Assembly: GCA_021790935.1 (NCBI GenBank)
Contig: JAJYFL010000001.1
Coordinates: 62,001-126,000, forward strand
DNA length: 64,000 nt
Direction of reading: 5' to 3'
DNA from: a bacterium
GTDB taxonomy: Bacteria > Vulcanimicrobiota > Vulcanimicrobiia > Vulcanimicrobiales > Vulcanimicrobiaceae
Each line of letters starts with the position of its first letter. Position 1 is the stretch's first letter. This document shows, piece by piece, positions 1 through 64,000 of this stretch. The notes beneath the pieces are model-generated. The model ran no database searches and was not told the DNA's origin. It saw only the letters and a list, made by a program, of their open reading frames with translations. The translations under genes were made by a program, and so were the position numbers.

Positions 1-2597
1 ACGCTTACCATTGCGGTGACGGGCTGCAGGATCGCGCCGTTGTCGGCCTCGCCCGCAAAGCGAACGTCATACAGCCCGCTCGCAAGATTCGCGGCGGCGG
101 CGAGATTCACGGCGCGCAGTTGCGCGGAGCCTCCGGCAGCCGCGAACGTTCCGCTCCGCGGCGACACGCTCAACCCGTGCGAAACGGCGGTGCCCCACGT
201 CACCGCCACGCCAATCGGGTCGTGCGCGTTATCGAGGCCGAAGCTCACCGAGGCGTCGGTGCCGGGTTTGAGAGCGACGGCGACCGGCGCTAGCGAGAAC
301 CCTGCAAGCGTGGAGGGCGGGAAGCGCACCGGCGCGAGCGCGTACGACGGAGGCGCATCGTTCGACGCGCTCGCCCAGCGCTCGTCCGGTGCAGCTCCGA
401 GTACGAAATCCAGATGCAACGCGCGGTGCGTATCGAGCGCGACCCACGATTTCGCCCACGGGCGCCCGTCCACTCGCAGCGATCGAACGTACGCATTCGC
501 ATCGGAAGCCTGCGGGGCGACGATCCGGATATGCGCGCCGCCCGGCACGCGAATCGAAACGCGCGTGAAGAGCGGCGCGCCGACGTCGAGCACCGGCACC
601 GCCGGGTTCTGCGGATAGAGACCGAGCGCGCACCACACGAACCACGCGCTCATCGTCCCGAGGTCGTCGTTACCGGGGATCCCATCGGGTGCGTCGGCAT
701 AGAGCCGGTCGAGCGCCGAACGCACCACGCGCTGCGCCTTCCATGGAGCGCCTGCCGAAAGGTACGCCCACGGGCTTCCGAGGCTCGGTTCGTTCCCAAG
801 CCATGCGTACGGCTGGTTCGGCCCCGCATTGAGATGCGTAAAGAAGGCATCGAGCGCTTCTATGGCGCGTGCATCGCCGCCCATGCCTTCGACGAGCGCG
901 CGGAGATTCTGCGGCACCATCCAGGTGTACTGCGCCGCGTTACCTTCCTGGAAGCCGCTCTGCCCGTTATCGGTGATCGGCGTCTCCATAAAAGCTCCAC
1001 TGCGGCCGCGCGGTTCGATGAGGCCGGTAGAGGTGTCGAAGAGCTCGCTCCAGTTCTGCGCGCGTGCCAGCATCTCGCGCGCGATCGGCCGATCGTGCAG
1101 CGAGCGCGCGAGCATCGCAATCGAGAAGTCGTCGAGTGCGTACTCGAGCGTCATCGACGCGCCGTTGGGAACCGGCGAGACGTTCGTCGTGTGCGTGTTT
1201 ACGACGTACCCGCGAGAGAGGTACTCGGCCAGGCCCGGACGCTCGACGTACCACCCTTGACCGGGCGCACCCGAGGTTCGCGTCGCGCCCTTTACCATCG
1301 CTGCGAGCGCGGCACGCGCATCGAAATCGCGCGCGCCGAAGGCATAGGCTCCCGCGAGGATCGGATCCGCGGAGTCGCCGCCCATGACGCCCGTGTACCC
1401 GTTGGCAAGCGCCCACTTCGGCAGCCAACCACCCTGCTCGGCCGCGTCGACGAGCGAGCGCATCATATCGCCGGTCCGCCGCGGCGCCAGCAGCGCGATC
1501 AGCGGAATCTGCGTACGATAGACGTCCCAGCCTGAAAAATTCGCGTATTCGCGGTGACCGCGCGCGGCTCGATGCACCCGGCCGTCGAATCCGCGATACC
1601 GGCCGCCGGCGTCGCTATAAATATTTGGATGGAGCATCGCGTGATAGAGCGCGGTGTAGAAGACCCGCCGCTCCGCCGGCGTGCCGCCGGCGATTCGCAC
1701 GCGCCCGAGCAGCCGCGACCATTGCGCGAAGCGAGCCTCGCGTACGCGCCGCAGGTTCCAGGTCGTCGCGTCGGCGCGTAGATTCGCTTCGGCTCCCGCA
1801 ACGCTTACCCACGAGACCGCGGTTTGCACTTCTACGGTCGGGTTCTGCCTCGTATCGAACGTCACCCAACCACCGGAACCGGCACCGCGAACGGCGCGCG
1901 CGTCCGGCGTGACGCGCGCGTTGCGCCACGTTCCATGCGCTACGAACGGCCGGTTGAAACGGGCTGCGAAGTAAACCGTGAAGACGTCGGGCATGCCGCA
2001 AAACGACCCGCTCGTCGCCGAGCCTACGATCTCGTCGTCGCCGACGATCCACACGCCGGCGTCCGTAACTCCGGCCTGATCCGACGACGCATTGAAGAGA
2101 AGATTCGCCTGCGGCGTCGCCGGAAAGGTAAACGCTCCAAGGCCGCTACGCTGCGTCACGGTCAGCTGCGTGCGAATGCCCGGGTTACCGACCGTTACGG
2201 CGTAGTAGCCCGGCTGCGCGACTTCGGTTGCGTGCGTGAAGGGCTGCTTGGCAGACGCCGGATTGGCAACCTCGCCGACCGTCGGCAAGATGCCGGCGTC
2301 ACCGAAGACGGAGCACCCGGGACCGCTCAAATGCGTGAGACTGAAACCGGTGATCGACGTATCCGCGTAAGCGTAGCCGCCTCCCGCGGGTTGCGACGGC
2401 GTATCGGGACTCCACTGAACCATGCCGAAGGGCGCGTCCGCGCCGGGGAACGTATCGATCGGTCCGCCGGTCTTCGTCCCCGAGGTGCCTACGAACGGAT
2501 CGACCAGCGATGCGGGATCGGTCGCCGCGCTCGCGCGCGCGACCGATGCCAGAGCGAAACAGAACGCCAGGGCCAAGCCCATGCGGCGGCTCGTCAC
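1..2597 (-). CDS. Secreted GH92 family alpha-mannosidase (3' end beyond window)
   Basis: Probable exo-acting alpha-mannosidase of glycoside hydrolase family 92, a calcium-dependent family that trims mannose from glycans. The frame stays open from a GTG at 2597 to the window edge, at least 865 codons. The N-terminus reads MTSRRMGLALAFCFAL and ends in an Ala-rich cleavage region, so export is likely. Family motifs follow in order: VDPFVGT, DTFPGADAPFGMVQ, GFSLTHLSGPGC, then NFSGWDVYRTQIPL near 1500-1560 and DGIPGNDDLGTMSAW near 630-690. The last part (about 1-600) looks like a beta-rich accessory domain, and the true stop lies outside. The GTG overlaps the aspS stop by 4 bases; an ATG at 2582 is an alternative start with the signal sequence intact. 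The family assignment is firm; the substrate is not known. Confidence 0.9.
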   Translation of the reverse strand, partial: MTSRRMGLALAFCFALASVARASAATDPASLVDPFVGTSGTKTGGPIDTFPGADAPFGMVQWSPDTPSQPAGGGYAYADTSITGFSLTHLSGPGCSVFGDAGILPTVGEVANPASAKQPFTHATEVAQPGYYAVTVGNPGIRTQLTVTQRSGLGAFTFPATPQANLLFNASSDQAGVTDAGVWIVGDDEIVGSATSGSFCGMPDVFTVYFAARFNRPFVAHGTWRNARVTPDARAVRGAGSGGWVTFDTRQNPTVEVQTAVSWVSVAGAEANLRADATTWNLRRVREARFAQWSRLLGRVRIAGGTPAERRVFYTALYHAMLHPNIYSDAGGRYRGFDGRVHRAARGHREYANFSGWDVYRTQIPLIALLAPRRTGDMMRSLVDAAEQGGWLPKWALANGYTGVMGGDSADPILAGAYAFGARDFDARAALAAMVKGATRTSGAPGQGWYVERPGLAEYLSRGYVVNTHTTNVSPVPNGASMTLEYALDDFSIAMLARSLHDRPIAREMLARAQNWSELFDTSTGLIEPRGRSGAFMETPITDNGQSGFQEGNAAQYTWMVPQNLRALVEGMGGDARAIEALDAFFTHLNAGPNQPYAWLGNEPSLGSPWAYLSAGAPWKAQRVVRSALDRLYADAPDGIPGNDDLGTMSAWFVWCALGLYPQNPAVPVLDVGAPLFTRVSIRVPGGAHIRIVAPQASDANAYVRSLRVDGRPWAKSWVALDTHRALHLDFVLGAAPDERWASASNDAPPSYALAPVRFPPSTLAGFSLAPVAVALKPGTDASVSFGLDNAHDPIGVAVTWGTAVSHGLSVSPRSGTFAAAGGSAQLRAVNLAAAANLASGLYDVRFAGEADNGAILQPVTAMVS

Positions 2598-4384
2598 TGC
2601 GCTCCGCCCTGCGGTTGCGGTGCCGGCGCAACGCTGCGCAGCGCGAGATCGCGCAGCAAGCTTTCGGGAACGGACGTCGGCGCATCCATCATGACGTCCC
2701 GCGCCATCTGGTTCTTCGGAAAAGCGATGACGTCGCGGATGCTCGTCTCGCCCACGGCGAGCATGACGATGCGGTCGATGCCGAGCGCCATCCCTCCGTG
2801 CGGCGGTGCGCCGTAGTCGAGCGCTTTGATGAAGAACCCGAAGCGCTGCTCGATCTGTTCTTCGGTGAGTCCCAGCATCTTGAATATCCTGCGCTGAAAA
2901 TGCGGCTTGTGGATACGAATGGAGCCGCTCCCCAACTCGAAGCCGTTCAGCACCATATCGTAATGCTGGGCGCGCATCGCCATCGGATCGGTGTCGATAA
3001 GATCCCACTGGCCCTCCCCGGGAGCCGTAAACGGATGGTGCGCCGGCGCGGGCAGGCCGCTCTCTTCGTCGCGCTCGAAGAGCGGGAAATCCGTTACCCA
3101 CGCGAACGCGAAGTCGCCGGGGCGGCGCAGACCGCAGCGCTCGCCGATTTCGGCGCGCATCTTTCCGGCGACGCTCGCCGCCGCGCCGCGCGCGTCGGCG
3201 AAGAGCAGAATTGCGTCGCCGTTCTCTGCCGCCACCGCTTCGCGCAACAGCTCCGCCGTCGCCGCGTCGATAAACTTCGCCGCAGAACTCTTGAGGCCGC
3301 CGGCATCCAACGATACCCAAACCATGCCCTTCGCGCCGTGCCCCTTGGCGATTTCGGCAAGCGCGTCGAAGTCGCGGCGCGAGAGCGCCGCCCCGCCCGG
3401 ATACCGCAACGCGAGGACCGCCCCTGAGGCTCGTACGACCGACGCGAATACGACGAACTCCGTTTGCGCGAATATCTGCGTAACGTCGGTCAGCTCGAGC
3501 CCGAAGCGCAGATCGGGTTTGTCGGTTCCGTACCGTTCGAGCGCTTGGGCGTGGGAGAGGCGTGGAAATGGCGGCAGGCGCACGCCGAGCACTTCGTGCC
3601 AAACGTGGCGCATGCACGTCTCCATGATTTCGAGCACGTCGTCTTGCGTGCAGAACGACATCTCCACGTCGACCTGGGTAAACTCCGGCTGCCGGTCTGC
3701 GCGCAGGTCTTCATCGCGCATGCACCTCGCGATCTGCATGTAGCGGCCGAAACCGGCGATCATCAGAATCTGCTTGAGCAACTGTGGCGATTGGGGAAGC
3801 GCGTAGAACGATCCCGGGTGGATGCGGCTGGGAACCAGGTAATCGCGCGCGCCTTCCGGCGTCGACTTTATGAGCATCGGCGTCTCGATCTCGAGAAACT
3901 CGCGGGAGTCGAAATAGTCGCGCATCGCTTTGACGATCCGGTGGCGCATCGTGAGATTGCGTTGCAGCCGCGGGCGGCGTAAGTCGAGATAGCGGTACTC
4001 GAGCCGCAGATTCTCGTCGACGTCGTCGTCGGTGTTGACGGCGAAGGGCGGCACCAGCGAACGGTTCAGCACGTCGAAACGGTCGACGCCGATCTCGATA
4101 TCGCCAGTCGGCAGCTTCGCGTTCTGCGTCCCGAACGGGCGCTTGCGCACCGTGCCGCTAACGCGCAGCACGTCCTCGTGGCGCAGGCGCTCCGCCTCGG
4201 CAAACGCCGGCTGCTTGGGATCGAAGACGATCTGCGTGATGCCGTCGCGGTCGCGCAGATCGACGAAGATCAGTCCGCCGTGATCGCGGCGGCGGTTGAT
4301 CCACCCGTTGATCTCGACGACGGCTCCTTCGTCGCTCGCGCGCAACGCGCCGCACGACCGCCTGCTTCCGAAATCACTCACCAT
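2594..4384 (-). CDS. aspS: Aspartyl-tRNA synthetase
   Basis: Class II synthetase that charges tRNA-Asp in the cytoplasm, 596 aa, the usual length of the bacterial form with its GAD insertion. The N-terminal OB-fold (GWINRRRDHGGLIFVDLRD) binds the anticodon. Motif 2 reads MRDEDLRADRQPEFTQVD and motif 3 reads GGMALGIDRIVM near the C-terminus. An ATG at 4384 is preferred over an upstream start at 4426 because GAGGAG lies just upstream and the family begins close to the OB fold; it overlaps the preceding glycosyltransferase by 11 bases. Whether the enzyme also charges tRNA-Asn (the non-discriminating form) cannot be told from the window. Confidence 0.95.
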   Translation of the reverse strand: MVSDFGSRRSCGALRASDEGAVVEINGWINRRRDHGGLIFVDLRDRDGITQIVFDPKQPAFAEAERLRHEDVLRVSGTVRKRPFGTQNAKLPTGDIEIGVDRFDVLNRSLVPPFAVNTDDDVDENLRLEYRYLDLRRPRLQRNLTMRHRIVKAMRDYFDSREFLEIETPMLIKSTPEGARDYLVPSRIHPGSFYALPQSPQLLKQILMIAGFGRYMQIARCMRDEDLRADRQPEFTQVDVEMSFCTQDDVLEIMETCMRHVWHEVLGVRLPPFPRLSHAQALERYGTDKPDLRFGLELTDVTQIFAQTEFVVFASVVRASGAVLALRYPGGAALSRRDFDALAEIAKGHGAKGMVWVSLDAGGLKSSAAKFIDAATAELLREAVAAENGDAILLFADARGAAASVAGKMRAEIGERCGLRRPGDFAFAWVTDFPLFERDEESGLPAPAHHPFTAPGEGQWDLIDTDPMAMRAQHYDMVLNGFELGSGSIRIHKPHFQRRIFKMLGLTEEQIEQRFGFFIKALDYGAPPHGGMALGIDRIVMLAVGETSIRDVIAFPKNQMARDVMMDAPTSVPESLLRDLALRSVAPAPQPQGGAQ

Positions 4385-5300
4385 CACTCTCCTCGTTCCC
4401 GGTACCCCGAGATTCTCGCAGGGCATCTTTGATGCCGCTTACGTAATAGTACTGCTGCACGAGATCCCGCGCGAACTTCGAATCGCCGGCGCGCGCCTCG
4501 AAGTAGCCGAGCAGGCCCGGCAGCCGGGTCAACAGCCCGTGCAGACCCAGGGAAACCGGGGTCATCCCGAGGTTTATTCGAACGGCGACGTCTGGATGCT
4601 TGCGGTAGAAGCGCACGGTCGAGCGGCCGGCGAGTTGCATCTTCGCTTTCTGGTCGTCGTGCGGCACGTCTTGGCAGTGGTAGCTCACGGCACGGGGCTC
4701 GTAGAGAATCGTCAGGCCCGCCTTGCGCAAGCGATAGCCGAGCTCTAAGTCTTCGTGGCCGTAGCCGGTGAAACTCTCGTCGAATTTGCCGACGCGAAGA
4801 AGATCCGCCCGGCGAACGGATGCGTTTCCGGTAAGAAAGTACAGCCAGCCGAGCGTCTTGCGCGTGGGTGGGTGCAGGTGCCCGCGCAGTTCGGGATGGT
4901 CGCGCTTCTCCTCGTAGTCCGCTATCGACCGGACTTGCACTTCCCAGCCGACGACCGCCACGCCGGACCGGTCGCGATGGCGCCGCAGATGCCGCGATAG
5001 CAGGTCCGGCGATGCGATGATATCGGCGTCGTTGAACAGTACGATCTCTCCTCGCGCGGCATCGATGCCGGCATTTCGGGCCATCGCTCGCCCGGTGTAT
5101 GGAGCCGGCAGGTGGCGCACGTTGGGGTGCTCCGCACCTACCCGCGCGAGATACTCCGCGGTTCCATCGGTGGAGAGCGAGTCGCAGACCAGCACCTCGT
5201 ACTCCCCGGCGGCCGAATCCTGTGCGAGCAACGATGGGACGACGTGCCGCAGCGTATCGAGCCGGTTATACGTCGGTATGACGACGGAGATATCGGGCAT
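4374..5300 (-). CDS. GT2 family glycosyltransferase (first of three)
   Basis: A 308 aa GT-A fold, inverting family 2 glycosyltransferase acting on a nucleotide sugar in the cytoplasm. The N-terminus ISVVIPTYNRLDTLRHVV is the nucleotide-binding start of the fold. FNDADI around residue 91 supplies the metal-binding DxD, and GYGHEDLELGYRL is the ED motif of the C-terminal acceptor side. There is no signal peptide or membrane segment. The ATG abuts the stop of the upstream GT9 gene, so the two are translationally linked. Its place among heptosyltransferases suggests work on LPS core or another surface glycan; the donor sugar cannot be predicted. Confidence 0.88.
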   Translation of the reverse strand: MPDISVVIPTYNRLDTLRHVVPSLLAQDSAAGEYEVLVCDSLSTDGTAEYLARVGAEHPNVRHLPAPYTGRAMARNAGIDAARGEIVLFNDADIIASPDLLSRHLRRHRDRSGVAVVGWEVQVRSIADYEEKRDHPELRGHLHPPTRKTLGWLYFLTGNASVRRADLLRVGKFDESFTGYGHEDLELGYRLRKAGLTILYEPRAVSYHCQDVPHDDQKAKMQLAGRSTVRFYRKHPDVAVRINLGMTPVSLGLHGLLTRLPGLLGYFEARAGDSKFARDLVQQYYYVSGIKDALRESRGTGNEESDGE

Positions 5301-6287
5301 TCAAGCGTTCAACAATCGTGCAACGGCGTCGACGATCTCTCGGCGGAAGACCGCGAGCGAGGCGTCGGATTCATCGGCCGGCTTGCGTACGAGCAGGTTC
5401 GGCACGCCGTACGGTGCCCATTCCTGCGAATTCAGCCGGAAATACCGATGTTCGAAGGCAACCACGGTGGGCCTGCGCACGGCGCTCGCGACGTGCGTCG
5501 CGCCCGTATCGACCGTGACCACGGTGCGAGCGCGCTCGAAGACCGCGGCCCAGCGATGGAACGAGAGGCCGCCGAGCATGACGTCGGCGACCCGCGCCTG
5601 TGCGATCGCTCCTACGTACTCCCCGCTCTCCGGCGCGTAGGTAAGTACCACGGGCAAGCCGAGCCGGCCGAGGTCGCCGATGAGCCGGATGGTCGAGGCT
5701 AGCGTGCTACCGTGTTTGAACCAGCGCTGCCCGAGGTGCATGACGATCGGATCGGCAGGGAGGTACGAGATCGCGGCCCGATCTTCGTCGTTTACGTCCA
5801 CGCGTATGCTCGCAACGCGTTGCGTCGCTCCCACCATCGCCACCAAGTCCAGCAGTTGGTCGACCTCGTGTCGGATGGGAATCTCGGGATGGCGTTCGCA
5901 AAGGGCCGGGTCGGCTTCCGAGAGCATGAGCCGGTTCAGGTACAGCGGCGCGGTCAAGCGCGCGAAGTAGCGGCGCAGGTAGGTGTAGCCGGCACGCACG
6001 GGAGCGCGCGTGCCGCCGACGATCTGAAGGTCTGTCGAACGGGGCGCGAGGGCGATCGCGATGTCGACCGCGCCGCGAAACGCCGCACCGAAAGCTCCGG
6101 GCTTAGCCGAGAGCGGGTACTCGACGATCTCGTCGACGTCGCTGCTGCGCTCCACGACCACGCGGTTGTACGGGCTGCAGACGATCGTTACGCGCGCCCG
6201 TGGAAACGAAGCGCGGATGGTGGCGATGGCCGGTGTCGAGAGGACGAGATCCCCGATGCGGTCCGTGCGCGCGAGAAGAACGTGCAC
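5301..6287 (-). CDS. GT9 (heptosyltransferase-type) glycosyltransferase
   Basis: A 328 aa GT-B fold enzyme of family 9, related to WaaC/WaaF, which add heptose from ADP-heptose to LPS core. It opens with VLLARTDRIGDLVLSTPAI, the typical acceptor-domain start, and carries VDTGATHVASAVRRPTVVAF in the C-terminal nucleotide-sugar domain. I start it at GTG 6287, which shares one base with the upstream TAG stop; longer versions would begin inside the previous gene. The ADP-heptose enzymes encoded upstream in the same operon support a heptose donor. Other GT9 proteins use different sugars, so exact specificity is open. Confidence 0.88.
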   Translation of the reverse strand: MHVLLARTDRIGDLVLSTPAIATIRASFPRARVTIVCSPYNRVVVERSSDVDEIVEYPLSAKPGAFGAAFRGAVDIAIALAPRSTDLQIVGGTRAPVRAGYTYLRRYFARLTAPLYLNRLMLSEADPALCERHPEIPIRHEVDQLLDLVAMVGATQRVASIRVDVNDEDRAAISYLPADPIVMHLGQRWFKHGSTLASTIRLIGDLGRLGLPVVLTYAPESGEYVGAIAQARVADVMLGGLSFHRWAAVFERARTVVTVDTGATHVASAVRRPTVVAFEHRYFRLNSQEWAPYGVPNLLVRKPADESDASLAVFRREIVDAVARLLNA

Positions 6288-7189
6288 TACGGGTTGGCTC
6301 GGTGCGCGCGTTCGAGCTCGCCGAAGTACGCGTCGGCGGCGAGCTGCCGCGACGCCCAAAGTTCCTTGTTCGAGAGCGGCCGGTCCACCGAGAGGTCGCC
6401 GAGCATCGCGCGGTAGCGCCGGGCCATGCCGACGCCGCGCGACCAGCGGTGCACGGCTCGCGTAACGGGGTTGTCCCCGGTGGCGAGGTAGGTGCGCCAA
6501 TGCGGGTGGATCCCCGCGAGCCGGACCGCCGTGCGGGCCTGCGCCCGCGACTGGCTCAGCATCCGTTCTACGTTACCGGAACGCAGACGCGGTTTGTAAT
6601 GGTAGACGAGCGCATCCTTGTTGAACACGGCCTTGACGCCGCCGAAACGCAAGCGCAGCCCGACGTCGATGTCCTCCCATCCGTACTCCGCAAACGACTC
6701 GTTGAACCCGCCGATCGCACGAATGGTGCCGAGCGGAACCGAGACGTTGGTCGTCCAAAAGAAATTTCCGCTGTACTGTTTCGGCGACCAAACGGGCGGC
6801 GGCAAGTCGTCGAAACTCTCCGTATTGACGGCGGCGCCGCGTACGATCGCGAGCGGGCTACGCTCGTGCGACCGTAGATGCTCTTCGACGAAAGTCGGCA
6901 GCGGGAGCACGTCGTCGTCGATGAACGCGATGCGCTCTCCGATCGCCAGAGCGATGCCGGCGTTGCGGCTCTTCGCCAGACCCGCATTCGCTTGGTTAAC
7001 CACCGTAAACGGGCAGGTAGCCCGCGTCTGCGCCCGTGCGACGACCTCGAGCGTCGCATCGGTCGAGCCGTCGTTGACGAGCACGACTTCGTAAGCGCCG
7101 GCCGGCACCGTCTGTTCGAAACACGCATCGAGCACGCGCTCGAGGAGCGCGGCCCGGTTGTACGTGCAGAGTTGAATCGTCGCTCTCAT
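6287..7189 (-). CDS. GT2 family glycosyltransferase (second of three)
   Basis: A 300 aa family 2 glycosyltransferase. The start at ATG 7189 gives MRATIQLCTYNRAALLERVL, the normal beginning of the fold. FIDDDVLPLP holds the DxD metal site and YGWEDIDVGLRLRFGG is the C-terminal ED motif. It is soluble, with no membrane helix. It lies 50 bases downstream of one GT9 gene and shares a base with the next, so the locus alternates GT2 and GT9 enzymes as in surface polysaccharide assembly. Longer open frames upstream read through the neighbouring GT9 gene and have no family similarity. Confidence 0.88.
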   Translation of the reverse strand: MRATIQLCTYNRAALLERVLDACFEQTVPAGAYEVVLVNDGSTDATLEVVARAQTRATCPFTVVNQANAGLAKSRNAGIALAIGERIAFIDDDVLPLPTFVEEHLRSHERSPLAIVRGAAVNTESFDDLPPPVWSPKQYSGNFFWTTNVSVPLGTIRAIGGFNESFAEYGWEDIDVGLRLRFGGVKAVFNKDALVYHYKPRLRSGNVERMLSQSRAQARTAVRLAGIHPHWRTYLATGDNPVTRAVHRWSRGVGMARRYRAMLGDLSVDRPLSNKELWASRQLAADAYFGELERAHRANP

Positions 7190-7239
7190 CGAGCCGGTGT
7201 CGTTCGACCGTGCGGCTTCGACCGCCTCGGGCGGCGGCG

Positions 7240-8292
7240 TCAGCCCGCCGCCAGCGCGTCGATCGCGGCCAGAATGCGCGGAACGTTCAGGTGTTCGATG
7301 CAGGCGTAGTCGCGGCAGTTCTCTTTGGTATCTCCCGGGTGGCAGGGATAGGTGGCCCGCACGACCGCCGCCCGCCGCGCGTGCGGAGCCCAGCGTTCGG
7401 GAAAATCGCTTTGGAACGGAAAGATGCCGACGGTCGGGCAGCCGACGGCCGCCGCCACATGCATCGAACCGGTCGTGATGCCCGCAAAGAAGCGCGCGCG
7501 TTCCGCGAGAGCGGCGAAGCCGCCGATCGTGGTGCGGCCCGCAATCGGTATGCCTCCACCCTCGCGCACGATCGCCCCCGCGATCTCGGCGTCCGCTCGC
7601 GAACCGCTGACGAGCACGGGAATGCCAAAACGCTCGCGAACCGCCCGCACCAGCGCCGCCCACCCACGCGATGGCCAGATGCCGCGTACGGGTGCGACGG
7701 CGTTGGTGGGGTGCACGATCGCGAACGCCGCGGACGGTCCCGAACCCAACTCCGCATGCTCGGAGGCAAGCGCGGCCAGCAGCTCCTCGGCTTCGCGGCG
7801 ATCCTCGCCGGTGGAAGCCAAGCGCGGGTACCCCTCGTCGCGCACGTCGCAGCCGAGCGCACGGGCGTAATCGAGCAGGATCTCCGACCAGGGTGAGGTC
7901 ACGTCGCCGAGTTCGCTGCGCACGACGACCCGATGGGTGAACCGGAACGAATAGAGGCGGCGAGCCTGACCGACGCGCACCGGTATGCCCGCCCGCTGCG
8001 CAAGCCGCGCGGTCCGCGGCGTCGCCCAGGTTACGACTGCGGCGGCATAGCGCTGCTCGCGCAGGCGTTCCGCCAGCGCAATCTCGCTTTGCCCGTCGTC
8101 GCTCCACACGCGATCGAGATCGGGGACGCGCACCAGCGTCTCGCGATGGCTCGGGAGTGCGAGGGCATCGACTCGCGCGTAGCGGTCGCGCAGCGCCCGC
8201 GCAACCACCGTTGCGAGCAGCGAGTCGCCGATGCCGCCGCCGGCGCAGATCAGCAGCGCGGCTTCGGTGCGCGCATCGCCTGCCGGCGTCAC
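7240..8292 (-). CDS. GT9 (heptosyltransferase-type) glycosyltransferase
   Basis: A 350 aa GT-B enzyme of family 9. The N-terminal motif LLICAGGGIGDSLLATVVAR matches the family start, and the C-terminal region includes GITTGSMHVAAAVGCPTVGI, the donor-site loop. A Cys-containing tail (YPCHPGDTKENCRDYACIEH) resembles the Cys-rich stretch found near the C-terminus of several ADP-heptose:LPS heptosyltransferases. The ATG overlaps the upstream GT2 stop by 4 bases. With the sister GT9 gene at 5301-6287 it gives the two heptosyltransferase-like enzymes expected for a two-heptose inner core; that pairing is inference. Confidence 0.87.
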   Translation of the reverse strand: MTPAGDARTEAALLICAGGGIGDSLLATVVARALRDRYARVDALALPSHRETLVRVPDLDRVWSDDGQSEIALAERLREQRYAAAVVTWATPRTARLAQRAGIPVRVGQARRLYSFRFTHRVVVRSELGDVTSPWSEILLDYARALGCDVRDEGYPRLASTGEDRREAEELLAALASEHAELGSGPSAAFAIVHPTNAVAPVRGIWPSRGWAALVRAVRERFGIPVLVSGSRADAEIAGAIVREGGGIPIAGRTTIGGFAALAERARFFAGITTGSMHVAAAVGCPTVGIFPFQSDFPERWAPHARRAAVVRATYPCHPGDTKENCRDYACIEHLNVPRILAAIDALAAG

Positions 8293-9164
8293 TTTGGGCT
8301 GCGATGGAGCGCTTGCGCCAATTCTTGCGTGTAGACTCCGTCGAGCAGCTGCGCCCGTGCAAGCGCTCGCAGTGCCGCCGGAAAACGATCGTCGGCGGCG
8401 ATCCCCGCATAGAACGGCAGCAACGGCTCGATCGCGCGGCCGCGCAGCAAGTTCGCGGCGTGCGCGCCGGTGGCCGAGCGCACGCGCGGCGAGGGATTCT
8501 TACGAACGAAACGCGCCGCCATCCGCGCCTTCTCGATGGTTTTCTGAATCTCGCCTTCAAGGGTCGTCGATGCCGGCGGCTTGACGTGCCACAGGTATGC
8601 ATCCCACGCGAAATGCCCGCGCATACCGTTCTCGCGCAAACGCACGCCGAGTTCGGTATCCTCCCACCCGTAGAGGTCGAAGCGCTCGTCGAAGCCGCCT
8701 ACCGCGTCGACCGCCGCGTGCGGCACGGAGACGTTGCACGTGCAGAAAAAGGCGCGCGAGTAGTTGGCGAGCGTCGGCCTGCGACGCTCCTCGTACGACG
8801 ATACGTTGAGGATCGGACCGACGACGACGAGATCGTTCCTACGATGCGCCGCCTCGTGCGCCGCCAACAGACCCGGAGGCGCATACACGTCGTCGTCTAC
8901 GAAGAGCAGCAAGTAGCCGCTCGCGCGCGCGATGCCGCGGTTGCGCGCAGCGCCGCGATTGGGTTCCTTCTCGAAGAGATACGTGATATCGAAGGGCAGC
9001 ACGCTTCGCGCGCGCTCGACGACCTGCGCGGTCGCGTCGCTCGAACCGTTGTCTACGACGACGACCTCGAACGACGGCGCGCCGATCTGCTTGCCGAGCG
9101 ATTCGAGCGCGCGTCCGAGATATTCGGCGCGATCTTTCGTTGCGATGACGACCGAGATCCGCAT
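8289..9164 (-). CDS. GT2 family glycosyltransferase (third of three)
   Basis: A 291 aa family 2 glycosyltransferase. MRISVVIATKDRAEYLGRAL begins the fold, FVDDDVYAPP carries the DxD motif, and YGWEDTELGVRLRENG is the ED motif. The ATG at 9164 shares one base with the stop of the LpxB-like gene, and its stop overlaps the next GT9 start by 4 bases. Sequence layout is closest to the GT2 at 6287-7189, suggesting a shared origin. Donor and acceptor are unknown. Confidence 0.88.
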   Translation of the reverse strand: MRISVVIATKDRAEYLGRALESLGKQIGAPSFEVVVVDNGSSDATAQVVERARSVLPFDITYLFEKEPNRGAARNRGIARASGYLLLFVDDDVYAPPGLLAAHEAAHRRNDLVVVGPILNVSSYEERRRPTLANYSRAFFCTCNVSVPHAAVDAVGGFDERFDLYGWEDTELGVRLRENGMRGHFAWDAYLWHVKPPASTTLEGEIQKTIEKARMAARFVRKNPSPRVRSATGAHAANLLRGRAIEPLLPFYAGIAADDRFPAALRALARAQLLDGVYTQELAQALHRSPK

Positions 9165-10378
9165 CAGCCTGCAAGTTCCAGAAGCGCGCCGGCCATTGCG
9201 TCGGCGGCTCCGACGTGTTCGGCATAGAGCGCTCCAAGCGCCTCCGCGGTGCGTGCCAACCACGCGCGATCGACGTAGCGGTCCAATGCGACGCGCGCGA
9301 CGCGCCCCGGCGTGAGCGTTCCGTGCAGTTCGTGGACCAGCATCTCGCCCGCATCGATGTTCGGCTGCGTGTGATACCGGTGCCGGCGCGCCACGGCCAG
9401 GACCGCCGCTCGTTTGAGAGGCGCGCCGACGAGCGGCAGGCGGTTCAGATAGGTGAGCGGTCCGTTGATGGCAATCTCCTCGGGAATGTTGAGCGGCGTA
9501 ACCGCCACCGTGGGCTTCCCGAGGGCGGCGAGCTCGATCACCTTGGTGCCCGGGAGCGTGACCGTCAAGCGCGCGACGGCTGCAGCGGCCAGCGCGTCGC
9601 GCACGATCGGAAAACGCGCGCGCCCGTCGAGCGTCGCGAGGAAAGCGCCGCCCCTCTCTTCCACCATCGCACCTCGTTGGGCGAAGATGCGCGGATGCCC
9701 GCCTCGATCCACCGCGTCGCGCACGGCCTCCAGCGACGTAAAGGGCGAGATGCCGAAGGCGATCGGCAACGACGGGTCTTCGGCGCGCATACGAAGAGCG
9801 ACCGTGAAGAAGAATGGAACGAGGTGCTCGATTTCGTAGCGCCGCGAGCCGGGCATGAAGAGCACGCCGTCGAGCGGAGCGCCCTCGCCGGGCGAATTGG
9901 CGGCCTCCAGAAGTGCGCCGTCGATGACGAGATTACCGACGCGCCGGATGCGTTCGGCCGGCGTTCCCCACGCCAACAGTTGAGCGTCGTTGGCCGCGTC
10001 GACCGAAAACGCGCGCGCGAATCTGCGCGCGTAGCGCCGCCGCGAAAACTTATACGTCGTCGCGGCGCCGCCCAAACGCGCGTGCAGCCGAACCGCATGC
10101 ATCAAGTCGCCGCCCAGATACTGCACCACGTCGACGCTCGCGGGCAGCCCCTCCACGCGCCCTCCGAGCGCGACCTTCACGTATTCCTTTGGTTCGTAGA
10201 CGCGAGCGGCGGGGAAGAGCGCGCGCGCCACCGCGGCCTCGGAACCGGTCGCGTAGTCGTCGGGAACGCAGAACAGGTGAACCTCGGTCGCCGGAGCGCG
10301 GGCGTAGAGCCGGCGCAGGAGCGGCCGAAGCCAGCCGGCCGTCTCGCCCGGTCCGTTGACCGTCAGCGCGATGCGCAC
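9164..10378 (-). CDS. LpxB-like lipid-A-disaccharide synthase-related protein
   Basis: A 404 aa GT-B type protein. The start MRIALTVNGPGETAGWLRPL carries the NGPGE motif of the LpxB-related family. A C-terminal segment with LTVTLPGTKVIELAALGKP and TPLNIPEEIAINGP resembles the UDP-sugar site of lipid A disaccharide synthase, in which PGT is followed by a hydrophobic helix. True LpxB joins UDP-diacylglucosamine to lipid X on the inner face of the cytoplasmic membrane. No other lpx gene is in the window, so whether this is the real LpxB or a related glycosyltransferase cannot be settled. It lies 9 bases downstream of the rfaE2 gene. Confidence 0.7.
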   Translation of the reverse strand: MRIALTVNGPGETAGWLRPLLRRLYARAPATEVHLFCVPDDYATGSEAAVARALFPAARVYEPKEYVKVALGGRVEGLPASVDVVQYLGGDLMHAVRLHARLGGAATTYKFSRRRYARRFARAFSVDAANDAQLLAWGTPAERIRRVGNLVIDGALLEAANSPGEGAPLDGVLFMPGSRRYEIEHLVPFFFTVALRMRAEDPSLPIAFGISPFTSLEAVRDAVDRGGHPRIFAQRGAMVEERGGAFLATLDGRARFPIVRDALAAAAVARLTVTLPGTKVIELAALGKPTVAVTPLNIPEEIAINGPLTYLNRLPLVGAPLKRAAVLAVARRHRYHTQPNIDAGEMLVHELHGTLTPGRVARVALDRYVDRAWLARTAEALGALYAEHVGAADAMAGALLELAG

Positions 10379-10387
10379 GGGCGTGGA

Positions 10388-10897
10388 CTACGCATAGAGC
10401 GCGAGGATGCGCGCGATCGTATCGGTCGTGCTCGCACCCTCGAGGTGCGGTGCGAGCGCGATCGTGCCGCCGTACCGCAGCACCACGTCGCGCTCTGGTA
10501 ACTCCTCTTCTCGGTACTGCGCGCTCTTCACGTGCACGTCGGGCCGAATGCGTTCCAAAAGCACTTCGGGCGTGCGTTCCGCGAAGCCGACGACGACGTC
10601 GACGCTGCGCAGTGCGGTTAGGATACGCGCGCGTTGGTCGAAAGGAACGATAGGCCGCTCCGCGCCTTTGAGCGCGCGCACCGATGCGTCGGCGTTCAGA
10701 CCCACCACCAGCGCGTCGCCGCACGCCCGCGCCCATGCCAGATACGCAACGTGACCGGCGTGCAGCACGTCGAAGCAGCCGTTTGTGAATACGACGCGTT
10801 TGCCCGCGGAGCGCAGCGCTTCGCGCCACGCGGATGCGGCCGCCGCGTCGAGTACGCGGCCGAAATAGGCGGCGCCGCCGCGCTCGTCTTCGAGCAT
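10388..10897 (-). CDS. rfaE2: D-glycero-beta-D-manno-heptose 1-phosphate adenylyltransferase (HldE C-domain, stand-alone)
   Basis: Transfers AMP from ATP to heptose 1-phosphate, giving ADP-heptose. The 169 aa protein matches the nucleotidyltransferase half of E. coli HldE. VVFTNGCFDVLHAGHVAYL contains the HxGH nucleotide-binding site, and VKSAQYREEELPE and GGTIALAPHLEGASTTDTI are family-typical. I start it at ATG 10897, one base after the rfaE1 stop. It is thus encoded separately but next to its kinase partner, in pathway order. A longer frame to 11053 reads through the kinase gene and is rejected. Confidence 0.93.
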   Translation of the reverse strand: MLEDERGGAAYFGRVLDAAAASAWREALRSAGKRVVFTNGCFDVLHAGHVAYLAWARACGDALVVGLNADASVRALKGAERPIVPFDQRARILTALRSVDVVVGFAERTPEVLLERIRPDVHVKSAQYREEELPERDVVLRYGGTIALAPHLEGASTTDTIARILALYA

Positions 10898-10898
10898 C

Positions 10899-11909
10899 TT
10901 AGGACTGCGTCTCCGAGGCGAGCAGCATCCCGCGCTCGACCAGCGCCAGGATCTCCTCGGCGGATGCCGTTGCCGTGCCGAGCTTTTCGACGACGGCGCC
11001 GGCGGCAAAATTGGCCAACTGCATTGCGATCTCGATACGCGCTCCGGCGGCAAGCGCCAGCGCGAGCACGGCGATGACGGTATCGCCCGCGCCGCTCACG
11101 TCGAAAACCGTGCGGGCGACCGACGGGATCTGCAGGCGCTCGCCGTCGCGGCCGAGGAGCGCCATTCCGGCTTCGCCTCGCGTGATCACGACGTAGCGGC
11201 ATCCCAGCGTCTGCAGCAAGAACTTGCCCACTCGTTCCAGCGACGCCTCGTCAACGAGCGCCGTGCCGCCGGCAACCGCGGCCTCCTGCGCGTTGGGCGC
11301 GACGCACGTAACGCCCGCAAAGAGCGCCAGGTTTTGCGGTTTCGGGTCGGCCAGCACGATGGGGCAGAGCAGCGCCGCTTCGACGATATCGCGCGAGAGC
11401 AACCCCTTCGCGTAATCGCTCAATATGACGGCGTCGGCATCGCGCGCCCGTTCGCGCACCATGGCGCAGAGCCGTTCGCGGTCGCTCGGCTGCAGCGGCG
11501 CGGTAGACTCCCAGTCGGCGCGCACCACCTGCTGATTGTGCGCGACCACGCGCGTCTTGCGCGTGGTCGGCCGGTCGGCGACCGCCAGCAGACCGTCGCG
11601 GGCGACGTGTTCGCGTTCGAGCAGATCCGAAACGAAGTGCGCGAACGGATCGGTGCCGATCGCCGATACGAACGCAACCTCGGCCCCCAGCGCGCGCAAG
11701 TTATTGGCGACGTTACCCGCCCCGCCGAGCGTGAACGAGTGATTGCTCACCGCGACCACCGGAACCGGTGCCTCCGGCGAGATGCGCGCTACGGTTCCCC
11801 AGATCCACTCGTCGACCATCACGTCGCCGACCACCAAGACCCGGCGACCGCGCATCCGTGCGAAGAGCGTTCGTGCGTCGGGCGGCGCGAGGAGTTGCGT
11901 CTGCCTCAT
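10899..11909 (-). CDS. rfaE1: D-glycero-beta-D-manno-heptose-7-phosphate kinase (HldE N-domain, stand-alone)
   Basis: A PfkB/ribokinase-fold kinase of 336 aa that phosphorylates heptose 7-phosphate at C1. VLVVGDVMVDEWIWGTVARI and the GGAGNVANNLRALGA loop form the sugar site. FDVSGAGDTVIAVLALALAA is the PfkB signature with the catalytic Asp. The start at ATG 11909 lies 4 bases beyond the gmhA stop. With gmhA and rfaE2 it supplies three of the steps from sedoheptulose 7-phosphate to ADP-heptose. The phosphatase GmhB and the epimerase HldD are not in this window. Confidence 0.94.
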   Translation of the reverse strand: MRQTQLLAPPDARTLFARMRGRRVLVVGDVMVDEWIWGTVARISPEAPVPVVAVSNHSFTLGGAGNVANNLRALGAEVAFVSAIGTDPFAHFVSDLLEREHVARDGLLAVADRPTTRKTRVVAHNQQVVRADWESTAPLQPSDRERLCAMVRERARDADAVILSDYAKGLLSRDIVEAALLCPIVLADPKPQNLALFAGVTCVAPNAQEAAVAGGTALVDEASLERVGKFLLQTLGCRYVVITRGEAGMALLGRDGERLQIPSVARTVFDVSGAGDTVIAVLALALAAGARIEIAMQLANFAAGAVVEKLGTATASAEEILALVERGMLLASETQS

Positions 11910-11913
11910 GCGC

Positions 11914-12507
11914 TCAGAACTCGAAGACGATCCGCTGCTCGACCAAATCGCAGACGACGTGGGCAAACGTTTGATGGACCTCCTGCACGAGCGCCGAATA
12001 GCCGTTGGGACCGATCAATGCAAAGTCGGCGGCGCCGGCGGCCGGACCGCCGCCGTTGCCGGTAAACGCGACGGTGACGGCGCCGCGCTTGCGGGCTTCC
12101 TGCAGCGCGAGCACGATGTTCTTCGAGGTGCCGCTGGTCGTCATGCCGACGACGACGTCGCCCGCGCGCGCGAACGCTTCGATCTGGCGGACGAATACTG
12201 CATCGTAACCGAAATCGTTGCCGATCGCGGTAAGGGTCGATGTATTAACGGAGAGCGCCTCGCTGTACAGGCCCGGACGGTCGCGCAGGAAGCGTCCGCT
12301 CAACTCCGCTGCCATGTGCTGCGCCTCGGCCGCGCTGCCGCCGTTGCCCATCCAGAGGATCTTGTTGCCGCGGCGCAGCGCCTTGACCATCGCATCCGCG
12401 ATCGCCTCGACTTGCTCGCGGTAATGCGGTGCGTCGTAGATGCCGCGCCGGTCCGCCATCAGCTCGTCGAAACCCCGTCTGCCCTTGACGTCTACGGTTC
12501 GATCCAA
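11914..12507 (-). CDS. gmhA: Sedoheptulose-7-phosphate isomerase
   Basis: The first enzyme of ADP-heptose synthesis, converting sedoheptulose 7-phosphate to heptose 7-phosphate. The 197 aa SIS-domain protein carries ILWMGNGGSAAEAQHMAAEL, the phosphosugar loop, then TTSGTSKNIVLALQEAR and VQEVHQTFAHVVCDLVE with the metal or catalytic His. It overlaps the accB end by 16 bases if it begins at 12507; an internal ATG at 12459 would remove the overlap. Directly followed by rfaE1 and rfaE2, which confirms the pathway. Confidence 0.93.
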   Translation of the reverse strand: MDRTVDVKGRRGFDELMADRRGIYDAPHYREQVEAIADAMVKALRRGNKILWMGNGGSAAEAQHMAAELSGRFLRDRPGLYSEALSVNTSTLTAIGNDFGYDAVFVRQIEAFARAGDVVVGMTTSGTSKNIVLALQEARKRGAVTVAFTGNGGGPAAGAADFALIGPNGYSALVQEVHQTFAHVVCDLVEQRIVFEF

Positions 12508-12929
12508 AACATCTCCTGACCGAGCGATACCAATTCGCCGTTCTCTGGAATGATGCGGGTCACCACGCCGGCGTAATCGCTCGTGATCTCGTTAAAGAGC
12601 TTCATGGCTTCGAGGACGCACAGCACGTCGCCGATCTCCACGCGGTCGCCGACCGTAACGAAGGGCTCGGCGTCGGGAGAGGAAGACCGATAAAAGACAC
12701 CGACCAGCGGAGCGGTCACCCGCTTGGCGCTCCCCGGCGCTACTGCCGGAACGCCGGGGACGGCCGGGGCTGCAGGCGCAGCGGATACGACCGGTACTGC
12801 AGCCGCGGCTGCGCCGGGCTCGCGCCGCACCAATTCGTAGGTTCGGTCGCCAACCGTCACCTTCAAAGCGTCGAGGTCGTGCGCGTGCATGATCTCGAGC
12901 AACCGTTCGAGCGTCTCGATCTCTTCCAT
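12492..12929 (-). CDS. accB: Biotin carboxyl carrier protein of acetyl-CoA carboxylase
   Basis: Carries biotin between the biotin carboxylase and carboxyltransferase of acetyl-CoA carboxylase, the first step of fatty acid synthesis. The protein is 145 aa: a short N-terminal helical part, an Ala/Pro-rich flexible linker (about 38-68), then the biotinyl domain with VLEAMKLFNEITSDYAG, biotinylated at Lys110. The ATG shares one base with the hisS stop. A GTG one codon upstream is possible. No accC follows; gmhA does, so accB has been drawn into the surface-glycan operon. Confidence 0.95.
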   Translation of the reverse strand: MEEIETLERLLEIMHAHDLDALKVTVGDRTYELVRREPGAAAAAVPVVSAAPAAPAVPGVPAVAPGSAKRVTAPLVGVFYRSSSPDAEPFVTVGDRVEIGDVLCVLEAMKLFNEITSDYAGVVTRIIPENGELVSLGQEMFWIEP

Positions 12930-14203
12930 CACCGTCCCTCTTCCACAACGGACGCCGCGCGCTCTTCCACGGAGCCGAGGGGCCACCGCTCGTCGCGGCG
13001 CCGTTCGAGATCCCGTAAGATGATCTCGCCGGCGGCCAGCTCGTCGCTGCCCAAAATGAGCGCGTAACGCGCGTGATTGCGGTCCGCCAGCTTCAAGTGC
13101 GCGAGCAACTTGCGATCTTCGTAGTCCGCGAAGACCGGCGATCGCACCGCGCCGCGCAACCGGGCCACGAGCGGAACCAGGGTGGCCCGCGCATCCGCGC
13201 CGAGCGCGATGGCCTGAATGCCGTCGCGGCCGCCCTCTCCCGTGAAACCCATCGCTTCGAGGATCATCAGAAAACGTTCGAGCCCCAGGGCGAAGCCGAC
13301 GCTCGGCACGTCGGGGCCGCCCAGCGACTTCACCAGGTTGTCGTACCGTCCGCCGGCGCAGACCGTACTCTGCGCGCCTAGCGCATCCGAAACGAACTCG
13401 AAGACCGTGCGCGTGTAGTAATCCAGGCCGCGCACGATGCGTGGATCGACGGCGTACGGGATGCCCATCGCATCCAGATACCCGCAGACCCGCGCGAAGT
13501 GCGCGCGGCACGCATCGCACAGCACGTCCGCGAAGCTCGGAGCCGAATCGAGAAACGGCCGGTCCTCGGGCGCCTTGCTATCGAGCAACCGCAACGGATT
13601 GCGTTCCAAACGGCGCTGCGAGTCCTCGCTCAGTTCGCTGCGGTGGGGGCGGAAGTGCGCGAGCAGCGCCTCCCGGTAACGCGGACGGCAGGCCTCGTCG
13701 CCGATGGAGTTGAGGTGCAGCGCGACGCCGGCCATGCCGTAGGACTGCATCAACTCCCAGGCTAACGCGATCACCTCGACGTCGGCCTCCGGGCCGCCGA
13801 AGCCGGCGCATTCGATTCCGAATTGATGTGACTGGCGGTAGCGCCCTTTCTGCGGCCGTTCGTAACGAAAGATCGGCCCGATGTAGTAGAGGCGCTGCGG
13901 GCCTTGGGAGAAGAGCCCGTGCTGCATAGCGGCGCGCACGACCGGAGCGGTCCACTCGGGTCTCAGCGTCATGCTGCGGCCGCCGCGGTCCACAAAGGTG
14001 TACATCTCTTTCTCGACGATGTCGGTCGTCTCGCCGACGCCGCGCACGAAGAGCTCGGTCGCTTCGAAGACCGGCGTGCGAATCTCCCCATATCCGTAGC
14101 GGCGCGCCAAACGGTGGATGCGCGCCTCGAGCTCCTGCCAGCGCGCGGTGGCCGGCGGCATAAGGTCGGCCGTTCCGCGCGGGGCCGCGATCGTGGATGC
14201 CAT
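12929..14203 (-). CDS. hisS: Histidyl-tRNA synthetase
   Basis: Class II synthetase of 424 aa charging tRNA-His. TLRPEWTAPVVRAAMQHGL and IFRYERPQKGRYRQSHQFG hold motif 2, RGLDYYTRTVFEF is the HisA histidine-binding loop, and GFALGLERFLMIL is motif 3. The C-terminal 90 residues form the anticodon domain. An AGGAGC about 6 bases before ATG 14203 fixes the start; longer frames upstream run through the intergenic region. It appears to head the long minus-strand operon that continues through accB and the heptose genes to the GH92 gene, and it is divergent from the membrane protein gene at 14280. Confidence 0.95.
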   Translation of the reverse strand: MASTIAAPRGTADLMPPATARWQELEARIHRLARRYGYGEIRTPVFEATELFVRGVGETTDIVEKEMYTFVDRGGRSMTLRPEWTAPVVRAAMQHGLFSQGPQRLYYIGPIFRYERPQKGRYRQSHQFGIECAGFGGPEADVEVIALAWELMQSYGMAGVALHLNSIGDEACRPRYREALLAHFRPHRSELSEDSQRRLERNPLRLLDSKAPEDRPFLDSAPSFADVLCDACRAHFARVCGYLDAMGIPYAVDPRIVRGLDYYTRTVFEFVSDALGAQSTVCAGGRYDNLVKSLGGPDVPSVGFALGLERFLMILEAMGFTGEGGRDGIQAIALGADARATLVPLVARLRGAVRSPVFADYEDRKLLAHLKLADRNHARYALILGSDELAAGEIILRDLERRRDERWPLGSVEERAASVVEEGR

Positions 14204-14279
14204 GGCCTGCTCCTGTTCGCAGGCTTGCAGGCTCCCCCTGCGGGGTTGCCGGCGCGGCGCCCCGTCGTGAACGCCTTGC

Positions 14280-15443
14280 GTGCGTATGCGGCCGGTCGCC
14301 ATCGCGGTCGTCGCGGCGATGGCCCTGGCACCGGCAACGGCGGTCCAAACCACGGTCGCCGCCGCCGCGGGAACGCTCTTCGAAAGCGTGCCGTTCGTGC
14401 TCGCCGGCCTGGCGCTGGCAGCGGCCTCGGCCCGCTGGGCAACTCGCACCGTGCCGTACCTCGGATGCGGCTGCGGAACGGGTCCGTCGGCCCGCTCGCT
14501 CCCAGCGGCGCTGGCGACGTGGCTGCTCTTCGGGCCGCTCGTCGCGGCGGCGCGGCTTGCGGCCGCGGTCGCGGCCGCCTGGCTGCTGGCGCGTCGCGCA
14601 CCCCGCTGCTGCAGCCACGGCGAGCACGCTTCAGAACCAGGCGAGCATTCGGCGCTCGCCCAACTGCAGTCGATCGCGCCGCTGGCGATCGTGGGAGGCG
14701 CGGTTGCGCCCGCGTTCGTCGCTTTCGCGGGGCTCGCGCACGTGCCGCCGCCGGTTGCCTTTGCCGCCGGCGCGCTTGCCGGCTTCGCAATCGCGCCTTG
14801 CGCGCTCGGCGCGGCGGGTCTGGGCGCCTGCTTGCGGAGCGCGGCACCTGCGGCGGCGCTCGGCTTTCTCTGCGTAGCCGGGATCGCCGACTTGCGCGCG
14901 TTCGTGCGCCCGCGGGCGCGCCCCGAGATGCACGACGCCGTGGCCTACGCGCTGCTCGCGGCCGGATGCGCTTTCGTGGCATGGCGGGGCGGCGACACCC
15001 TCGTGCATCCGCGCTTCGCGCTCCCGCTCTGGGGCTCCGCAGTTACCTTCTCGTGGCTTGCCTGGCGCCGGCGCTTCGAGCAGGCGCCACCGCTGCGCTG
15101 GGGACCGGCAATGATGCTGGTGACGGCGGTACTCGGCGCGCCGGCGCCGCAGTATCACGCGACGCAGACGACGCTCGCGCGAGCCTTTGCCGGGGAGCAC
15201 GTCGATTTTACGGGTGTGGTCACGCGCACGCTCGGCGCGACCGCCCTGGTGCGCTTCGCGATTACGTGCTGCCGCGCGGACGCTGCGCCGGTCGTGCTGC
15301 GCCTGCAGCGCGGCTTACCCGATCGCGCCGGGCCCTGGGTGCGAGCGCGAGGCGTTATCGTGCAGACGCCGGCGGGCCTGCGCCTGCGCGTCGACCGTTA
15401 CCGGACGATTCCCGCGCCTGCCGATCCCTTCGTATATCGCTGA
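14280..15443 (+). CDS. Membrane protein: YraQ-like permease region fused to a YcgQ-like (DUF1980) domain
   Basis: A 387 aa protein with several hydrophobic helices and a soluble tail. FESVPFVLAGLALAAASA followed by VPYLGCGCGTGPSAR resembles the PxCxCGxxP core of the YraQ/YcgR permease family, with Cys63 and Cys65 in place. A second weaker copy is IAPCALGAAGLGACL. A Cys/His-rich loop, CCSHGEHASEPGEH, lies between helices. The C-terminal part carries VRFAITCCRADAAPVVLRL followed by WVRARGVI, closely matching the RFxxxCCxADAxP signature of the TIGR03943/YcgQ family (Cys330-Cys331 here). In Bacillus these are two separate proteins, so a fusion is likely. Function is unknown in the family; the Cys and His suggest metal handling. 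GTG 14280 or ATG 14286 could be the start. Confidence 0.65.
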   Translation: MRMRPVAIAVVAAMALAPATAVQTTVAAAAGTLFESVPFVLAGLALAAASARWATRTVPYLGCGCGTGPSARSLPAALATWLLFGPLVAAARLAAAVAAAWLLARRAPRCCSHGEHASEPGEHSALAQLQSIAPLAIVGGAVAPAFVAFAGLAHVPPPVAFAAGALAGFAIAPCALGAAGLGACLRSAAPAAALGFLCVAGIADLRAFVRPRARPEMHDAVAYALLAAGCAFVAWRGGDTLVHPRFALPLWGSAVTFSWLAWRRRFEQAPPLRWGPAMMLVTAVLGAPAPQYHATQTTLARAFAGEHVDFTGVVTRTLGATALVRFAITCCRADAAPVVLRLQRGLPDRAGPWVRARGVIVQTPAGLRLRVDRYRTIPAPADPFVYR

Positions 15444-15457
15444 GCTTCATAGCCTTC

Positions 15458-15853
15458 TTAGAGATCGCGGTGGCGCGGTTCGAGCAGCTCGATGGGAATA
15501 CCGTTCGGGTCTTCGACGAAAGCGATCGCGCGCGTGCCGCCGGGGGATTTGTAGGGTTCCTTGAGGACCGTTACGCCCTTGGCTTTGAGCGCGGCGACGT
15601 AGGCATCGAGATCGCCGTCGGCTTCGATGGCGAGGTGCTCGTAACGATTGCCGAGTTCGTACGGCGGATGGGCTTCCAGATCGCACACCAACTCAACGTA
15701 CGCGTTCCAATCGCTGCCGACGAACGCCATGTCGGCGTTGCCCGGATAGTGATACGGTCCGTCCAGCAAGCGTAACCCGAGTTTCTCGGTGTAAAAATCG
15801 ACCGACTCCTGCATGTCGTTGACGAATATCGAGGTGTGTAAAAAACGCGGCAT
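15458..15853 (-). CDS. VOC family protein, glyoxalase I-like
   Basis: A 131 aa protein with two beta-alpha-beta-beta-beta modules of the vicinal oxygen chelate fold. FLHTSIFVNDMQESVDFYTE begins the first module. The four metal-ligand positions of glyoxalase I are filled: His6, Glu54, His73 and Glu122 (GIPIELLEP). It probably binds Ni or Zn and isomerises a methylglyoxal-thiol adduct to a lactoylthiol, though other VOC activities share these ligands. It lies 10 bases downstream of purH and ends 14 bases from the convergent membrane protein gene. Confidence 0.8.
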   Translation of the reverse strand: MPRFLHTSIFVNDMQESVDFYTEKLGLRLLDGPYHYPGNADMAFVGSDWNAYVELVCDLEAHPPYELGNRYEHLAIEADGDLDAYVAALKAKGVTVLKEPYKSPGGTRAIAFVEDPNGIPIELLEPRHRDL

Positions 15854-15863
15854 CGACAGCCTC

Positions 15864-17426
15864 CTAGTGCAAAAAATAGCGATGTGATGCGAAGATCAGC
15901 GATACTCCCGCGCGATCTGCGGCGCCGATCACCTCCGCGTCGCGCACGGAACCTTCGGGCGCGATGATCGCCGTGCATCCCGCTGCGGCCGCAGCTTCGA
16001 GTCCGTCGGCGAACGGAAAGAAGCCGTCGCTCGCGCAGGCGGCGCCGCGCGCGCTTTCGCCGGCGCGCTTCCCGGCGATCTGCACGGCGCTCACGCGGTT
16101 GGTCTGGCCCGCGCAGATGCCGCGCGTCACGCCGTCCTTCACGACCGCAACGCCGTTGCTCTTGACGTGGCGCACGACGTCCCAAGCGAAGGCGAGGTCG
16201 TGCCATTCCTGCGCCGATGGCTGGCGACGGCTCACGACGCGCCACGACTCCGGTCGAAAGCCGGGCTCCTCTTCCTCCACGAGCACCCCCCCGAGCGCGC
16301 TGCGCACGCGCAGCTCGCGCTGCAACTCGTCCGGCAGCCCGGGGCTGTAGCGCATGATGCGAAGGTTCTTCTTGCGCGCCAGCACGGCCAGAGCGTCTTC
16401 GTCGAACTGCGGAGCGGCGACGATCTCCAGAAAAAAGCGCGCCAGCGTCTGCGCGGCCGCCACGTCGACGCGCGCGTCGACGGCGACGACGCCGCCAAAA
16501 GCCGAGACCGGGTCGGCCGCCAGCGCCTCGCCGACCGCTTTGGCCACGGTCGAGCGCTGCGCGACGCCGCACGGTACCGTATGCTTTACCACGGCGGCAC
16601 GCACGAACCGCTCGCGGCGCGAACCAAACTCCGCCCCGAGCGGGGCGCGGGAGAGCAGCCGCAGCGTCGCGTCGAGATCCAGCAGGTTGTTGTACGAAAG
16701 CGCTTTGCCGTGCAGCTGTTCGGGAAGCCGCCCGCGCCGGCTCAAATAGAAGGCCGCGCGCAACTGCGGGTTGGTGCCGTACCGTAACCGCTGCGCGAGC
16801 GGCATCGTCAAGAGCAGCGACCCCGGCAACTCGCTCGGCAAGAACTCGCCGCCGACGGCCAAATAGTGTGCGATCGCCGCGTCGTATTCTGCGGTGCGCT
16901 CGAAGGCCGCGATCGCGAAGCGGCGGCGCAAACCGGCGTCGGGCCCGCCCGCCGCGCGTGCGGTGAGGAACGCATCGTACTGCGAGGGATGGCTCAAAAC
17001 GCAGACGCGCTCGAAGTTCTTGGCGGCCGCGCGCAGCAGCGCTACGCCGCCGATGTCGATCTGTTCGATCGCCTCCGCGAGCGTCGTACCGGGCTCGGCG
17101 ACGGTGGATTCGAACGGGTATAGATTGACGACGACCGTCGAGATCGCCGGTATCGCCAGAGATAGCGCTTCCCGAACGTGCTCCGCGTTTCCACGGTCCA
17201 TCAGGATCGCGCCGAACACCTTGGGGTGCAGGGTCTTCACGCGGCCGCCGAACAGCGCGGGAAACTCCGTCAAGCGCTCGACTTCAAGCGCATCGATGCC
17301 GCGCGCGTTCAGAAACTCGCGCGTTCCGCCGGTTGCGTAGATGACGGTGCCCCGCTCGACCAGCGCCCGCGCAACCGCGTCGGCTCCGTCCTTCTCCGAA
17401 AGCGAGAAGAGCGCTGCGTCAGGCAA
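15864..17426 (-). CDS. purH: Bifunctional AICAR formyltransferase/IMP cyclohydrolase
   Basis: Catalyses the last two steps of IMP synthesis. The 520 aa protein has the N-terminal cyclohydrolase domain (ATGGTREFLNARGI, FGGRVKTLHPKVFG, NLYPFESTV, QIDIGGVALLRAAAKNF) and the C-terminal formyltransferase domain with the catalytic KHTVPCGVA and SDGFFPFADGLEAAA. The start is a choice: GTG 17444 has no ribosome site, whereas TTG 17426 is preceded by GAGGGAGAG and gives the usual family N-terminus (MPDAALFSLSEKDG). I use TTG, which overlaps the smc end by 8 bases. Confidence 0.94.
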   Translation of the reverse strand: MPDAALFSLSEKDGADAVARALVERGTVIYATGGTREFLNARGIDALEVERLTEFPALFGGRVKTLHPKVFGAILMDRGNAEHVREALSLAIPAISTVVVNLYPFESTVAEPGTTLAEAIEQIDIGGVALLRAAAKNFERVCVLSHPSQYDAFLTARAAGGPDAGLRRRFAIAAFERTAEYDAAIAHYLAVGGEFLPSELPGSLLLTMPLAQRLRYGTNPQLRAAFYLSRRGRLPEQLHGKALSYNNLLDLDATLRLLSRAPLGAEFGSRRERFVRAAVVKHTVPCGVAQRSTVAKAVGEALAADPVSAFGGVVAVDARVDVAAAQTLARFFLEIVAAPQFDEDALAVLARKKNLRIMRYSPGLPDELQRELRVRSALGGVLVEEEEPGFRPESWRVVSRRQPSAQEWHDLAFAWDVVRHVKSNGVAVVKDGVTRGICAGQTNRVSAVQIAGKRAGESARGAACASDGFFPFADGLEAAAAAGCTAIIAPEGSVRDAEVIGAADRAGVSLIFASHRYFLH

Positions 17427-20400
17427 GCGCCGGCTCTCCCTCACGCGGCGAGAGCTGCGCGGAGACGATCGAACTGACGCCTGGTTCGCCCATCGTTACG
17501 CCGTACATGCGTTCGGCCATCTCCATCGTCTGCTTGTTGTGCGTGACGACGATCATCTGCGCGTCGCCTGCAAGCTCTCGCACCATCTGCGAGAAGCGCT
17601 CTACGTTCGCATCGTCCATCGCCGCATCGACCTCGTCGAGCAGGTAGAACGGTGACGGCCGGACGGCGATGAGCGCGAAGATCAGCGCGGCGGCGGTCAT
17701 CGCGCGTTCGCCGCCGGAAAGAGCGGCGAGCGGCATCGATTTCTTGCCGGGCGGCTGAACCGCAATTTCGATACCGGTCTCCGAGAGATTCTCGGGATTG
17801 GTCTGCCACATCTTCGCTTGGCCGCCCGGAAACAGTTTGACGAACGTCTGCGCGAACGCGCCGGCGACGGCTTCGAACGTTTCGTTGAAGCGCACCTGCG
17901 TCTGCTGTTCGATTTCGCGGATCGACTGCAGCAGCGTCTCGCGCGCGCGGGTGAGATCGTCCAGCTGCTCGCGCAGAAACGTCTCGCGCCGCGCGAGCTC
18001 GTCTCGATCCGCCTCCGCGTTCAGATTGACGTTCGAGAGGCGCGCCAACTCCTCGCGTAGACGCGGAAGTTCGTCGGCGACGCCGTCGGGCTCGCCGGCA
18101 TAGCGCCCCTCGACGTCGCGGCATTCGTCGTCGGTTGCGGGATTCTGCGCGAACTGCGAAACGAGCATGCCGAGCTCGGCCTCGATCTCGGCCAAGCGCG
18201 TGCGATGGCGTTCGCCCCCCGCCGCCGCCTCGCGTTCTTCGAGCTCGGCTCCGCGCGCATCCGATTCGATTCTGAGCAGCTCGGCGCTGAGGCGCTCGCG
18301 TTCCTTACGCGCCGCCTCGAAGGCAGCGTCGCTCTCCGCCGCGCCGGCGCGCAACTCTTCAACGTGCGCGCCGGCGCGGTCGGTTTGCGATACGAGTTGC
18401 GCGATCTCGGCGAGCATCCGTTCGCGCGCGCCGCGAGCGCGCGCCCCATCGGCGTCGAGGATGCCCAAACGCGCTTTCGCTCCGTCGCGCTCGGCGCCCA
18501 GCGCCGCATACCGTTCGCGCAGATCGCCGGCGAGCGCGGCGGCATCCGACCGAACCGTTTCGGCTTCGGCGATACGCTCGCGGGCGAGAGCGAGCTCCGC
18601 CTCCAGGCGCACGCGCTCCTCGTCGCTGCGCGTTTCCTGCGGACGCACGTTCTCGAGCTCCCGCTCTCTGGCGCGCGCCTCCCGAGCGCGCGACGTCAGG
18701 TCGGCGACCAGCGCGCGCGCGGTTTCGTGTTCGGATTGCATGCGCTCGATCTCGGCGCTCAAACTCACCAACTCCGCGCGTACTTCGGCGATCTTCAGCT
18801 CGGTCGCGCGCAGCCTCTCTTTCGCGCCGTCCCGCAAGGCAACCGCCTCCTCGCTGCGGCGCGCCGCCTCGCGCGCGGCGCTCTCCAAACGCTCGAGCTC
18901 GGCGCGCATCTCGATCTGCCGCCCGCGCAGCGTCTGCGCCTGCGCGCGGCGCGACAGGATCGATTTCTCTCGCTTGTAACGACCGCCCGTGATCGCACCG
19001 CCGCCCGCAATCTGCTCGCCGGTCAGCGTCACGATGGTATCGCGCACGCCGCGGTCACGCGCGAGAGCGATACCGGTCTGGAGCGTATCGACCACCAGGA
19101 CGCCGCCGACCAGAAACTTGATCACGCTTTCGTACTGCGGCTGGGTGCGGACCAGCGTGTGCGCGTAGCCGATCACGCCGCGCACCGCGCGCAGGCCGGC
19201 CGAGACCACCTTGCCTTCGCGGCCGCCCAGCGCGTCGAGCGGCAGGAAGGTCGCGCGGCCCGTCTCCTTGACGTTTAGATAATCGATCGCGCGCTCGGCG
19301 TCCTCCGAGGTGCGCGTCACGATGTTGGAGAGGCGCGCCCCGAATGCGACGTCCATGGCACGCGCGTACTGCTCGTCGGTCGCTATCAGGTTGCTGACGA
19401 CGCCTTCGATGCCGTGCAGCTCGCGGCGCTGCCAGGCCTCTACGACGGCGCGCGTCCCGGGGACGTGGCCCTCAAGCGAGGCTTCCAACTCTTCGATCGT
19501 ATGCAGACGCGAGGCAGCTGCGGCCACTTCGCTCGAGTATTCGCGATATGCGGTCGCCGCGTGCGAGAGATCCCTCTGGGCCTGCGCGACGGCACGTTCT
19601 GCATCCTCCGCGCTGCCCGCCGCGTCGAAGGCCTGCGTCTCGAGCGCCGTCAGCCGCGATTCGCGCTCCCCAAAACGGTGAGTCGCCGCGCCCTGCGCGA
19701 TCTCGAACTCTTCGGCGCGCGCGCGCGCTGCGTGCGCCTCGCGTTCCAAACGTTCCGCTTCGGCCCGCGCGTTCTCGCTCTGCACGCGCCGTTCGGCGCG
19801 CCGGGCCGCGTGCTCGGAGGCCGCCGCCTCGACCGCGCGCAGCTGCGTGAAAATCTGGTCGAGCGCCCCGCGCGATTCCGCAAGCGCGGCCTGCGCCCGT
19901 AGTTCGCGCTCGCGCGCGGTTTCGAGCTCGGCGGACAGCGGTGCGATACGCCCTTCCAACTCCGCGACCGCCGCTTCGAGCGTCTCGCGTTCGTACCGTA
20001 CGCGCGCCGCATCCTCGGAGATCTGCGTGCTCTGCGCTTCGAGCGCCTCGCGCCGCGCGAGCGCTCCGGCGTAATCGGCCTCGACGCTCGCAAGCTGCGA
20101 GCGCAGCGACTGGCTTCGCGTGCGACATTCTTCGAGAGCGAGCTCGTGCGTGTACGCCCGCGTACGCATCTCGGCCAGCCGCGCGCGCAGCGCCGCGGCC
20201 CTGGCGGCAGCAACGCCGCGCAGCTCCTCGTTTTTCCCGAGTTCCGTTTTGAGCGCCTCGCGCTCCGCGCGGCGGGAGGCGCTCGCTCGCACGTAGGCCA
20301 AGATTTCGAGATCGCGCACGCGCGCGCTCAATTTGCGGTACCGCCTCGCCCGCCGGACCTGGGTCTCGAGTTCCGGGATGCGCCGCTCGAGCTCGGCAAT

Positions 20401-20982
20401 CAAGTCGTTGACGCGAATCGCGTTGGCTTCGGTTTGGTCCAACCGGCGCAGCGACTCGTTCTTGCGCGCCAGGAACCGGTTGATGCCGGCCGTCTCCTCG
20501 AAGAGCGCTCGCCGGTCCGTGGGCTTGCTCGTGAGCACCGCATCGATCTGACCCTGCGAGACGATCGCGTAGCTCCCCGGCCCGAGTCCCGTTCCCATCA
20601 AGAGGTCCTGGATATCGCGCAGCCGGCACTGATTGCGGTTGATATAGTATTCGATCTCGCCCGCTCGGTAAGCCCGGCGCGTGATCTCGACTTCGCTGAA
20701 ATCGATTGGGAGGCGGCGATCGGAGTTGTCGAAGGCGATCGAGACTTCCGCCAGTCCCAGCGGTTTACGTTTCTCGTTGCCGGCGAAGATCACGTCCTCC
20801 ATCTTGCCCGAGCGCAGACTCTTGCTGCTCTGCTCGCCCAGCGCCCAGCGAAACGCGTCGACCAGGTTGGATTTGCCGGAACCGTTGGGGCCGACGATAG
20901 CGGTGATCCCGCCCGCAAATTCGAGCGTGGTCGGTTCCGCGAAGGTCTTGAAGCCAAAAGTCTTGATGCGCTTGAGTTTCAT
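17419..20982 (-). CDS. smc: Chromosome segregation/condensin protein SMC
   Basis: The ATPase of bacterial condensin, which organises and segregates the chromosome. At 1187 aa it has the normal length. Walker A is GPNGSGKS at residues 31-38. The first coiled coil runs to about residue 490. The hinge follows (VPGTRAVVEAW, GIEGVVSNLIATDEQYARAM, KETGRATFLPLDAL, then ITGGRYKREKSILSRR). After the second coiled coil come the signature LSGGERAMTAAAL and Walker B YLLDEVDAAMDD. ATG 20982 shares one base with the rnc stop. The coil regions are very rich in Arg, Ala and Glu, as expected for a GC-rich genome. Partners ScpA and ScpB are not in the window; parA and parB are, at 61969-63629. Confidence 0.97.
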   Translation of the reverse strand: MKLKRIKTFGFKTFAEPTTLEFAGGITAIVGPNGSGKSNLVDAFRWALGEQSSKSLRSGKMEDVIFAGNEKRKPLGLAEVSIAFDNSDRRLPIDFSEVEITRRAYRAGEIEYYINRNQCRLRDIQDLLMGTGLGPGSYAIVSQGQIDAVLTSKPTDRRALFEETAGINRFLARKNESLRRLDQTEANAIRVNDLIAELERRIPELETQVRRARRYRKLSARVRDLEILAYVRASASRRAEREALKTELGKNEELRGVAAARAAALRARLAEMRTRAYTHELALEECRTRSQSLRSQLASVEADYAGALARREALEAQSTQISEDAARVRYERETLEAAVAELEGRIAPLSAELETARERELRAQAALAESRGALDQIFTQLRAVEAAASEHAARRAERRVQSENARAEAERLEREAHAARARAEEFEIAQGAATHRFGERESRLTALETQAFDAAGSAEDAERAVAQAQRDLSHAATAYREYSSEVAAAASRLHTIEELEASLEGHVPGTRAVVEAWQRRELHGIEGVVSNLIATDEQYARAMDVAFGARLSNIVTRTSEDAERAIDYLNVKETGRATFLPLDALGGREGKVVSAGLRAVRGVIGYAHTLVRTQPQYESVIKFLVGGVLVVDTLQTGIALARDRGVRDTIVTLTGEQIAGGGAITGGRYKREKSILSRRAQAQTLRGRQIEMRAELERLESAAREAARRSEEAVALRDGAKERLRATELKIAEVRAELVSLSAEIERMQSEHETARALVADLTSRAREARARERELENVRPQETRSDEERVRLEAELALARERIAEAETVRSDAAALAGDLRERYAALGAERDGAKARLGILDADGARARGARERMLAEIAQLVSQTDRAGAHVEELRAGAAESDAAFEAARKERERLSAELLRIESDARGAELEEREAAAGGERHRTRLAEIEAELGMLVSQFAQNPATDDECRDVEGRYAGEPDGVADELPRLREELARLSNVNLNAEADRDELARRETFLREQLDDLTRARETLLQSIREIEQQTQVRFNETFEAVAGAFAQTFVKLFPGGQAKMWQTNPENLSETGIEIAVQPPGKKSMPLAALSGGERAMTAAALIFALIAVRPSPFYLLDEVDAAMDDANVERFSQMVRELAGDAQMIVVTHNKQTMEMAERMYGVTMGEPGVSSIVSAQLSPREGEPALA

Positions 20983-21677
20983 CACCGATTCCGCGCCCGT
21001 AGGGCCTCGAGTGCTTGAGCGGCGGCACCCTGCTGTGCCGCCTTCTTCGACGGGCCGCTACCGCATCCGAGCGCCTCCCCTTTGACGCTCGCGTGCGAAG
21101 TAAAAACCCGGGCGTGCGGAGGACCCGTTCCCTCGTCGTAATACGCGGGCGCGCAACCGAAATGCTCCTGCGCGTACTCCTGCAGCGCGGTCTTCGCGTC
21201 GGCCTCCGCCGCCGCATGATCGACGTATGCAATGTGCTCGCGCTCGATGAATTCGCGGGCTCGCTCGAGGCCGTAGCGCAGGTAGAGCGCCGCAATGAAC
21301 GCTTCGAGGGCGTCGGCCAAGACGGACGCCCGCTCGCCGCCGCCGGCCGCGCGCTCGCCCGTACCCAGCAGCACGAGATCCGAAAAGCCGAGCCGCCTGG
21401 CGCTACGAGCCAGCGCCGCGTCGCTCACGACTGCGGCCTTACGCTTGGTCAGCGCCCCCTCTTCGTCGCCGGGATAGGCGGCGTAAAGGTGGCTCGCCGC
21501 AACGAGGCCGAGGACCGCGTCGCCCAAGAACTCCAAGCGCTCGTTGGATCCGCCGCCCGATTCCGCAGCGGCACTCGGATGCACGAACGCAGCATCGAGC
21601 GCGTCGAGATCTTCCGCCGGAACGCCGGCCAGGTGGAGCAGCGCGCGCAGGCGGCGGCGGCGAGATTCTCCGGCCAT
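20982..21677 (-). CDS. rnc: Ribonuclease III
   Basis: Double-strand-specific endoribonuclease that processes rRNA precursors and structured mRNAs. The protein is 231 aa. The signature NERLEFLGDAVL (45-56) provides the metal-binding acidic residues, and VLADALEAFIAALYLRYG holds the second acidic pair. The C-terminal double-stranded RNA binding domain includes TALQEYAQEHFG and GSGPSKKAAQQGAAAQAL. It follows fabF by 14 bases and precedes smc with a one-base overlap; the rnc-smc order is widespread in bacteria. Confidence 0.96.
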   Translation of the reverse strand: MAGESRRRRLRALLHLAGVPAEDLDALDAAFVHPSAAAESGGGSNERLEFLGDAVLGLVAASHLYAAYPGDEEGALTKRKAAVVSDAALARSARRLGFSDLVLLGTGERAAGGGERASVLADALEAFIAALYLRYGLERAREFIEREHIAYVDHAAAEADAKTALQEYAQEHFGCAPAYYDEGTGPPHARVFTSHASVKGEALGCGSGPSKKAAQQGAAAQALEALRARNR

Positions 21678-21691
21678 CTCACGCGGCCGTG

Positions 21692-22936
21692 CTACGACCG
21701 TACGCGGCCGAAGACCAAGACGCTATTATGGCCGCCGAAACCGAAGGAGTTCGAAAGCGCCGCGTTCACCGTGGCCTTACGTGCGACGTTCGGGACGTAA
21801 TCGAGCGTGCAATCCGGATCGGGTACGTCGTAGTTGATCGTCGGCGGCAGGATGCCGTCGTGAATGGCCATCACGGTCGCGACGCCTTCCAGGCCGCCGG
21901 CCGCGCCCAGCGCGTGTCCGTGCATCGACTTGGTCGAGCTCACCGCCACCCGTGCATCCGGCCCGAAGACCCGCTCGATTGCCTGCGACTCGGCAACGTC
22001 GCCTTGCTGCGTCGACGTACCGTGCGCGTTGATATAGTCGACGTCGCCCGGCTTCAGGCCCGATTTTGCAAGGGCGCGCCGTAGCGCGAGTTCGACGCCG
22101 CAACTCTCGGGATCGGGTGCCACCAAGTTGTACGCGTCGGCGGACTGCCCGTAGCCAAGGAGCTCGCAGTATATCTTGGCTCCGCGCGCTTGGGCGTGCT
22201 CGTATTCCTCGAGCACGAAGATGCCCGCTCCCTCTCCGAGAACGAAACCGTCGCGCTCTTTATCGAACGGCCGGCTCGCCTTCGTCGGCTCGTCGTTGCG
22301 CGTCGAGAGCGCCTTCATCGAACAAAAGCCGCCCACGGCGAGCGGAGATATCGTGGCCTCGGTCCCACCGGCGATCATGGCGACCGCATCGCCGTTCGCG
22401 ATGAAGTTGTACGCCGTGACGATGGCGTCGTTGGCGCTCGCGCAGGCGCTCGCCGTGCTGAACAGCGGGCCGCGAAAGCCATGCTGCATCGAGATGTGCG
22501 CCGGCGCGGCATTGGCCATCAGCATCGGGATGAAGAAGGGTGTCACCTTCGACCAGGTGCCGTTTTTGGCGGCGATAACCGAGTTGTGCCAGAACGTCAG
22601 GATCCCGCCAATCCCCGTGCCGAGCACCGATCCGACGGACCGTTTGAACGCATCGTCCTGCGGGAGAGCTGCGTCTTCGATCGCCTCCCGTGCGGCCACG
22701 AAGGCGTAGAGGGAGAAGCGGTCCATGCGCTTAGCCTCTCTGCGGCCTACGAGCGCATCCGCGTCGAAGTCCTTGACCTCGGCGGCAAAGTGCGTGGCGA
22801 AGTCGCTCGAGTCGAAGGCCGTGATCGGGCCTACCCCGCTCTCTCCCGCCACCAGCCGGCGCCAAAACTCTTCCCGGGTATTTCCGAGGGGCGTCACCGC
22901 GCCGAGGCCGGTAACGACGACACGTCGCTTCTCCAA
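21692..22936 (-). CDS. fabF: Beta-ketoacyl-[ACP] synthase II
   Basis: Condenses malonyl-ACP with acyl-ACP during fatty acid elongation. 414 aa, the standard KAS II length. The nucleophile is Cys165 in TASACASAND, and the two catalytic histidines are in NAHGTSTQQGD and KSMHGHALGAAGG. The glycine-rich SFGFGGHNSVLVF closes the protein. The start is a TTG at 22936 with a weak GGGG ribosome site; no better start lies nearby. No acpP gene precedes it, unlike the common acpP-fabF-rnc order. The upstream gap is shared with the divergent cupredoxin gene. Confidence 0.95.
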   Translation of the reverse strand: MEKRRVVVTGLGAVTPLGNTREEFWRRLVAGESGVGPITAFDSSDFATHFAAEVKDFDADALVGRREAKRMDRFSLYAFVAAREAIEDAALPQDDAFKRSVGSVLGTGIGGILTFWHNSVIAAKNGTWSKVTPFFIPMLMANAAPAHISMQHGFRGPLFSTASACASANDAIVTAYNFIANGDAVAMIAGGTEATISPLAVGGFCSMKALSTRNDEPTKASRPFDKERDGFVLGEGAGIFVLEEYEHAQARGAKIYCELLGYGQSADAYNLVAPDPESCGVELALRRALAKSGLKPGDVDYINAHGTSTQQGDVAESQAIERVFGPDARVAVSSTKSMHGHALGAAGGLEGVATVMAIHDGILPPTINYDVPDPDCTLDYVPNVARKATVNAALSNSFGFGGHNSVLVFGRVRS

Positions 22937-23080
22937 AACCCCAGCAAGTTACGGCGGTGCCGGGCCTTAACCTTCCCCGAAACCGAGGCCGTTTACTCGG
23001 CAGGAGCGTCCTTCATCTTCCCGAGAGCTTCTTGAGATGCGCTTCAACCATACCAAGCGCAGTAAAGGAAGCGTCGTAGC

Positions 23081-23140
23081 ATGAACGATACCGGCCGAAA
23101 TCGGAAGCGCCGGATGATTAAGGAGCACGCAATAGCATGA
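23081..23140 (+). CDS. Possible 19-residue leader peptide upstream of the cupredoxin gene
   Basis: A short open frame, ATG at 23081 to TGA at 23138-23140, encodes MNDTGRNRKRRMIKEHAIA. An AAAGGAAG lies about 10 bases upstream. Its stop overlaps the ATG of the cupredoxin gene as ATGA, so translation could be coupled. The sequence is basic and resembles no family I know. The AAGGAG inside this frame (23119-23124) also serves as the likely ribosome site of the next gene. It could be a chance frame. Confidence 0.3.
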   Translation: MNDTGRNRKRRMIKEHAIA

Positions 23141-23502
23141 AAGGCCTCTTACGCCGATCGGCCCTGCTCGCGATAGCCGTTCTCGGGCTACTCGTGACCG
23201 CAGCCCCGAGTTCGGCGCATCCCAGTATCGACATCGTGGCTTCCAACTGGAAGTTCACGCCCGCCACCATCACCCTCTACGCCGGTGAGACCCGGGAGCT
23301 GCGCCTGACTTCGAGCAGCGGCGTCCACGGACTAGAATCCAAGGCACTCGGGCTGCCCCTCACGGTGATCTCACCCGGCAAATGGGTCAGGGTCAAGGTG
23401 ACGCCCAAGAAGGTCGGCACCTACGTGCTGGGCTGCGCGATCCTGTGCGGCGCCGGCCATAAGAACATGATCCTCACTGTGAAAGTCGTGAACCCACAAT
23501 GA
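23137..23502 (+). CDS. Secreted cupredoxin with a CuA-type site
   Basis: A 121 aa exported copper protein. Residues 1-27 form a signal peptide ending in SSA. The rest is one cupredoxin fold like the soluble domain of cytochrome c oxidase subunit II. The CuA ligand pattern is present: His64 (SSGVHGLES), then Cys100, Cys104, His108 and Met111 in CAILCGAGHKNM, spaced C-x3-C-x3-H-x2-M. The membrane helix of subunit II is missing, and no other oxidase gene is near. The stop overlaps the next start by 4 bases, coupling it to the cytochrome-porin. A role as periplasmic electron carrier for that protein is inferred; a NosZ-like or copper-delivery role is also possible. Confidence 0.82.
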   Translation: MKGLLRRSALLAIAVLGLLVTAAPSSAHPSIDIVASNWKFTPATITLYAGETRELRLTSSSGVHGLESKALGLPLTVISPGKWVRVKVTPKKVGTYVLGCAILCGAGHKNMILTVKVVNPQ

Positions 23503-24629
23503 AACGTCTGATAACCACGGCCGCCGGTCTCACGATTGCGGCCTTCGCGATCTTCGCTCAACGCGCCGACGCCATGCCGCCGTTCGCGCAAGCTTACGGC
23601 GTGAAGTGCAACGTCTGCCACACGCAAGTCCCCATCCTCAACTCGTATGGCCGATACGTCCAACGCACCGGGTACGCCGCGCTCGATCCGCAAGTGCTGA
23701 AGCGCGCTCTACCGGTGTGGTTGGATGACAGTGTCAGTTACGATGCGCAAGGCTCGCCACGGGTAGTGTTCGGCAACGTGGGGCTGCACCTCATCGGCGA
23801 CTTGGGAAACGGCAGCAACAACAACTGGACCTACCACGTCCAGCAATGGATCGTGGACGGCAACCAGGCCGGCGGCCTCGATACGATGTGGCTCGCGTAT
23901 AACAACTTGCTGCACCACGACGGGCATCTTTTCATCGGCAAAGTCGAAGCGCCGGGCCCCTCGCCGTTCAGCCAGTTCTCGGATCTTGCCGCCTTCTCTA
24001 CACCTGAGATCACGGTCGGCGAGCACGCCTACCAGCTCGACGCAAACCGCTGGGGCGTGAAGCTCAACTACGTCCACCACTGGATCGACGCGGAGGCCGG
24101 CTGGCTCGGCAGCGGCGGCGACCTCACCGGCACGGGCGGGGCGAGCGATTTCTCGAGCGATACCGACAAGACGTTCCAGTACAAACTCGCCTATGCAGAC
24201 GCCTCGAATCCGCTCGAGGTCGGCGTCTTCGGATCGCGCGGCTCGTGGCCGCTCGCCGAAGGCGGAGTCGACCAGTACCACTCGCTCGCAGGCTACGTAC
24301 AGCGCGATCCGACCGGAGGTCTACCCGGTGTGCTCGTGGTCTACCAACACGCCTACGACGGAAACGCCGGCGCGGGATTCGGCCCTGCGAACAGCACCGC
24401 ATCGACGTTCGAGCTCTACCAACCGGTACTTGGGCGCGGTCTCATCACGATTCGAAAAGAGTTCACCAACGACGGCCTCGGAACCCAGGCCCAAAGCGGT
24501 GAAGTGAACTTTGCCTATCACCTCGCACGCTACCTGGACTTCTACATCCAAGATGGGTTCGTGCAGAACGGCACGCCGGACTGGCAGGCGATGCTCTGGT
24601 GGACGACACCGCTCAGCGTCGTGAAGTAA
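23499..24629 (+). CDS. Fused monoheme cytochrome c / outer-membrane beta-barrel protein (Cyc2-like layout)
   Basis: A 376 aa exported protein. After a signal peptide (1-25) comes a short cytochrome segment with a single heme site, CNVCH at 37-41, in the context [20 protein letters not shown] followed by [11 protein letters not shown]. That context resembles the heme region of Cyc2-type outer-membrane cytochrome-porins (FARxxGxxCxxCH...LNxFGRxFKxxGY). The remaining roughly 310 residues alternate polar and hydrophobic residues with many Gly, Asn, Trp and Tyr, as in beta-barrel strands. It ends in VVK rather than a terminal aromatic residue. Coupled to the CuA protein, it could move electrons across the outer membrane; function and direction are inference. 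Confidence 0.68.
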
Positions 24630-24647
24630 GCACCTAGGAGGCTGTCG

Positions 24648-24687
24648 GAGCGCAAGCAGGCACATCATCGTCCGCCTGCTTGCGCTC
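24648..24687 (+). terminator. Strong hairpin after the cytochrome-porin gene, probable terminator
   Basis: A perfect 14-base-pair inverted repeat, GAGCGCAAGCAGGC and GCCTGCTTGCGCTC, with a 12-base loop. It begins 18 bases past the stop at 24629. The downstream strand reads TGCATAT, so there is no real U-tract; it may be a weak intrinsic terminator, an mRNA 3' stabiliser, or act in both directions. Confidence 0.5.
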
Positions 24688-24699
24688 TGCATATACCGG

Positions 24700-24729
24700 T
24701 TGACGCCGGCCTGCCCTCGATGCTACAGT
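24700..24729 (+). promoter_or_regulatory. Sigma-70-type promoter of rpmA
   Basis: TTGACG at 24700-24705 and TACAGT at 24724-24729 are separated by 18 bases. The expected transcription start, 6-9 bases after the -10 box, falls at about 24736-24739, at or just before the rpmA ATG (24739). The mRNA would therefore be leaderless or nearly so, and no ribosome-binding sequence is seen in front of the ATG. Confidence 0.55.
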
Positions 24730-24738
24730 ATTGCGGCT

Positions 24739-25020
24739 ATGTTCCAGTTCGATCTGCAACTCTTTGCGTCCAAGAAGGGCGCCGGCTCGACCCGCAACGG
24801 CCGCGATTCCAACGCCCAGCGCCTCGGCGTGAAGAAGTTCGGCGGCCAGAGCGTCGTCTCGGGTAACATTCTCATTCGCCAGCGCGGCACGAAGTTTTAT
24901 CCGGGCGAAAACGTCGGCATCGGAACCGACCACACGCTCTTCGCGCTCGCGGACGGAACGGTCGAGTTTGCGACCCACCGCACCCGCAAGCACGTCCACG
25001 TGCGACCGGCCGCTGCGTAA
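24739..25020 (+). CDS. rpmA: 50S ribosomal protein L27 with cleavable N-terminal extension
   Basis: L27 sits near the peptidyl transferase centre of the 50S subunit. The protein is 93 aa. The N-terminus [20 protein letters not shown] includes the LQLFA/S motif at which the protease Prp removes an extension in Firmicutes and relatives, exposing the functional SKKG end. The body ([36 protein letters not shown]) is typical. Neither rplU nor a prp gene is adjacent, though rplU-prp-rpmA is the common order where Prp is known. A longer frame from 24700 would start inside the promoter and is rejected. Confidence 0.95.
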
Positions 25021-25045
25021 CGCGACGCCGGCCGAGCAGACCGAC

Positions 25046-25076
25046 GAGAGGGCCTTCAGGGTCCTCTTCTGTTTTA
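25046..25076 (+). terminator. Intrinsic terminator between rpmA and obgE
   Basis: An 8-base-pair stem, AGAGGGCC with GGTCCTCT (one G-U pair), a 5-base loop at 25055-25059, and TTCTGTTTTA immediately after. It lies 26 bases past the rpmA stop and 17 bases before the obgE start. It could end rpmA transcripts partially, giving more L27 mRNA than Obg mRNA. Confidence 0.6.
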
Positions 25077-25092
25077 TGGGAAAGTAAGTACG

Positions 25093-26355
25093 GTGCAATT
25101 CATCGACGACGCCACGATCTCGGTGGCCGCGGGCAGCGGCGGCGATGGCCTTGTCGCCTGGCGCCGTGAAAAGTACATCCCCAAGGGCGGCCCGGCCGGC
25201 GGCGACGGAGGCCACGGCGCTAGCGTCTACCTCGAAGCGACGAGGGAGCTCACCACGCTCGTCGAGTTTCGGTTCAAACGCAGTTTCGCGGCCGATTCCG
25301 GCAAACCGGGCGGCACCTCGAACAAATCCGGCAAGAGCGGCGAGGACCTCGTCATTCGCGTTCCGGCCGGAACGCTCGTCTACCGCACGATCGAAGGGCA
25401 GCCGGAAGCGTTTCTGGTCGATCTAAAGGCCGCCGGCGAACGCGTTCGGGCTGCTAAGGGCGGGCGCGGTGGACTCGGCAACCAGCACTTCGCCACCAGC
25501 ACGCGCCAAGCGCCGCACTTCGCCGAGAAGGGCGAACCCGGCGAGCGCTGCTCGCTCCGCCTGGAACTGCGGCTGCTGGCGGATTGCGGGATCGTCGGCC
25601 TACCGAACGCCGGTAAGTCGACGCTGCTCTCGGTCGTTTCGGCGGCGCGCCCGAAGATCGCGGACTACCCGTTCACCACGCTCGAACCGCAGCTCGGCGT
25701 CGTGCGCGTCTCCGAAGAAGAGTCCTTCGTGATGGTCGACCTGCCCGGTCTGATCGCGGGCGCGCACGAAGGCGCCGGCCTCGGCGAACTCTTCCTGCGC
25801 CACGTCGAGCGCACGCGCGTCCTCCTTCACTTGCTCGACGGCGCGAAATCGCTGCCGGAGATGCTGGACGACAAAGAGGTCATCGAACGGGAACTCGCCG
25901 CGTGGAACCCGCGGCTCGCCGACGAGCCGACGCTTCTGGTCGTGAGCAAACTCGATCTGCCCGACGCGCGCGAACGCCTGCGCGAGCTGCGCGAGCGTTT
26001 TCCGCAGGTTCTCGGCATCAGCGCGGCAACGGGTGAAGGCGTGCGCGAGCTGATCTACGCCGCGTGGCAGACGATTGCGGCGGCACCGCTCCCCGCGATC
26101 GCGCCACTCGAACCCGCGCACATCGTCCTTAAACCGAACGAAGCCTTCTTTATCCGCAAAGACGGGGATGCGTTCGTCATCTCCGGAGACCGCGTCGAAC
26201 GATTGGCCGCCATGACCGATTTTGAATCCGACGGCGGGCTGGCGCGCTTCGAACAGATTCTCGCAAAGATGGGTGTCGAGAAGAAGCTGCGCGAACTCGG
26301 CGCGGCAGAAGGCGACACCGTCCGCATCGCCGATATCGAATTTACCTACTCATGA
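25093..26355 (+). CDS. obgE: GTPase Obg
   Basis: Ribosome-associated GTPase needed for 50S maturation and stress response. The protein is 420 aa with three parts: the glycine-rich Obg fold (1-158, with GGPAGGDGGHG and AKGGRGGLGN), the G domain with P-loop GLPNAGKST (169-177), DLPGLIAGAHEGAGLG and the SKLD specificity motif, and a C-terminal OCT domain (about 340-420). The start is a GTG at 25093. It overlaps nadD by 4 bases. Confidence 0.96.
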   Translation: MQFIDDATISVAAGSGGDGLVAWRREKYIPKGGPAGGDGGHGASVYLEATRELTTLVEFRFKRSFAADSGKPGGTSNKSGKSGEDLVIRVPAGTLVYRTIEGQPEAFLVDLKAAGERVRAAKGGRGGLGNQHFATSTRQAPHFAEKGEPGERCSLRLELRLLADCGIVGLPNAGKSTLLSVVSAARPKIADYPFTTLEPQLGVVRVSEEESFVMVDLPGLIAGAHEGAGLGELFLRHVERTRVLLHLLDGAKSLPEMLDDKEVIERELAAWNPRLADEPTLLVVSKLDLPDARERLRELRERFPQVLGISAATGEGVRELIYAAWQTIAAAPLPAIAPLEPAHIVLKPNEAFFIRKDGDAFVISGDRVERLAAMTDFESDGGLARFEQILAKMGVEKKLRELGAAEGDTVRIADIEFTYS

Positions 26356-26966
26356 AGATCGGCATCTTCGGCGGAACGTTCGACCCGATCCATAACGCGC
26401 ATCTCTTCGTGGCCGAATCCGCGCGGCGGCTCGAAGGATTGGATCGCGTCCTCTTCGTGCCGACCAACACCGTGCACTATCGGTCGGCGCCCGAAGCCTC
26501 GGCTGCCGACCGCTGCGCGATGATCGCGCAGGCTATCGCGAGCAACGACGCCTTCGCTCTCGACGAGACGGACGTACGCGCCGGGGCGACCGGTTACACC
26601 GCCGATCTCCTGCCGAAGATCGCAGCCGCCTATCCCGGAGCGCGGCTGACCTTCATCACCGGAGCCGATTCGATTGCGAGCGGCGCGTGGAGCCGCTTCG
26701 ACGAGGTATTGGAGGCACTCGACGCGTTCGTCGTCGCGCCGCGCGCCGGCGTGAGCGCCGACGCCGTCGAGCGCGCCGCCGGCTCGGTTCCGAGCGCGTT
26801 GCGCGCGCGCGTGAGGATGCTCGACCTTCCGGACCTGCCCGAGAGCGCGACGCTCGTTCGGACGCTGCTCTCGCAACGCAAGAGCGTGCGGTATCTGGTG
26901 CCGGAACCCACCTGGCGCTACATCGTTGCCCGCGATCTCTACGGCCTGCGGCACGGCGATGCGTAA
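26352..26966 (+). CDS. nadD: Nicotinate-nucleotide adenylyltransferase
   Basis: Makes deamido-NAD from nicotinate mononucleotide and ATP. The protein is 204 aa. MKIGIFGGTFDPIHNAHLFV contains the GGTFDPxHxxH nucleotidyltransferase motif. FITGADSIASGAW and the late segment SATLVRTLLSQRKSVRYLVP match the ISSTxIR-type region, here with TLVRTLL. The 4-base overlap with obgE and the obg-nadD order are common. rsfS, which often follows, is absent. Confidence 0.93.
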   Translation: MKIGIFGGTFDPIHNAHLFVAESARRLEGLDRVLFVPTNTVHYRSAPEASAADRCAMIAQAIASNDAFALDETDVRAGATGYTADLLPKIAAAYPGARLTFITGADSIASGAWSRFDEVLEALDAFVVAPRAGVSADAVERAAGSVPSALRARVRMLDLPDLPESATLVRTLLSQRKSVRYLVPEPTWRYIVARDLYGLRHGDA

Positions 26967-27348
26967 AGCCGCGCTCGCGCTCGCCTTGCTGACTGGATGC
27001 ACGTTCGATAACGGCGCCGCAATGAATATCGCAGGCGCGAAAGCGATCTGCGCGCGCGGCGGCTCGCACGCGGAGGTCCGCGGCTCCGGCGTCGTAGTAC
27101 GCTATCTCGGGATGCGCCGCACCTACTACGGGCTGCACGAAGGGTTCGTCGTGCGCATCGACGGCAGCACGTATCGGGTGGAGGACAACGCCGGCATCAC
27201 CGGTCCGATTCCGCTGCACGCCGGAGAGCGCATCGCCTTGCAAGGGCAGTACGAGTGCGACGACGGCGTGATCCACTGGACCCACCACGACCCGCGTTTA
27301 CGCCATCCACCCGGTTACGTGAAAGTCGGCGGGACGAGCTACGAATAG
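26959..27348 (+). CDS. DUF3465-like lipoprotein
   Basis: A 129 aa protein of unknown function. The N-terminus MRKAALALALLTGC is a lipoprotein signal with Cys14 as the acylated residue. The C-terminal half carries GQYECDDGVIHWTHHDP followed by RLRHPPGYVKVGG, the conserved end of the DUF3465 family (HWTHHDP...H..G). An OB-like beta fold is plausible. ATG 26959 overlaps the nadD end by 8 bases. The protein is probably anchored in the periplasm or outer membrane; its placement between nadD and maf gives no clear functional clue. Confidence 0.75.
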   Translation: MRKAALALALLTGCTFDNGAAMNIAGAKAICARGGSHAEVRGSGVVVRYLGMRRTYYGLHEGFVVRIDGSTYRVEDNAGITGPIPLHAGERIALQGQYECDDGVIHWTHHDPRLRHPPGYVKVGGTSYE

Positions 27349-27355
27349 GCGACCG

Positions 27356-27973
27356 TTGCTCCGTACCATCGTCCTGGCCAGCGCGTCGCCGCGCCGCCTG
27401 GAACTTTTGCGGTCCCTCCACCTCGACGTGCGGACCGTCCCCAGCGGCTACGCCGAGCCCGACGATGCAAGCAAGACGCCGCGGGATCTGAGCCGAATGC
27501 ACGCGCGGCAGAAGTGCCTCGCGGTACGGCGGCGCTTCCCGAGCGACATCGTGGTCGGCGCCGATACCTCCGTCGACCTCGACGGGAGGGCCTTTGGCAA
27601 ACCGGCCGACCGCGCCGACGCGGCGCGAATGCTTCGCGCCCTTTCCGGACGGAGCCATCTCGTACATACCGCTTTCGCGCTCGCCGTGCCGGGACGCCCG
27701 ACACCGGTCCAAGCTTGCGAGAGCACGCTGGTTACCTTCTTCGCCTTGACCGCCTCGGAGATCGCAGCCTACGTCGATAGCGGGGAACCGCACGATAAAG
27801 CGGGCGCCTACGGCATCCAAGGCTACGGGGCCACCCTCGTCAGGCGGGTCGAAGGCGACTTCTTTACCGTCATGGGATTCCCGCTGGCGCGCTTCGTGCG
27901 AGCGCTGCGCCGCCTGGGTTTCGCACTTCCCGTAGCGAACGACGACGCCTATCGTACCGCGTGGCCGGAGTGA
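27356..27973 (+). CDS. maf: Maf-family nucleoside triphosphate pyrophosphatase
   Basis: House-cleaning pyrophosphatase hydrolysing dTTP, UTP or modified nucleotides. The protein is 205 aa, starting with a TTG at 27356. Family motifs are LASASPRRLELLRSLHL (phosphate-binding), VVGADTSVDLDGRAFGKP with the catalytic Asp, and DKAGAYGIQGYGATLVRRVE with the KAGAYGIQG signature. The maf-mreC-mreD order is common in bacteria. It ends about 50 bases before the annotated mreC start. Confidence 0.94.
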   Translation: MLRTIVLASASPRRLELLRSLHLDVRTVPSGYAEPDDASKTPRDLSRMHARQKCLAVRRRFPSDIVVGADTSVDLDGRAFGKPADRADAARMLRALSGRSHLVHTAFALAVPGRPTPVQACESTLVTFFALTASEIAAYVDSGEPHDKAGAYGIQGYGATLVRRVEGDFFTVMGFPLARFVRALRRLGFALPVANDDAYRTAWPE

Positions 27974-28022
27974 GGAGATCTTTACGTACCGTGACGAGCG
28001 CCGCCTATTTGCGGTAATCACC

Positions 28023-28784
28023 GTGATTATCGTAACGGCATTGATCGCGCTCGTGCAGATCGACGCGTTGCGTAGTGGTTCGCCGAGCCCCCTCACCGTT
28101 GCCGGAACGACCGCCGCCGCCCTGGTCGAGAATCCCGCGAGCGCCATCGTCAACGCGATCCGCGGCAGCCTGACGACGCTGCGCGATCTCCCGCACCTTC
28201 AGCGTGAGAACTGGGATTTGGCCGCCCGCAACGCCGTGCTCGCACGACGCAACGCTCGCCTGGAAGAACTCGCGAACGCCTACGCACAGCAGGTGGTTCT
28301 GGCGCCACAGATACGGCAGTACGCGCACGCCGTCGAGGCACGCGTCATCGGCTACCCCCCCGAGAACGCGATCCTGGCCGTCACGATCGACCGCGGCACC
28401 AAAGCGGGCATTCGCCGCCACGACGGCGTGCTGGCGGCGGGCGGCGTAGTCGGGCGCATCTCGCAAGCGGGCCCCTACACGAGCACCGTTAGGCTCATCA
28501 CGGACTACACCAGCCGGATTCCGGCGGTCGTGCGGCGCGGGCGATGGTGGGGGATCGCGCGCGGCAACCTCACCAGCGTTCGCCTGCAGTACGTCTCTCA
28601 AGACGCGCCTTTGCGCGTCGGCGATCTCGTCGTCACCGGCGACGCGCGTTCGTTCAACTCCGGCGAACCGATCGGGAAAATCGTGGCCGTCGAGCGCAGC
28701 GACGCCGGTCTTTACCAAACGGCCGTCCTCAAGCCCGCCGTCCGTCTCGGCGCACTCGATCGCGTTGTCGTCGTTTCGAAGTAG
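28023..28784 (+). CDS. mreC: Rod shape-determining protein MreC
   Basis: Periplasmic scaffold of the elongasome, anchored by one N-terminal helix. The annotated 253 aa begin at GTG 28023 inside the membrane segment. A coiled coil (about 55-90) is followed by the beta-rich domain with VEARVIGYPPENAILAVTID and GVVGRISQAGPYTSTVRLI. No ribosome site precedes the GTG, and the frame remains open upstream, reading YRDERRLFAVITV, which looks like a genuine cytoplasmic N-terminus. AGGAG at 27973-27977 sits 6 bases before an ACG at 27984, so the real start may be a non-canonical codon there. It overlaps mreD by 20 bases. Confidence 0.88.
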   Translation: MIIVTALIALVQIDALRSGSPSPLTVAGTTAAALVENPASAIVNAIRGSLTTLRDLPHLQRENWDLAARNAVLARRNARLEELANAYAQQVVLAPQIRQYAHAVEARVIGYPPENAILAVTIDRGTKAGIRRHDGVLAAGGVVGRISQAGPYTSTVRLITDYTSRIPAVVRRGRWWGIARGNLTSVRLQYVSQDAPLRVGDLVVTGDARSFNSGEPIGKIVAVERSDAGLYQTAVLKPAVRLGALDRVVVVSK

Positions 28785-29295
28785 GCCCCAGGCCGCGCCG
28801 TTCGCCGGACCACCGTGGTGGGTCGCCGGTCTCTATTTGGCCGCCGCCTTGCTCGCACAGATCGAGATCGCACCGCTCTTCCGATTCCGTCACGCGGAAG
28901 TCAGCGTCGTGCTGGTGACCGTCGTTTGGTACGCGATGCGCGTCGACACACGGCGCGCCCTCCTCTATGGGCTGATCGCCGGGCTGTGCGAAGACCTGCT
29001 GGCCACCGGCACGGGAGCCGCGTGGACGATCGCGACGAGCGTCACCGCGATTCTCGCCGGAGCCGTCTCGCGCGGGTTTTTCGCCGATTCGATCGCGATC
29101 GTAGCCGGCCTCGTTGCGCTTGCAACGCTGGTTCGCGATCTCGTCTTCTGGATCGTAATGGCGCTGCAAGGGTATCCACCGGGGCTGGCCGGCACGCATT
29201 TTCACCAGTCCGTTTGGCAGGCGATCCTCGACGCGCTCTTCGTCACCGTCGTCATGCTTCTGCTGCGTTACCGGGAACGCGCCACGACGCGATGA
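28765..29295 (+). CDS. mreD: Rod shape-determining membrane protein MreD
   Basis: A 176 aa integral membrane protein of the elongasome. About five hydrophobic helices are visible, including WVAGLYLAAALLAQIEIAPL and ALLYGLIAGLCEDLLATG, the latter matching the MreD GlxxDllxg motif. It follows mreC directly and overlaps the penicillin-binding protein gene by 4 bases, the usual mreC-mreD-mrdA order. The start is a TTG at 28765 inside mreC; a later start nearer the first helix cannot be excluded. Confidence 0.85.
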   Translation: MSSFRSRPQAAPFAGPPWWVAGLYLAAALLAQIEIAPLFRFRHAEVSVVLVTVVWYAMRVDTRRALLYGLIAGLCEDLLATGTGAAWTIATSVTAILAGAVSRGFFADSIAIVAGLVALATLVRDLVFWIVMALQGYPPGLAGTHFHQSVWQAILDALFVTVVMLLLRYRERATTR

Positions 29296-31145
29296 ACGTC
29301 TACAGGCGCAAGAAGACGCCCTGGGAGCGGTCGCCGTGGCGCATCGCCGCCTTCGCCGCCGTCATCTGCGTGGCGTTGCTCGCGCTGGTCGCCCGCCTCG
29401 CGCAGGTCCAAATCGCGCATGGCGCAGAATACCGCGCCGCCGCGAAGGCCAATCAGGTCCGCCTGATTCCGGTGGCGGCGCCGCGCGGAATCATCTACGA
29501 CCGCACGGGCAAAGTGCTGGTGCGCAACCGCCCATCGTTCGTCGTCGCGCTCGTTCCTTCGGAAGTCACGCACGTACACAAAGAACTCGCCACGCTCGCG
29601 CGCACGATCGGCGTTCCGCAGAGCAAACTCTGGTACCGCCTGCTTCATCATCGCGGTATCGATTACAAGAAGTTCTCCAGCGTTGCGACCTACGAGCCCT
29701 ACGGCCCGGTCGTTCTGGCAACCGAACTCTCCGTCTCGCACGTCGCACGCCTCTCCGAACTGCTCAACGACTTACCGGGCGTGGATCTCGAGGTGCAGCC
29801 GATTCGCGATTATCCATATCACAAATTTGGTTCGCACATCTTCGGTTACGTCGGCCTGATTACCGCCGGCGAATATCGGCGGCTAAAAAAGTACGGGTAT
29901 GGACCTAACGACATCGTCGGGAAAGACGGGCTCGAATACGAGTACGACCGGTATCTGCGCGGAACGCCGGGCGGGCAGCGCATCGTCGTGGACGCGCAGG
30001 GCCAGGTCGTTCCCCGCATTAAATTGCCGGCCAAGCCGCCGATACCCGGAGACAGCCTCGTCACGAGCATAGACTGGCGTCTTCAGGAGATCGTCGAGCG
30101 CGCGCTGGCCTCCGGCATCAAGAGCGTCGAGGGCAGCGGTCATTTCGACGGTGCCGTCACCGTCGAAGATCCGTATACCGGTGCGATTCTCGCGCTCGCG
30201 AGCTACCCGAATTTCGACCCCAACGCCTTCGCCGACGACGACAACGCGCTGATCTCGAAGTACCTTACCGATCCGATGCGACCGCTCTTCGACGATGCGA
30301 TCGCCGCGGCTACGGCAACCGGCTCGACGTTCAAGATGGTCACCGGATCGGCCGCGATCACCGAGGGCGTCGTGCGGCCGAATCAAATCATCTACGACCC
30401 CGGTTATTGGAACTGCGGCGGCTACGTGGCGCGCGACATCGTCTCGGGCGGCTTGGGCGACACAACCTTCGTGCCGGCGCTGGCTGCATCGTCGGATGGC
30501 TATTTCTATCAGCTCTCGTGGGGTTTGGGAAACAAACGCTTGCGGAAGTGGGCATTGCTCTTCGGCATCGGCAAGAAATCCGGCATCGATCTCCCCGGTG
30601 AAATATCGGGGAATTGGCCGACCAATGCGTGGATGATGAAGGTGTACGGCGTGCCGCTGGAACCGAGCGACGTCTGCAGCCTCGGTATCGGCCAGGGAGC
30701 GATGCAAGCGACGCCCGTCCAGATGGCCAACATCGCATCGGCGGTCGTCAACGGCGGCACGCTCTATCATCCACGCATCGTTTGGCAGATTCGCGCACCC
30801 GACGGCCACATCGTCAAAACGTTCCACACATCGATCATTCGCCACGTTCCGGCATCGCCGGCGGCGTTAAAGGCGGTACGCGACGGAATGGCCGCGGTCA
30901 CCGGTCAGGTTGGGACGGCGTACGGCCTGGCCATCAACGGATTGCCCTTCGCCGGTAAGACGGGGACGGTCGAGACCGGCGGCGGAAACGGTCCGAACAC
31001 GACTTGGTTCGTCTGCTGGGCGCCGATCCACCACCCGAAGCTCGTGATCGCGGTCTTCGTCGACCGCAGCGGCGGCTACGGTGCGACCGTTGCCGCGCCG
31101 ATCGCGCGCAAGATCATGATGCAGTACTTCCGCATAAAGAGCTGA
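29292..31145 (+). CDS. mrdA: Class B penicillin-binding protein 2 (elongasome transpeptidase)
   Basis: Peptidoglycan transpeptidase of the Rod complex. The protein is 617 aa with one N-terminal membrane helix (about 18-38), a dimerisation region beginning VAAPRGIIYDRTGKVLVRN, and the transpeptidase domain. The active-site motifs are Ser345 in TGSTFK, SSD at 400-402 in the SxN position, and FAGKTGTVE near residue 555. SxN as SSD occurs in PBP2 relatives. ATG 29292 overlaps the mreD stop by 4 bases; the frame upstream of it is a reading of mreD. No rodA lies in this window. Its stop abuts the convergent stop at 31146. Confidence 0.95.
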   Translation: MNVYRRKKTPWERSPWRIAAFAAVICVALLALVARLAQVQIAHGAEYRAAAKANQVRLIPVAAPRGIIYDRTGKVLVRNRPSFVVALVPSEVTHVHKELATLARTIGVPQSKLWYRLLHHRGIDYKKFSSVATYEPYGPVVLATELSVSHVARLSELLNDLPGVDLEVQPIRDYPYHKFGSHIFGYVGLITAGEYRRLKKYGYGPNDIVGKDGLEYEYDRYLRGTPGGQRIVVDAQGQVVPRIKLPAKPPIPGDSLVTSIDWRLQEIVERALASGIKSVEGSGHFDGAVTVEDPYTGAILALASYPNFDPNAFADDDNALISKYLTDPMRPLFDDAIAAATATGSTFKMVTGSAAITEGVVRPNQIIYDPGYWNCGGYVARDIVSGGLGDTTFVPALAASSDGYFYQLSWGLGNKRLRKWALLFGIGKKSGIDLPGEISGNWPTNAWMMKVYGVPLEPSDVCSLGIGQGAMQATPVQMANIASAVVNGGTLYHPRIVWQIRAPDGHIVKTFHTSIIRHVPASPAALKAVRDGMAAVTGQVGTAYGLAINGLPFAGKTGTVETGGGNGPNTTWFVCWAPIHHPKLVIAVFVDRSGGYGATVAAPIARKIMMQYFRIKS

Positions 31146-31448
31146 TTACGCGTCCGGATGCTGCGCCAGCGCACCGTCGATCGCGGCGCGAACGACCGGA
31201 TCGGACTCTTCGCGAACGGCTTCGCGCAGCACGCGCGCACTCCACGGCGTCGCGATCGTGCCCAAGCGGTCGACCAAAGCCAAGCGCAACGATGCGTCGC
31301 AGTCTCTAAGGGCGGCGTCGATCTCGAGAGGCCAGCGTACGGTGCGGCGCCGCCACGCAACGCGCACCAGCAGCGTTCCGGCAGCGAACGATGCCAGCCC
31401 GAACGCGAAGACGGCGCCCAGCGCTCGTGCGAGGCTATTCGACGGCAA
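31146..31448 (-). CDS. Small membrane-anchored helical-repeat protein (module copy 1)
   Basis: A 100 aa protein of unknown function. A single membrane helix (ALGAVFAFGLASFAAGTLLV, about 8-28) is followed by a basic stop-transfer stretch and two helix pairs of HEAT type (LRDCDASLRLALVDRLGTI, then REAVREESDPVVRAAIDGAL). The most likely start is TTG 31448, which overlaps the end of the large repeat protein by 14 bases; no ATG or GTG fits. It parallels the gene at 34721-35119 in size, helix plus repeats, and position after a giant repeat protein. Confidence 0.55.
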   Translation of the reverse strand: MPSNSLARALGAVFAFGLASFAAGTLLVRVAWRRRTVRWPLEIDAALRDCDASLRLALVDRLGTIATPWSARVLREAVREESDPVVRAAIDGALAQHPDA

Positions 31449-34400
31449 CGCGAGCGGCGGCGCGCAGCTGCTCCAGCACCGCGGCCAGCGCCTCGTCCAG
31501 CGCGTGATTGGCGCTCGTCGCCAAGATGCGATGAAACTCCGGCATCGGCAACGCTTCGAGCAGCGAGAGCACGCGCAGCAACTCCGCGCGATAGGCGCCG
31601 AGCGCTCCACTGCGCGATCCGTTGAAGGCGATCTCCGTGCCCAGGAGATGCGCGGCGACGATCCATGGTACGACCGAACCAAGGGGGGCCGTCTCGAGTT
31701 CGGGGGCTAGTGCTATCAGCGATTGCACGTCTATGGGGCCGCTCAAGCGCACGGTCTCGGGCTCCCGCGCGACGCGCGTGCTCGGCGGCGCGGCGAGCAG
31801 ACCGGCGACCAGCCCGCGCAGCGCCAAGCGGCTCTCGCGGTCCTCCAAGTCGCTTCCGGTAACCGTCAGGCGGGGAATGCCCAAGCGCACGAAAAGGCGA
31901 TCGAGCGGAAGACGGACCGCAAGGCTCGCTTCGGCCATGCTGCGTTCGAGCGGTTCGGGTGCGGCCATCAGGTGTTCGGGGAAGAGCATTCGTATCGCGA
32001 ATACGTGCGGAATCAATCCGCCGCCGCCGCTCTTCTCCAGCGTGTGTACGGCCTGCGCCAGCCGCTCGAGCGTGAAATCGACGTACCCCACCGGCGACGT
32101 CAGCGGTGTCTCGTCGACCGGCCGTGCCGGTTCCGCCGCGAGCGCGACCGGCTCCGGCTCGACCGCAGCGGGCGGCGGTACCGGTAGATCTTCGATCGTG
32201 TCGGCGATGCGCTCGGGCCGTTCGAGAGCCGGAAACGCGCGAGCGACCGAGATCGGCGTGCCGGCTGCGGAAGCTTCGAGCGAGGGCGACGAGACTACGC
32301 GTAGCGTCGGTGCCGCAAGCGCCAGCGACTTACCGCCGTCCCACTCGAGTACGACGCGCGTGTCGATCGCGGTCCCCGCCTCTAGCGGCGCTACGACCAT
32401 CATATCCCAGCGCACGCGCACGTCGGTACCGGGGTTGATATCGCTTAGCGCGAGTCCGCGCTGCGACCACAGGGGCGAGACGCCAAGATCGTCGGGTACG
32501 CAAACGCCGTTGAGCGCGGTGCTCGAAGGCACGTAGACCGCGAGGTTGGTCGGCACGGCACGAAGCGTGAGCCGTTGCGCGGGTCCGTCACCGGTGTTGC
32601 GTATCCGCAACTCGTAGGCAACGCGTTCGCCCGCATTCACCTGATCGGCCGGCATCGCGCCGAGCTCCGCGCCCTGCTCGAACTCGGGCTCCGCGTACGT
32701 CGCGATTTCGAGCGGCGCGAAGTGGATTGGGCTGATACCGCGACCGTGCAGCGATCCTTCGACGGCCAGCGTGCGTTCGCGCTTCGGAGGGCGGATCAAT
32801 CGTAACGTTAGGCGCGCTTCGTGCGTCGTCTCCGCCGCCACGTCGCCGAAGAGCAGCGCGGCCCCGTCGCGGCGCGCGTTCTGGGCACGCTCCAGCGCGA
32901 GTTCCGGCGGTAGTTCCAACTCCATTCGGGCATCGCGCAGAACGTCGGAGCCGTCGTTCGAGAAGCGAATCACGACGTCGGCAGTGTGGTTGGGGCGCAA
33001 GAGGTCGCTCGACTGCAGCTCCCACGCGCAGCGCTCGGCGGAGAGCCGCGGGCGCGAGCGCACGACGACCGTTCCCGCGCCGAGATCGAACGAGCCCGCG
33101 TCGAACTCGAGGACGGCGCCGAGCGTGACGTGCGTGCGATCGGGAACGGGCGACGCAACGCGCGCGCGTATCGAAAACGTCCGTTCGACGTGCGGCTGCA
33201 CGAGGCCCAGGTCGAGCGGGGCTTCGTACGGCAGCGGCTCTTCCGGCGATTCCGCGACGCGCACGTTCTCAAGGAAGGCGCCCGGAATCACTCGCAATCC
33301 GACGCTGCGCTCGGCCGACGTTCCATCATTGAAAGCGTGAGCCGTGAAGAGCAGGTCCTCGCGCGCGTTGACCACCGCGCGATCGACTTCGATATAGTTG
33401 CGCGCGCGCGTGAAGCGTGGAGCGACCCGTACCGCCAGCCGCCGCGCGAAGCGCCGTTCGGAGAGCCGCCCTATAGAGGGCGACGCGCCTTTCCAGTGCA
33501 GCGTCGCCGCTATCGGCAAAGCGTACTCTTCCCCCGCGGGCACGGCAACGATCGCGCTAAAGCCTACTTCGACGACGTGGCCGGCCGCGATCGAGCCGAG
33601 CGAGAACGTCGACCCGGGAAAACTGTCGTCGCCGACGGGTTGACCGTCGAGATGCGCCGAGCCCGGTGCGTAGGCCAGGCCCGCCGGAAGTTCGAACGCG
33701 ATCGAAACGTTCTGCGCGGCTCCGGTTCCCGAATTGACGGCGCGCAGCACGATCGGCACGCTCGTTCCCGGCGTTACCAAATCGTCGCAGTGTACGACGA
33801 GCGCCGTCTCCTCGTTCTCGAAATCGACCGGGGAACTAACCGTAATCTCCGGCGACCGTAAAGCGAACTCGACGCATTCGTTCGCGGAGACCGCTCCCTC
33901 GACGCCGATTCGCGTCCCGTCGGCCAGCGGCGTCTCGATCGCAGCCTGGTATTCGACGACGACTGACTGCCCGGGGAACAAGACCGGCGCCACGATCGTC
34001 TCGCTGCCGTAGTCGAACGGCTCGCCGTGGACGTCGAGCAAGACGCGGCCGCCGACGCGAGCGCTCCTCGCAACGTAGCGCGTGTGTTCGGGAACCGGCA
34101 GGATCGCGAGCAGATCGTGCGCGCTCGACTGCCCGCGGTTCGCGATCGTCGCGCGAATCGTTATGGTATCGCCCGGCCTCGGTGTATCGGGCGCGGCGAT
34201 CGTTACCTGCGTCTCGGCGTTTTGCAGCATCGGCCGGCTGCGCACGATCAGGTGCTCGACGTTCGAGGCCACCGGTGCAGTCTGATCGCTCGCGAGCGCA
34301 GCGGCAAACTCCAAGCTCGTTCCATCTTCGATCGTATCGTTGACGCGGAAACTGCACGCTACGTGGCGCAGCCCGTTCGGCGGAAGATCTGCGAGCGCGG

Positions 34401-34671
34401 CGCCTTGCGCGGCGGTGAAGTCTTCTCCCTGCGGCAACGGCGCGTCGTCGACGGCGTCGGTGCCGGAGACGTGCGTGACGCCGGAAGGAAGCGCGAAGCG
34501 AACGCGTACGCCCGTCGCCGGCGCGCCCCCGAGATTCGAGAAGCTAAACTCCGCACGAATCGTCTCGCCGGGCGTCACCATACGCTTGGGCGTTACGACG
34601 AGCGTCCGCAGAGTCTCCGTAAGCGCCGGCGAACCCGGCGCGAAGATTCCGGTCAACGTGCTTGCAGCCAC
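31435..34671 (-). CDS. Giant DUF11-type repeat protein (module copy 1)
   Basis: A 1078 aa protein of unknown function. From about residue 15 it is a row of some six to eight beta-sandwich repeats of DUF11/COG1361 type, each with a line such as RPGDTITIRATIANRGQSSA or TPGTSVPIVLRAVNSGTGAA followed by LPAGLAYAPGSA. From about residue 820 a Pro/Glu linker leads to a helical C-terminal domain (about 865-1078). There is no signal peptide and no obvious membrane segment. GTG 34671 has AAAGGGAG just upstream and aligns with the start of the paralogue at 38229 (both V-A-A-S/N). It is followed by a small membrane-anchored protein gene. Confidence 0.8.
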   Translation of the reverse strand: MAASTLTGIFAPGSPALTETLRTLVVTPKRMVTPGETIRAEFSFSNLGGAPATGVRVRFALPSGVTHVSGTDAVDDAPLPQGEDFTAAQGAALADLPPNGLRHVACSFRVNDTIEDGTSLEFAAALASDQTAPVASNVEHLIVRSRPMLQNAETQVTIAAPDTPRPGDTITIRATIANRGQSSAHDLLAILPVPEHTRYVARSARVGGRVLLDVHGEPFDYGSETIVAPVLFPGQSVVVEYQAAIETPLADGTRIGVEGAVSANECVEFALRSPEITVSSPVDFENEETALVVHCDDLVTPGTSVPIVLRAVNSGTGAAQNVSIAFELPAGLAYAPGSAHLDGQPVGDDSFPGSTFSLGSIAAGHVVEVGFSAIVAVPAGEEYALPIAATLHWKGASPSIGRLSERRFARRLAVRVAPRFTRARNYIEVDRAVVNAREDLLFTAHAFNDGTSAERSVGLRVIPGAFLENVRVAESPEEPLPYEAPLDLGLVQPHVERTFSIRARVASPVPDRTHVTLGAVLEFDAGSFDLGAGTVVVRSRPRLSAERCAWELQSSDLLRPNHTADVVIRFSNDGSDVLRDARMELELPPELALERAQNARRDGAALLFGDVAAETTHEARLTLRLIRPPKRERTLAVEGSLHGRGISPIHFAPLEIATYAEPEFEQGAELGAMPADQVNAGERVAYELRIRNTGDGPAQRLTLRAVPTNLAVYVPSSTALNGVCVPDDLGVSPLWSQRGLALSDINPGTDVRVRWDMMVVAPLEAGTAIDTRVVLEWDGGKSLALAAPTLRVVSSPSLEASAAGTPISVARAFPALERPERIADTIEDLPVPPPAAVEPEPVALAAEPARPVDETPLTSPVGYVDFTLERLAQAVHTLEKSGGGGLIPHVFAIRMLFPEHLMAAPEPLERSMAEASLAVRLPLDRLFVRLGIPRLTVTGSDLEDRESRLALRGLVAGLLAAPPSTRVAREPETVRLSGPIDVQSLIALAPELETAPLGSVVPWIVAAHLLGTEIAFNGSRSGALGAYRAELLRVLSLLEALPMPEFHRILATSANHALDEALAAVLEQLRAAARVAVE

Positions 34672-34720
34672 GCGCTCCCTTTCCCTATCGTCCGCAACGC
34701 GCCCTATTGGTCGGCGCGCG

Positions 34721-35119
34721 TCATTCGAGCATCGCAAGCGTCTGCAACAGGGCGTGCGTGCGGTGCCCCGGGCGCTCGCTCGCGTAGCGATGCACCTCGC
34801 CTATGCTGCCCGCGCGCGCGAAGGCACGCGCTGCGGCCAATGCAACCGCCTCAGACGGGTCGTCGAGCGCGTGCAGCAAGAGGCTCCGTGAGGCTTCGTC
34901 GTCGATTGCGCCCATCGAAAAGATGAGATCGCAGCGCGCGGATTCGGGGAGTGCGCCAAACTCGCCGAAACGGGCGGCGATCGGAAGCGGCTCCGGCTCC
35001 GGCTCTGGATGCGGCTGCGAGCCTTCCGCGCGCGGCGGCCTCGGGGCGAAGGCCGCGTATGCGCCGGCGGCCGCTCCAACGGCAAAGAGCCCGGCGACGA
35101 CCGTGAGAAGCGGCGCCAT
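34721..35119 (-). CDS. Small membrane-anchored helical-repeat protein (module copy 2)
   Basis: A 132 aa protein of unknown function. An N-terminal membrane helix (LLTVVAGLFAVGAAAGAYAAF) is followed by a charged Pro/Glu spacer (HPEPEPEPLP) and helix pairs of HEAT type: LPESARCDLIFSMGAIDDEA, SRSLLLHALDDPSEAVALAA, then RAFARAGSIGEVHRYA. The ATG shares one base with the stop of the large protein gene upstream, so the pair is translationally coupled. It ends 49 bases before the start of the second large protein. The likely topology puts the repeats on one side of the cytoplasmic membrane; which side is not clear. Confidence 0.65.
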   Translation of the reverse strand: MAPLLTVVAGLFAVGAAAGAYAAFAPRPPRAEGSQPHPEPEPEPLPIAARFGEFGALPESARCDLIFSMGAIDDEASRSLLLHALDDPSEAVALAAARAFARAGSIGEVHRYASERPGHRTHALLQTLAMLE

Positions 35120-38100
35120 CAAACGGGCACGGCCACCGGCAGCGCCGCACGCGCGGCATCGAGAGCGGCGTCGAGCGCCGGCCGATCCCCCTCGCACACG
35201 GCGTCGAGGAACGCGCTCGGCGGCGCATCGGCGAGATTCGTAAGCGCAGCGACCAAGGCGTCCCGGTATGCGCACCACACAGTCGTCTCGTCCGGCAGGC
35301 AGTGAGCGAGCGCGAGCCACGGAAGAGCACTCGCTGGCGCGGCTTCGCGCAGCCGGCGCGCGACGCCCTGCATCGCCTCCCGCGAAACCGAGCCGCGCAG
35401 GACGAGGACGCCGGCACGAGCCGCGGGCTCGCCCTCCGTCTCGGCGACCGCGTCGGCGAAAGCCTGCACCGCAAGGCGCAGGGCGGGGGTCTCCACGTCG
35501 CGCGCGGCGACTGCGTAGTTCGGGACGCGTAGTTTGATGAAGAGGCGCCCCAGCGCCTCGCCGAGGCCGTCGCGCACCGCAGCCAGCGCGGCGTCGCATG
35601 CGCCGCCCACGGCATCCGGGAGAAACGCCCGAATTGCGAAGAGATGCGTTGCCAAACCGCCGAAGCGCGCCTCGTCGAGCAGCTGCGCCGTGCGCGCCAA
35701 ACGCGCCGGCTCGAAGGCGACGAGGGTTCGAAGGGCTCGCGGCGCCTGCGCCGGCTCCTCGACCGAGGGCGACGGGCCAAGGGCACCGGCCAAGCCGAAC
35801 GGCAGTCCTGGAACCCCGCTCGCGAATGAGGGCAGGGCGCGAACCGCGAGCGCCTCCGCAACGATACGATGCTCCCGCCGGTTGCCGTAGGCGACGCGCG
35901 CGATCCGTACGATCGCCTCGCCCGCAGGGGCTTCGTTGCGAACCACCTCACGCCAGCGAACCGTCGCTTCGACCCCGGGATCGACGTCGCTGAGTACGAT
36001 ACCCGACTCGCAGTCGAAAGGTGCCCGGCCGCCGACGTCGCGCAGCGGGACGCCGTTCACCGAGGTGCTGTTGGGGACGTAGAGCAGCGCTTCTGCGGGT
36101 ACCGGATGGATTGCGACGCGGTCGGCTCGGCCGTCCCCGGCATTGCGAAGCAGGAGCGCAAACTCGACCGTCTCGCCGGCATCGGCAACCCCGGCAGGTT
36201 GGCAGCAGAGCGTGCCGGCCGAGAGATCCGGCTCCCCTTCGGCTGCGATGACAAGCCGGCGCAGCGGCACGGGCAGCATCGCGTCCGCGGTGAGCACGCC
36301 CTCCACCGTCGCGGGCCGCGTTCTCGAGAGATCGCGCGGCAGACGCACGCCCAAGCGAAGCCCGCTCTCCCCCAGGGCCGGAAGATCCGGGACGAGCAGC
36401 GCCGCACCATCGCGCCGCGCGCCATCCAGGCTCTCGAGGACGCCCCCCGCGCAGAGGCGTAGGTGCAGCCGCAGGTTTCGCGCGGTGTCGCTCCCTTCGT
36501 TGACTAGCCGCAGGTAGACGTCGGCGAGGCCGCTCGGGCGTAGACGAGCAGTGGAGATCGCCTCAAACGTCGACCGCCCGGCCGAAAAGAGCGGCCCCGA
36601 TGCAACGCGCCAGCACGCCCTGCCGAGCGGCGTCTCGCCCGATTCGCGCGCATGCAGGCTCGCCCCGAGGCAGACCTCGCTCCCGTTGACGTAGGGCGAA
36701 CGGATTCGGGCGCGGACGGTCAGCACCCGCGCGGCATGGGCACCGACGGTGCCGAGATCGACGCTATCGGCGGGGCCCGAACCCGCCCCGGGAAGCAACG
36801 GCAAGCGCACGTTCTTCTCGGCGACGCGCACGTCGTCGAAGGCGGGGTCCAGGTAAAGTTGGAGCACTGCGTCGGTCGCGGGCGCACCGCCGTCGTTGCT
36901 AAGGACGATCCGGGCCTCGATCTGCTCCGAAGGATGCACGGTCGATGCGCCGACCGCTCGAACGGCGTTGGTACGTGGAGGGAAGGATGGCTTCGAACGC
37001 ACGACGACCGTCCGCTCGAAGACGCGCCGAGCAGGAGGCACGCCGGCCGCCTGCCACCAGGAGAGCGTGACGCGGACCGGCAGCTCGGCGCCATCCGGCA
37101 TGGGGCTTGCCACGACCGCTTCGGCCGTGAACTCGAGGCTCGTCCGGGCGTCCAGGCGGCCAAGCTCGTACGACGGCGCCCCCCGGCGCTCGCGCAGCGG
37201 CATGCCGTCGGCGCGCGCCGCGCCGCGGACTGCCGGCAGGCCCGGCGGCAGTTCGAGCGCCACGACGAGCCGCTCCGCGGCCGCGCTGCCGGTGTTGACG
37301 GCACGCAGGCGAATCCGCACGCTCGCACCGGGCTCGGCATCGCGGGCGGGCTCCACGCTGCAGAGCGCGTCTTCGTCGCCAAAGGCCGGGACCGAGCGCA
37401 CGGCCAGCGCCGCCGGCGCCGGCGCGAAGGCGGGCGTCTCGTCGGAGGCTACCTGCGCGCAGGCGGAGATCGGCGTGCCGTCGGGGAGCGGGTCGTCGAT
37501 GCGCACGCGATAGGCGAGGGTCACCGACTCGCCGGCCGGCAGCACGGGCACGGCGAACGGCGGGGGCTCGCACGGTCGATCGCCGATGCGGGCCGAGTTC
37601 GGGACGTAGGTCGTGCCGTCGGGCACCGGTACGGCCACGACGACCGCACGGGCACTCGACGGGCCCGCGTTGTGCACGCACACGCTGACGATGGCTTCGT
37701 CTCCCGGACGCACGTCGTGCGGGGCATCGATCGCGACGCCGGTCGGCGGATTGCGCAGTTCCGGCGCGGTGCGCGCCGTCAAGCGCACCACGTTGGATCC
37801 CACCGGAAGGATCTCGCGTGCGGCGACGGCCGCCTGCAGTGCGACGATCGAGCCGTTTTCGAGCGGGCCCGAAACGCCGTATGCGATCTCGACGCGGCAC
37901 TCTTCGCCCGGGGCCACGCCGCCGACGAGCGCGCCTTCGTGAGCGAGCAACGGCGAACCGCCCGGTCCGTCCGCGATCGCGATGCCGTTGAGGCGGGCGG
38001 AGCCCGCGATGTAGTTCAAGCCGAGAGCCGAATTGAAGCGCACGCGGACGTCGCTTGCGGGCGCACCGCCGTGGTTGCGGAACGTGAAGGCGGCGCGGAG

Positions 38101-38229
38101 CGTCATTCCAGGTTCCAAGTCGCGCTCGGGCGAAACGACGAGCGTTCGGAGGGCCTCGGGCAGCGTCGCAGCTCCCGTCGCGAAAAAGTCCGTCAGGGCG
38201 CGCATAACTCGCGGGGAGTTCGCCGCCAC
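35119..38229 (-). CDS. Giant DUF11-type repeat protein (module copy 2)
   Basis: A 1036 aa paralogue of the protein at 31435-34671. It opens with MAANSPRVMRALTDFFATG, then TLPEALRTLVVSPERDLEPG, which parallels TLRTLVVTPKRMVTPGE in the other copy. Repeats of the DUF11 type follow, for example RPGDEAIVSVCVHNAGPSSA with VPDGTTYVPNSARIG, and AGETVEFALLLRNAGDGRAD with LLYVPNSTSVNGVPL. The helical C-terminal domain (about 800-1036) contains LATHLFAIRAFLPDAVGGAC, matching LIPHVFAIRMLFPEHLMA in copy 1. There is no signal peptide. GTG 38229 is chosen by comparison with copy 1; ATG 38205 is the alternative. It heads the four-gene operon and is divergent from the aminotransferase gene. Confidence 0.8.
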   Translation of the reverse strand: MAANSPRVMRALTDFFATGAATLPEALRTLVVSPERDLEPGMTLRAAFTFRNHGGAPASDVRVRFNSALGLNYIAGSARLNGIAIADGPGGSPLLAHEGALVGGVAPGEECRVEIAYGVSGPLENGSIVALQAAVAAREILPVGSNVVRLTARTAPELRNPPTGVAIDAPHDVRPGDEAIVSVCVHNAGPSSARAVVVAVPVPDGTTYVPNSARIGDRPCEPPPFAVPVLPAGESVTLAYRVRIDDPLPDGTPISACAQVASDETPAFAPAPAALAVRSVPAFGDEDALCSVEPARDAEPGASVRIRLRAVNTGSAAAERLVVALELPPGLPAVRGAARADGMPLRERRGAPSYELGRLDARTSLEFTAEAVVASPMPDGAELPVRVTLSWWQAAGVPPARRVFERTVVVRSKPSFPPRTNAVRAVGASTVHPSEQIEARIVLSNDGGAPATDAVLQLYLDPAFDDVRVAEKNVRLPLLPGAGSGPADSVDLGTVGAHAARVLTVRARIRSPYVNGSEVCLGASLHARESGETPLGRACWRVASGPLFSAGRSTFEAISTARLRPSGLADVYLRLVNEGSDTARNLRLHLRLCAGGVLESLDGARRDGAALLVPDLPALGESGLRLGVRLPRDLSRTRPATVEGVLTADAMLPVPLRRLVIAAEGEPDLSAGTLCCQPAGVADAGETVEFALLLRNAGDGRADRVAIHPVPAEALLYVPNSTSVNGVPLRDVGGRAPFDCESGIVLSDVDPGVEATVRWREVVRNEAPAGEAIVRIARVAYGNRREHRIVAEALAVRALPSFASGVPGLPFGLAGALGPSPSVEEPAQAPRALRTLVAFEPARLARTAQLLDEARFGGLATHLFAIRAFLPDAVGGACDAALAAVRDGLGEALGRLFIKLRVPNYAVAARDVETPALRLAVQAFADAVAETEGEPAARAGVLVLRGSVSREAMQGVARRLREAAPASALPWLALAHCLPDETTVWCAYRDALVAALTNLADAPPSAFLDAVCEGDRPALDAALDAARAALPVAVPV

Positions 38230-38280
38230 CTGCAGCCAACCTTGACCCGCGCTCGACTCATTTTGAAAGGTAACGCCGCC

Positions 38281-39471
38281 ATGCTCGCACCCAACGCCGA
38301 CCGTATCGCAGAGGCCGTCTCGCGCCTCGGAAGCGAGAGTGCCTTCGAAGTGCTGGCGCGCGCCCGAGCGCTCGAGGCGACGGGAAAGCACGTCGTGCAC
38401 ATGGAGATCGGCGAACCCGATTTCGATACGCCCGAGCACGTCAAGGAAGCGGGCATCGCGGCCATTCGCGAAAACTACACCCACTATTCCCCCTCGGCCG
38501 GTATCGCCGAGTTGCGCGACGCCGTTGCCGCTTACGCCGCGGCGTTTCGTAACGTGGAGCCTTTCTCGCGCGAGAACGTCGTGGTTGGACCCGGCGCGAA
38601 GCCGATCATCTGGAACATTCTGTCGGCGATCCTCGATCCGGGCGACGAGTTCGTCTACTTCGACCCCGCCTATCCCGCGTACGCATCTTGCGCCAACTAC
38701 CTGCAGGCGAAGGTCGTCGCCATTCCGCTGCGTGAAGAGAAGAACTGGCGCATGGATCTCGACGAGTTCGAACGCCGCGTTTCGAGCAAGACGAGAGCGG
38801 TGATGATCAACTCGCCGCACAACCCCACCGGAGGCGTACTCGCGAAATCGGATCTGCAGCGCATCGCCGAACTCGCGCAGCGCCACGATTTCCTAGTGGT
38901 CGCCGACGAAATCTACAGCCGCAACTTTTACGAAGGTGAGTTCAGCTCGATAGCCGCGCTGCCCGGCATGCGCGAGCGCACCATCGTGGTCGACGGCTTC
39001 TCGAAGGCCTATGCGATGACCGGCTGGCGCTTGGGCTACGCGATCCTGCCCGAACCGATCGCTAAGGTCGTGACGCTTTTCAACAACAATACGTTTTCGT
39101 GCGTCCCTGCGTTCGTACAGCGCGCCGGCATCGCCGCACTTCAGGGACCGGACGAGCCCGTCCGCCGCATGAACGATATCTTCCGCCAGCGCCGCGATCG
39201 CTTGGTCGGCGGCCTCAACGCGCTGCCCGGCATCTCGTGCACGATGCCCGAAGGTGCGTTCTACGCGTTCCCCAACGTCTCGAAGATCTCGGCCGACGAC
39301 AAGGTGCTGGCGGCATATCTGCTCGGTGAGGGCGGCGTCGCGTGCTTGGGCGGCTCGGGCTTCGGCGCGGCCGGCAAGGGGTATCTGCGCTTCTCGTACG
39401 CCGCGTCGTTGGAAGACATCGACTACGCGCTCGCGCAGATGGCGCGCTGCCTCCCGCTCTTCAAAGCCTGA
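38281..39471 (+). CDS. PLP-dependent class I/II aminotransferase
   Basis: A 396 aa fold-type I aminotransferase of the aspartate aminotransferase group. HMEIGEPDFDTPEHVKEAG and YSPSAGIAELRDAVA begin the substrate site, INSPHNPTGGV is the family signature, VADEIYSRNFYEG holds the PLP-contacting Asp and Tyr, and Lys242 in DGFSKAYAMTGWRLGY forms the Schiff base. GAAAGG lies about 10 bases before ATG 38281. It stands alone, divergent from the repeat-protein operon. Aspartate or a broad range of amino acids could be the substrate. Confidence 0.9.
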   Translation: MLAPNADRIAEAVSRLGSESAFEVLARARALEATGKHVVHMEIGEPDFDTPEHVKEAGIAAIRENYTHYSPSAGIAELRDAVAAYAAAFRNVEPFSRENVVVGPGAKPIIWNILSAILDPGDEFVYFDPAYPAYASCANYLQAKVVAIPLREEKNWRMDLDEFERRVSSKTRAVMINSPHNPTGGVLAKSDLQRIAELAQRHDFLVVADEIYSRNFYEGEFSSIAALPGMRERTIVVDGFSKAYAMTGWRLGYAILPEPIAKVVTLFNNNTFSCVPAFVQRAGIAALQGPDEPVRRMNDIFRQRRDRLVGGLNALPGISCTMPEGAFYAFPNVSKISADDKVLAAYLLGEGGVACLGGSGFGAAGKGYLRFSYAASLEDIDYALAQMARCLPLFKA

Positions 39472-39576
39472 CGTAATGCGCGCGGCGTAGCATCGCCAGC
39501 TCGCGTCACCGGTGAGGGAGAGCGTACGCCTGCTGCTTCCAAGCGCTGCCCCAGGTTGGCGTTGCAGGATGGGGAC

Positions 39577-40065
39577 ATGAAATACATCGCAATCCTGGCA
39601 CTTACCGCAATGGTCGGCGCCACAACCTCCTTCGCGGTCGCGCAGAACGCGCCACCGCGGCCAAGCCCCGCGATGCGGCAGCAGATGAAGCAGCTGCACC
39701 GGCAGATGGTCCAGATCCGCCGGACCGAGCGCGCGCAGATGCTCGAGGCCCTGACGCCCGCGCACCGCGCGCTGCTGGCAAGCATTGCCGGTCAGCTCGC
39801 CACCGCCACGCAACCGAATCCCCGTAGCGCCCAACGACAGCTCGACGCGGCGCTATCACCGACCGAATCGCAAGCGATTCTGGGTGCCGTTAAAAGCGCG
39901 CACGCAAAGATGCACGCCCTCTGGATCGCGGCCCGCAAGCACTTTAAGGCCGCCCATCCGAAGATGCATCCCAAGCCGGATGCCGGTCGTATCCTTTTGC
40001 GCGTCACGGCTCCGGGCGGCGGCATGATGATGCCAATGCGCCCGGGGATGGTGATGCATCGCTAG
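39577..40065 (+). CDS. Periplasmic Spy/CpxP-like protein
   Basis: A 162 aa exported protein. Residues 1-23 are a signal peptide (MKYIAILALTAMVGATTSFA). The mature part is helical and rich in Gln, Arg and Met, with two LTPxxR/LSPTE-type motifs (LEALTPAHRALLASIAGQLA and LDAALSPTESQAILGAV) like the LTxxQ repeats of the Spy/CpxP chaperone family. The tail is unusual: His- and Met-rich, PGGGMMMPMRPGMVMHR, which could bind copper or another soft metal. The start is ATG 39577, with AGGATGGGG upstream. Family assignment is moderate. Confidence 0.6.
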   Translation: MKYIAILALTAMVGATTSFAVAQNAPPRPSPAMRQQMKQLHRQMVQIRRTERAQMLEALTPAHRALLASIAGQLATATQPNPRSAQRQLDAALSPTESQAILGAVKSAHAKMHALWIAARKHFKAAHPKMHPKPDAGRILLRVTAPGGGMMMPMRPGMVMHR

Positions 40066-40087
40066 CCGGAAGATCTTCCTCGTTCTA

Positions 40088-41098
40088 TCATAGCAAGCGC
40101 ATCGCGCGGCGTACGCCGGTCATCGTCCGCCGCGCGATCTCGCGCGCGCGCTGCGTTCCCTCGGCGATGATGCGCTCCACCTGCGCGGTGTCGGCCGCAT
40201 AGAGGGCGCGGCGTTCGCGGATCGGCTTCAAATAGGCGTTGAGCGCCTCGGCCAGGTCGCCCTTGTCCTGCACGCAGCCCAGCGCCCCGGAGCGGCAGTC
40301 GCGATCGACCGGCGCGACTTGCTGCGGTTTGACCAGCTTCCACAGCGCGAAGACGGAGCAGACTTCGGGATTGCCCGGGTCGTTACGCCGGATCTTCTTC
40401 GGATCGGTCACCATGCTCCGCACTTTTTCGGTCGTCGTCGCTTCGTCGTCGGCAAGCAGGATCGCATTGTTGTAGGACTTGCTCATCTTGCGCCCGTCGG
40501 TGCCGGGCACTTCCGCGGCCTCTTCCAAGATCATCGTCTTGGGCTCGACCAGAATCTGCTCGCCCCCACCATACAAGTAGTTGAAGCGCCGCACCACCTC
40601 GCGCCCAAACTCCAGATGCGCAGCCTGATCGCGGCCTACCGGAACTTCTTCGCCGCGGAAGATCGCAATGTCGCAGAGCTGCAAGAGCGGATAGCCCAGA
40701 AAGCCGTAGGTTGCGATCTCCTGGCCCAGCGCCTCGATCTGTCCTTTGTAGGTCGGCACACGCTCGAGCCACGAGACCGGCGCGATCATGCCGAGCAGCA
40801 CCTGCAGCTCCGATATCTCGGGGATGCCCGACTGCAGATAGAACGTCGCACTCTCCGGGTCGACCCCGGCCGCCAGCCAGTCGATCACCATCTCATTGCG
40901 CGCGGCGCGAATGGCTTGCGGATCGGAGAATCCGGTCGTGTACGCGTGCAGATCGGCGATCTCGAAATACGCGTCGGCAGTTTGGCAGTAGCGCACCCAC
41001 TGCGTGAGCACGCCGAAATAGTGGCCGATGTGCAGGCGCCCGGTCGGGCGCATGCCCGACATGACGCGCGGACGTTTGGCGGCGGTTACGGCTGTCAT
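40088..41098 (-). CDS. trpS: Tryptophanyl-tRNA synthetase
   Basis: Class I synthetase of 336 aa charging tRNA-Trp. The HIGH motif is at 23-26 (TGRLHIGHYFGVL), and the KMSKS loop appears in GTDGRKMSKSYNN. Trp-binding elements such as LLGYPLLQLCDIAIFRGEEV-like text and GRDQAAHLEFGREVVRRFN are in place. It stands alone on the minus strand, convergent with the Spy-like gene (a GGAAGATCTTCC palindrome lies in the 22-base gap). Confidence 0.95.
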   Translation of the reverse strand: MTAVTAAKRPRVMSGMRPTGRLHIGHYFGVLTQWVRYCQTADAYFEIADLHAYTTGFSDPQAIRAARNEMVIDWLAAGVDPESATFYLQSGIPEISELQVLLGMIAPVSWLERVPTYKGQIEALGQEIATYGFLGYPLLQLCDIAIFRGEEVPVGRDQAAHLEFGREVVRRFNYLYGGGEQILVEPKTMILEEAAEVPGTDGRKMSKSYNNAILLADDEATTTEKVRSMVTDPKKIRRNDPGNPEVCSVFALWKLVKPQQVAPVDRDCRSGALGCVQDKGDLAEALNAYLKPIRERRALYAADTAQVERIIAEGTQRAREIARRTMTGVRRAMRLL

Positions 41099-41197
41099 GA
41101 GAGCCGTTCGGTTTGCACGCCCGTTCGAGGCGAACCTTCCATTGGCGGTTGACGGGCACCTAAGAGGCGGCGTCGCGGCCGTTCCGCAGCCCGCCTT

Positions 41198-41365
41198 CTA
41201 GGAGTTTGTCTGGCTTGGGCCGTTTTTGGATCCGGAGGCGATTTTTGTTCGAAGACGAGGCGCGAAGAGGGAGCAAAGCCGTAGCTTCGTGACTGATGAG
41301 CAACGATGTATTCGACAAAAAGCGACCCGGAGACGGAAACGCGCTCAAGTCAGACAAACTCCTAG
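41198..41365. repeat. Imperfect palindromic element entering a coding region
   Basis: Two inverted arms: 41198-41217 (CTAGGAGTTTGTCTGGCTTG) and 41346-41365 (CAAGTCAGACAAACTCCTAG) match at 19 of 20 positions, with a perfect 15-base core. The match continues inwards imperfectly, about 41218-41255 against 41309-41345. The right arm lies inside the 5' end of the acetyltransferase gene. On the minus strand the left arm can be read as KPDKLLEGG, on the plus strand the right arm as KSDKLLAEGG. This recalls palindromic elements inserted in frame, but no second copy is in the window. Confidence 0.6.
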
Positions 41366-41937
41366 CGGAGGGAGGCCGCCGGCCTTCGAAGTCTTCGGTC
41401 GTGCAGACGCAGCCGATCTTGCCCGTTGCGACGAACGTAGAGTTACGCCTCCTTCATGCCGGCGACGCGGACGAGCTGCACGCGCTCATCGTCAAGAACC
41501 TCGACCGCCTCAAACCGTGGTTCGATTGGGTGCACGACGATTACAGCCCTGGCGAGACCGCGGAGTTTCTGCGCCTCTGCGAAGAGCGGCTGCAGGCGCG
41601 CGCGGATTTTTCTTACGGGATCCGGCGCGGCAGCGAGCTGATCGGCGTCACCGGACTGCACAAGATCGACTGGGGGAACCGCATAGCGCGCATCGGCTAC
41701 TGGCTCGACCGGGACGCGACGGGAGACGGGATCGTAACGAAATCCGTGCGAGTGCTCGTGCGCTACGCGTTTGAGGAGCTGCTGCTCCACCGGATCGAGA
41801 TACGGTGCGCGCCGGACAACGCGGCGAGCCGCGCCGTGCCCGAGCGGCTTGGATTCGCCATGGAGGGCGAGCATCGGGACGTTCTCCGGTTGCGCGATCG
41901 TTATCAGAGCCTAAAGATGTACGCGCTCCTGAGGTGA
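41296..41937 (+). CDS. RimJ/RimL-type GNAT N-acetyltransferase
   Basis: A 213 aa acetyltransferase. Residues about 45-213 form the GNAT fold: VELRLLHAGDADELHALIV, KPWFDWVHDDYSPGETAEFL, IGVTGLHKIDWGNRIARIGY, and APDNAASRAVPERLGFAMEG for acetyl-CoA and acceptor binding. The closest type is the RimL/RimJ group, which acetylates ribosomal proteins or small amines. The first 44 residues (MSNDVFDKKRPGDGNALKSD onwards) are not part of the fold and are partly encoded by the right arm of the palindrome. A shorter protein starting later is possible, but no strong internal start is seen. Confidence 0.8.
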   Translation: MSNDVFDKKRPGDGNALKSDKLLAEGGRRPSKSSVVQTQPILPVATNVELRLLHAGDADELHALIVKNLDRLKPWFDWVHDDYSPGETAEFLRLCEERLQARADFSYGIRRGSELIGVTGLHKIDWGNRIARIGYWLDRDATGDGIVTKSVRVLVRYAFEELLLHRIEIRCAPDNAASRAVPERLGFAMEGEHRDVLRLRDRYQSLKMYALLR

Positions 41938-42061
41938 AAATGGCGCATCCGCGCTGCACGCTGCGCGCCCCCGTCGGCCGCCGCCGGGGCCCCCGGCCTT
42001 CGGCCCTCGTGCATTTTCATCCGCTTCCATGTGGTCCGGAGCCATGGGTTACTCTCCGGGC

Positions 42062-44989
42062 ATGAGGGGCGATTTGACGCCGGCACAGCGCCGCGCCGCC
42101 GGCGCTCGCGGCACCAACCAGCTCGTGGAGGCGGCGCCCGGGGCGGGGAAGACGCAGGTCGTCGTCGAGCGCTGCGCCGGCCTGGTCCGCGAGGGAGTCG
42201 GACCGGAGCGCATCTTGCTGCTGACGTTCTCGCGGCGTACCGTCGGTGAACTGCGAGCGCGTTTGGCAGCGCGGTTCGGTACCGGCGTACCGATTCCGGA
42301 CGTCCGTACCTTCCACGGGTTCGCTTCGCGACTGCTCGCCGTCGAAGGCGCGGCGTTTCGGAATCGGCGTCTGCTGAGCGCTCCGGCCGAAGCGGCGCTC
42401 TTTGCCGAAGCGGTGCGCCGGACGAAGTTGACCGGTTTCCCAAAAGAGGTCGTTCGCTCGGAACGCTTTCTTCGGGATGCGCAGCTGCGCGTCGCCGAAT
42501 TGGGACGGGCCGACGCCGGCGCCGTTGCGGCCCTCGAACGCGCCGCCGGTGCGAAAGTTCGCGATCTTGTCGCCATCGCACGGCGAGTACGCACGTTGCG
42601 GGACGATCTCGCAGTCGCCGATTACGACGATCTCGTCGCGCGCGCCGTTCGCCTCGCGGCGGATACGTCGAGCTCGGTTCACCAGTGGCTGCAGGGGCGG
42701 TACGCGCACGTCTTGGTCGACGAATTCCAAGATGCGAACCCCTTGCAGCTCGCGCTGCTCCGGCAGACCGGCGGGGAGATCTTTGCGATCGGAGACGCCG
42801 CACAGGCGATCTATGGCTTTCGCGGCGCCGCGCGCCAGGCGATCGAAGAAACGTCGCGCGCGTTGGAGATGCGCCGCGTCACGCTCGGCGAGAGCTTTCG
42901 CTGCTCGCAAGCCATCTGCAGTCTCGCCGCGGCGACGCCGTATCTTCCGCCGCACGCCGCGCCGATCTCGCACGGCACGGCGCCGGGCACCGTCGAGTAC
43001 CGGCAAGCGGCGACGCCGCTGGACGAGGCATCGCTCATCGGCGAGCGGGTGGCAGATGCGATCGCGCTCCAGCGGCGAGCCGCCAATACGATCGGCGTGC
43101 TGCTGCGCGCCTACGCTCCGCTTGGACCGCTGGTCGCCGCAGAGCTCGAGCGTCGCGGAATTCCGGTAGCGCAAACCGGCGGCATGCTGCTGCTGCACGA
43201 TCCGATCGTCGACGCGATCCTCGCCGGCCTCGAGGTTTTGCGGAAGCCCGGCGATCTCGATGCGTGGACGCGGCTGCTGGCACTGCCGGCGTTCGGGCAT
43301 TCGCCGCTCCGGATGCGCCTCGCATTCGAAGGCGGCACCGGGATCGGCATCGAGGCTGTCGCCCGCGCGCTCTCCGGGGCGCAGATCGGAGGGCGCTTGG
43401 AGCCGGCACGCTTCGCCGAAACCTTCCGCGCGGCGCTCGCGCTCTGGAATGCGGACGAGCCGATGCGCGCGGCGCGCAAACTCGCGCGCGGTTGGGATCT
43501 GCTCGGTTGGCTGATCGCCTCGGAGCGCGACGAGAACCTCCTGCGCGCGTCGAGCTCCCGGCTGAAGAGCTTTCTCGCCGGGTTCGCGGATCTTCAAGCC
43601 GTACGCCGCGATCTCGGCTTACCGGGCGGATCGGCTGCAACGCTCGATGCATTGATCGAGAGCGCGGCGCGGTGGACCGGCGAGGGAGACGATAACGCGC
43701 CGGCGGACGCGGTGCGCGTGCTGACGATACGTGCGGCGAAGGGTTTGGCGTTCGACTACGCGCTCGTCGGCGGCGCGGTCGAGGGCAGGCTGCCGCAGGA
43801 GCTGCGGCGAGACGCCATGGCCGGCGACTCCGAGATCGCTCTCGCTCGCACGCTCGGCATCGATCTGTCGATGACGGAAAGCGAACACGCCGGCGAGGAG
43901 GCCTCGCTCTGGTACCTAGCGGTCACGCGCGCGAAAACGCGCCTGAGCATCACCTGCGCCGCAAACGGTATGGACGGCGCGGTGCAAGTGCCGAGCCGCT
44001 TCATACCCCGCGAGGTCGTCGAGCGATTCGCAGACGAGTCCCCCTACCGCGCTGCGCTCACCTATCGTCCCGCTGCCGAGCCGCGGTTTCTAGAACCGCA
44101 GGTTCCGGTGCCGATCGCGCTTCCGCAATACGTGGCCGCGACGGGCGTCGATACCTGGCTTGCGTGCAAGCGTCGCTTCTATTACAAGAACGTCTTGAAG
44201 TTGGTCGATGACGCCGTGCCGCTTAACGTAACGACCGGTAACGTACTGCACGCGGTACTCGAACGCTTTCACGCGGACGAGCGCGACTTCACGCACGTAG
44301 CGGATGCGGATGCCGCGCGCTGGGAGGCGCGCCTACTCGCGTTGCGCGCGTCGGTCTGGCGCGATCGTGCCGACGACCTCGGCACCGCGCTTCAAGCGGC
44401 GGCTGCCGCGCGCAAGGCGGATCGGCTGCTCTCTGCTTACGCGCAATCGCTCGCACAACTTGCGAGGGAGGCACCGTTCACCGTCGTCGAAACCGAACGG
44501 ACCCACCGATTCGCGCTTCACGGCATCGAGATAGTAGGTCGCGTCGACCGCGTGGACCGCCTCGCCGACGATTCGTTAGCGGTACGCGACTATAAGACGG
44601 GCGGGCTCGACGCCACGCTGCGCGATGCGATCGCGAGTCTCGCCGATGCGGCCGAGAGCGGCCAAGTTTGGGTGAAGGGCCTAAAAAAGCGGTTGTACGC
44701 CCAACTCGCGCTCTACCGGCACGCGCCGGACCTCCCTAATACGCGAAGGGTGAGCTACATCTATCTCGACGGCAAGAAGGAGCGGCGCAAGAGCACCGTC
44801 ACCCCGGTCGAGATCGATACGCTCGAGGAGGGCGAAGCGCTCGGTGCGCTCGACGGGCTCCTTGAGGCCCTCTTCTTCGACGCTTGGCGTACCGAGGTGC
44901 TCGACCTCGAGCCGACAGGGAACGCGGCCGAATGCACGCTCTGCGGCTTCGCGCAGCTGTGCCCGGGCGCCGCGGCGGACGAGCCATGA
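42062..44989 (+). CDS. UvrD/Rep-type helicase fused to a RecB-type nuclease, AdnAB-like (first subunit)
   Basis: A 975 aa DNA-repair motor. Superfamily 1A helicase motifs include Walker A APGAGKT (25-31), TFHGFASRLL, HVLVDEFQDANPLQ (Walker B), GDAAQAIYGFRGAA and VLTIRAAKGLAFDYALVGG. The C-terminal part is a PD-(D/E)xK nuclease: VGRVDRVDRLADDSLAVRDYKTG has the catalytic Asp and Lys. Four cysteines fit a 4Fe-4S nuclease as in AddB: WLACKRRF, then ECTLCGFAQLCPG. Motor plus nuclease in each of two adjacent subunits matches mycobacterial AdnAB. ATG 42062 is my choice; ATG 42029 and 42044 are upstream alternatives. It overlaps the next gene by 4 bases. Confidence 0.85.
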   Translation: MRGDLTPAQRRAAGARGTNQLVEAAPGAGKTQVVVERCAGLVREGVGPERILLLTFSRRTVGELRARLAARFGTGVPIPDVRTFHGFASRLLAVEGAAFRNRRLLSAPAEAALFAEAVRRTKLTGFPKEVVRSERFLRDAQLRVAELGRADAGAVAALERAAGAKVRDLVAIARRVRTLRDDLAVADYDDLVARAVRLAADTSSSVHQWLQGRYAHVLVDEFQDANPLQLALLRQTGGEIFAIGDAAQAIYGFRGAARQAIEETSRALEMRRVTLGESFRCSQAICSLAAATPYLPPHAAPISHGTAPGTVEYRQAATPLDEASLIGERVADAIALQRRAANTIGVLLRAYAPLGPLVAAELERRGIPVAQTGGMLLLHDPIVDAILAGLEVLRKPGDLDAWTRLLALPAFGHSPLRMRLAFEGGTGIGIEAVARALSGAQIGGRLEPARFAETFRAALALWNADEPMRAARKLARGWDLLGWLIASERDENLLRASSSRLKSFLAGFADLQAVRRDLGLPGGSAATLDALIESAARWTGEGDDNAPADAVRVLTIRAAKGLAFDYALVGGAVEGRLPQELRRDAMAGDSEIALARTLGIDLSMTESEHAGEEASLWYLAVTRAKTRLSITCAANGMDGAVQVPSRFIPREVVERFADESPYRAALTYRPAAEPRFLEPQVPVPIALPQYVAATGVDTWLACKRRFYYKNVLKLVDDAVPLNVTTGNVLHAVLERFHADERDFTHVADADAARWEARLLALRASVWRDRADDLGTALQAAAAARKADRLLSAYAQSLAQLAREAPFTVVETERTHRFALHGIEIVGRVDRVDRLADDSLAVRDYKTGGLDATLRDAIASLADAAESGQVWVKGLKKRLYAQLALYRHAPDLPNTRRVSYIYLDGKKERRKSTVTPVEIDTLEEGEALGALDGLLEALFFDAWRTEVLDLEPTGNAAECTLCGFAQLCPGAAADEP

Positions 44990-47900
44990 CTACCGCGCGG
45001 TGGGAGCTCGCGCTCGGCGGGGGCAAGCGCCCGAGCGACGACCAGCGCGCCGCGATTACGGCGCCGCTCGAGGGTCGCCGCTGCATCGACGCGGGCGCCG
45101 GAACCGGGAAGACCGCGACGCTCGCGCTACGCGCGTTGTACCTGATCGAGACGGGGCAGCTGCTCGCGCGCGAGCTGCTCGTCGTCACGTTCACGCGTAA
45201 GGCGGCCGCCGAGATCGGCCAGCGCATCCACAACATGCTGCCGCCGAGCGGCGACGCTGACGCCGGCGGGTCCGTAACTTGTTCTACGATCCACGCGCTG
45301 GCGGCGTCGCTGCTACGTGAGTTTGCCTACGACTGCGGGCTCGCAGATCTGCCGCGAACCGTAACCGACGGCGAAGCCCGCGCGATATTCCATAGCTCGT
45401 TTGCGGCGATGCTGCGCGGCGAACTCGCTACGGATGCGAGCGCGTTGCCGTTGCCAGATCTTCTGAGCGGGGGCTACGACTTCGAAGGCGATCTCGCGTG
45501 CGTCGCGCTCGCGTTCAAGAACCGCGGCACCGGCGTCGACGAGTTCGAACGCGGCGCACTTGCCCAAAGCGACGCCCTGGAGCGGCAAGACTGGGGCCAG
45601 CTCTGGAAGCGAAACGGCAGATACAAGCAAGAAGTTCGCCGCGCGGGCGAGGAGCCCAACCCCGAACGCACCGCCGGGCAGCGCATCGCCGAGTCCGAAG
45701 CCGAGCGGAAGAACGTCCGCCTCATCGCCGCGCTGTTTCGCCGCTTCGACGAAGATCTGCGGCACGCCGGCGCGATGACCTATGGCGACTTGATCGCCAC
45801 CGCAACCGCAATGCTGCTATCGCATCCGGAGATCGTAACGGTTTTGCGCGAGCGTTGGAAGTATGCGCTCATCGACGAGTTCCAGGACACGAGCCTGAGT
45901 CAAATGCGTTTCCTTACCGCGCTCTTCGGCGACGGACCGCTGATGCCGGTGGGCGACTTCCGCCAGTCGATCTACGGTTTCAACGGCGCGCACCCGCGCG
46001 TGATGCAAGAGTTCAAAGAGGCGGCGAACCGGACGTATCCCTTAACGGTGAATCGCCGGTCGTATCGCGAGATCGTGCAGAGCGCGCACGCGGTGCTGAG
46101 AGCGCGCGCGCCCGGACTTCTCGACGCGCTGGACGCGGGTCTCGACGCCAACAAGCGCGAGGGCGGCGCCGAAGTCGTTCGCGTGCAGACCTTCCGCAGC
46201 GAAGGCGGGGGCGCGAGAGAACATGCCCGGGAGGAGGCGCTCGGCATCGCTGCCGAGATCGAACGGCTGCTTCGCGGCGGCGCGAAGGCATCGCAAGTCG
46301 CCATTTTGCTCCGGCGGCGAACGCACGCGGAGGCTTACGTTCGAGAGCTCAACGCACGAGGTATCGCGGCGGCCCTCGACCGGCGGACGGGGTTACTCGA
46401 CGCCGCCGAAGTGCGCGACGCCATGGCCTGGATGGCGCTGCTCTTACGCCTCGATGACGCTCGAGCCGCGGTCCGCATTCTACAGTCGCCCGCGGTCGGG
46501 ATCTCGGATGGCGGCCTTGCCGCGATCGCCGGTGCCGGCGGAGCGCGTAACGCGGCATGGCTGCGGCCGTTGCTGCGTGGCGAACTCGACGCGCAGCTCG
46601 ACGCGGATACCGCCGCGCGAGTTCGATACTTCCGTTCGCTGCTCGAGGGGCTGCTGCGCGCGCCGTCGTTGCCGCTGGCACGGGGCGTGCGCGAGGTGCT
46701 GCGGCTTGCGCCGATCGCAGCATCCTATGCGACGCCGCCAAGCCTTGCCACAGCCCAGGTCATCGCGAATTTGCGCAACCTCCAAACGCTGGCGGAAAGC
46801 CACGCGGCCGAGAGGCCGATCGCGCGTCTCGCCGATTTCGTGACGTATCTAGAGGACTTCGTGAGATATGGCGACGACCCGCAAGAGGCGGAGCTGGATT
46901 TCGACGGCGTGCGCATCATGACCGTGCATCAGGCGAAGGGCTTGGAGTGGGACTACGTCTTCGTCGCCTGCGTCAGCGACGCCCAATATGGCACCGCCGA
47001 TTTCGGACGCGGCCGGACGGTCCGCGTGGATCCGCAGTCGTATGCGTTTGCCCTACGCTTTAGCGCGGACGGAACGACGCCCCTGCGATGGTATATGTCG
47101 GACGCGCCCCACGACGCGCAGACCGGCATGCGGTCCGCAGAGGATCCGGGGAAGCGCGAACGCGAGGACGAACAGGCCCGCACTTTTTACGTCGCGATGA
47201 CCCGCGCAAAGGAGCGGCTGTATATCTCGGGCATCCCGAGCAGAGGCAAGAAGGAGCCGCATTTCCTTGAAGCCGTGCGCCAGTGGGCGCTCGAACGCGA
47301 TATGCCACCCGAACGCCTCCATTTCGCCGCAGAACCGGAGCACGCGGCCGAGGCGTCCTCTGCAGCGATGCGGCCACCTATCGAGGTAGCGCAGGAATTT
47401 GGCGCCATCGCGTACGAGGCGCAGTCCGACTTCGTCCCGCGCATCTCGTTTACGGCGATCGCCACGTTCCAAACGTGCCCGCGCCAGGCGCGGTACCGCT
47501 ACCGCCTGCACCTGCCCGATCTGCGCGAAGGCGAGGCGTTATATGCCGGTGCAGTCGAAAGCGCGGCGGCCACGATCGACGCCGCGACGTTCGGCAATCT
47601 CGTCCACCGGGCCATGGAAGTGTGGGGAGGAGCCGCCATCGAAGGCGCCCCGATCGAGGGCGAGGCAGCGTTCGCGCAGGCGATCGCCGAGTTCGCCGGT
47701 GTCCCCGAGAACGAACGCCGGCGCGCTCTTGCTGCGGTTGGACACGCGATCGATGCGCTCGCCGGTTACGTACCGATCGAGGTAGAGGCGCCGTTTTCGA
47801 CGATCGTCGAAGGGATCCGCATCGAAGGCTACATCGACGTGGTCGCGCGCGACCGGCACGGCGCGATCGCCATAATCGACTACAAGACCGGGCGCACCGA

Positions 47901-48177
47901 AGACGAGCATTACGCGTTGCAACTCGCAGTCTACAAGCATGCGTACGAGGAGTCGCACCCAGGCGCGACGGTTCTGCCCGCGATCCTTCGGGTAAGCGGC
48001 GATGGCGCGCGCTTGCGCGCCGGGCGCGACGTTTCGCCGGTAGAGTTGGGCCGGTCCGTTACCGAGGTGGGCGCGTTACGCGACGACACGCCGCGGGTCG
48101 GCGAATGGTGCCGGACCTGTGCCTACGCAGGCGGGCCGTGCGAAGCATTTGCAGAAAGCACGACGGTTGACGGTTGA
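44986..48177 (+). CDS. UvrD/Rep-type helicase fused to a RecB-type nuclease, AdnAB-like (second subunit)
   Basis: A 1063 aa partner of the preceding gene. Helicase motifs: Walker A AGAGTGKT (36-43), TFTRKAAAEIGQRI, CSTIHALAASLLREF, YALIDEFQDTSLSQM, VGDFRQSIYGFNGAHP, VRIMTVHQAKGLEWDYVFV and TFYVAMTRAKERLYISG. The nuclease follows with IEGYIDVVARDRHGAIAIID and IIDYKTGR, and cysteines FQTCPRQARYRYRL and WCRTCAYAGGPC that suit an iron-sulfur cluster. Both motor and nuclease motifs appear intact. Coupled to the first subunit by ATGA, the pair probably forms a heterodimer that resects double-strand breaks, in place of RecBCD or AddAB. Confidence 0.87.
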   Translation: MTTARWELALGGGKRPSDDQRAAITAPLEGRRCIDAGAGTGKTATLALRALYLIETGQLLARELLVVTFTRKAAAEIGQRIHNMLPPSGDADAGGSVTCSTIHALAASLLREFAYDCGLADLPRTVTDGEARAIFHSSFAAMLRGELATDASALPLPDLLSGGYDFEGDLACVALAFKNRGTGVDEFERGALAQSDALERQDWGQLWKRNGRYKQEVRRAGEEPNPERTAGQRIAESEAERKNVRLIAALFRRFDEDLRHAGAMTYGDLIATATAMLLSHPEIVTVLRERWKYALIDEFQDTSLSQMRFLTALFGDGPLMPVGDFRQSIYGFNGAHPRVMQEFKEAANRTYPLTVNRRSYREIVQSAHAVLRARAPGLLDALDAGLDANKREGGAEVVRVQTFRSEGGGAREHAREEALGIAAEIERLLRGGAKASQVAILLRRRTHAEAYVRELNARGIAAALDRRTGLLDAAEVRDAMAWMALLLRLDDARAAVRILQSPAVGISDGGLAAIAGAGGARNAAWLRPLLRGELDAQLDADTAARVRYFRSLLEGLLRAPSLPLARGVREVLRLAPIAASYATPPSLATAQVIANLRNLQTLAESHAAERPIARLADFVTYLEDFVRYGDDPQEAELDFDGVRIMTVHQAKGLEWDYVFVACVSDAQYGTADFGRGRTVRVDPQSYAFALRFSADGTTPLRWYMSDAPHDAQTGMRSAEDPGKREREDEQARTFYVAMTRAKERLYISGIPSRGKKEPHFLEAVRQWALERDMPPERLHFAAEPEHAAEASSAAMRPPIEVAQEFGAIAYEAQSDFVPRISFTAIATFQTCPRQARYRYRLHLPDLREGEALYAGAVESAAATIDAATFGNLVHRAMEVWGGAAIEGAPIEGEAAFAQAIAEFAGVPENERRRALAAVGHAIDALAGYVPIEVEAPFSTIVEGIRIEGYIDVVARDRHGAIAIIDYKTGRTEDEHYALQLAVYKHAYEESHPGATVLPAILRVSGDGARLRAGRDVSPVELGRSVTEVGALRDDTPRVGEWCRTCAYAGGPCEAFAESTTVDG

Positions 48178-48254
48178 CTAAAACAAGCGTTAAATAGGAG
48201 ATAGCACCGCTCGCGCGGCGAAAGATCGGTGCGGCACGCTTATTTGGAGGGCTT

Positions 48255-48728
48255 ATGAAGCATCACGTTCTTGCCGCGTTTTGCGCGATCGTCGTCGCCT
48301 GCACCGCAGCGGCCGGCGCCGCACAGCCACCAGCCGCGATAGCGAGAATCGTAAAGACGATCGTTGGCGCCGAAGTCCCCGGCAGCACCGCCGCGCTCGC
48401 CCATCTCTATACGCCCGACGCCGTCGTCGTCGACGAGTTCTCACCCTTCATATGGACAGGCGCCGATAGCGGGCGAGTGTGGTTCGTTGCGCTCGACAGA
48501 GTACTTGCGAACCTGAAGATGCATGGGTTGAAAGTTGTCGCCGCTCCCGCTAGCGAGTACCTGCAAACCGGGAACGCCGCCTACGAGATCGTGCCGTTGA
48601 CGCTGGACGGCATGGAGGGTGCGAAGGCGTCCCACGAAACGGGCACGCTTACGTTTACGTTCCGGCGTTTGCGTTCGACGTGGAAGATATCGAGCCAAGT
48701 CTGGACGACGCGGACTTCATCGAACTAA
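48255..48728 (+). CDS. Secreted SnoaL/NTF2-like protein
   Basis: A 157 aa exported protein. A signal peptide (1-22, MKHHVLAAFCAIVVACTAAA) precedes an NTF2-like alpha+beta cone: helical start, HLYTPDAVVVDEFSPFIWTG, and paired strands ending in GTLTFTFRRLRSTWKISSQV plus W. The pattern fits the DUF4440/SnoaL-like group, often a ketosteroid-isomerase-like binding fold. No catalytic residues can be assigned. GGAGGG lies 6-11 bases before ATG 48255. It is convergent with the hydrogenase operon. Confidence 0.62.
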   Translation: MKHHVLAAFCAIVVACTAAAGAAQPPAAIARIVKTIVGAEVPGSTAALAHLYTPDAVVVDEFSPFIWTGADSGRVWFVALDRVLANLKMHGLKVVAAPASEYLQTGNAAYEIVPLTLDGMEGAKASHETGTLTFTFRRLRSTWKISSQVWTTRTSSN

Positions 48729-48746
48729 CGGCGCAGCGCGCCAATC

Positions 48747-49529
48747 TCATTCCGCGGAAGGCGCAACAGCCCGCGTCGATGCGAATATCCAAGCGAACAC
48801 GGCCAGTAGCGTGAGAACCAGGGTGCCGCTGACCGCCAAATCGGAAAAAGGCGTTCGAACCCCAAGAACCAGGACCAGTTCGTAGGCCGCAACCGCAACG
48901 GCGAAGAGCGACACGGACCAAATCCACACGCGCATTACATGCGGCAGCTGACCGGAACGATAGGTGACCAGGCGATGAACGAGGATGGAATCCAGCGTGT
49001 CCGTGCAGCACATTCCGGCGGAGAACATTACACCGACCAGCACCGCGCCAAGTACTCCCGCATCCGCGCCGAATGCCACCGCGTAGGCGGCGATCTGAGA
49101 CGACGTTTCGAAGCCGAAACCGAACAATAGTCCGACCGGGATCGCCATCCAGGGGCTGCTGGCTTGACGTAGCCACACCGGAAGCAAGCCTGTCTTGAAT
49201 CCCCCGGCGCGATACGTCCGCCCGCTTGCAAGTTGCCGGAAGTTGAGTGCGGCAATGAACAGTAACATGAGTATGCTTACCCAGGTACCGATGCGCTCGA
49301 TCGCTGCCGAGTGCGGCGCAAACGTAGAACCGAGGAACCCAATCAGCGCGGCAAGAGTGATAACCATGACCATGTGCCCGCCGGCAAAAAACGTGCCGAC
49401 GAATCGGGTCCACGGCGACCGGCGCGGCGCGCAATTGCGCGTCAGATTGTCGATCGCCGCAACATGATCCGGATCCGCGCCGTGCCGCAGGCCGAGCGCG
49501 AAGACCGTAAACGCACCGGTCGCGATCAC
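48747..49529 (-). CDS. NiCoT family nickel/cobalt permease
   Basis: A 260 aa membrane protein with about eight hydrophobic helices. The family signature in helix 2 is RHGADPDHVAAIDN (15-28), close to the consensus HAxDADH but with Gly and Pro in place of Ala residues. The second signature, LLFGFGFETSSQIAA, is typical, and GMCCTDTLDSILVHR is a later motif. It would import Ni2+ for the hydrogenase made from the same operon, of which it is the last gene. The GTG at 49529 overlaps the hypB stop by 4 bases; a longer start at 49574 would lie inside hypB. Confidence 0.85.
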   Translation of the reverse strand: MIATGAFTVFALGLRHGADPDHVAAIDNLTRNCAPRRSPWTRFVGTFFAGGHMVMVITLAALIGFLGSTFAPHSAAIERIGTWVSILMLLFIAALNFRQLASGRTYRAGGFKTGLLPVWLRQASSPWMAIPVGLLFGFGFETSSQIAAYAVAFGADAGVLGAVLVGVMFSAGMCCTDTLDSILVHRLVTYRSGQLPHVMRVWIWSVSLFAVAVAAYELVLVLGVRTPFSDLAVSGTLVLTLLAVFAWIFASTRAVAPSAE

Positions 49530-50233
49530 GAGCGCGCCCCGGTCGGTTCCGGCTTCATCAGCCCGCCAATCCATTCAAGCCATTGCGCCATTCCCTCGCC
49601 CGTATGTGCCGAAAGCCTAATCACGCGCGGCATCGGATTCACGCGCGCAACCGCATCTTCGTAATCCTCGATCTTCGTCCCGGGCAGATGCGGCAACAGA
49701 TCGATTTTGGTGAGCAGGACGAGACCGGTTTTCATGAACATGACCGGGTATTTCAACGGCTTGTCCCAGCCCTCGGTTACCGAGAGCGCCACGACGTTTG
49801 CAGCTTGGCCGAGATCGTATACGGCCGGGCAGACGAGATTGCCAACGTTCTCCACCGCCAAAATGTCGTAACCGGACGGCGGCAGGTCATCCAGTGCGTG
49901 ATGCACCATCGCCGCGTCGAGGTGACATGCGGAACCGGTGCTAACCGACACCGCCTCAATGCCGGCGCGACGCAAGCGCTCGGCATCGTGATCGGTTGCG
50001 AGGTCGCCGTTTATCGCCACCATACGGAACCGTCCGTGCAACGCGGCGGCCGTGGCTTCGAGTAAGGCGGTCTTCCCCGCTCCCGGAGACCCCATGACGT
50101 TGAGCGCGAGAACGCCGCTCCGTTCAAAATGCTCGCGATTGTGTGCCGCGGCACGGTCGTTGCCGGAGAGAATCCGTTCGTGTACGTCGACCGACACGAT
50201 CTCCGTGTCGCCGCATCCGCATTCCTGACACAT
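49526..50233 (-). CDS. hypB: Hydrogenase nickel incorporation GTPase HypB
   Basis: A GTPase of 235 aa that delivers Ni to the hydrogenase large subunit with HypA. The N-terminus MCQECGCG carries Cys2, Cys5 and Cys7, the high-affinity metal site. The P-loop is GSPGAGKT (48-55). STGSACHLDAAMVHHAL holds the G-domain Cys and His metal site, and LLTKIDLLPHLPG gives the guanine contact. There is no His-rich storage stretch. GGAGG lies 7 bases before ATG 50233, which shares one base with the hypA stop. Confidence 0.96.
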   Translation of the reverse strand: MCQECGCGDTEIVSVDVHERILSGNDRAAAHNREHFERSGVLALNVMGSPGAGKTALLEATAAALHGRFRMVAINGDLATDHDAERLRRAGIEAVSVSTGSACHLDAAMVHHALDDLPPSGYDILAVENVGNLVCPAVYDLGQAANVVALSVTEGWDKPLKYPVMFMKTGLVLLTKIDLLPHLPGTKIEDYEDAVARVNPMPRVIRLSAHTGEGMAQWLEWIGGLMKPEPTGARS

Positions 50234-50574
50234 CACGAAACCTCCATCTCGATTCGGTTTAAAATAATTTCGTCGCCGGCGGTAAGGCGCGGCGGCGTTC
50301 CGCACCGCCCGCACAACAGCCCCGCATCTCGGTCGATCACCGTTCCGCATGCCGGACAGGTCCAACGCTCGGCAATGCGCTCGATGACGAGCTCCGCTCC
50401 CTGGCATAGCGTCCGCTCGCGAAAGACGTCGAATGCGGCGGTTAGGAGAACCGGCTCGACTCCCGAAACCGTGCCGATTCGTACGTGCACGCGATTCACG
50501 ACACGGGCACCGCGCCGCCGCGCTTCGCCCTCCACCTGCGAGATGAGTGCTCCAACAATCGAGTACTCGTGCAT
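50233..50574 (-). CDS. hypA: Hydrogenase maturation factor HypA
   Basis: A 113 aa nickel chaperone working with HypB. The N-terminus MHEYSIVGALI supplies the Ni site (His2, Glu3). A structural zinc is held by Cys73, Cys76, Cys88 and Cys91 (WTCPACG and LLCGRCG). ATG 50574 lies 7 bases after the crotonase stop. Length and motifs are normal. Confidence 0.95.
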   Translation of the reverse strand: MHEYSIVGALISQVEGEARRRGARVVNRVHVRIGTVSGVEPVLLTAAFDVFRERTLCQGAELVIERIAERWTCPACGTVIDRDAGLLCGRCGTPPRLTAGDEIILNRIEMEVS

Positions 50575-50581
50575 CGCCGCC

Positions 50582-51424
50582 TCAGCGCTCTCCAAACTGT
50601 GGTATCTTCTTGGCGACGAACGCCTCGATGCCCGCCTTGAAATCGCTGCCGTCGGCAACTCTGGCAAGCGTGTCGAGCTCTTGGTCCAGATGATGATCGA
50701 GACGATCGACGCCGGCGGCTTGATTGATCAACGCTTTTGCATATCCATACGCGTGCGTCGGTCCTTCCGCGAGTTCTTGCGCGATTGCCATCGTCTTTGC
50801 TTCGAATTGATCCGTCGGATAGACCGCGTTGACGAGCCCCCACTCCAGCGCTTCCCGAGCGTCGAGTCGCGGATTGAGCAACACCATCGCCATCGCGCGG
50901 TGTAGGCCCAGCAGCCGCGGCAGAAAGAACGTGGAACTTTCCGCGCCCGTAAGGCCGGTGCGTTTGTACGCCCATTCGAAGTTTGCGCGCTCCGACGCGA
51001 AGACTAAATCGCAACACATCGCTAAACCGAAGCCGCCTGCGGCAGCCATTCCGTCAACTGCCGCGATGACCGGTTTGGCGGCGCGCTTGATCTCCGAGAT
51101 AGTACTGTGGAGATACTCGAGAATCTGCTTAAATACCTGACCGAAGCCCTCGGGAACCGCGGTTGCCTCCGGTTGCAAGTATGAGAGATCGGCCGCTTCC
51201 GCGCCGGCATAGATGTACTTCAAGTCCGCGCCGCTGCAAAATACGCCATTCGCCCCGCGCAAGACGATCGCCCGCACCGTATCGTCGCGAGCAAACTCTA
51301 GACTGGCTTTGCGCAAGTCGCGCGCCGTCTCGACGTCTAGTGAGTTGAAGCGCTCGCGACGATCGATCGTGATAACGCCGACGGCTCCTACGCGTTGTTG
51401 AACAATATGTTCCACTGCTAACAT
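50582..51424 (-). CDS. Enoyl-CoA hydratase/isomerase (crotonase) family protein within the hyp operon
   Basis: A 280 aa crotonase-fold protein. The oxyanion-hole segments are NGVFCSGADLKYIY and AAVDGMAAAGGFGLAMCCDL. The glutamates used by classical enoyl-CoA hydratases are missing: the position in GGGCEL is a Gly (GGFGLA), and the second is not Glu in FEWAYKRTGLTGAESST. The product may therefore be an isomerase, a thioesterase-like enzyme or something else. The gene overlaps hypE by 7 bases and precedes hypA by 7, so it is part of the hydrogenase operon. HypX, which makes CO for the active site under air, has a crotonase-like half; a related role is a guess. Confidence 0.82.
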   Translation of the reverse strand: MLAVEHIVQQRVGAVGVITIDRRERFNSLDVETARDLRKASLEFARDDTVRAIVLRGANGVFCSGADLKYIYAGAEAADLSYLQPEATAVPEGFGQVFKQILEYLHSTISEIKRAAKPVIAAVDGMAAAGGFGLAMCCDLVFASERANFEWAYKRTGLTGAESSTFFLPRLLGLHRAMAMVLLNPRLDAREALEWGLVNAVYPTDQFEAKTMAIAQELAEGPTHAYGYAKALINQAAGVDRLDHHLDQELDTLARVADGSDFKAGIEAFVAKKIPQFGER

Positions 51425-52455
51425 ATTCTCGGAAGAAGTTCGCCTTCGGGTTCGATAAGCAGCCGGCGGCCGAATCCCGTATCCAACACCACGTAGCCGG
51501 GCCGTTCGCTCACGCAGGTTCCCACGATCGCCGCATCGGCGCCCAGCGCCGTGCGACGCAATACTGCGAGCACTCTCTCCGCGGCTTCCGGGCGCACGCC
51601 GATGACGGCCTTCCCCTCGTTCGCAGCGTGCAACGGATCGATGCCGAGCAGTTCGCTCGCTGCGCGAACCGCGTCGCGAATCGGGATGTCGTGCTCCTGA
51701 ATCACGATGCCGACGCCGCTCTTCTCAGCCATTTCGTGGAGAGCGCTCGACAGACCGCCGCGCGTTGGGTCCTTGAGCGCTACGATCTCCTCCGGCGCGC
51801 ACTCGAGTGCCGCGCGCACGAGCGCGTTGATCGGCGCCGCATCCGAGCTGAACGCCCCTTCTAGGCCCATGGCGTTGCGAAACGCCATCACCGCCAGCCC
51901 GTGGTCGCCCATCGTGCCGGTAACGATGATGCGGTCGCCCGACTGCAGACCCTGATCCCGCACAACGCGTTTGGTGAGTGCGACGCCGGCGGTGTTTATA
52001 ACGATACCATCCAACTCTCCGCGTCGCATGACCTTCGTATCGCCCGTAACGATCGCGGTCCCCGCCTCGCGGCAAGTCGCATGGATCGACCGTTGAATCC
52101 GCTCGAGGTCGCTGCGCGAAAATCCTTCCTCGATAATGACCGCACACGTGAGGGCAAGCGGTTGCGTCGCCCCCATCATGGCGAGATCGTTCACCGTTCC
52201 CGAGACGGCGAGCCGGCCGATGTCACCACCCGGAAAGAACGGCGGCGAGATGACATAGGAGTCCGTCGTCATCACCAGCCATTCATCGCCCACGCGCAGC
52301 GCCGCGCCGTCGTCCATCGCATCGAGTCCGATCGTGCCTTCGGGCAACGTTTGCTCGCCCTGGAGAAAGACGTCGCGAATCAGATCGCGCATCGCGCGTC
52401 CACCCGAACCGTGTTTGAGCGAGATCGTGCCGTCTCGCCCTAAAATCGTAGTCAC
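51418..52455 (-). CDS. hypE: Carbamoyl dehydratase HypE
   Basis: Dehydrates a carbamoyl group carried on its C-terminal Cys to a thiocyanate, the source of the CN ligands. The protein is 345 aa. ISLKHGSGGRAMRDLI begins the PurM-like fold, LDAMDDGAALRVGDEWLVMT and VSGTVNDLAMMGA line the ATP site, and the protein ends with PRIC, giving Cys345 as the last residue, as required. GTG 52455 overlaps the hypD stop by 4 bases. HypF, its partner, is encoded in the same operon. Confidence 0.96.
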   Translation of the reverse strand: MTTILGRDGTISLKHGSGGRAMRDLIRDVFLQGEQTLPEGTIGLDAMDDGAALRVGDEWLVMTTDSYVISPPFFPGGDIGRLAVSGTVNDLAMMGATQPLALTCAVIIEEGFSRSDLERIQRSIHATCREAGTAIVTGDTKVMRRGELDGIVINTAGVALTKRVVRDQGLQSGDRIIVTGTMGDHGLAVMAFRNAMGLEGAFSSDAAPINALVRAALECAPEEIVALKDPTRGGLSSALHEMAEKSGVGIVIQEHDIPIRDAVRAASELLGIDPLHAANEGKAVIGVRPEAAERVLAVLRRTALGADAAIVGTCVSERPGYVVLDTGFGRRLLIEPEGELLPRIC

Positions 52456-53600
52456 GATCCGTACCCGAGGTCGAGATGACCGCCGTACTGGTGCCAAATG
52501 CGGCACGTGCCCTCGCTGCTGACCATACAGGCGCCCACGGGATGATCGGGGTCGCACTGGTTCCCATACAGGGAACAGCCGGTGGGCGCGGCGATGCCGG
52601 CCATGATGTCGCCGCATATGCAATGCTGCGTCAAATTCGCGGGTGCACGATCCCAGAGCTGGTGGAGATCGATCGTAAAGCGCCGGCGCGCATCCACGTG
52701 CGCAAACCGATCCCGCAGACGAAGATTCCCGTTCGGAACGTGTGCGATCCCGCGCCATCGCCCGCCGATCGGCCGGAACACGCTCCATAGCGCCTCCTGC
52801 GCCGGCCGATTGCCTTCACGCGTGACGCAGCGCGGATACATGTTGGCGACCTCCGCGCGACCGTCGCGGACGAGTTCGACCAAGCGGATGAGGCCGGCGA
52901 GGATGTCGAGCGGTTCGAACCCCGTCACCACGACGGGCAGTTTGTATCGCTCCGCGAAACGCTCGAAGATCGCCGATCCCGTGATCGCTGCCGCATGACC
53001 CGCTGCGAGGAATCCTTCGATGCGCGTCTGCGGCATCTCGGCGACGATCTCCATGACGGGTGGAATGTACTTGTGCGCGGAGAGCACCGAAAAATTTTCC
53101 GGCACGCCGGCGAGAATCACCGCCGCCGTCGCCACGGCCGTTGTCTCGAAACCGCTTGCGAAGAAGACGCACTCTTCTTGCGTCTCGCATGCGAGTTGCA
53201 CCGCCTGTCCGATACCGTAGACGACGTCGACCTTGCCGCCCTCGGCCTTGACGTCGGCAAGTGATTTGACGCTCCCCGGAACGCGGAGCATGTCGCCATA
53301 AGTAAATACACGCACGCCTTGTGCGGCAAGCAGCACCGCCTCATCGACCTCCGGCACGTCGGTGACGCAGACGGGGCAACCGGGCCCCATAATCACGTCG
53401 AGCTCGCGCGGAAATACCGCGCGCAGCCCATATCTCGCGATCGCCTGTTCGTGGCTTCCGCAGACATGCATCACGCTCACGGGCTCCCGCCCAATCGAGC
53501 GCGTCACGTGAGCGAGCGTCGCCGCCATTTCGCGCGCCTTGCCGGGCTCCTGAAAGCGCAGATGCGCGCCTAGTTCGTCGCGGTTACGCAGAACGTTCAC
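52452..53600 (-). CDS. hypD: Hydrogenase maturation scaffold HypD
   Basis: An iron-sulfur protein of 382 aa that, with HypC, assembles Fe(CN)2CO. Conserved motifs: MHVCGSHEQAI, IMGPGCPVCVTDVPEVD, FFASGFETTAVATA, and the C-terminal cluster region with HCICGDIMAGIAAPTGCSLY. GTG 53600 is chosen from the normal family start; it overlaps the hypC end by 17 bases. A start at 53621 is possible. Confidence 0.95.
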   Translation of the reverse strand: MNVLRNRDELGAHLRFQEPGKAREMAATLAHVTRSIGREPVSVMHVCGSHEQAIARYGLRAVFPRELDVIMGPGCPVCVTDVPEVDEAVLLAAQGVRVFTYGDMLRVPGSVKSLADVKAEGGKVDVVYGIGQAVQLACETQEECVFFASGFETTAVATAAVILAGVPENFSVLSAHKYIPPVMEIVAEMPQTRIEGFLAAGHAAAITGSAIFERFAERYKLPVVVTGFEPLDILAGLIRLVELVRDGRAEVANMYPRCVTREGNRPAQEALWSVFRPIGGRWRGIAHVPNGNLRLRDRFAHVDARRRFTIDLHQLWDRAPANLTQHCICGDIMAGIAAPTGCSLYGNQCDPDHPVGACMVSSEGTCRIWHQYGGHLDLGYGS

Positions 53601-53874
53601 CTTCCGTCGCGCCGATCTCACCGCGCACGTCGGCGGCCATCAAGTCTTCTTCCGCCGCCGTCCGCAGCAACAACTCGTACAACGCAATCGTTTCGCCGAT
53701 CTCCTCGGGCGCGATTCTCCTGATCGCAAATCCGACATGATTCATCACGTAGTCGCCGGGCTTGACCGGCTCGTCGACGATGTCGAGCCGCACCTGCCTG
53801 CGCACGCCGAAAAAATCTACGGTTGCCGTGTTGCCGTCAATCGAAACGACCTCGCCCGGAACCCCAAGACACAT
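53584..53874 (-). CDS. hypC: HypC/HybG/HupF family hydrogenase maturation chaperone
   Basis: A 96 aa chaperone that carries the Fe(CN)2CO group from HypD to the large subunit. The start MCLGVPGEVVSI provides the essential Cys2, exposed after Met removal. The body (ATVDFFGVRRQVRLDIVDE, PGDYVMNHVGFAIRRI) is typical, followed by the usual acidic helical tail. ATG 53874 lies 5 bases after the hypF stop. Confidence 0.95.
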   Translation of the reverse strand: MCLGVPGEVVSIDGNTATVDFFGVRRQVRLDIVDEPVKPGDYVMNHVGFAIRRIAPEEIGETIALYELLLRTAAEEDLMAADVRGEIGATEGERSA

Positions 53875-53879
53875 CGCGT

Positions 53880-56168
53880 TCAACCCCCAAAGCCGTCGGA
53901 GAGTGCGGCGGCCACGACCGCTTGGCCGAGCGCGATCCCGCCGTCTCCCGGCGGAACGTTTCGCGGCAGATATACGTCGAGACTCGGAGAGAGCAGTCCG
54001 AGCAAAGCGCTTGCCAAGCGATCGTTCTGAAAGCATCCGCCGGTGAGGGCGACGGTTCGGCACCCGGTCCGTTCTGCAGCCGCGCGCACGACTTTCGCCG
54101 TCGCATGGGCGAGGGTGTTGTGAAATCTCGACGACAACTCGCCTGGCTGATGCCCCGCAACCAAGGCCTCGGCCGCTTCGCGAAACGCCGGACGGAGATC
54201 GATCTGCCACGGTTCTGCTGCCTCGTCGATACGATACGAGAACCGCGACGTGACGTTCCCGTCGTGCGCATGCTCGAGCAGCATCGCGGCCTCGCCCTCG
54301 TAACGCGCGTGCCTAATCCCGAGCGCCAGCGCGGCCATCGCGTCGAAATACCGGCCCGCGCCATGCGCTAGCGGAGAGTTGAAACGCTTCGCAATCATCG
54401 TCATCACCGTTTCGAGCGCGTGCTCCGGCACATCGCGCAAGCGCGCAAGCACGTCACGCGGAGGTGCACCATCGTATGCGTCCATTACGGCGGCCACACC
54501 GATGCGCCACACCTGACGGATCGCCGCATCGCCGCCGGCAAGCGCGAGAGGACGCAGCGTCGCAATACGCTCGAAACCGGTATACTCCGCGAGAAGCAGC
54601 TCGCCACCCCAGCTTGCGCCGTCCGTACCGTATCCGGCCCCGTCGAAGGCGACGCCGAGAACGGGAGCCTTCAAGTCATGTTCGGCCATCACACTTGCCA
54701 CGTGGGCATGATGGTGTTGCACGCCGATGCGCACGACGCCGTCTCTCCCCTTTGCGTAGCGTGTGGAAAGGTAATCCGGATGAAGGTCGTGGGCGACGAT
54801 TTGCGGATCGACGGCGAGGAGGCGTTGCATCAGCACGATCGACTCCTCGAAAGACGCAAACGCCTCGAGGTTATCGAGATCGCCGATGTGCGGCCCGAGG
54901 AACGCCTGATCGTTCACTGCCAGGCAAAACGTGTTCTTCAACTGTGCGCCGCAGGCTAGAACCGGCTTGTCGAAACGGCGTTGCAGGAGCACGGGGCGCG
55001 GCACGTATCCGCGCGATCGACGCAGAACGGTAGGCGCTCCCGCTATGACGCGTACGACGGAATCGTCGCATCGGGTCACGATCTCGCGATCGTGGAGGAG
55101 AAAAGCATCGGCAATGCCGCCGAGGCGAGCGCAGGCCTCATCGTTGCGATAGGCAATGGGTTCATCCGTCACGTTGCCGGAGGTCATGACCAGTGGCCGG
55201 GCACACTCGTCCAGGAGCAAATGATGAAGCGGCGCGTACGGAAGCAGTACGCCGAGCAGAGGATTATCGGGTGCTATGTTTTGCGCGAGTTCACAGCCGT
55301 CGCGTCTCGGGGCGAGGACGATCGGATGCTGCGGCGACGTGAGTAGACGCCGAGTTCGCTCATCGAGGATTGCAATGCGCTCGGCTTGCGGCAGACCGGC
55401 AACCATGACCGCCAGCGGTTTGGCTTCGCGGCGCTTGCGTTCGCGCAGGCGCAGAACCGCCGCCGCCGAGGTTGCATCACACACCAAATGGAACCCGCCA
55501 AGCCCCTTCGCCGCCACGACCAGGCCTCGTGCAATCAACTGCGCCGCGTCGCGTATTGGGTCGTCGCTATGAATCTGCACGGCGCCGGCATCGAGCAATC
55601 GCAAACGCGGCCCGCAGACCGGGCAAGCGTTGGGCTGCGCGTGAAAGCGGCGATCGGTAACGGTCGTATACTCTTGCCGGCATGCCGGACACATGGGGAA
55701 AACAGCCATCGACGTAGCGGGGCGATCGTACGGCACGTCGCGCACGATCGTGAAGCGCGGGCCGCAGTTGGTGCAATTCGTGAACGCGTACCGATAACGC
55801 CGGTTGGAGGGATCGAAGATCTCGGCCAAGCATTGGTCGCAGGTCGCAATTTCGGGAGGAATCGCAAGACGGCGCTCCGCGGCGGCGAGGCTGGGCGCGA
55901 TCTCGAAACCGAGCGGCGCAAGGGCTTCGATCGGCTTCCATTCCAGCGCGGCGATCTCGGCCGCCGGCGGCGGCTCCTTCTCCAGGGAGCCCACAAAGCT
56001 ATTCAGCGCAGGCGTCGAGCCAAACGCTTCGATCGTAACCCCCAAAGCGTCGTTTAGGACCCGCCCTACAATTCCGTGCTCGCGAGCGAGCCGGGAGACC
56101 CATGGCCGAAAGCCGACTCCCTGAACGATGCCGCGAACGCGGATTTCACGCCCACAGGCGAGCGCCAT
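53880..56168 (-). CDS. hypF: Carbamoyltransferase HypF
   Basis: Transfers carbamoyl from carbamoyl phosphate via carbamoyl-AMP to HypE. The protein is 762 aa with four parts: acylphosphatase (1-95, VRGIVQGVGFRPWVSRLA), two zinc fingers (Cys110, 113, 132, 135 and Cys160, 163, 182, 185), a YrdC-like domain (about 200-385), and a Kae1-like domain with GVQHHHAHVASVMAEHDL and VAFDGAGYGTDGASWGGELL. All key residues I can place are present. The ATG overlaps the protease gene end by 23 bases. Confidence 0.96.
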   Translation of the reverse strand: MALACGREIRVRGIVQGVGFRPWVSRLAREHGIVGRVLNDALGVTIEAFGSTPALNSFVGSLEKEPPPAAEIAALEWKPIEALAPLGFEIAPSLAAAERRLAIPPEIATCDQCLAEIFDPSNRRYRYAFTNCTNCGPRFTIVRDVPYDRPATSMAVFPMCPACRQEYTTVTDRRFHAQPNACPVCGPRLRLLDAGAVQIHSDDPIRDAAQLIARGLVVAAKGLGGFHLVCDATSAAAVLRLRERKRREAKPLAVMVAGLPQAERIAILDERTRRLLTSPQHPIVLAPRRDGCELAQNIAPDNPLLGVLLPYAPLHHLLLDECARPLVMTSGNVTDEPIAYRNDEACARLGGIADAFLLHDREIVTRCDDSVVRVIAGAPTVLRRSRGYVPRPVLLQRRFDKPVLACGAQLKNTFCLAVNDQAFLGPHIGDLDNLEAFASFEESIVLMQRLLAVDPQIVAHDLHPDYLSTRYAKGRDGVVRIGVQHHHAHVASVMAEHDLKAPVLGVAFDGAGYGTDGASWGGELLLAEYTGFERIATLRPLALAGGDAAIRQVWRIGVAAVMDAYDGAPPRDVLARLRDVPEHALETVMTMIAKRFNSPLAHGAGRYFDAMAALALGIRHARYEGEAAMLLEHAHDGNVTSRFSYRIDEAAEPWQIDLRPAFREAAEALVAGHQPGELSSRFHNTLAHATAKVVRAAAERTGCRTVALTGGCFQNDRLASALLGLLSPSLDVYLPRNVPPGDGGIALGQAVVAAALSDGFGG

Positions 56169-56673
56169 CAGAGACTCCCCTCTGGGGCTTGAGGCTCAAT
56201 ACATGCCCCAACCCGGCGGCCTCGCCGAGGATGGCATCGATGAGGGCAGGCATCCCTGCCTCGACGCCGGGCGAGAGTCCGATGCCCAGATCCATGCGAT
56301 CGGGAACGAGGCCGAGCAGCATGATCTTCGTCGGCGAGCACCCCAACAACTCGGCGGCGTCGAGCAGCTCCGCAACGCCTATATCATGCGGCGACAGGCG
56401 TTCGCGAACTGCGGGGGAGACATCCGCGCCTTCGAGGCGGACCACCGAACCCGGCGCATCCTCACAACGAATTGCGTCGATCATCAGAACCGTTCGCGCC
56501 TCATGCAGCAATGGGAGCAAGGCGAGACCGAGCGTGCCCCCGTCGACGACGCGCACGCCACGCGGTGCGTCGTATCGCTCTTCGATCTGATGCACGGCCA
56601 TCACGCCCAAGCCATCATCGCCGCACAACACGTTTCCAAGACCCAGAATCAGAAGGTCGATGTCAACGGCCAC
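56146..56673 (-). CDS. hupD: [NiFe] hydrogenase maturation endopeptidase
   Basis: A 175 aa protease that clips the C-terminal tail of the large subunit after Ni insertion. LLILGLGNVLCGDDGLGVMA supplies the Glu/Asp-type metal site near residue 20 (Asp in GDDG), VVDGGTLGLALLPLL the second, and LSPHDIGVAELLDAAEL holds the metal His. GTG 56673 has GAGGAGG upstream and overlaps the cytochrome b gene by 11 bases. Its specific substrate is the tail after His553 of the large subunit encoded at 57385. Confidence 0.92.
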   Translation of the reverse strand: MAVDIDLLILGLGNVLCGDDGLGVMAVHQIEERYDAPRGVRVVDGGTLGLALLPLLHEARTVLMIDAIRCEDAPGSVVRLEGADVSPAVRERLSPHDIGVAELLDAAELLGCSPTKIMLLGLVPDRMDLGIGLSPGVEAGMPALIDAILGEAAGLGHVLSLKPQRGVSDGARLWA

Positions 56674-57388
56674 GGGCCTCCTCTGCGAGGTCCTCCTTCG
56701 TGACGTAACGATAGCCGGAGAGCATCGACTCGACGGTCCCATCGTGCTTGACCGTGGATAGAACGATAACGCGTATGATGTGCTGCAGGATGAACAGGAT
56801 CGCTACCCACATGAGTATGTGGTGCAGCCAGCGGGCACCCTGCAAACCGCCAAAAAAGGGAATCAGGCCCTGAAATATCGCCAGCGGAGAGTTGTATGAC
56901 GTGATCTTGGAGTAAAGCGTAAACCCCGTGGCGATGATCAGCAGATCGATGAGGAACCGCACCGCAAAGATCAGCCCGTCGAGCGCATCATGGCCAATCG
57001 CCTCGGGCGGCCTGCGCCGCAGGAACACGTAGAACTTCAGTGACTCGAGCGCGCCATTCCAACGGCGCCTAGTAACGGGGATAAACTGATCCCAGCGCGC
57101 ATACGGGCTGCCGACGAACATCAATACAATGCGCGCAAAGACCGCTAAATCGAAAACCAGCGCCGTGTAAAAATGCACGACGCGAACGGTTCCCATGAGG
57201 AACGGCTCATACGCGTTGCGCGCGACCAGGATGAACGGATGCGAAATGTAACTGCCCGTGATCGCGAGAATGATGAAACAAAAGAACACCACCCAGTGAA
57301 TCACCCGCACCCAGATGTCCCAAACGTAGACCGATACGCGCACGGCTTCGCCTGCAACGGGAGCGCGCGCTACATTTTCAGCGCTCAT
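56663..57388 (-). CDS. hupC: Ni/Fe-hydrogenase b-type cytochrome subunit
   Basis: A 241 aa diheme cytochrome b that anchors the hydrogenase dimer and passes electrons to the quinone pool. Four membrane helices are visible. Candidate heme ligands are His31 (VRVIHWVVF), His72 (VRVVHFYTAL), and histidines in ARWLHHILMWVAI and ILQHIIRVIV. The order small-large-cytochrome and the 4-base overlap with the large subunit are standard for group 1 uptake hydrogenases. Confidence 0.93.
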   Translation of the reverse strand: MSAENVARAPVAGEAVRVSVYVWDIWVRVIHWVVFFCFIILAITGSYISHPFILVARNAYEPFLMGTVRVVHFYTALVFDLAVFARIVLMFVGSPYARWDQFIPVTRRRWNGALESLKFYVFLRRRPPEAIGHDALDGLIFAVRFLIDLLIIATGFTLYSKITSYNSPLAIFQGLIPFFGGLQGARWLHHILMWVAILFILQHIIRVIVLSTVKHDGTVESMLSGYRYVTKEDLAEEARGR

Positions 57389-59091
57389 ACTGCCCTCACT
57401 CGCACGATCTCATTCTTGCTGGCATCGACCACGTGCACGCCGCAGGCCAAGCATGGATCGAATGAATGGACGGTGCGCAAAATTTCGAGCGGTTGATCGG
57501 CTATCGCAACCGGCGTTCCGACGAGCGCCGCCTCGTAAGGGCCGCGGTTGCCGCGTGCATCGCGAGGCCCCGCGTTCCACGTAGACGGCACGACGCACTG
57601 GTAATTGCCGATTGCGCCGTTCTTGATGTGCACCCAATGCCCGAGAGCGCCGCGCGGTGCCTCATGGAAGCCCGCGCCCATGCATTCCGCGGGCCAACTG
57701 GACGGATCCCATTTCGTGTTGTCGTTGATGCGAAGGTCCCCTTGCGACATGTTGTTGGCGAGCGCATCCACCCAGTCCGACATTTTTTCGACGATGATCT
57801 GCGTCTCGATCCCGCGCGCGGCGGTGCGCCCCAACGTGGAGAACAACGCGGCGGGACCGACTCCCAGTGCCGCAAGCGCTCCATTGACGGCCTTCTTTAC
57901 TTGCGGCTGACCTTTCGCATACGCCACGAGCATGCGCGCGAGCGGACCCACCTCCATCGGTTTATCGCCGTAGCGCGGTGCCTTGAGCCAACTATATTTG
58001 CCATCGGTATGGAGCCGGTCGTACGGAGGTTTCGGCCCCGTGTACGCCGGATTCGTCTCGCCTTCGAACGGATGGAGCCCGCGCGCGTCGCCACCTTTAT
58101 AATCGTACCACGAGTGGGTGACGAACTCCGAAATCTGCCTCGGATCCACCGGCTGCACGTGCGCGAGATCGCGTTGCACGATGATGCCGGACGGAAGGTA
58201 CGGCACGGCATTCGGGCCTTCGGTATGCGGGAACTCGCCGTAAGACATGTAATTGCCGACGCCGGCGCCGATGGAGAACCACTCCTTGTAGAAGGATGCG
58301 ATCGCCAAGAGATCGGGTATGTATACTTGATTGACGAAAGTGCGTGCGTCTGCGATAAGCTCGTGCATTGCCGCAATCGTTCCGATGTTGATCGCGGTTT
58401 CCGAATTCGGATCGATCGGCGTCGCCATCCCGCCAACGAGGTAGCTCTGCAGGTGCGGATTCTTTCCGCCGAGCAAGGCGTGGATGCGAATAAACTTCCG
58501 CTGCCACTCAAGTGCCTCGAGATAATGCGCGACGGCGAGCAGATTCGCTTCAGGCGGAAGGCGATACGCGGGGTGTCCCCAGTACGCGTTGGCGAACGGG
58601 CCAAGCCTTCCGCCGCTCACGAAACCCTTGAGACGATCGCGTACGCCGCTGAAATATTTCTCGCTCGACAACGGCCAATCGGAGATCGACTGGGCGAGCT
58701 TCGACGTCTTTGCGGGATCGCCGGAGAGAGCCGAGACGACGTCCACCCAATCCAATGCGTGTAATTGATAGAAGTGGACGACGTGGTCCTGAACGAACTG
58801 CGCGGCGGTTATTAGATTGCGCAATAGCCGCGCATTGGGCGGCGGCACGGCGCCGATTGCATTCTCCACGGCGAGGACGGACGCTAGTGCATGCACGGTA
58901 GTGCAGACGCCGCAAATTCGCTGCGTGAAGATCCAGGCGTCGCGCGGATCCCGGCCCTGCAAGATGATCTCGATGCCGCGGAACATCGTCGAGGAAGACC
59001 ACGCATCCCGCAAAACCCCACCGTCTACCTCGGCCTCGATTCGAAGATGGCCCTCGATACGCGTAATGGGATCGACGACAATATGAGTCAT
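57385..59091 (-). CDS. hupL: [NiFe] hydrogenase large subunit (group 1)
   Basis: Holds the NiFe(CN)2CO site that splits H2. The protein is 568 aa. The L1 motif is QRICGVCTTVHALASV with Cys60 and Cys63; the L2 motif is FDPCLACGVHV with Cys547, Cys550 and His553. The 15 residues after His553 (VVDASKNEIVRVRAV) form the tail removed by the endopeptidase. IVVDPITRIEGHLRIE and GIEIILQGRDPRDA are typical of group 1 enzymes. It overlaps both neighbours by 4 bases. The subgroup is not certain from the sequence alone. Confidence 0.97.
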   Translation of the reverse strand: MTHIVVDPITRIEGHLRIEAEVDGGVLRDAWSSSTMFRGIEIILQGRDPRDAWIFTQRICGVCTTVHALASVLAVENAIGAVPPPNARLLRNLITAAQFVQDHVVHFYQLHALDWVDVVSALSGDPAKTSKLAQSISDWPLSSEKYFSGVRDRLKGFVSGGRLGPFANAYWGHPAYRLPPEANLLAVAHYLEALEWQRKFIRIHALLGGKNPHLQSYLVGGMATPIDPNSETAINIGTIAAMHELIADARTFVNQVYIPDLLAIASFYKEWFSIGAGVGNYMSYGEFPHTEGPNAVPYLPSGIIVQRDLAHVQPVDPRQISEFVTHSWYDYKGGDARGLHPFEGETNPAYTGPKPPYDRLHTDGKYSWLKAPRYGDKPMEVGPLARMLVAYAKGQPQVKKAVNGALAALGVGPAALFSTLGRTAARGIETQIIVEKMSDWVDALANNMSQGDLRINDNTKWDPSSWPAECMGAGFHEAPRGALGHWVHIKNGAIGNYQCVVPSTWNAGPRDARGNRGPYEAALVGTPVAIADQPLEILRTVHSFDPCLACGVHVVDASKNEIVRVRAV

Positions 59092-60197
59092 GGCCGTTTC
59101 TCTTCCTCGTGCGATTGCGTGGTGGCGTTATCTTCTTTGCGGCTGCGAACTTTCTGCACGATGCCCTGCGTAACGAACGCCGCCGTGACGACGGCGGCAG
59201 CGCCGATGCCGACCTTATCGATGTTGGCAGCCATGCCGAAGCCCGGTACGCCCGTGAGGTGTTTGTAGAATGGCGACATTTTGTCCCAAAACTGGGGTTC
59301 CGCGCAGCCGACGCACGGATGCCCGCACTCTACCGGCCAATTCGTCCCTTCGTTCCATTTGACGATCGGACAGTTGTGCGAAGTGACCGGCCCCTTGCAG
59401 CCCATCTGGTACAGACAGTAGCCTAGGCGATGGCCTTCGTCGCCCCACGCCTGCACGTACTGACCGTTGTCGAAGTGCGCGCGGCGCTCGCAGGCGTCAT
59501 GGATGAGCTGTCCGTAGGCGAAGACCGGCCGGCGATGGTCGTCGAGCGGCGGCCAGCGCTTCATCGTCATGTAATAAACGAGCAGTGCCGTGATGTTGTC
59601 GGCGTTTGCCGGGCAGGCTGACAGATTGATGACGTTCGCGGCAGCAGGTACCGCCTCGCTGATCGAAAGTGCAGACGTCGGATTCGGAAGCGCTGCAGGA
59701 AGACCGCCGAACGATGCGCACGTTCCCACGGCGATCGTGGCGGCGGCATGCCCGCACACCTCGCGTGCGATCTCCAGCGCTGCCTTTCCGCCGATGGTGC
59801 AATAGGCACCGCCCGCACCCGTCGGAACCGCACCCTCGACGATTGCGAGGTATTCGCCTGAATGCTTGGCGACCGTTTGGTCGAGAGCCGCCGTGGCCTG
59901 CGTTCCCGCCGCAGCCATAATCGTTTCGTGGTAGTTGACCGAGACTGCGTCGAGAATGATCTCGGCTACGGTCGGCCGCCACGCACGCAGAAAACTCTCT
60001 GAGTTTCCCGCGCAGTCCTGGAATTCGAGCCAGACGACGGTGGGTTTCGCCGCGGCTGCGAGCGTCGCGGGCAACTTTGCCGCGGCCCATTCCGGTAGAG
60101 ATAGCATGGCCGCCATGGAGCCGCAAAACTTCAAAAAATCGTTTCGCGATACTCCGTGCGCCTTCAGCTCTCTAGCGAGCCACTGCGTATCCTTCAT
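59088..60197 (-). CDS. hupS: [NiFe] hydrogenase small subunit, Tat-exported
   Basis: Iron-sulfur electron-transfer subunit, 369 aa. The N-terminus carries a Tat-like signal, SRNDFLKFCGSMAAML (17-32), in which the second Arg of the usual SRRDFLK is Asn. The proximal-cluster motif is DCAGNSES (61-68): Cys62 is kept, but the usual second Cys is Asn65. Other cluster residues look normal: GTCASFGG, LSACPAN, LIHDACERR, GYCLYQMGCKGP, SHNCP and CGHPCVGCAEPQFWD. A C-terminal membrane helix (VGIGAAAVVTAAFVTQGIVQ) anchors it. ATG 60197 has GGAGGA 7 bases upstream; ATG 60212 is an alternative. There is no extra Cys of the O2-tolerant six-Cys type. Confidence 0.95.
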   Translation of the reverse strand: MKDTQWLARELKAHGVSRNDFLKFCGSMAAMLSLPEWAAAKLPATLAAAAKPTVVWLEFQDCAGNSESFLRAWRPTVAEIILDAVSVNYHETIMAAAGTQATAALDQTVAKHSGEYLAIVEGAVPTGAGGAYCTIGGKAALEIAREVCGHAAATIAVGTCASFGGLPAALPNPTSALSISEAVPAAANVINLSACPANADNITALLVYYMTMKRWPPLDDHRRPVFAYGQLIHDACERRAHFDNGQYVQAWGDEGHRLGYCLYQMGCKGPVTSHNCPIVKWNEGTNWPVECGHPCVGCAEPQFWDKMSPFYKHLTGVPGFGMAANIDKVGIGAAAVVTAAFVTQGIVQKVRSRKEDNATTQSHEEEKRP

Positions 60198-60244
60198 CAC
60201 GGGTTCCTCCATAGTAAGGGGCTCCTCGCGGGATATAGACAAGA

Positions 60245-60329
60245 CCGGACCATTCAACCGGTCCGAGCTCTGAGTGGTCCGGCTACGAGGTGCGCAACGA
60301 GCGCACCTGCGTGCCAGGTTTCTTGGCAC
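60245..60329 (-). promoter_or_regulatory. Structured leader of the hydrogenase operon
   Basis: Three short hairpins lie between the proposed promoter and hupS: GTGCCA/TGGCAC at 60311-60329, an 8-base-pair AGGTGCGC/GCGCACCT stem at 60288-60308, and CGGACC/GGTCCG at 60245-60264. The GGTCCG unit recurs at 60276-60281, so the last stem could refold with it. No T-run follows any stem. Possible leader regulation or RNA stability element. Confidence 0.35.
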
Positions 60330-60336
60330 AGGGACA

Positions 60337-60365
60337 AGTATGCGCTTGTTCGTAATACAAAGCAA
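60337..60365 (-). promoter_or_regulatory. Candidate promoter of the hydrogenase operon
   Basis: Reading the minus strand, TTGCTT at 60365-60360 and CATACT at 60342-60337 are 17 bases apart. Transcription would start near 60330 and leave a leader of about 130 bases before hupS. The thiD gene ends just upstream at 60391, so this is the natural place for the operon promoter. Match to consensus is moderate. Confidence 0.4.
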
Positions 60366-60390
60366 GCGTCACGTTATGGCCGAACGTTCC

Positions 60391-61146
60391 CTAAAACGCT
60401 ACCTGCATCGTGCCGAAGGTCGTGCCCGCGCCGATCTTTGCGCGTACGTATGCGCGCGCGTTTTCGACCGCGGTGGGGATCTGCTCGCCGCGGGCGAGCT
60501 CGCAGGCGAGCGCGGCCGCGAGCACGCAGCCGCCTCCGCGCATCGAACCCGGAAGCCGCGCACCGCGATAGACGTGCGCCTCGCCGGGTAACGCCAGGAC
60601 GTCGACGGGGTCGCCGTCGAGGTGACCGCCCTTGAGCAACACCGCTCGCGGACCGCGAGCCTGCAGCGCCTGTGCCGCGGCGATCATCTCGTCACCCGTC
60701 GCGATCCGGCACCCGAGCAGGCGCAGCGCCTCCGGAACGTTGGGCGTGAAAATCGATCGCAACGGCAAAATCTCGGCGACGAACGCGCGGTAGGTAGCTT
60801 CATCGGCCAACGCACCACCGAGCGTCGCATTAAAGACCGGGTCGATGACGATCGCCGTCAGCGCACGATCGCGCAGGAACGCAGCTACCGCGCGGACGTT
60901 CTCCGCACCGGCCAGCGCCCCTACGCGGTAGGCATCCGCGTGCGGGAGGGCCGCAAGCTGCGCGCGTACGACGTCGCTTGGAATCGCGTGCAGTGCGTGC
61001 ACGCCGCGCTCGTCCTGCGCGCTCACCGCAACGACCACACCGGCGTTGCGAACGCCGTACTCCGCGCAGACCCGCGCATCGAGGCCGAGCCCGGCGACGT
61101 TCCACGGATGCGTCGTCCCGATCGACGCGACGACCGGAACGCTCAC
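60391..61146 (-). CDS. thiD: Hydroxymethylpyrimidine (phosphate) kinase, divergent
   Basis: Thiamine pyrimidine kinase of the ribokinase fold, 251 aa. VIDPVFNATLGGAL, VFTPN-like FTPNVPEALRLLG, LLKGGHLDGDPVDVL and the anion hole MRGGGCVLAAALACELARG are family features. The N-terminus is unusual: VASIGTTHPWNVAGLGLDAR stands where ThiD normally has a GSDPSGGAGIQAD loop that contacts the pyrimidine. GTG 61146 overlaps the thiE stop by 4 bases, and the neighbour ThiE supports a thiamine role. A kinase for a related substrate cannot be excluded. Confidence 0.8.
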   Translation of the reverse strand: MSVPVVASIGTTHPWNVAGLGLDARVCAEYGVRNAGVVVAVSAQDERGVHALHAIPSDVVRAQLAALPHADAYRVGALAGAENVRAVAAFLRDRALTAIVIDPVFNATLGGALADEATYRAFVAEILPLRSIFTPNVPEALRLLGCRIATGDEMIAAAQALQARGPRAVLLKGGHLDGDPVDVLALPGEAHVYRGARLPGSMRGGGCVLAAALACELARGEQIPTAVENARAYVRAKIGAGTTFGTMQVAF

Positions 61147-61784
61147 GCCCCTTCCCCGCCCCAGATCCCCACCAGCCGCGCGGTCGCGGCGCGGGGATCG
61201 TCGCTCGCGGCGATGGCCGAGATGAGCGCGGCCATCGCTACCCCCGCGCGCCGTACCTCGGCGAGATTCGCGAAGCCGATGCCGCCGATCGCAGCCACCG
61301 GGACGCACGTCGCACCGGCAACGCGCAGCAACCCTGCGATGCCGATGGGTTCGCCGGCATCGGCTTTCGACTGCGTGGCGTAGACCGCGCCGACGCCGGC
61401 GTAATCCGCACCCGCCTCCTCGGCCGCGCGGGCCTCCCTCGGGGTCCCGCACGATACTCCGATCAGCCGGTGCGGCAGCGCCGCGCGAATCGCCGCGACC
61501 TCGTCCGGACGCGCATCCTCGGGGCCCAGATGCACGCCGTCGGCGTCGAGCGTCTCCGCCGCGCGCCAATCGTCGTTCACAATGAAGAGCGCGCCGCACT
61601 CCCGAGCCGCCGCAAGCATGTTCCGAGCGCGCGTGAGGTCGATGCCGCGCTTCGCGCGATACTGAACGATGCGCGCACCGCCCTCCAGAGCCGCTCGCAT
61701 GAGCCTGCCGGCACCGTCTTCGCTATCGTTCACGATCGCGTAGATACCGTGCAGGCCCCGCGCGCGCGTCTCCCGGTCCGTCAC
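61143..61784 (-). CDS. thiE: Thiamine-phosphate synthase
   Basis: Joins hydroxymethylpyrimidine diphosphate and thiazole phosphate to thiamine phosphate. The TIM-barrel protein is 213 aa, with IVQYRAKRG, LFIVNDDWRAAETLDADGVH, LGPEDARPDE, GVGAVYATQSKADAGEPIG and VPVAAIGGIGFAN. Catalytic and pyrophosphate residues appear present. I use GTG 61784, which has AGGAGC upstream and overlaps the preceding small gene by 4 bases; a frame from 61820 adds residues that overlap that gene. Confidence 0.92.
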   Translation of the reverse strand: MTDRETRARGLHGIYAIVNDSEDGAGRLMRAALEGGARIVQYRAKRGIDLTRARNMLAAARECGALFIVNDDWRAAETLDADGVHLGPEDARPDEVAAIRAALPHRLIGVSCGTPREARAAEEAGADYAGVGAVYATQSKADAGEPIGIAGLLRVAGATCVPVAAIGGIGFANLAEVRRAGVAMAALISAIAASDDPRAATARLVGIWGGEGA

Positions 61785-61966
61785 GAACGGCGGCTCCTGT
61801 GCAGGCGCACGAACACCCACGCGTTAAACGCCAAGTAGACGAAGAATACCGCGGCCACGACTGCCGCAAGCGTCACTTGATGGCGCGAAATGGCGAGCGG
61901 AACGAGAAAGACGCAGACCATCACAGCCGCCATCGCGAGCGAGATCGCGCGCTGGAACGGGATCAT
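61781..61966 (-). CDS. Small two-helix membrane protein
   Basis: A 61 aa protein with two hydrophobic helices: ISLAMAAVMVCVFLVPLAIS and VTLAAVVAAVFFVYLAFNAW. A short basic tail (RLHRSRRS) follows. It sits between parB (2-base gap) and thiE (4-base overlap), so it is likely translated as part of the operon. No family is recognised and no function is proposed. Confidence 0.6.
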   Translation of the reverse strand: MIPFQRAISLAMAAVMVCVFLVPLAISRHQVTLAAVVAAVFFVYLAFNAWVFVRLHRSRRS

Positions 61967-61968
61967 CG

Positions 61969-62841
61969 TTATTCCACGTCGCCGAGCAGCGCGTCGGCGA
62001 TGCGCATCAAATCTTTTTCGTTCGTATAGCGGATCTCGACTCTCCCGCCCTTACCGCTACGGCGCAGCGCGACGTACGCGCCGAGTTTGATGCGCAGCCT
62101 CGACTCGAAATCTTGTTGCTCTGGCGTGAGCGCTGGAGCCCGTGCTGCGGATCTCACCGCCGGCGCGGAGAGGCCCCCCGCGAGCCGCTCGAGCGCACGC
62201 ACCGAGAGGCCCTCGTCTGCGGCCCGCCGCGCCAACGTCATGCGATGCTCTTCGGGAGCGGACAAAAGCGCTCGCGCGTGCCCGGCAGTGATGCGCCCGT
62301 CGACGAGCATTGCCTTCACCGCCTCCGGCAACGAGAGCAGCCGCAGCGCGTTGGCGATCGCGGGCCGGCTGCGCCCCAGCCGGTGCGCGACCTGCTCTTG
62401 CGTGTAGTCGTGCTCGTCGATCAGCTGCACGAAGCCGGCCGCCTCTTCGAGCGGATTGAGATCTTCGCGCTGCAGGTTTTCGACGATCGCAACTTCCAAG
62501 CTGTCGCGGTCGTCGCTGCGGCGCACGATCGCCGGAATCCCCGCCATCTGCAGCGCGGCACAGGCGCGCCAGCGACGTTCGCCCGCAACGAGTTCGTAGC
62601 CGTCGCCGCGCTCGCGCACGATGATCGGCACGAGCACCCCGTGCTCGGCTATCGACGTTTGCAGATCCGCAAGCGAGGCGCGGTCGAAGTTCTTGCGCGG
62701 TTGAAACGGACTGGGCGTGATGCGGTCGACCGCAATCTCGCGTACGCTCGTGCCGCTCGCGGGCTCCGTAGCCTGAACCTGCCCGTCGCCCAGCAGCGCG
62801 CCTAGCCCGCGCCCCAGGCCCCGCTTGGCGCGTTCGCTCAT
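61969..62841 (-). CDS. parB: Chromosome partitioning protein ParB
   Basis: A CTP-binding, parS-binding clamp of 290 aa. The N-terminal RGLGRGLGALLGDG contacts ParA. The ParB/Srx fold includes ITPSPFQPRKNFD, VPIIVRERG and ELVAGERRWRACAAL. The helix-turn-helix is YTQEQVAHRLGRSRPAIANA. The C-terminal dimerisation part follows with RVEIRYTNEKDLMRIADALL. The ATG overlaps the parA stop by 4 bases. I found no clear parS (TGTTTCACGTGAAACA-like) copy in the window. Confidence 0.95.
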   Translation of the reverse strand: MSERAKRGLGRGLGALLGDGQVQATEPASGTSVREIAVDRITPSPFQPRKNFDRASLADLQTSIAEHGVLVPIIVRERGDGYELVAGERRWRACAALQMAGIPAIVRRSDDRDSLEVAIVENLQREDLNPLEEAAGFVQLIDEHDYTQEQVAHRLGRSRPAIANALRLLSLPEAVKAMLVDGRITAGHARALLSAPEEHRMTLARRAADEGLSVRALERLAGGLSAPAVRSAARAPALTPEQQDFESRLRIKLGAYVALRRSGKGGRVEIRYTNEKDLMRIADALLGDVE

Positions 62842-63629
62842 ACCGGTACCTCCGTCTGCTGCTCGAGCATCTCGCTCGCGAGAGCCATGTACGCCTGTGC
62901 GCCGCGCGACTTCAAATCGAAGAGAATGACGGGCTTCCCAAACGACGGAGCCTCCGAGAGGCGCACGTTGCGCGGAATCTGCGTCTTGAACATCTGGCGC
63001 GGAAAGTACGCGTTGAGCTCCTCGAGCACGTCCATCGCGAGTTTCGTGCGGCCGTCGAACATCGTGACCAGCACGCCCGTCACGCGCAGCCGCGGATTGA
63101 GCGCCTCTTGCACCCGGCGCACGACGTTCGTCAGTTGCGAAAGCCCTTCGAGCGCGTAATACTCGGCCTGCACCGGGATGATGACTTCGCGCGTCGCGGT
63201 CAGGGCGTTGATCGTCAAGAGGCCGAGCGAAGGCGGGCAGTCTATCAACACGAAGTCGTAATCGTCTGAGATCGGACCGAGCACGCCTTTGAGGCGGTTC
63301 TCGCGCGAGAGCGCGGAGACCAGCTCGATCTCGGCGCCGGCAAGGTTGATCGTTGCCGGAATGATGTCGAGATTCTCCATCTCGGTGCGGCGAAGCACGT
63401 CCGCGATCGCGCACTGATGCAGCAACAGGTCGTAGACGTCGCGTTTTACCTGGCGCTTGTCGATTCCGAAACCGGTCGTGGTATTTCCCTGCGGGTCCAA
63501 GTCGACAACCAGCACGCGCTTGCCCAAGACGGCAAGCGCCGCACCGAGATTCACGGTCGTCGTGCTCTTGCCGACGCCGCCTTTCTGATTGACGAGCGCG
63601 ATGATCCGCGACAGTTGCGAGTCCCCCAT
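62838..63629 (-). CDS. parA: Chromosome partitioning ATPase ParA (Soj)
   Basis: A deviant Walker ATPase of 263 aa. ALVNQKGGVGKSTTTVNLGA is the P-loop region, VLVVDLDPQGNTTTGFG the A' motif, and FVLIDCPPSLGLLTINAL the Walker B. There is no N-terminal DNA-binding domain, so it is the short chromosomal type. The start ATG 63629 follows AGGAGC about 13 bases upstream. Together with ParB it segregates origins. No gidB or gidA is beside it here. Confidence 0.95.
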   Translation of the reverse strand: MGDSQLSRIIALVNQKGGVGKSTTTVNLGAALAVLGKRVLVVDLDPQGNTTTGFGIDKRQVKRDVYDLLLHQCAIADVLRRTEMENLDIIPATINLAGAEIELVSALSRENRLKGVLGPISDDYDFVLIDCPPSLGLLTINALTATREVIIPVQAEYYALEGLSQLTNVVRRVQEALNPRLRVTGVLVTMFDGRTKLAMDVLEELNAYFPRQMFKTQIPRNVRLSEAPSFGKPVILFDLKSRGAQAYMALASEMLEQQTEVPV

Positions 63630-63684
63630 GGGATACAAAGCGCTCCTACGACCGCCTTTCGAGATGCTCGGCCGTTCGGCCAGC

Positions 63685-64000
63685 TCACGCTGAAAGGGTG
63701 TCGAGATACCGCTCGAGGAGCGTCCGAAGCGACTCCGGCTCGTTACGCTCGGGCTGCTCCGTAACCTGCTCGAACAAGTGCGCCAGCGCCTCGCCCACGC
63801 GCCGGTCGCCGCGGAATCCCGGCTCCGCCAGACCCCTGCGCACCATCGCTTCGACGACTGCGGCACCGTCGATCCGCAGATCGGCGATCGAAAACGCCGG
63901 CTTGCGCTCCACCTCCGACCACGCCAGGCGCTCGAAACGTTCGTTGAAGCCGTCGCGCTTGGGGAGGCCGCTGCCCACGATATCGGCGTGGCGCAGCGCG
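63685..64000 (-). CDS. tRNA nucleotidyltransferase (CCA-adding) / PcnB-type protein, C-terminal part only
   Basis: The frame is open from the window edge down to the stop at 63685, at least 105 codons, so only the 3' end is seen. FSIADLRIDGAAVVEAMVRR followed by GLAEPGFRGDRRVGEALAHL, then PERNEPESLRTLLERYL, matches the C-terminal helical region of CCA-adding enzymes and poly(A) polymerases (G.DL....G..PGP.IG..L..L...V...P..N). The catalytic domain lies outside the window, so identity is tentative. parA follows after 55 bases. Confidence 0.55.
   Translation of the reverse strand, partial: ALRHADIVGSGLPKRDGFNERFERLAWSEVERKPAFSIADLRIDGAAVVEAMVRRGLAEPGFRGDRRVGEALAHLFEQVTEQPERNEPESLRTLLERYLDTLSA

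Follow-up and report, generated by a model that had tools for sequence, protein, structure and literature searches.

A bacterium of the class Eremiobacteria, in the little-known phylum Eremiobacterota, encodes, immediately upstream of a Cyc2-like cytochrome-porin with a single heme attachment motif, a small secreted protein carrying the full canonical ligand set of a binuclear CuA centre. This separate CuA protein appears to be a dedicated partner of the outer-membrane cytochrome-porin throughout the class. To our knowledge, CuA centres have been described hardly anywhere except as integral parts of cytochrome c oxidase and nitrous oxide reductase. We propose an inward electron line, running from an outer-membrane Cyc2-like conduit to a soluble CuA protein and on to an oxidase, and place the probability of this reading at about 0.6. 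That the pair acts as an electron conduit at all is likely. The most specific form of the proposal, a line free of cytochrome c from outer-membrane heme to soluble CuA to the CuA of a ba3-type oxidase, used throughout this class of uncultured soil bacteria and with CuA and cytochrome c interchangeable on the barrel, is offered tentatively, as a possible rather than a probable account.

In the proposed mechanism, a donor at the cell surface or in the pore would reduce the barrel heme, carried by an N-terminal single-heme cytochrome that would sit on the periplasmic side of a 16-stranded porin. Given the presumed outer-membrane location and holo-protein formation, this heme would in turn reduce the soluble periplasmic CuA protein, which would carry the electrons to a terminal heme-copper oxidase, ba3-type in most linked relatives, whose receiving subunit II would itself hold CuA. 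The donor is probably a small reduced compound, with Fe(II) the favoured candidate on account of the Cyc2 analogy and of mine drainage and peat as habitats.

The gene pair

The host genome (Eremiobacterota/WPS-2; 2.65 Mb, 98.8% complete) contributes the window, by which we mean the whole 64,000-nucleotide stretch of DNA that was analysed. Here the pair lies among housekeeping genes, with fabF, rnc and smc upstream and rpmA, obgE and nadD downstream, and it occupies the same genomic position in two further species of the host genus, a context that gave no reason to suspect a phage or plasmid origin. Features of both genes are collected in Table 1. An earlier note, made from the sequence, had described two open reading frames sharing four bases, the first a secreted cupredoxin with a complete CuA ligand set and the second a protein with a barrel-like remainder after its single CxxCH. 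The frames and their overlap were confirmed, the ligands (H64, C100, C104, H108 and M111) proved to be conserved among homologs, and structure prediction gives the barrel-like remainder as a 16-stranded porin. A fold other than a barrel, or failure of CxxCH conservation in a wide family, had been named beforehand as telling against the idea; neither was found.

Table 1. Coordinates of the CuA-barrel gene pair and its features within the window
Feature	Position	Strand	Basis or remark
Secreted CuA-type cupredoxin gene	23137..23502	+	121 aa ORF; Pfam, PDB and AF2 support
Cupredoxin signal peptide, predicted	residues 1-27		mature start H28
CuA ligand His64	23326..23328	+	sequence; invariant column H37 of mature protein
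CuA ligand loop C100-x3-C104-x3-H108-x2-M111, CAILCGAGHKNM	23434..23469	+	sequence; conservation
ATGA stop/start overlap, 4 bases, of CuA and barrel genes	23499..23502	+	sequence
Cyc2-like monoheme cytochrome-porin gene	23499..24629	+	376 aa ORF; homologs in 53/60 relatives
Cytochrome-porin signal peptide	residues 1-25		predicted from sequence alone
N-terminal heme segment, residues 25-52	23571..23654	+	most conserved part of barrel protein
Heme c attachment motif C37-N-V-C40-H41	23607..23621	+	invariant in 42 homologs
16-stranded beta-barrel	23715..24611	+	AF2 pLDDT 84.2, pTM 0.84; Foldseek

The first protein is a 121-residue precursor in which the signal peptide is followed by a 94-residue domain. 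Pfam reports a match to Cupredoxin_1 (E 3.9e-10), with COX2 falling slightly under its cut-off, and the nearest solved structures in the PDB are the CuA domains of the T. thermophilus ba3 oxidase (E 1.9e-8). The AlphaFold2 model of the domain (pLDDT 94.8) has a CuA-type cupredoxin fold, and Foldseek against the PDB again returns the T. thermophilus ba3 CuA domains as top matches (TM up to 0.88, rmsd 1.4). Against the NCBIfam model for CoxB (TIGR02866) the protein scores 37.6 bits where the curated cut-off is 147.7, and no membrane helix is seen in its sequence besides the signal peptide, hence no CoxB-type anchor. A reading of the small CuA protein as a mere coxB leftover was set aside: the genomes carry coxB alongside the small proteins, whose similarity to one another far exceeds their similarity to coxB.

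The canonical CuA ligand motif is Hx34Cx3Cx3Hx2M (PMC6189053). The window protein carries a canonical motif in the form Hx35Cx3Cx3Hx2M, and the spacing from His to the first Cys in 47 CuA proteins is 35 residues in 42, 34 in three and 36 in two. All five side-chain ligands are invariant in 47 of 47 aligned proteins, a set chosen by motif; in 79 CuA homologs found by similarity near barrel loci, with the motif unused, C-x3-C-x3-H-x2-M is kept in 77, the two exceptions being one eroded copy and one weak match to another protein. The tripeptide AHP occurs at the predicted signal cleavage site in 27 of 42 CuA precursors (alignment A4; 23215-23223 in the window). Judged from these sequences, the mature protein may start with a histidine, a possible additional copper ligand.

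For the 376-residue protein, searches of Pfam and NCBIfam returned no family above threshold. Across 42 barrel homologs, with identity down to 27%, C37, C40 and H41 are invariant and PxLN and GR are conserved directly after CxxCH. Two further histidines, H143 (39 of 42 homologs) and H176 (40 of 42), are nearly invariant, and either could be a candidate heme or metal ligand. The AlphaFold2 model, built for the mature gene product with 38 homologs in the input, shows 16 main strands, and Foldseek matches it to the 16-stranded porins PorB, VhChiP, OmpK36, Omp32 and OprO in the PDB, with E-values from 2e-10. Its least confident part is the CxxCH segment (residues 11-20, pLDDT 38); heme is absent from the model, and low pLDDT can occur where a cofactor is missing.

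Distribution and pairing

Strong barrel homologs are present in 70 of 117 genomes of the class Eremiobacteria, in 87 copies. The check for conserved co-occurrence that the earlier note had proposed came out in its favor: 59 of the 87 barrels, in 53 of the 117 genomes, are directly preceded on the same strand by a CuA gene, 67 have one no more than 3 kb away, and natural porin-CuA fusions exist. A start codon for the barrel is available exactly at the four-base overlap in 40 of the 47 upstream pairs examined, and the ATGA arrangement suggests translational coupling of the two genes. Across 55 genomes, 30 have both genes, 17 have neither, and the two mixed classes hold four each (Fisher p 3e-7, phylogeny ignored). 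Distances among CuA proteins track those among barrels (r 0.76; 0 of 1000 permutations), a correlation that shared ancestry alone could also yield.

A scan of GTDB genomes found 77 related loci, several of which coincide with contigs of the window's close relatives, and every named member belongs to Eremiobacterota (WPS-2, Vulcanimicrobiota); the scan used two peptide patterns from the window's barrel family, and more distant relatives may exist elsewhere. Habitats of the relatives include peat, mine drainage and Antarctic soil, partly according to record titles and partly as general knowledge. If the proposed inward line is right, the pair would serve as a marker for possible oxidation of iron or another metal in peat, mine-drainage and polar soils, in which members of Eremiobacterota abound.

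Because 61 of 128 CuA matches in the 117 genomes have no strong barrel beside them, CuA must have other jobs too, although some of these matches adjoin more divergent barrels (L181, L182). The host genome encodes a second, stand-alone CuA protein (L175 9230-9772, minus strand, G000:C25) with no cytochrome-porin nearby. By eye, two loci (L176 368-1114, plus strand; L177 8829-9614, minus strand) place a CuA domain C-terminal to a part resembling copper-amine-oxidase-N, and a copy 69% identical to that of the window (L186 2714-3784, minus strand) shares its contig with a gene for a NarH-like ferredoxin-type subunit. Seven CuA matches cross one in-frame stop (G026:C7:31862, G034:C26:102899, G092:C39, G095:C5, G107:C79, G118:C221 and G120:C4) and are possibly decaying copies or frame ends.

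Fusions and exchange with cytochrome c

Four barrels (L083, L084, L087 and L138) have CuA fused to the C terminus, and ten have a C-terminal cytochrome c domain instead. The host itself has a paralog of the latter kind (L002/L052), in which a single chain comprises heme, barrel and C-terminal cytochrome c domain; no CuA gene adjoins it (L052 8198-9760, minus strand, G000:C11). Most barrels having neither CuA nor a fused cytochrome c are adjoined by a gene for a mono- to tri-heme cytochrome c. Hand checks of two barrels without a CuA motif found upstream of one (L120) an eroded CuA copy that has lost the Met and nearby residues, and at the other (L129) a small cytochrome c. In a tree of the barrels, those with fused CuA form a clade (support 99/99) whose sister is a cytochrome c-fused clade, and the nearest relative of the branch holding both carries an upstream CuA gene. 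To account for the five partner states takes 13 changes on this tree, compared with 30 when labels are shuffled. CuA and cytochrome c look like alternative, exchangeable periplasmic acceptors for one barrel, which fits the periplasmic position of both porin termini. Together, the fusions and swaps make the docking partner of a Cyc2-type barrel directly testable.

The exchange bears on two readings that involve no electron conduit. In one, the barrel admits copper and the 121-residue protein acts as a chaperone supplying copper to the ba3 oxidase. Copper porins are known in principle, many CuA proteins of the family stand alone, and the pair is linked to ba3 genes (see below), all of which would suit such a role. 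It would leave the invariant heme motif with nothing to do, however, and the small protein retains all five CuA side-chain ligands; moreover, in related barrels cytochrome c takes the position of CuA, which fits electron transfer and not copper delivery, and some barrels carry fused CuA or cytochrome c. We regard copper handling as quite unlikely. In the other reading, the heme domain would make a sensor or gate, for O2 or NO for example, of an ordinary nutrient porin, and CuA would be a redox reporter or scavenger. The general-porin fold of the barrel is compatible with this, as are the regulatory genes near some copies and the ability of B-type oxidases to act on NO. The CuA/cytochrome c exchange and the fusions, which suggest that what is conserved is electron transfer, and the profile homology of the barrel to Cyc2-type proteins nevertheless leave little room for a sensor, and we judge it very improbable.

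Linkage to a ba3-type oxidase

The window contains no oxidase gene near the pair, just as the earlier note had said, but that statement does not extend further: a ba3-type coxA is encoded elsewhere in the host, and oxidase genes lie near the pair in many relatives. Since the linkage exists in relatives, the absence from the window is a local feature. One or both of coxA and coxB occur in the fetched stretch around 17 of 49 CuA-barrel copies (15 of 47 loci), where stretch length over genome size gives a chance expectation of 0.25 copies. Seven genomes (G042, G043, G047, G050, G051, G052 and G054) show the uninterrupted order coxB-coxA-CuA-barrel on one strand; at the other oxidase-linked loci the cox genes are divergent from the pair or a few kb away. 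The linked coxA is ba3-type, matching that of T. thermophilus at E 2e-122, and the linked coxB matches its ba3 counterpart at E 5e-39, with a coxB of a different kind at one locus (L094). The host genus shows no linkage of the oxidase to the pair; the host's ba3 genes occupy a separate contig (C9), where they are flanked by the two-component, stress-protein and c5 genes that also accompany the linked copies elsewhere.

Genes recurring around the ba3 oxidase (L056, L061, L062, L071 and L163) encode a response regulator with a histidine kinase, a universal stress protein, phosphoketolase, acetate kinase and an unannotated family of about 150 residues (c5). The recurrence of universal stress protein, phosphoketolase and acetate kinase around the module at most hints at a low-oxygen or energy-stress regulon.

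The direction of flow has to be weighed against this setting. The pair could instead run outward, delivering electrons from respiration to an acceptor outside the cell; in that case CuA would reduce the barrel heme from the periplasmic side. The anatomy of the pair is direction-neutral, and the two-component, universal stress protein, phosphoketolase and acetate kinase genes near it in several genomes could represent a low-oxygen regulon. Yet the pair is linked to a heme-copper oxidase, which consumes O2 and so is an electron sink; CuA centres are generally high-potential; and a single heme without a multiheme relay differs from the known exporters. Outward flow is accordingly an unlikely account of the pair.

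A further possibility keeps the same conduit and the inward direction while having CuA deliver to a cytochrome c or, by reverse flow, to the quinone pool, and not directly to the ba3 oxidase. A tri-heme cytochrome c adjoins the pair in several copies, the host encodes several cytochromes c as well as further oxidases, and in A. ferrooxidans a cupredoxin is a branch point (PMC10654088). Against this, the seven genomes with coxB-coxA-CuA-barrel have no cytochrome c gene in between, and we think such indirect delivery rather improbable, with direct transfer from CuA to oxidase the presumed route.

The preferred reading, an inward conduit, draws on computed evidence of several kinds: the porin and CuA folds, the invariant motifs, the pairing of the genes, the fusions and swaps, the oxidase linkage in relatives and the profile match to Cyc2 described below. 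It is supported as well by the content of the host genome, which according to family searches encodes, besides the ba3 oxidase, Omp85, a cytochrome c assembly protein and soluble cytochromes c. Other COX2 genes are also present in the host.

Comparison with known systems

Cyc2 sets the precedent of a 16-strand cytochrome-porin that oxidizes Fe(II). It is defined by a signal peptide, a single CxxCH, a 16-strand porin, AxPxFAR[QK][TY] ahead of the heme motif, PxL behind it, and a length of at least 365 residues (PMC8406198). Like Cyc2 of A. ferrooxidans and Mariprofundus, the window barrel has a signal peptide, one N-terminal CxxCH, a PxL motif four residues past it and a predicted 16-stranded porin fold, and at 376 residues it is long enough. 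It differs before the heme motif, reading AMPPFAQAY with Q for R and A for [QK], and the family consensus is AMPxFAQAYG. The Cyc2-like context claimed in the earlier note thus stands for CxxCH, PxL, porin and profile homology, while FAQAY replaces FAR[QK][TY]. On its sequence, we class the barrel as Cyc2-like and homologous to Cyc2, but not as Cyc2; as the strict motif is absent, iron oxidation is not transferable by homology alone.

The profile match between the barrel family and Cyc2-signature plasmid proteins has probability 96.8 and E 2.8e-10 over 247 columns. The Cyc2-side profile has six members with corrected starts and a full or nearly full signature; the Cyc2-signature proteins are plasmid-encoded, in Methylocystis, Caballeronia, Ideonella, A. 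ferrooxidans and others. A direct BLAST comparison of the window barrel with one Cyc2-type plasmid protein found no match, because the annotated gene start excluded the heme domain. A c-type cytochrome gene is found just downstream or close by at seven of seven Cyc2-type plasmid loci and a CuA gene at none of the seven, whereas the partner of the window barrel is a CuA cupredoxin. One long frame adjoining a CuA gene (L185 10777-14076, plus strand) contains EFARRTLLSCGACH, near the true Cyc2 signature, and may encode a separate Cyc2-type protein in the class.

One Eremiobacterota MAG is reported to have a Cyc2-like gene, in passages that do not mention a copper partner (PMC8357290); a paper on an Eremiobacterota isolate mentions neither cupredoxin nor porin (PMC9758169). 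The earlier note had taken a CuA partner for a Cyc2-type barrel to be undescribed, and in the open-licence literature, where absence is not proof, we likewise found no CuA partner of Cyc2, nor any earlier description of a CuA-barrel arrangement with probable transfer to an oxygen-reducing enzyme.

Among CuA proteins, the CuA domain of ba3 subunit II (T. thermophilus, 2CUA) has the fold (TM 0.87 on the query, rmsd 1.4) and ligand pattern of the window cupredoxin, which differs in being a separate secreted protein without an anchor, in genomes that also have coxB. PmoD of methane oxidizers is likewise a separate periplasmic protein with a CuA centre outside oxidase or N2O reductase, but it lacks the canonical motif, using a different ligand set, assembles its CuA site from two monomers and includes a membrane helix (PMC6189053).

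The nearest working analogue, as we see it, is the rus operon of A. ferrooxidans, which encodes cyc2, cyc1, coxBACD, rusticyanin and Cup/AcoP, with an aa3 oxidase (PMC10654088, PMC4059628). Both gene sets bring together a cytochrome-porin, a cupredoxin and a heme-copper oxidase. The rus operon uses the single-copper proteins rusticyanin and AcoP with an aa3 oxidase, in contrast to CuA with a ba3-type enzyme in Eremiobacteria, and it includes cytochrome c, which in the Eremiobacteria set is absent or an alternative. Rusticyanin and AcoP, the latter a single-copper protein (PMC4059628), have a one-Cys type-1 or green site (C-x6-H-x4-M in AcoP), unlike the two conserved Cys and CuA spacing of the window cupredoxin. 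If the proposed inward line is correct, the CuA protein would provide a second copper route, besides rusticyanin, by which extracellular electrons reach an oxidase.
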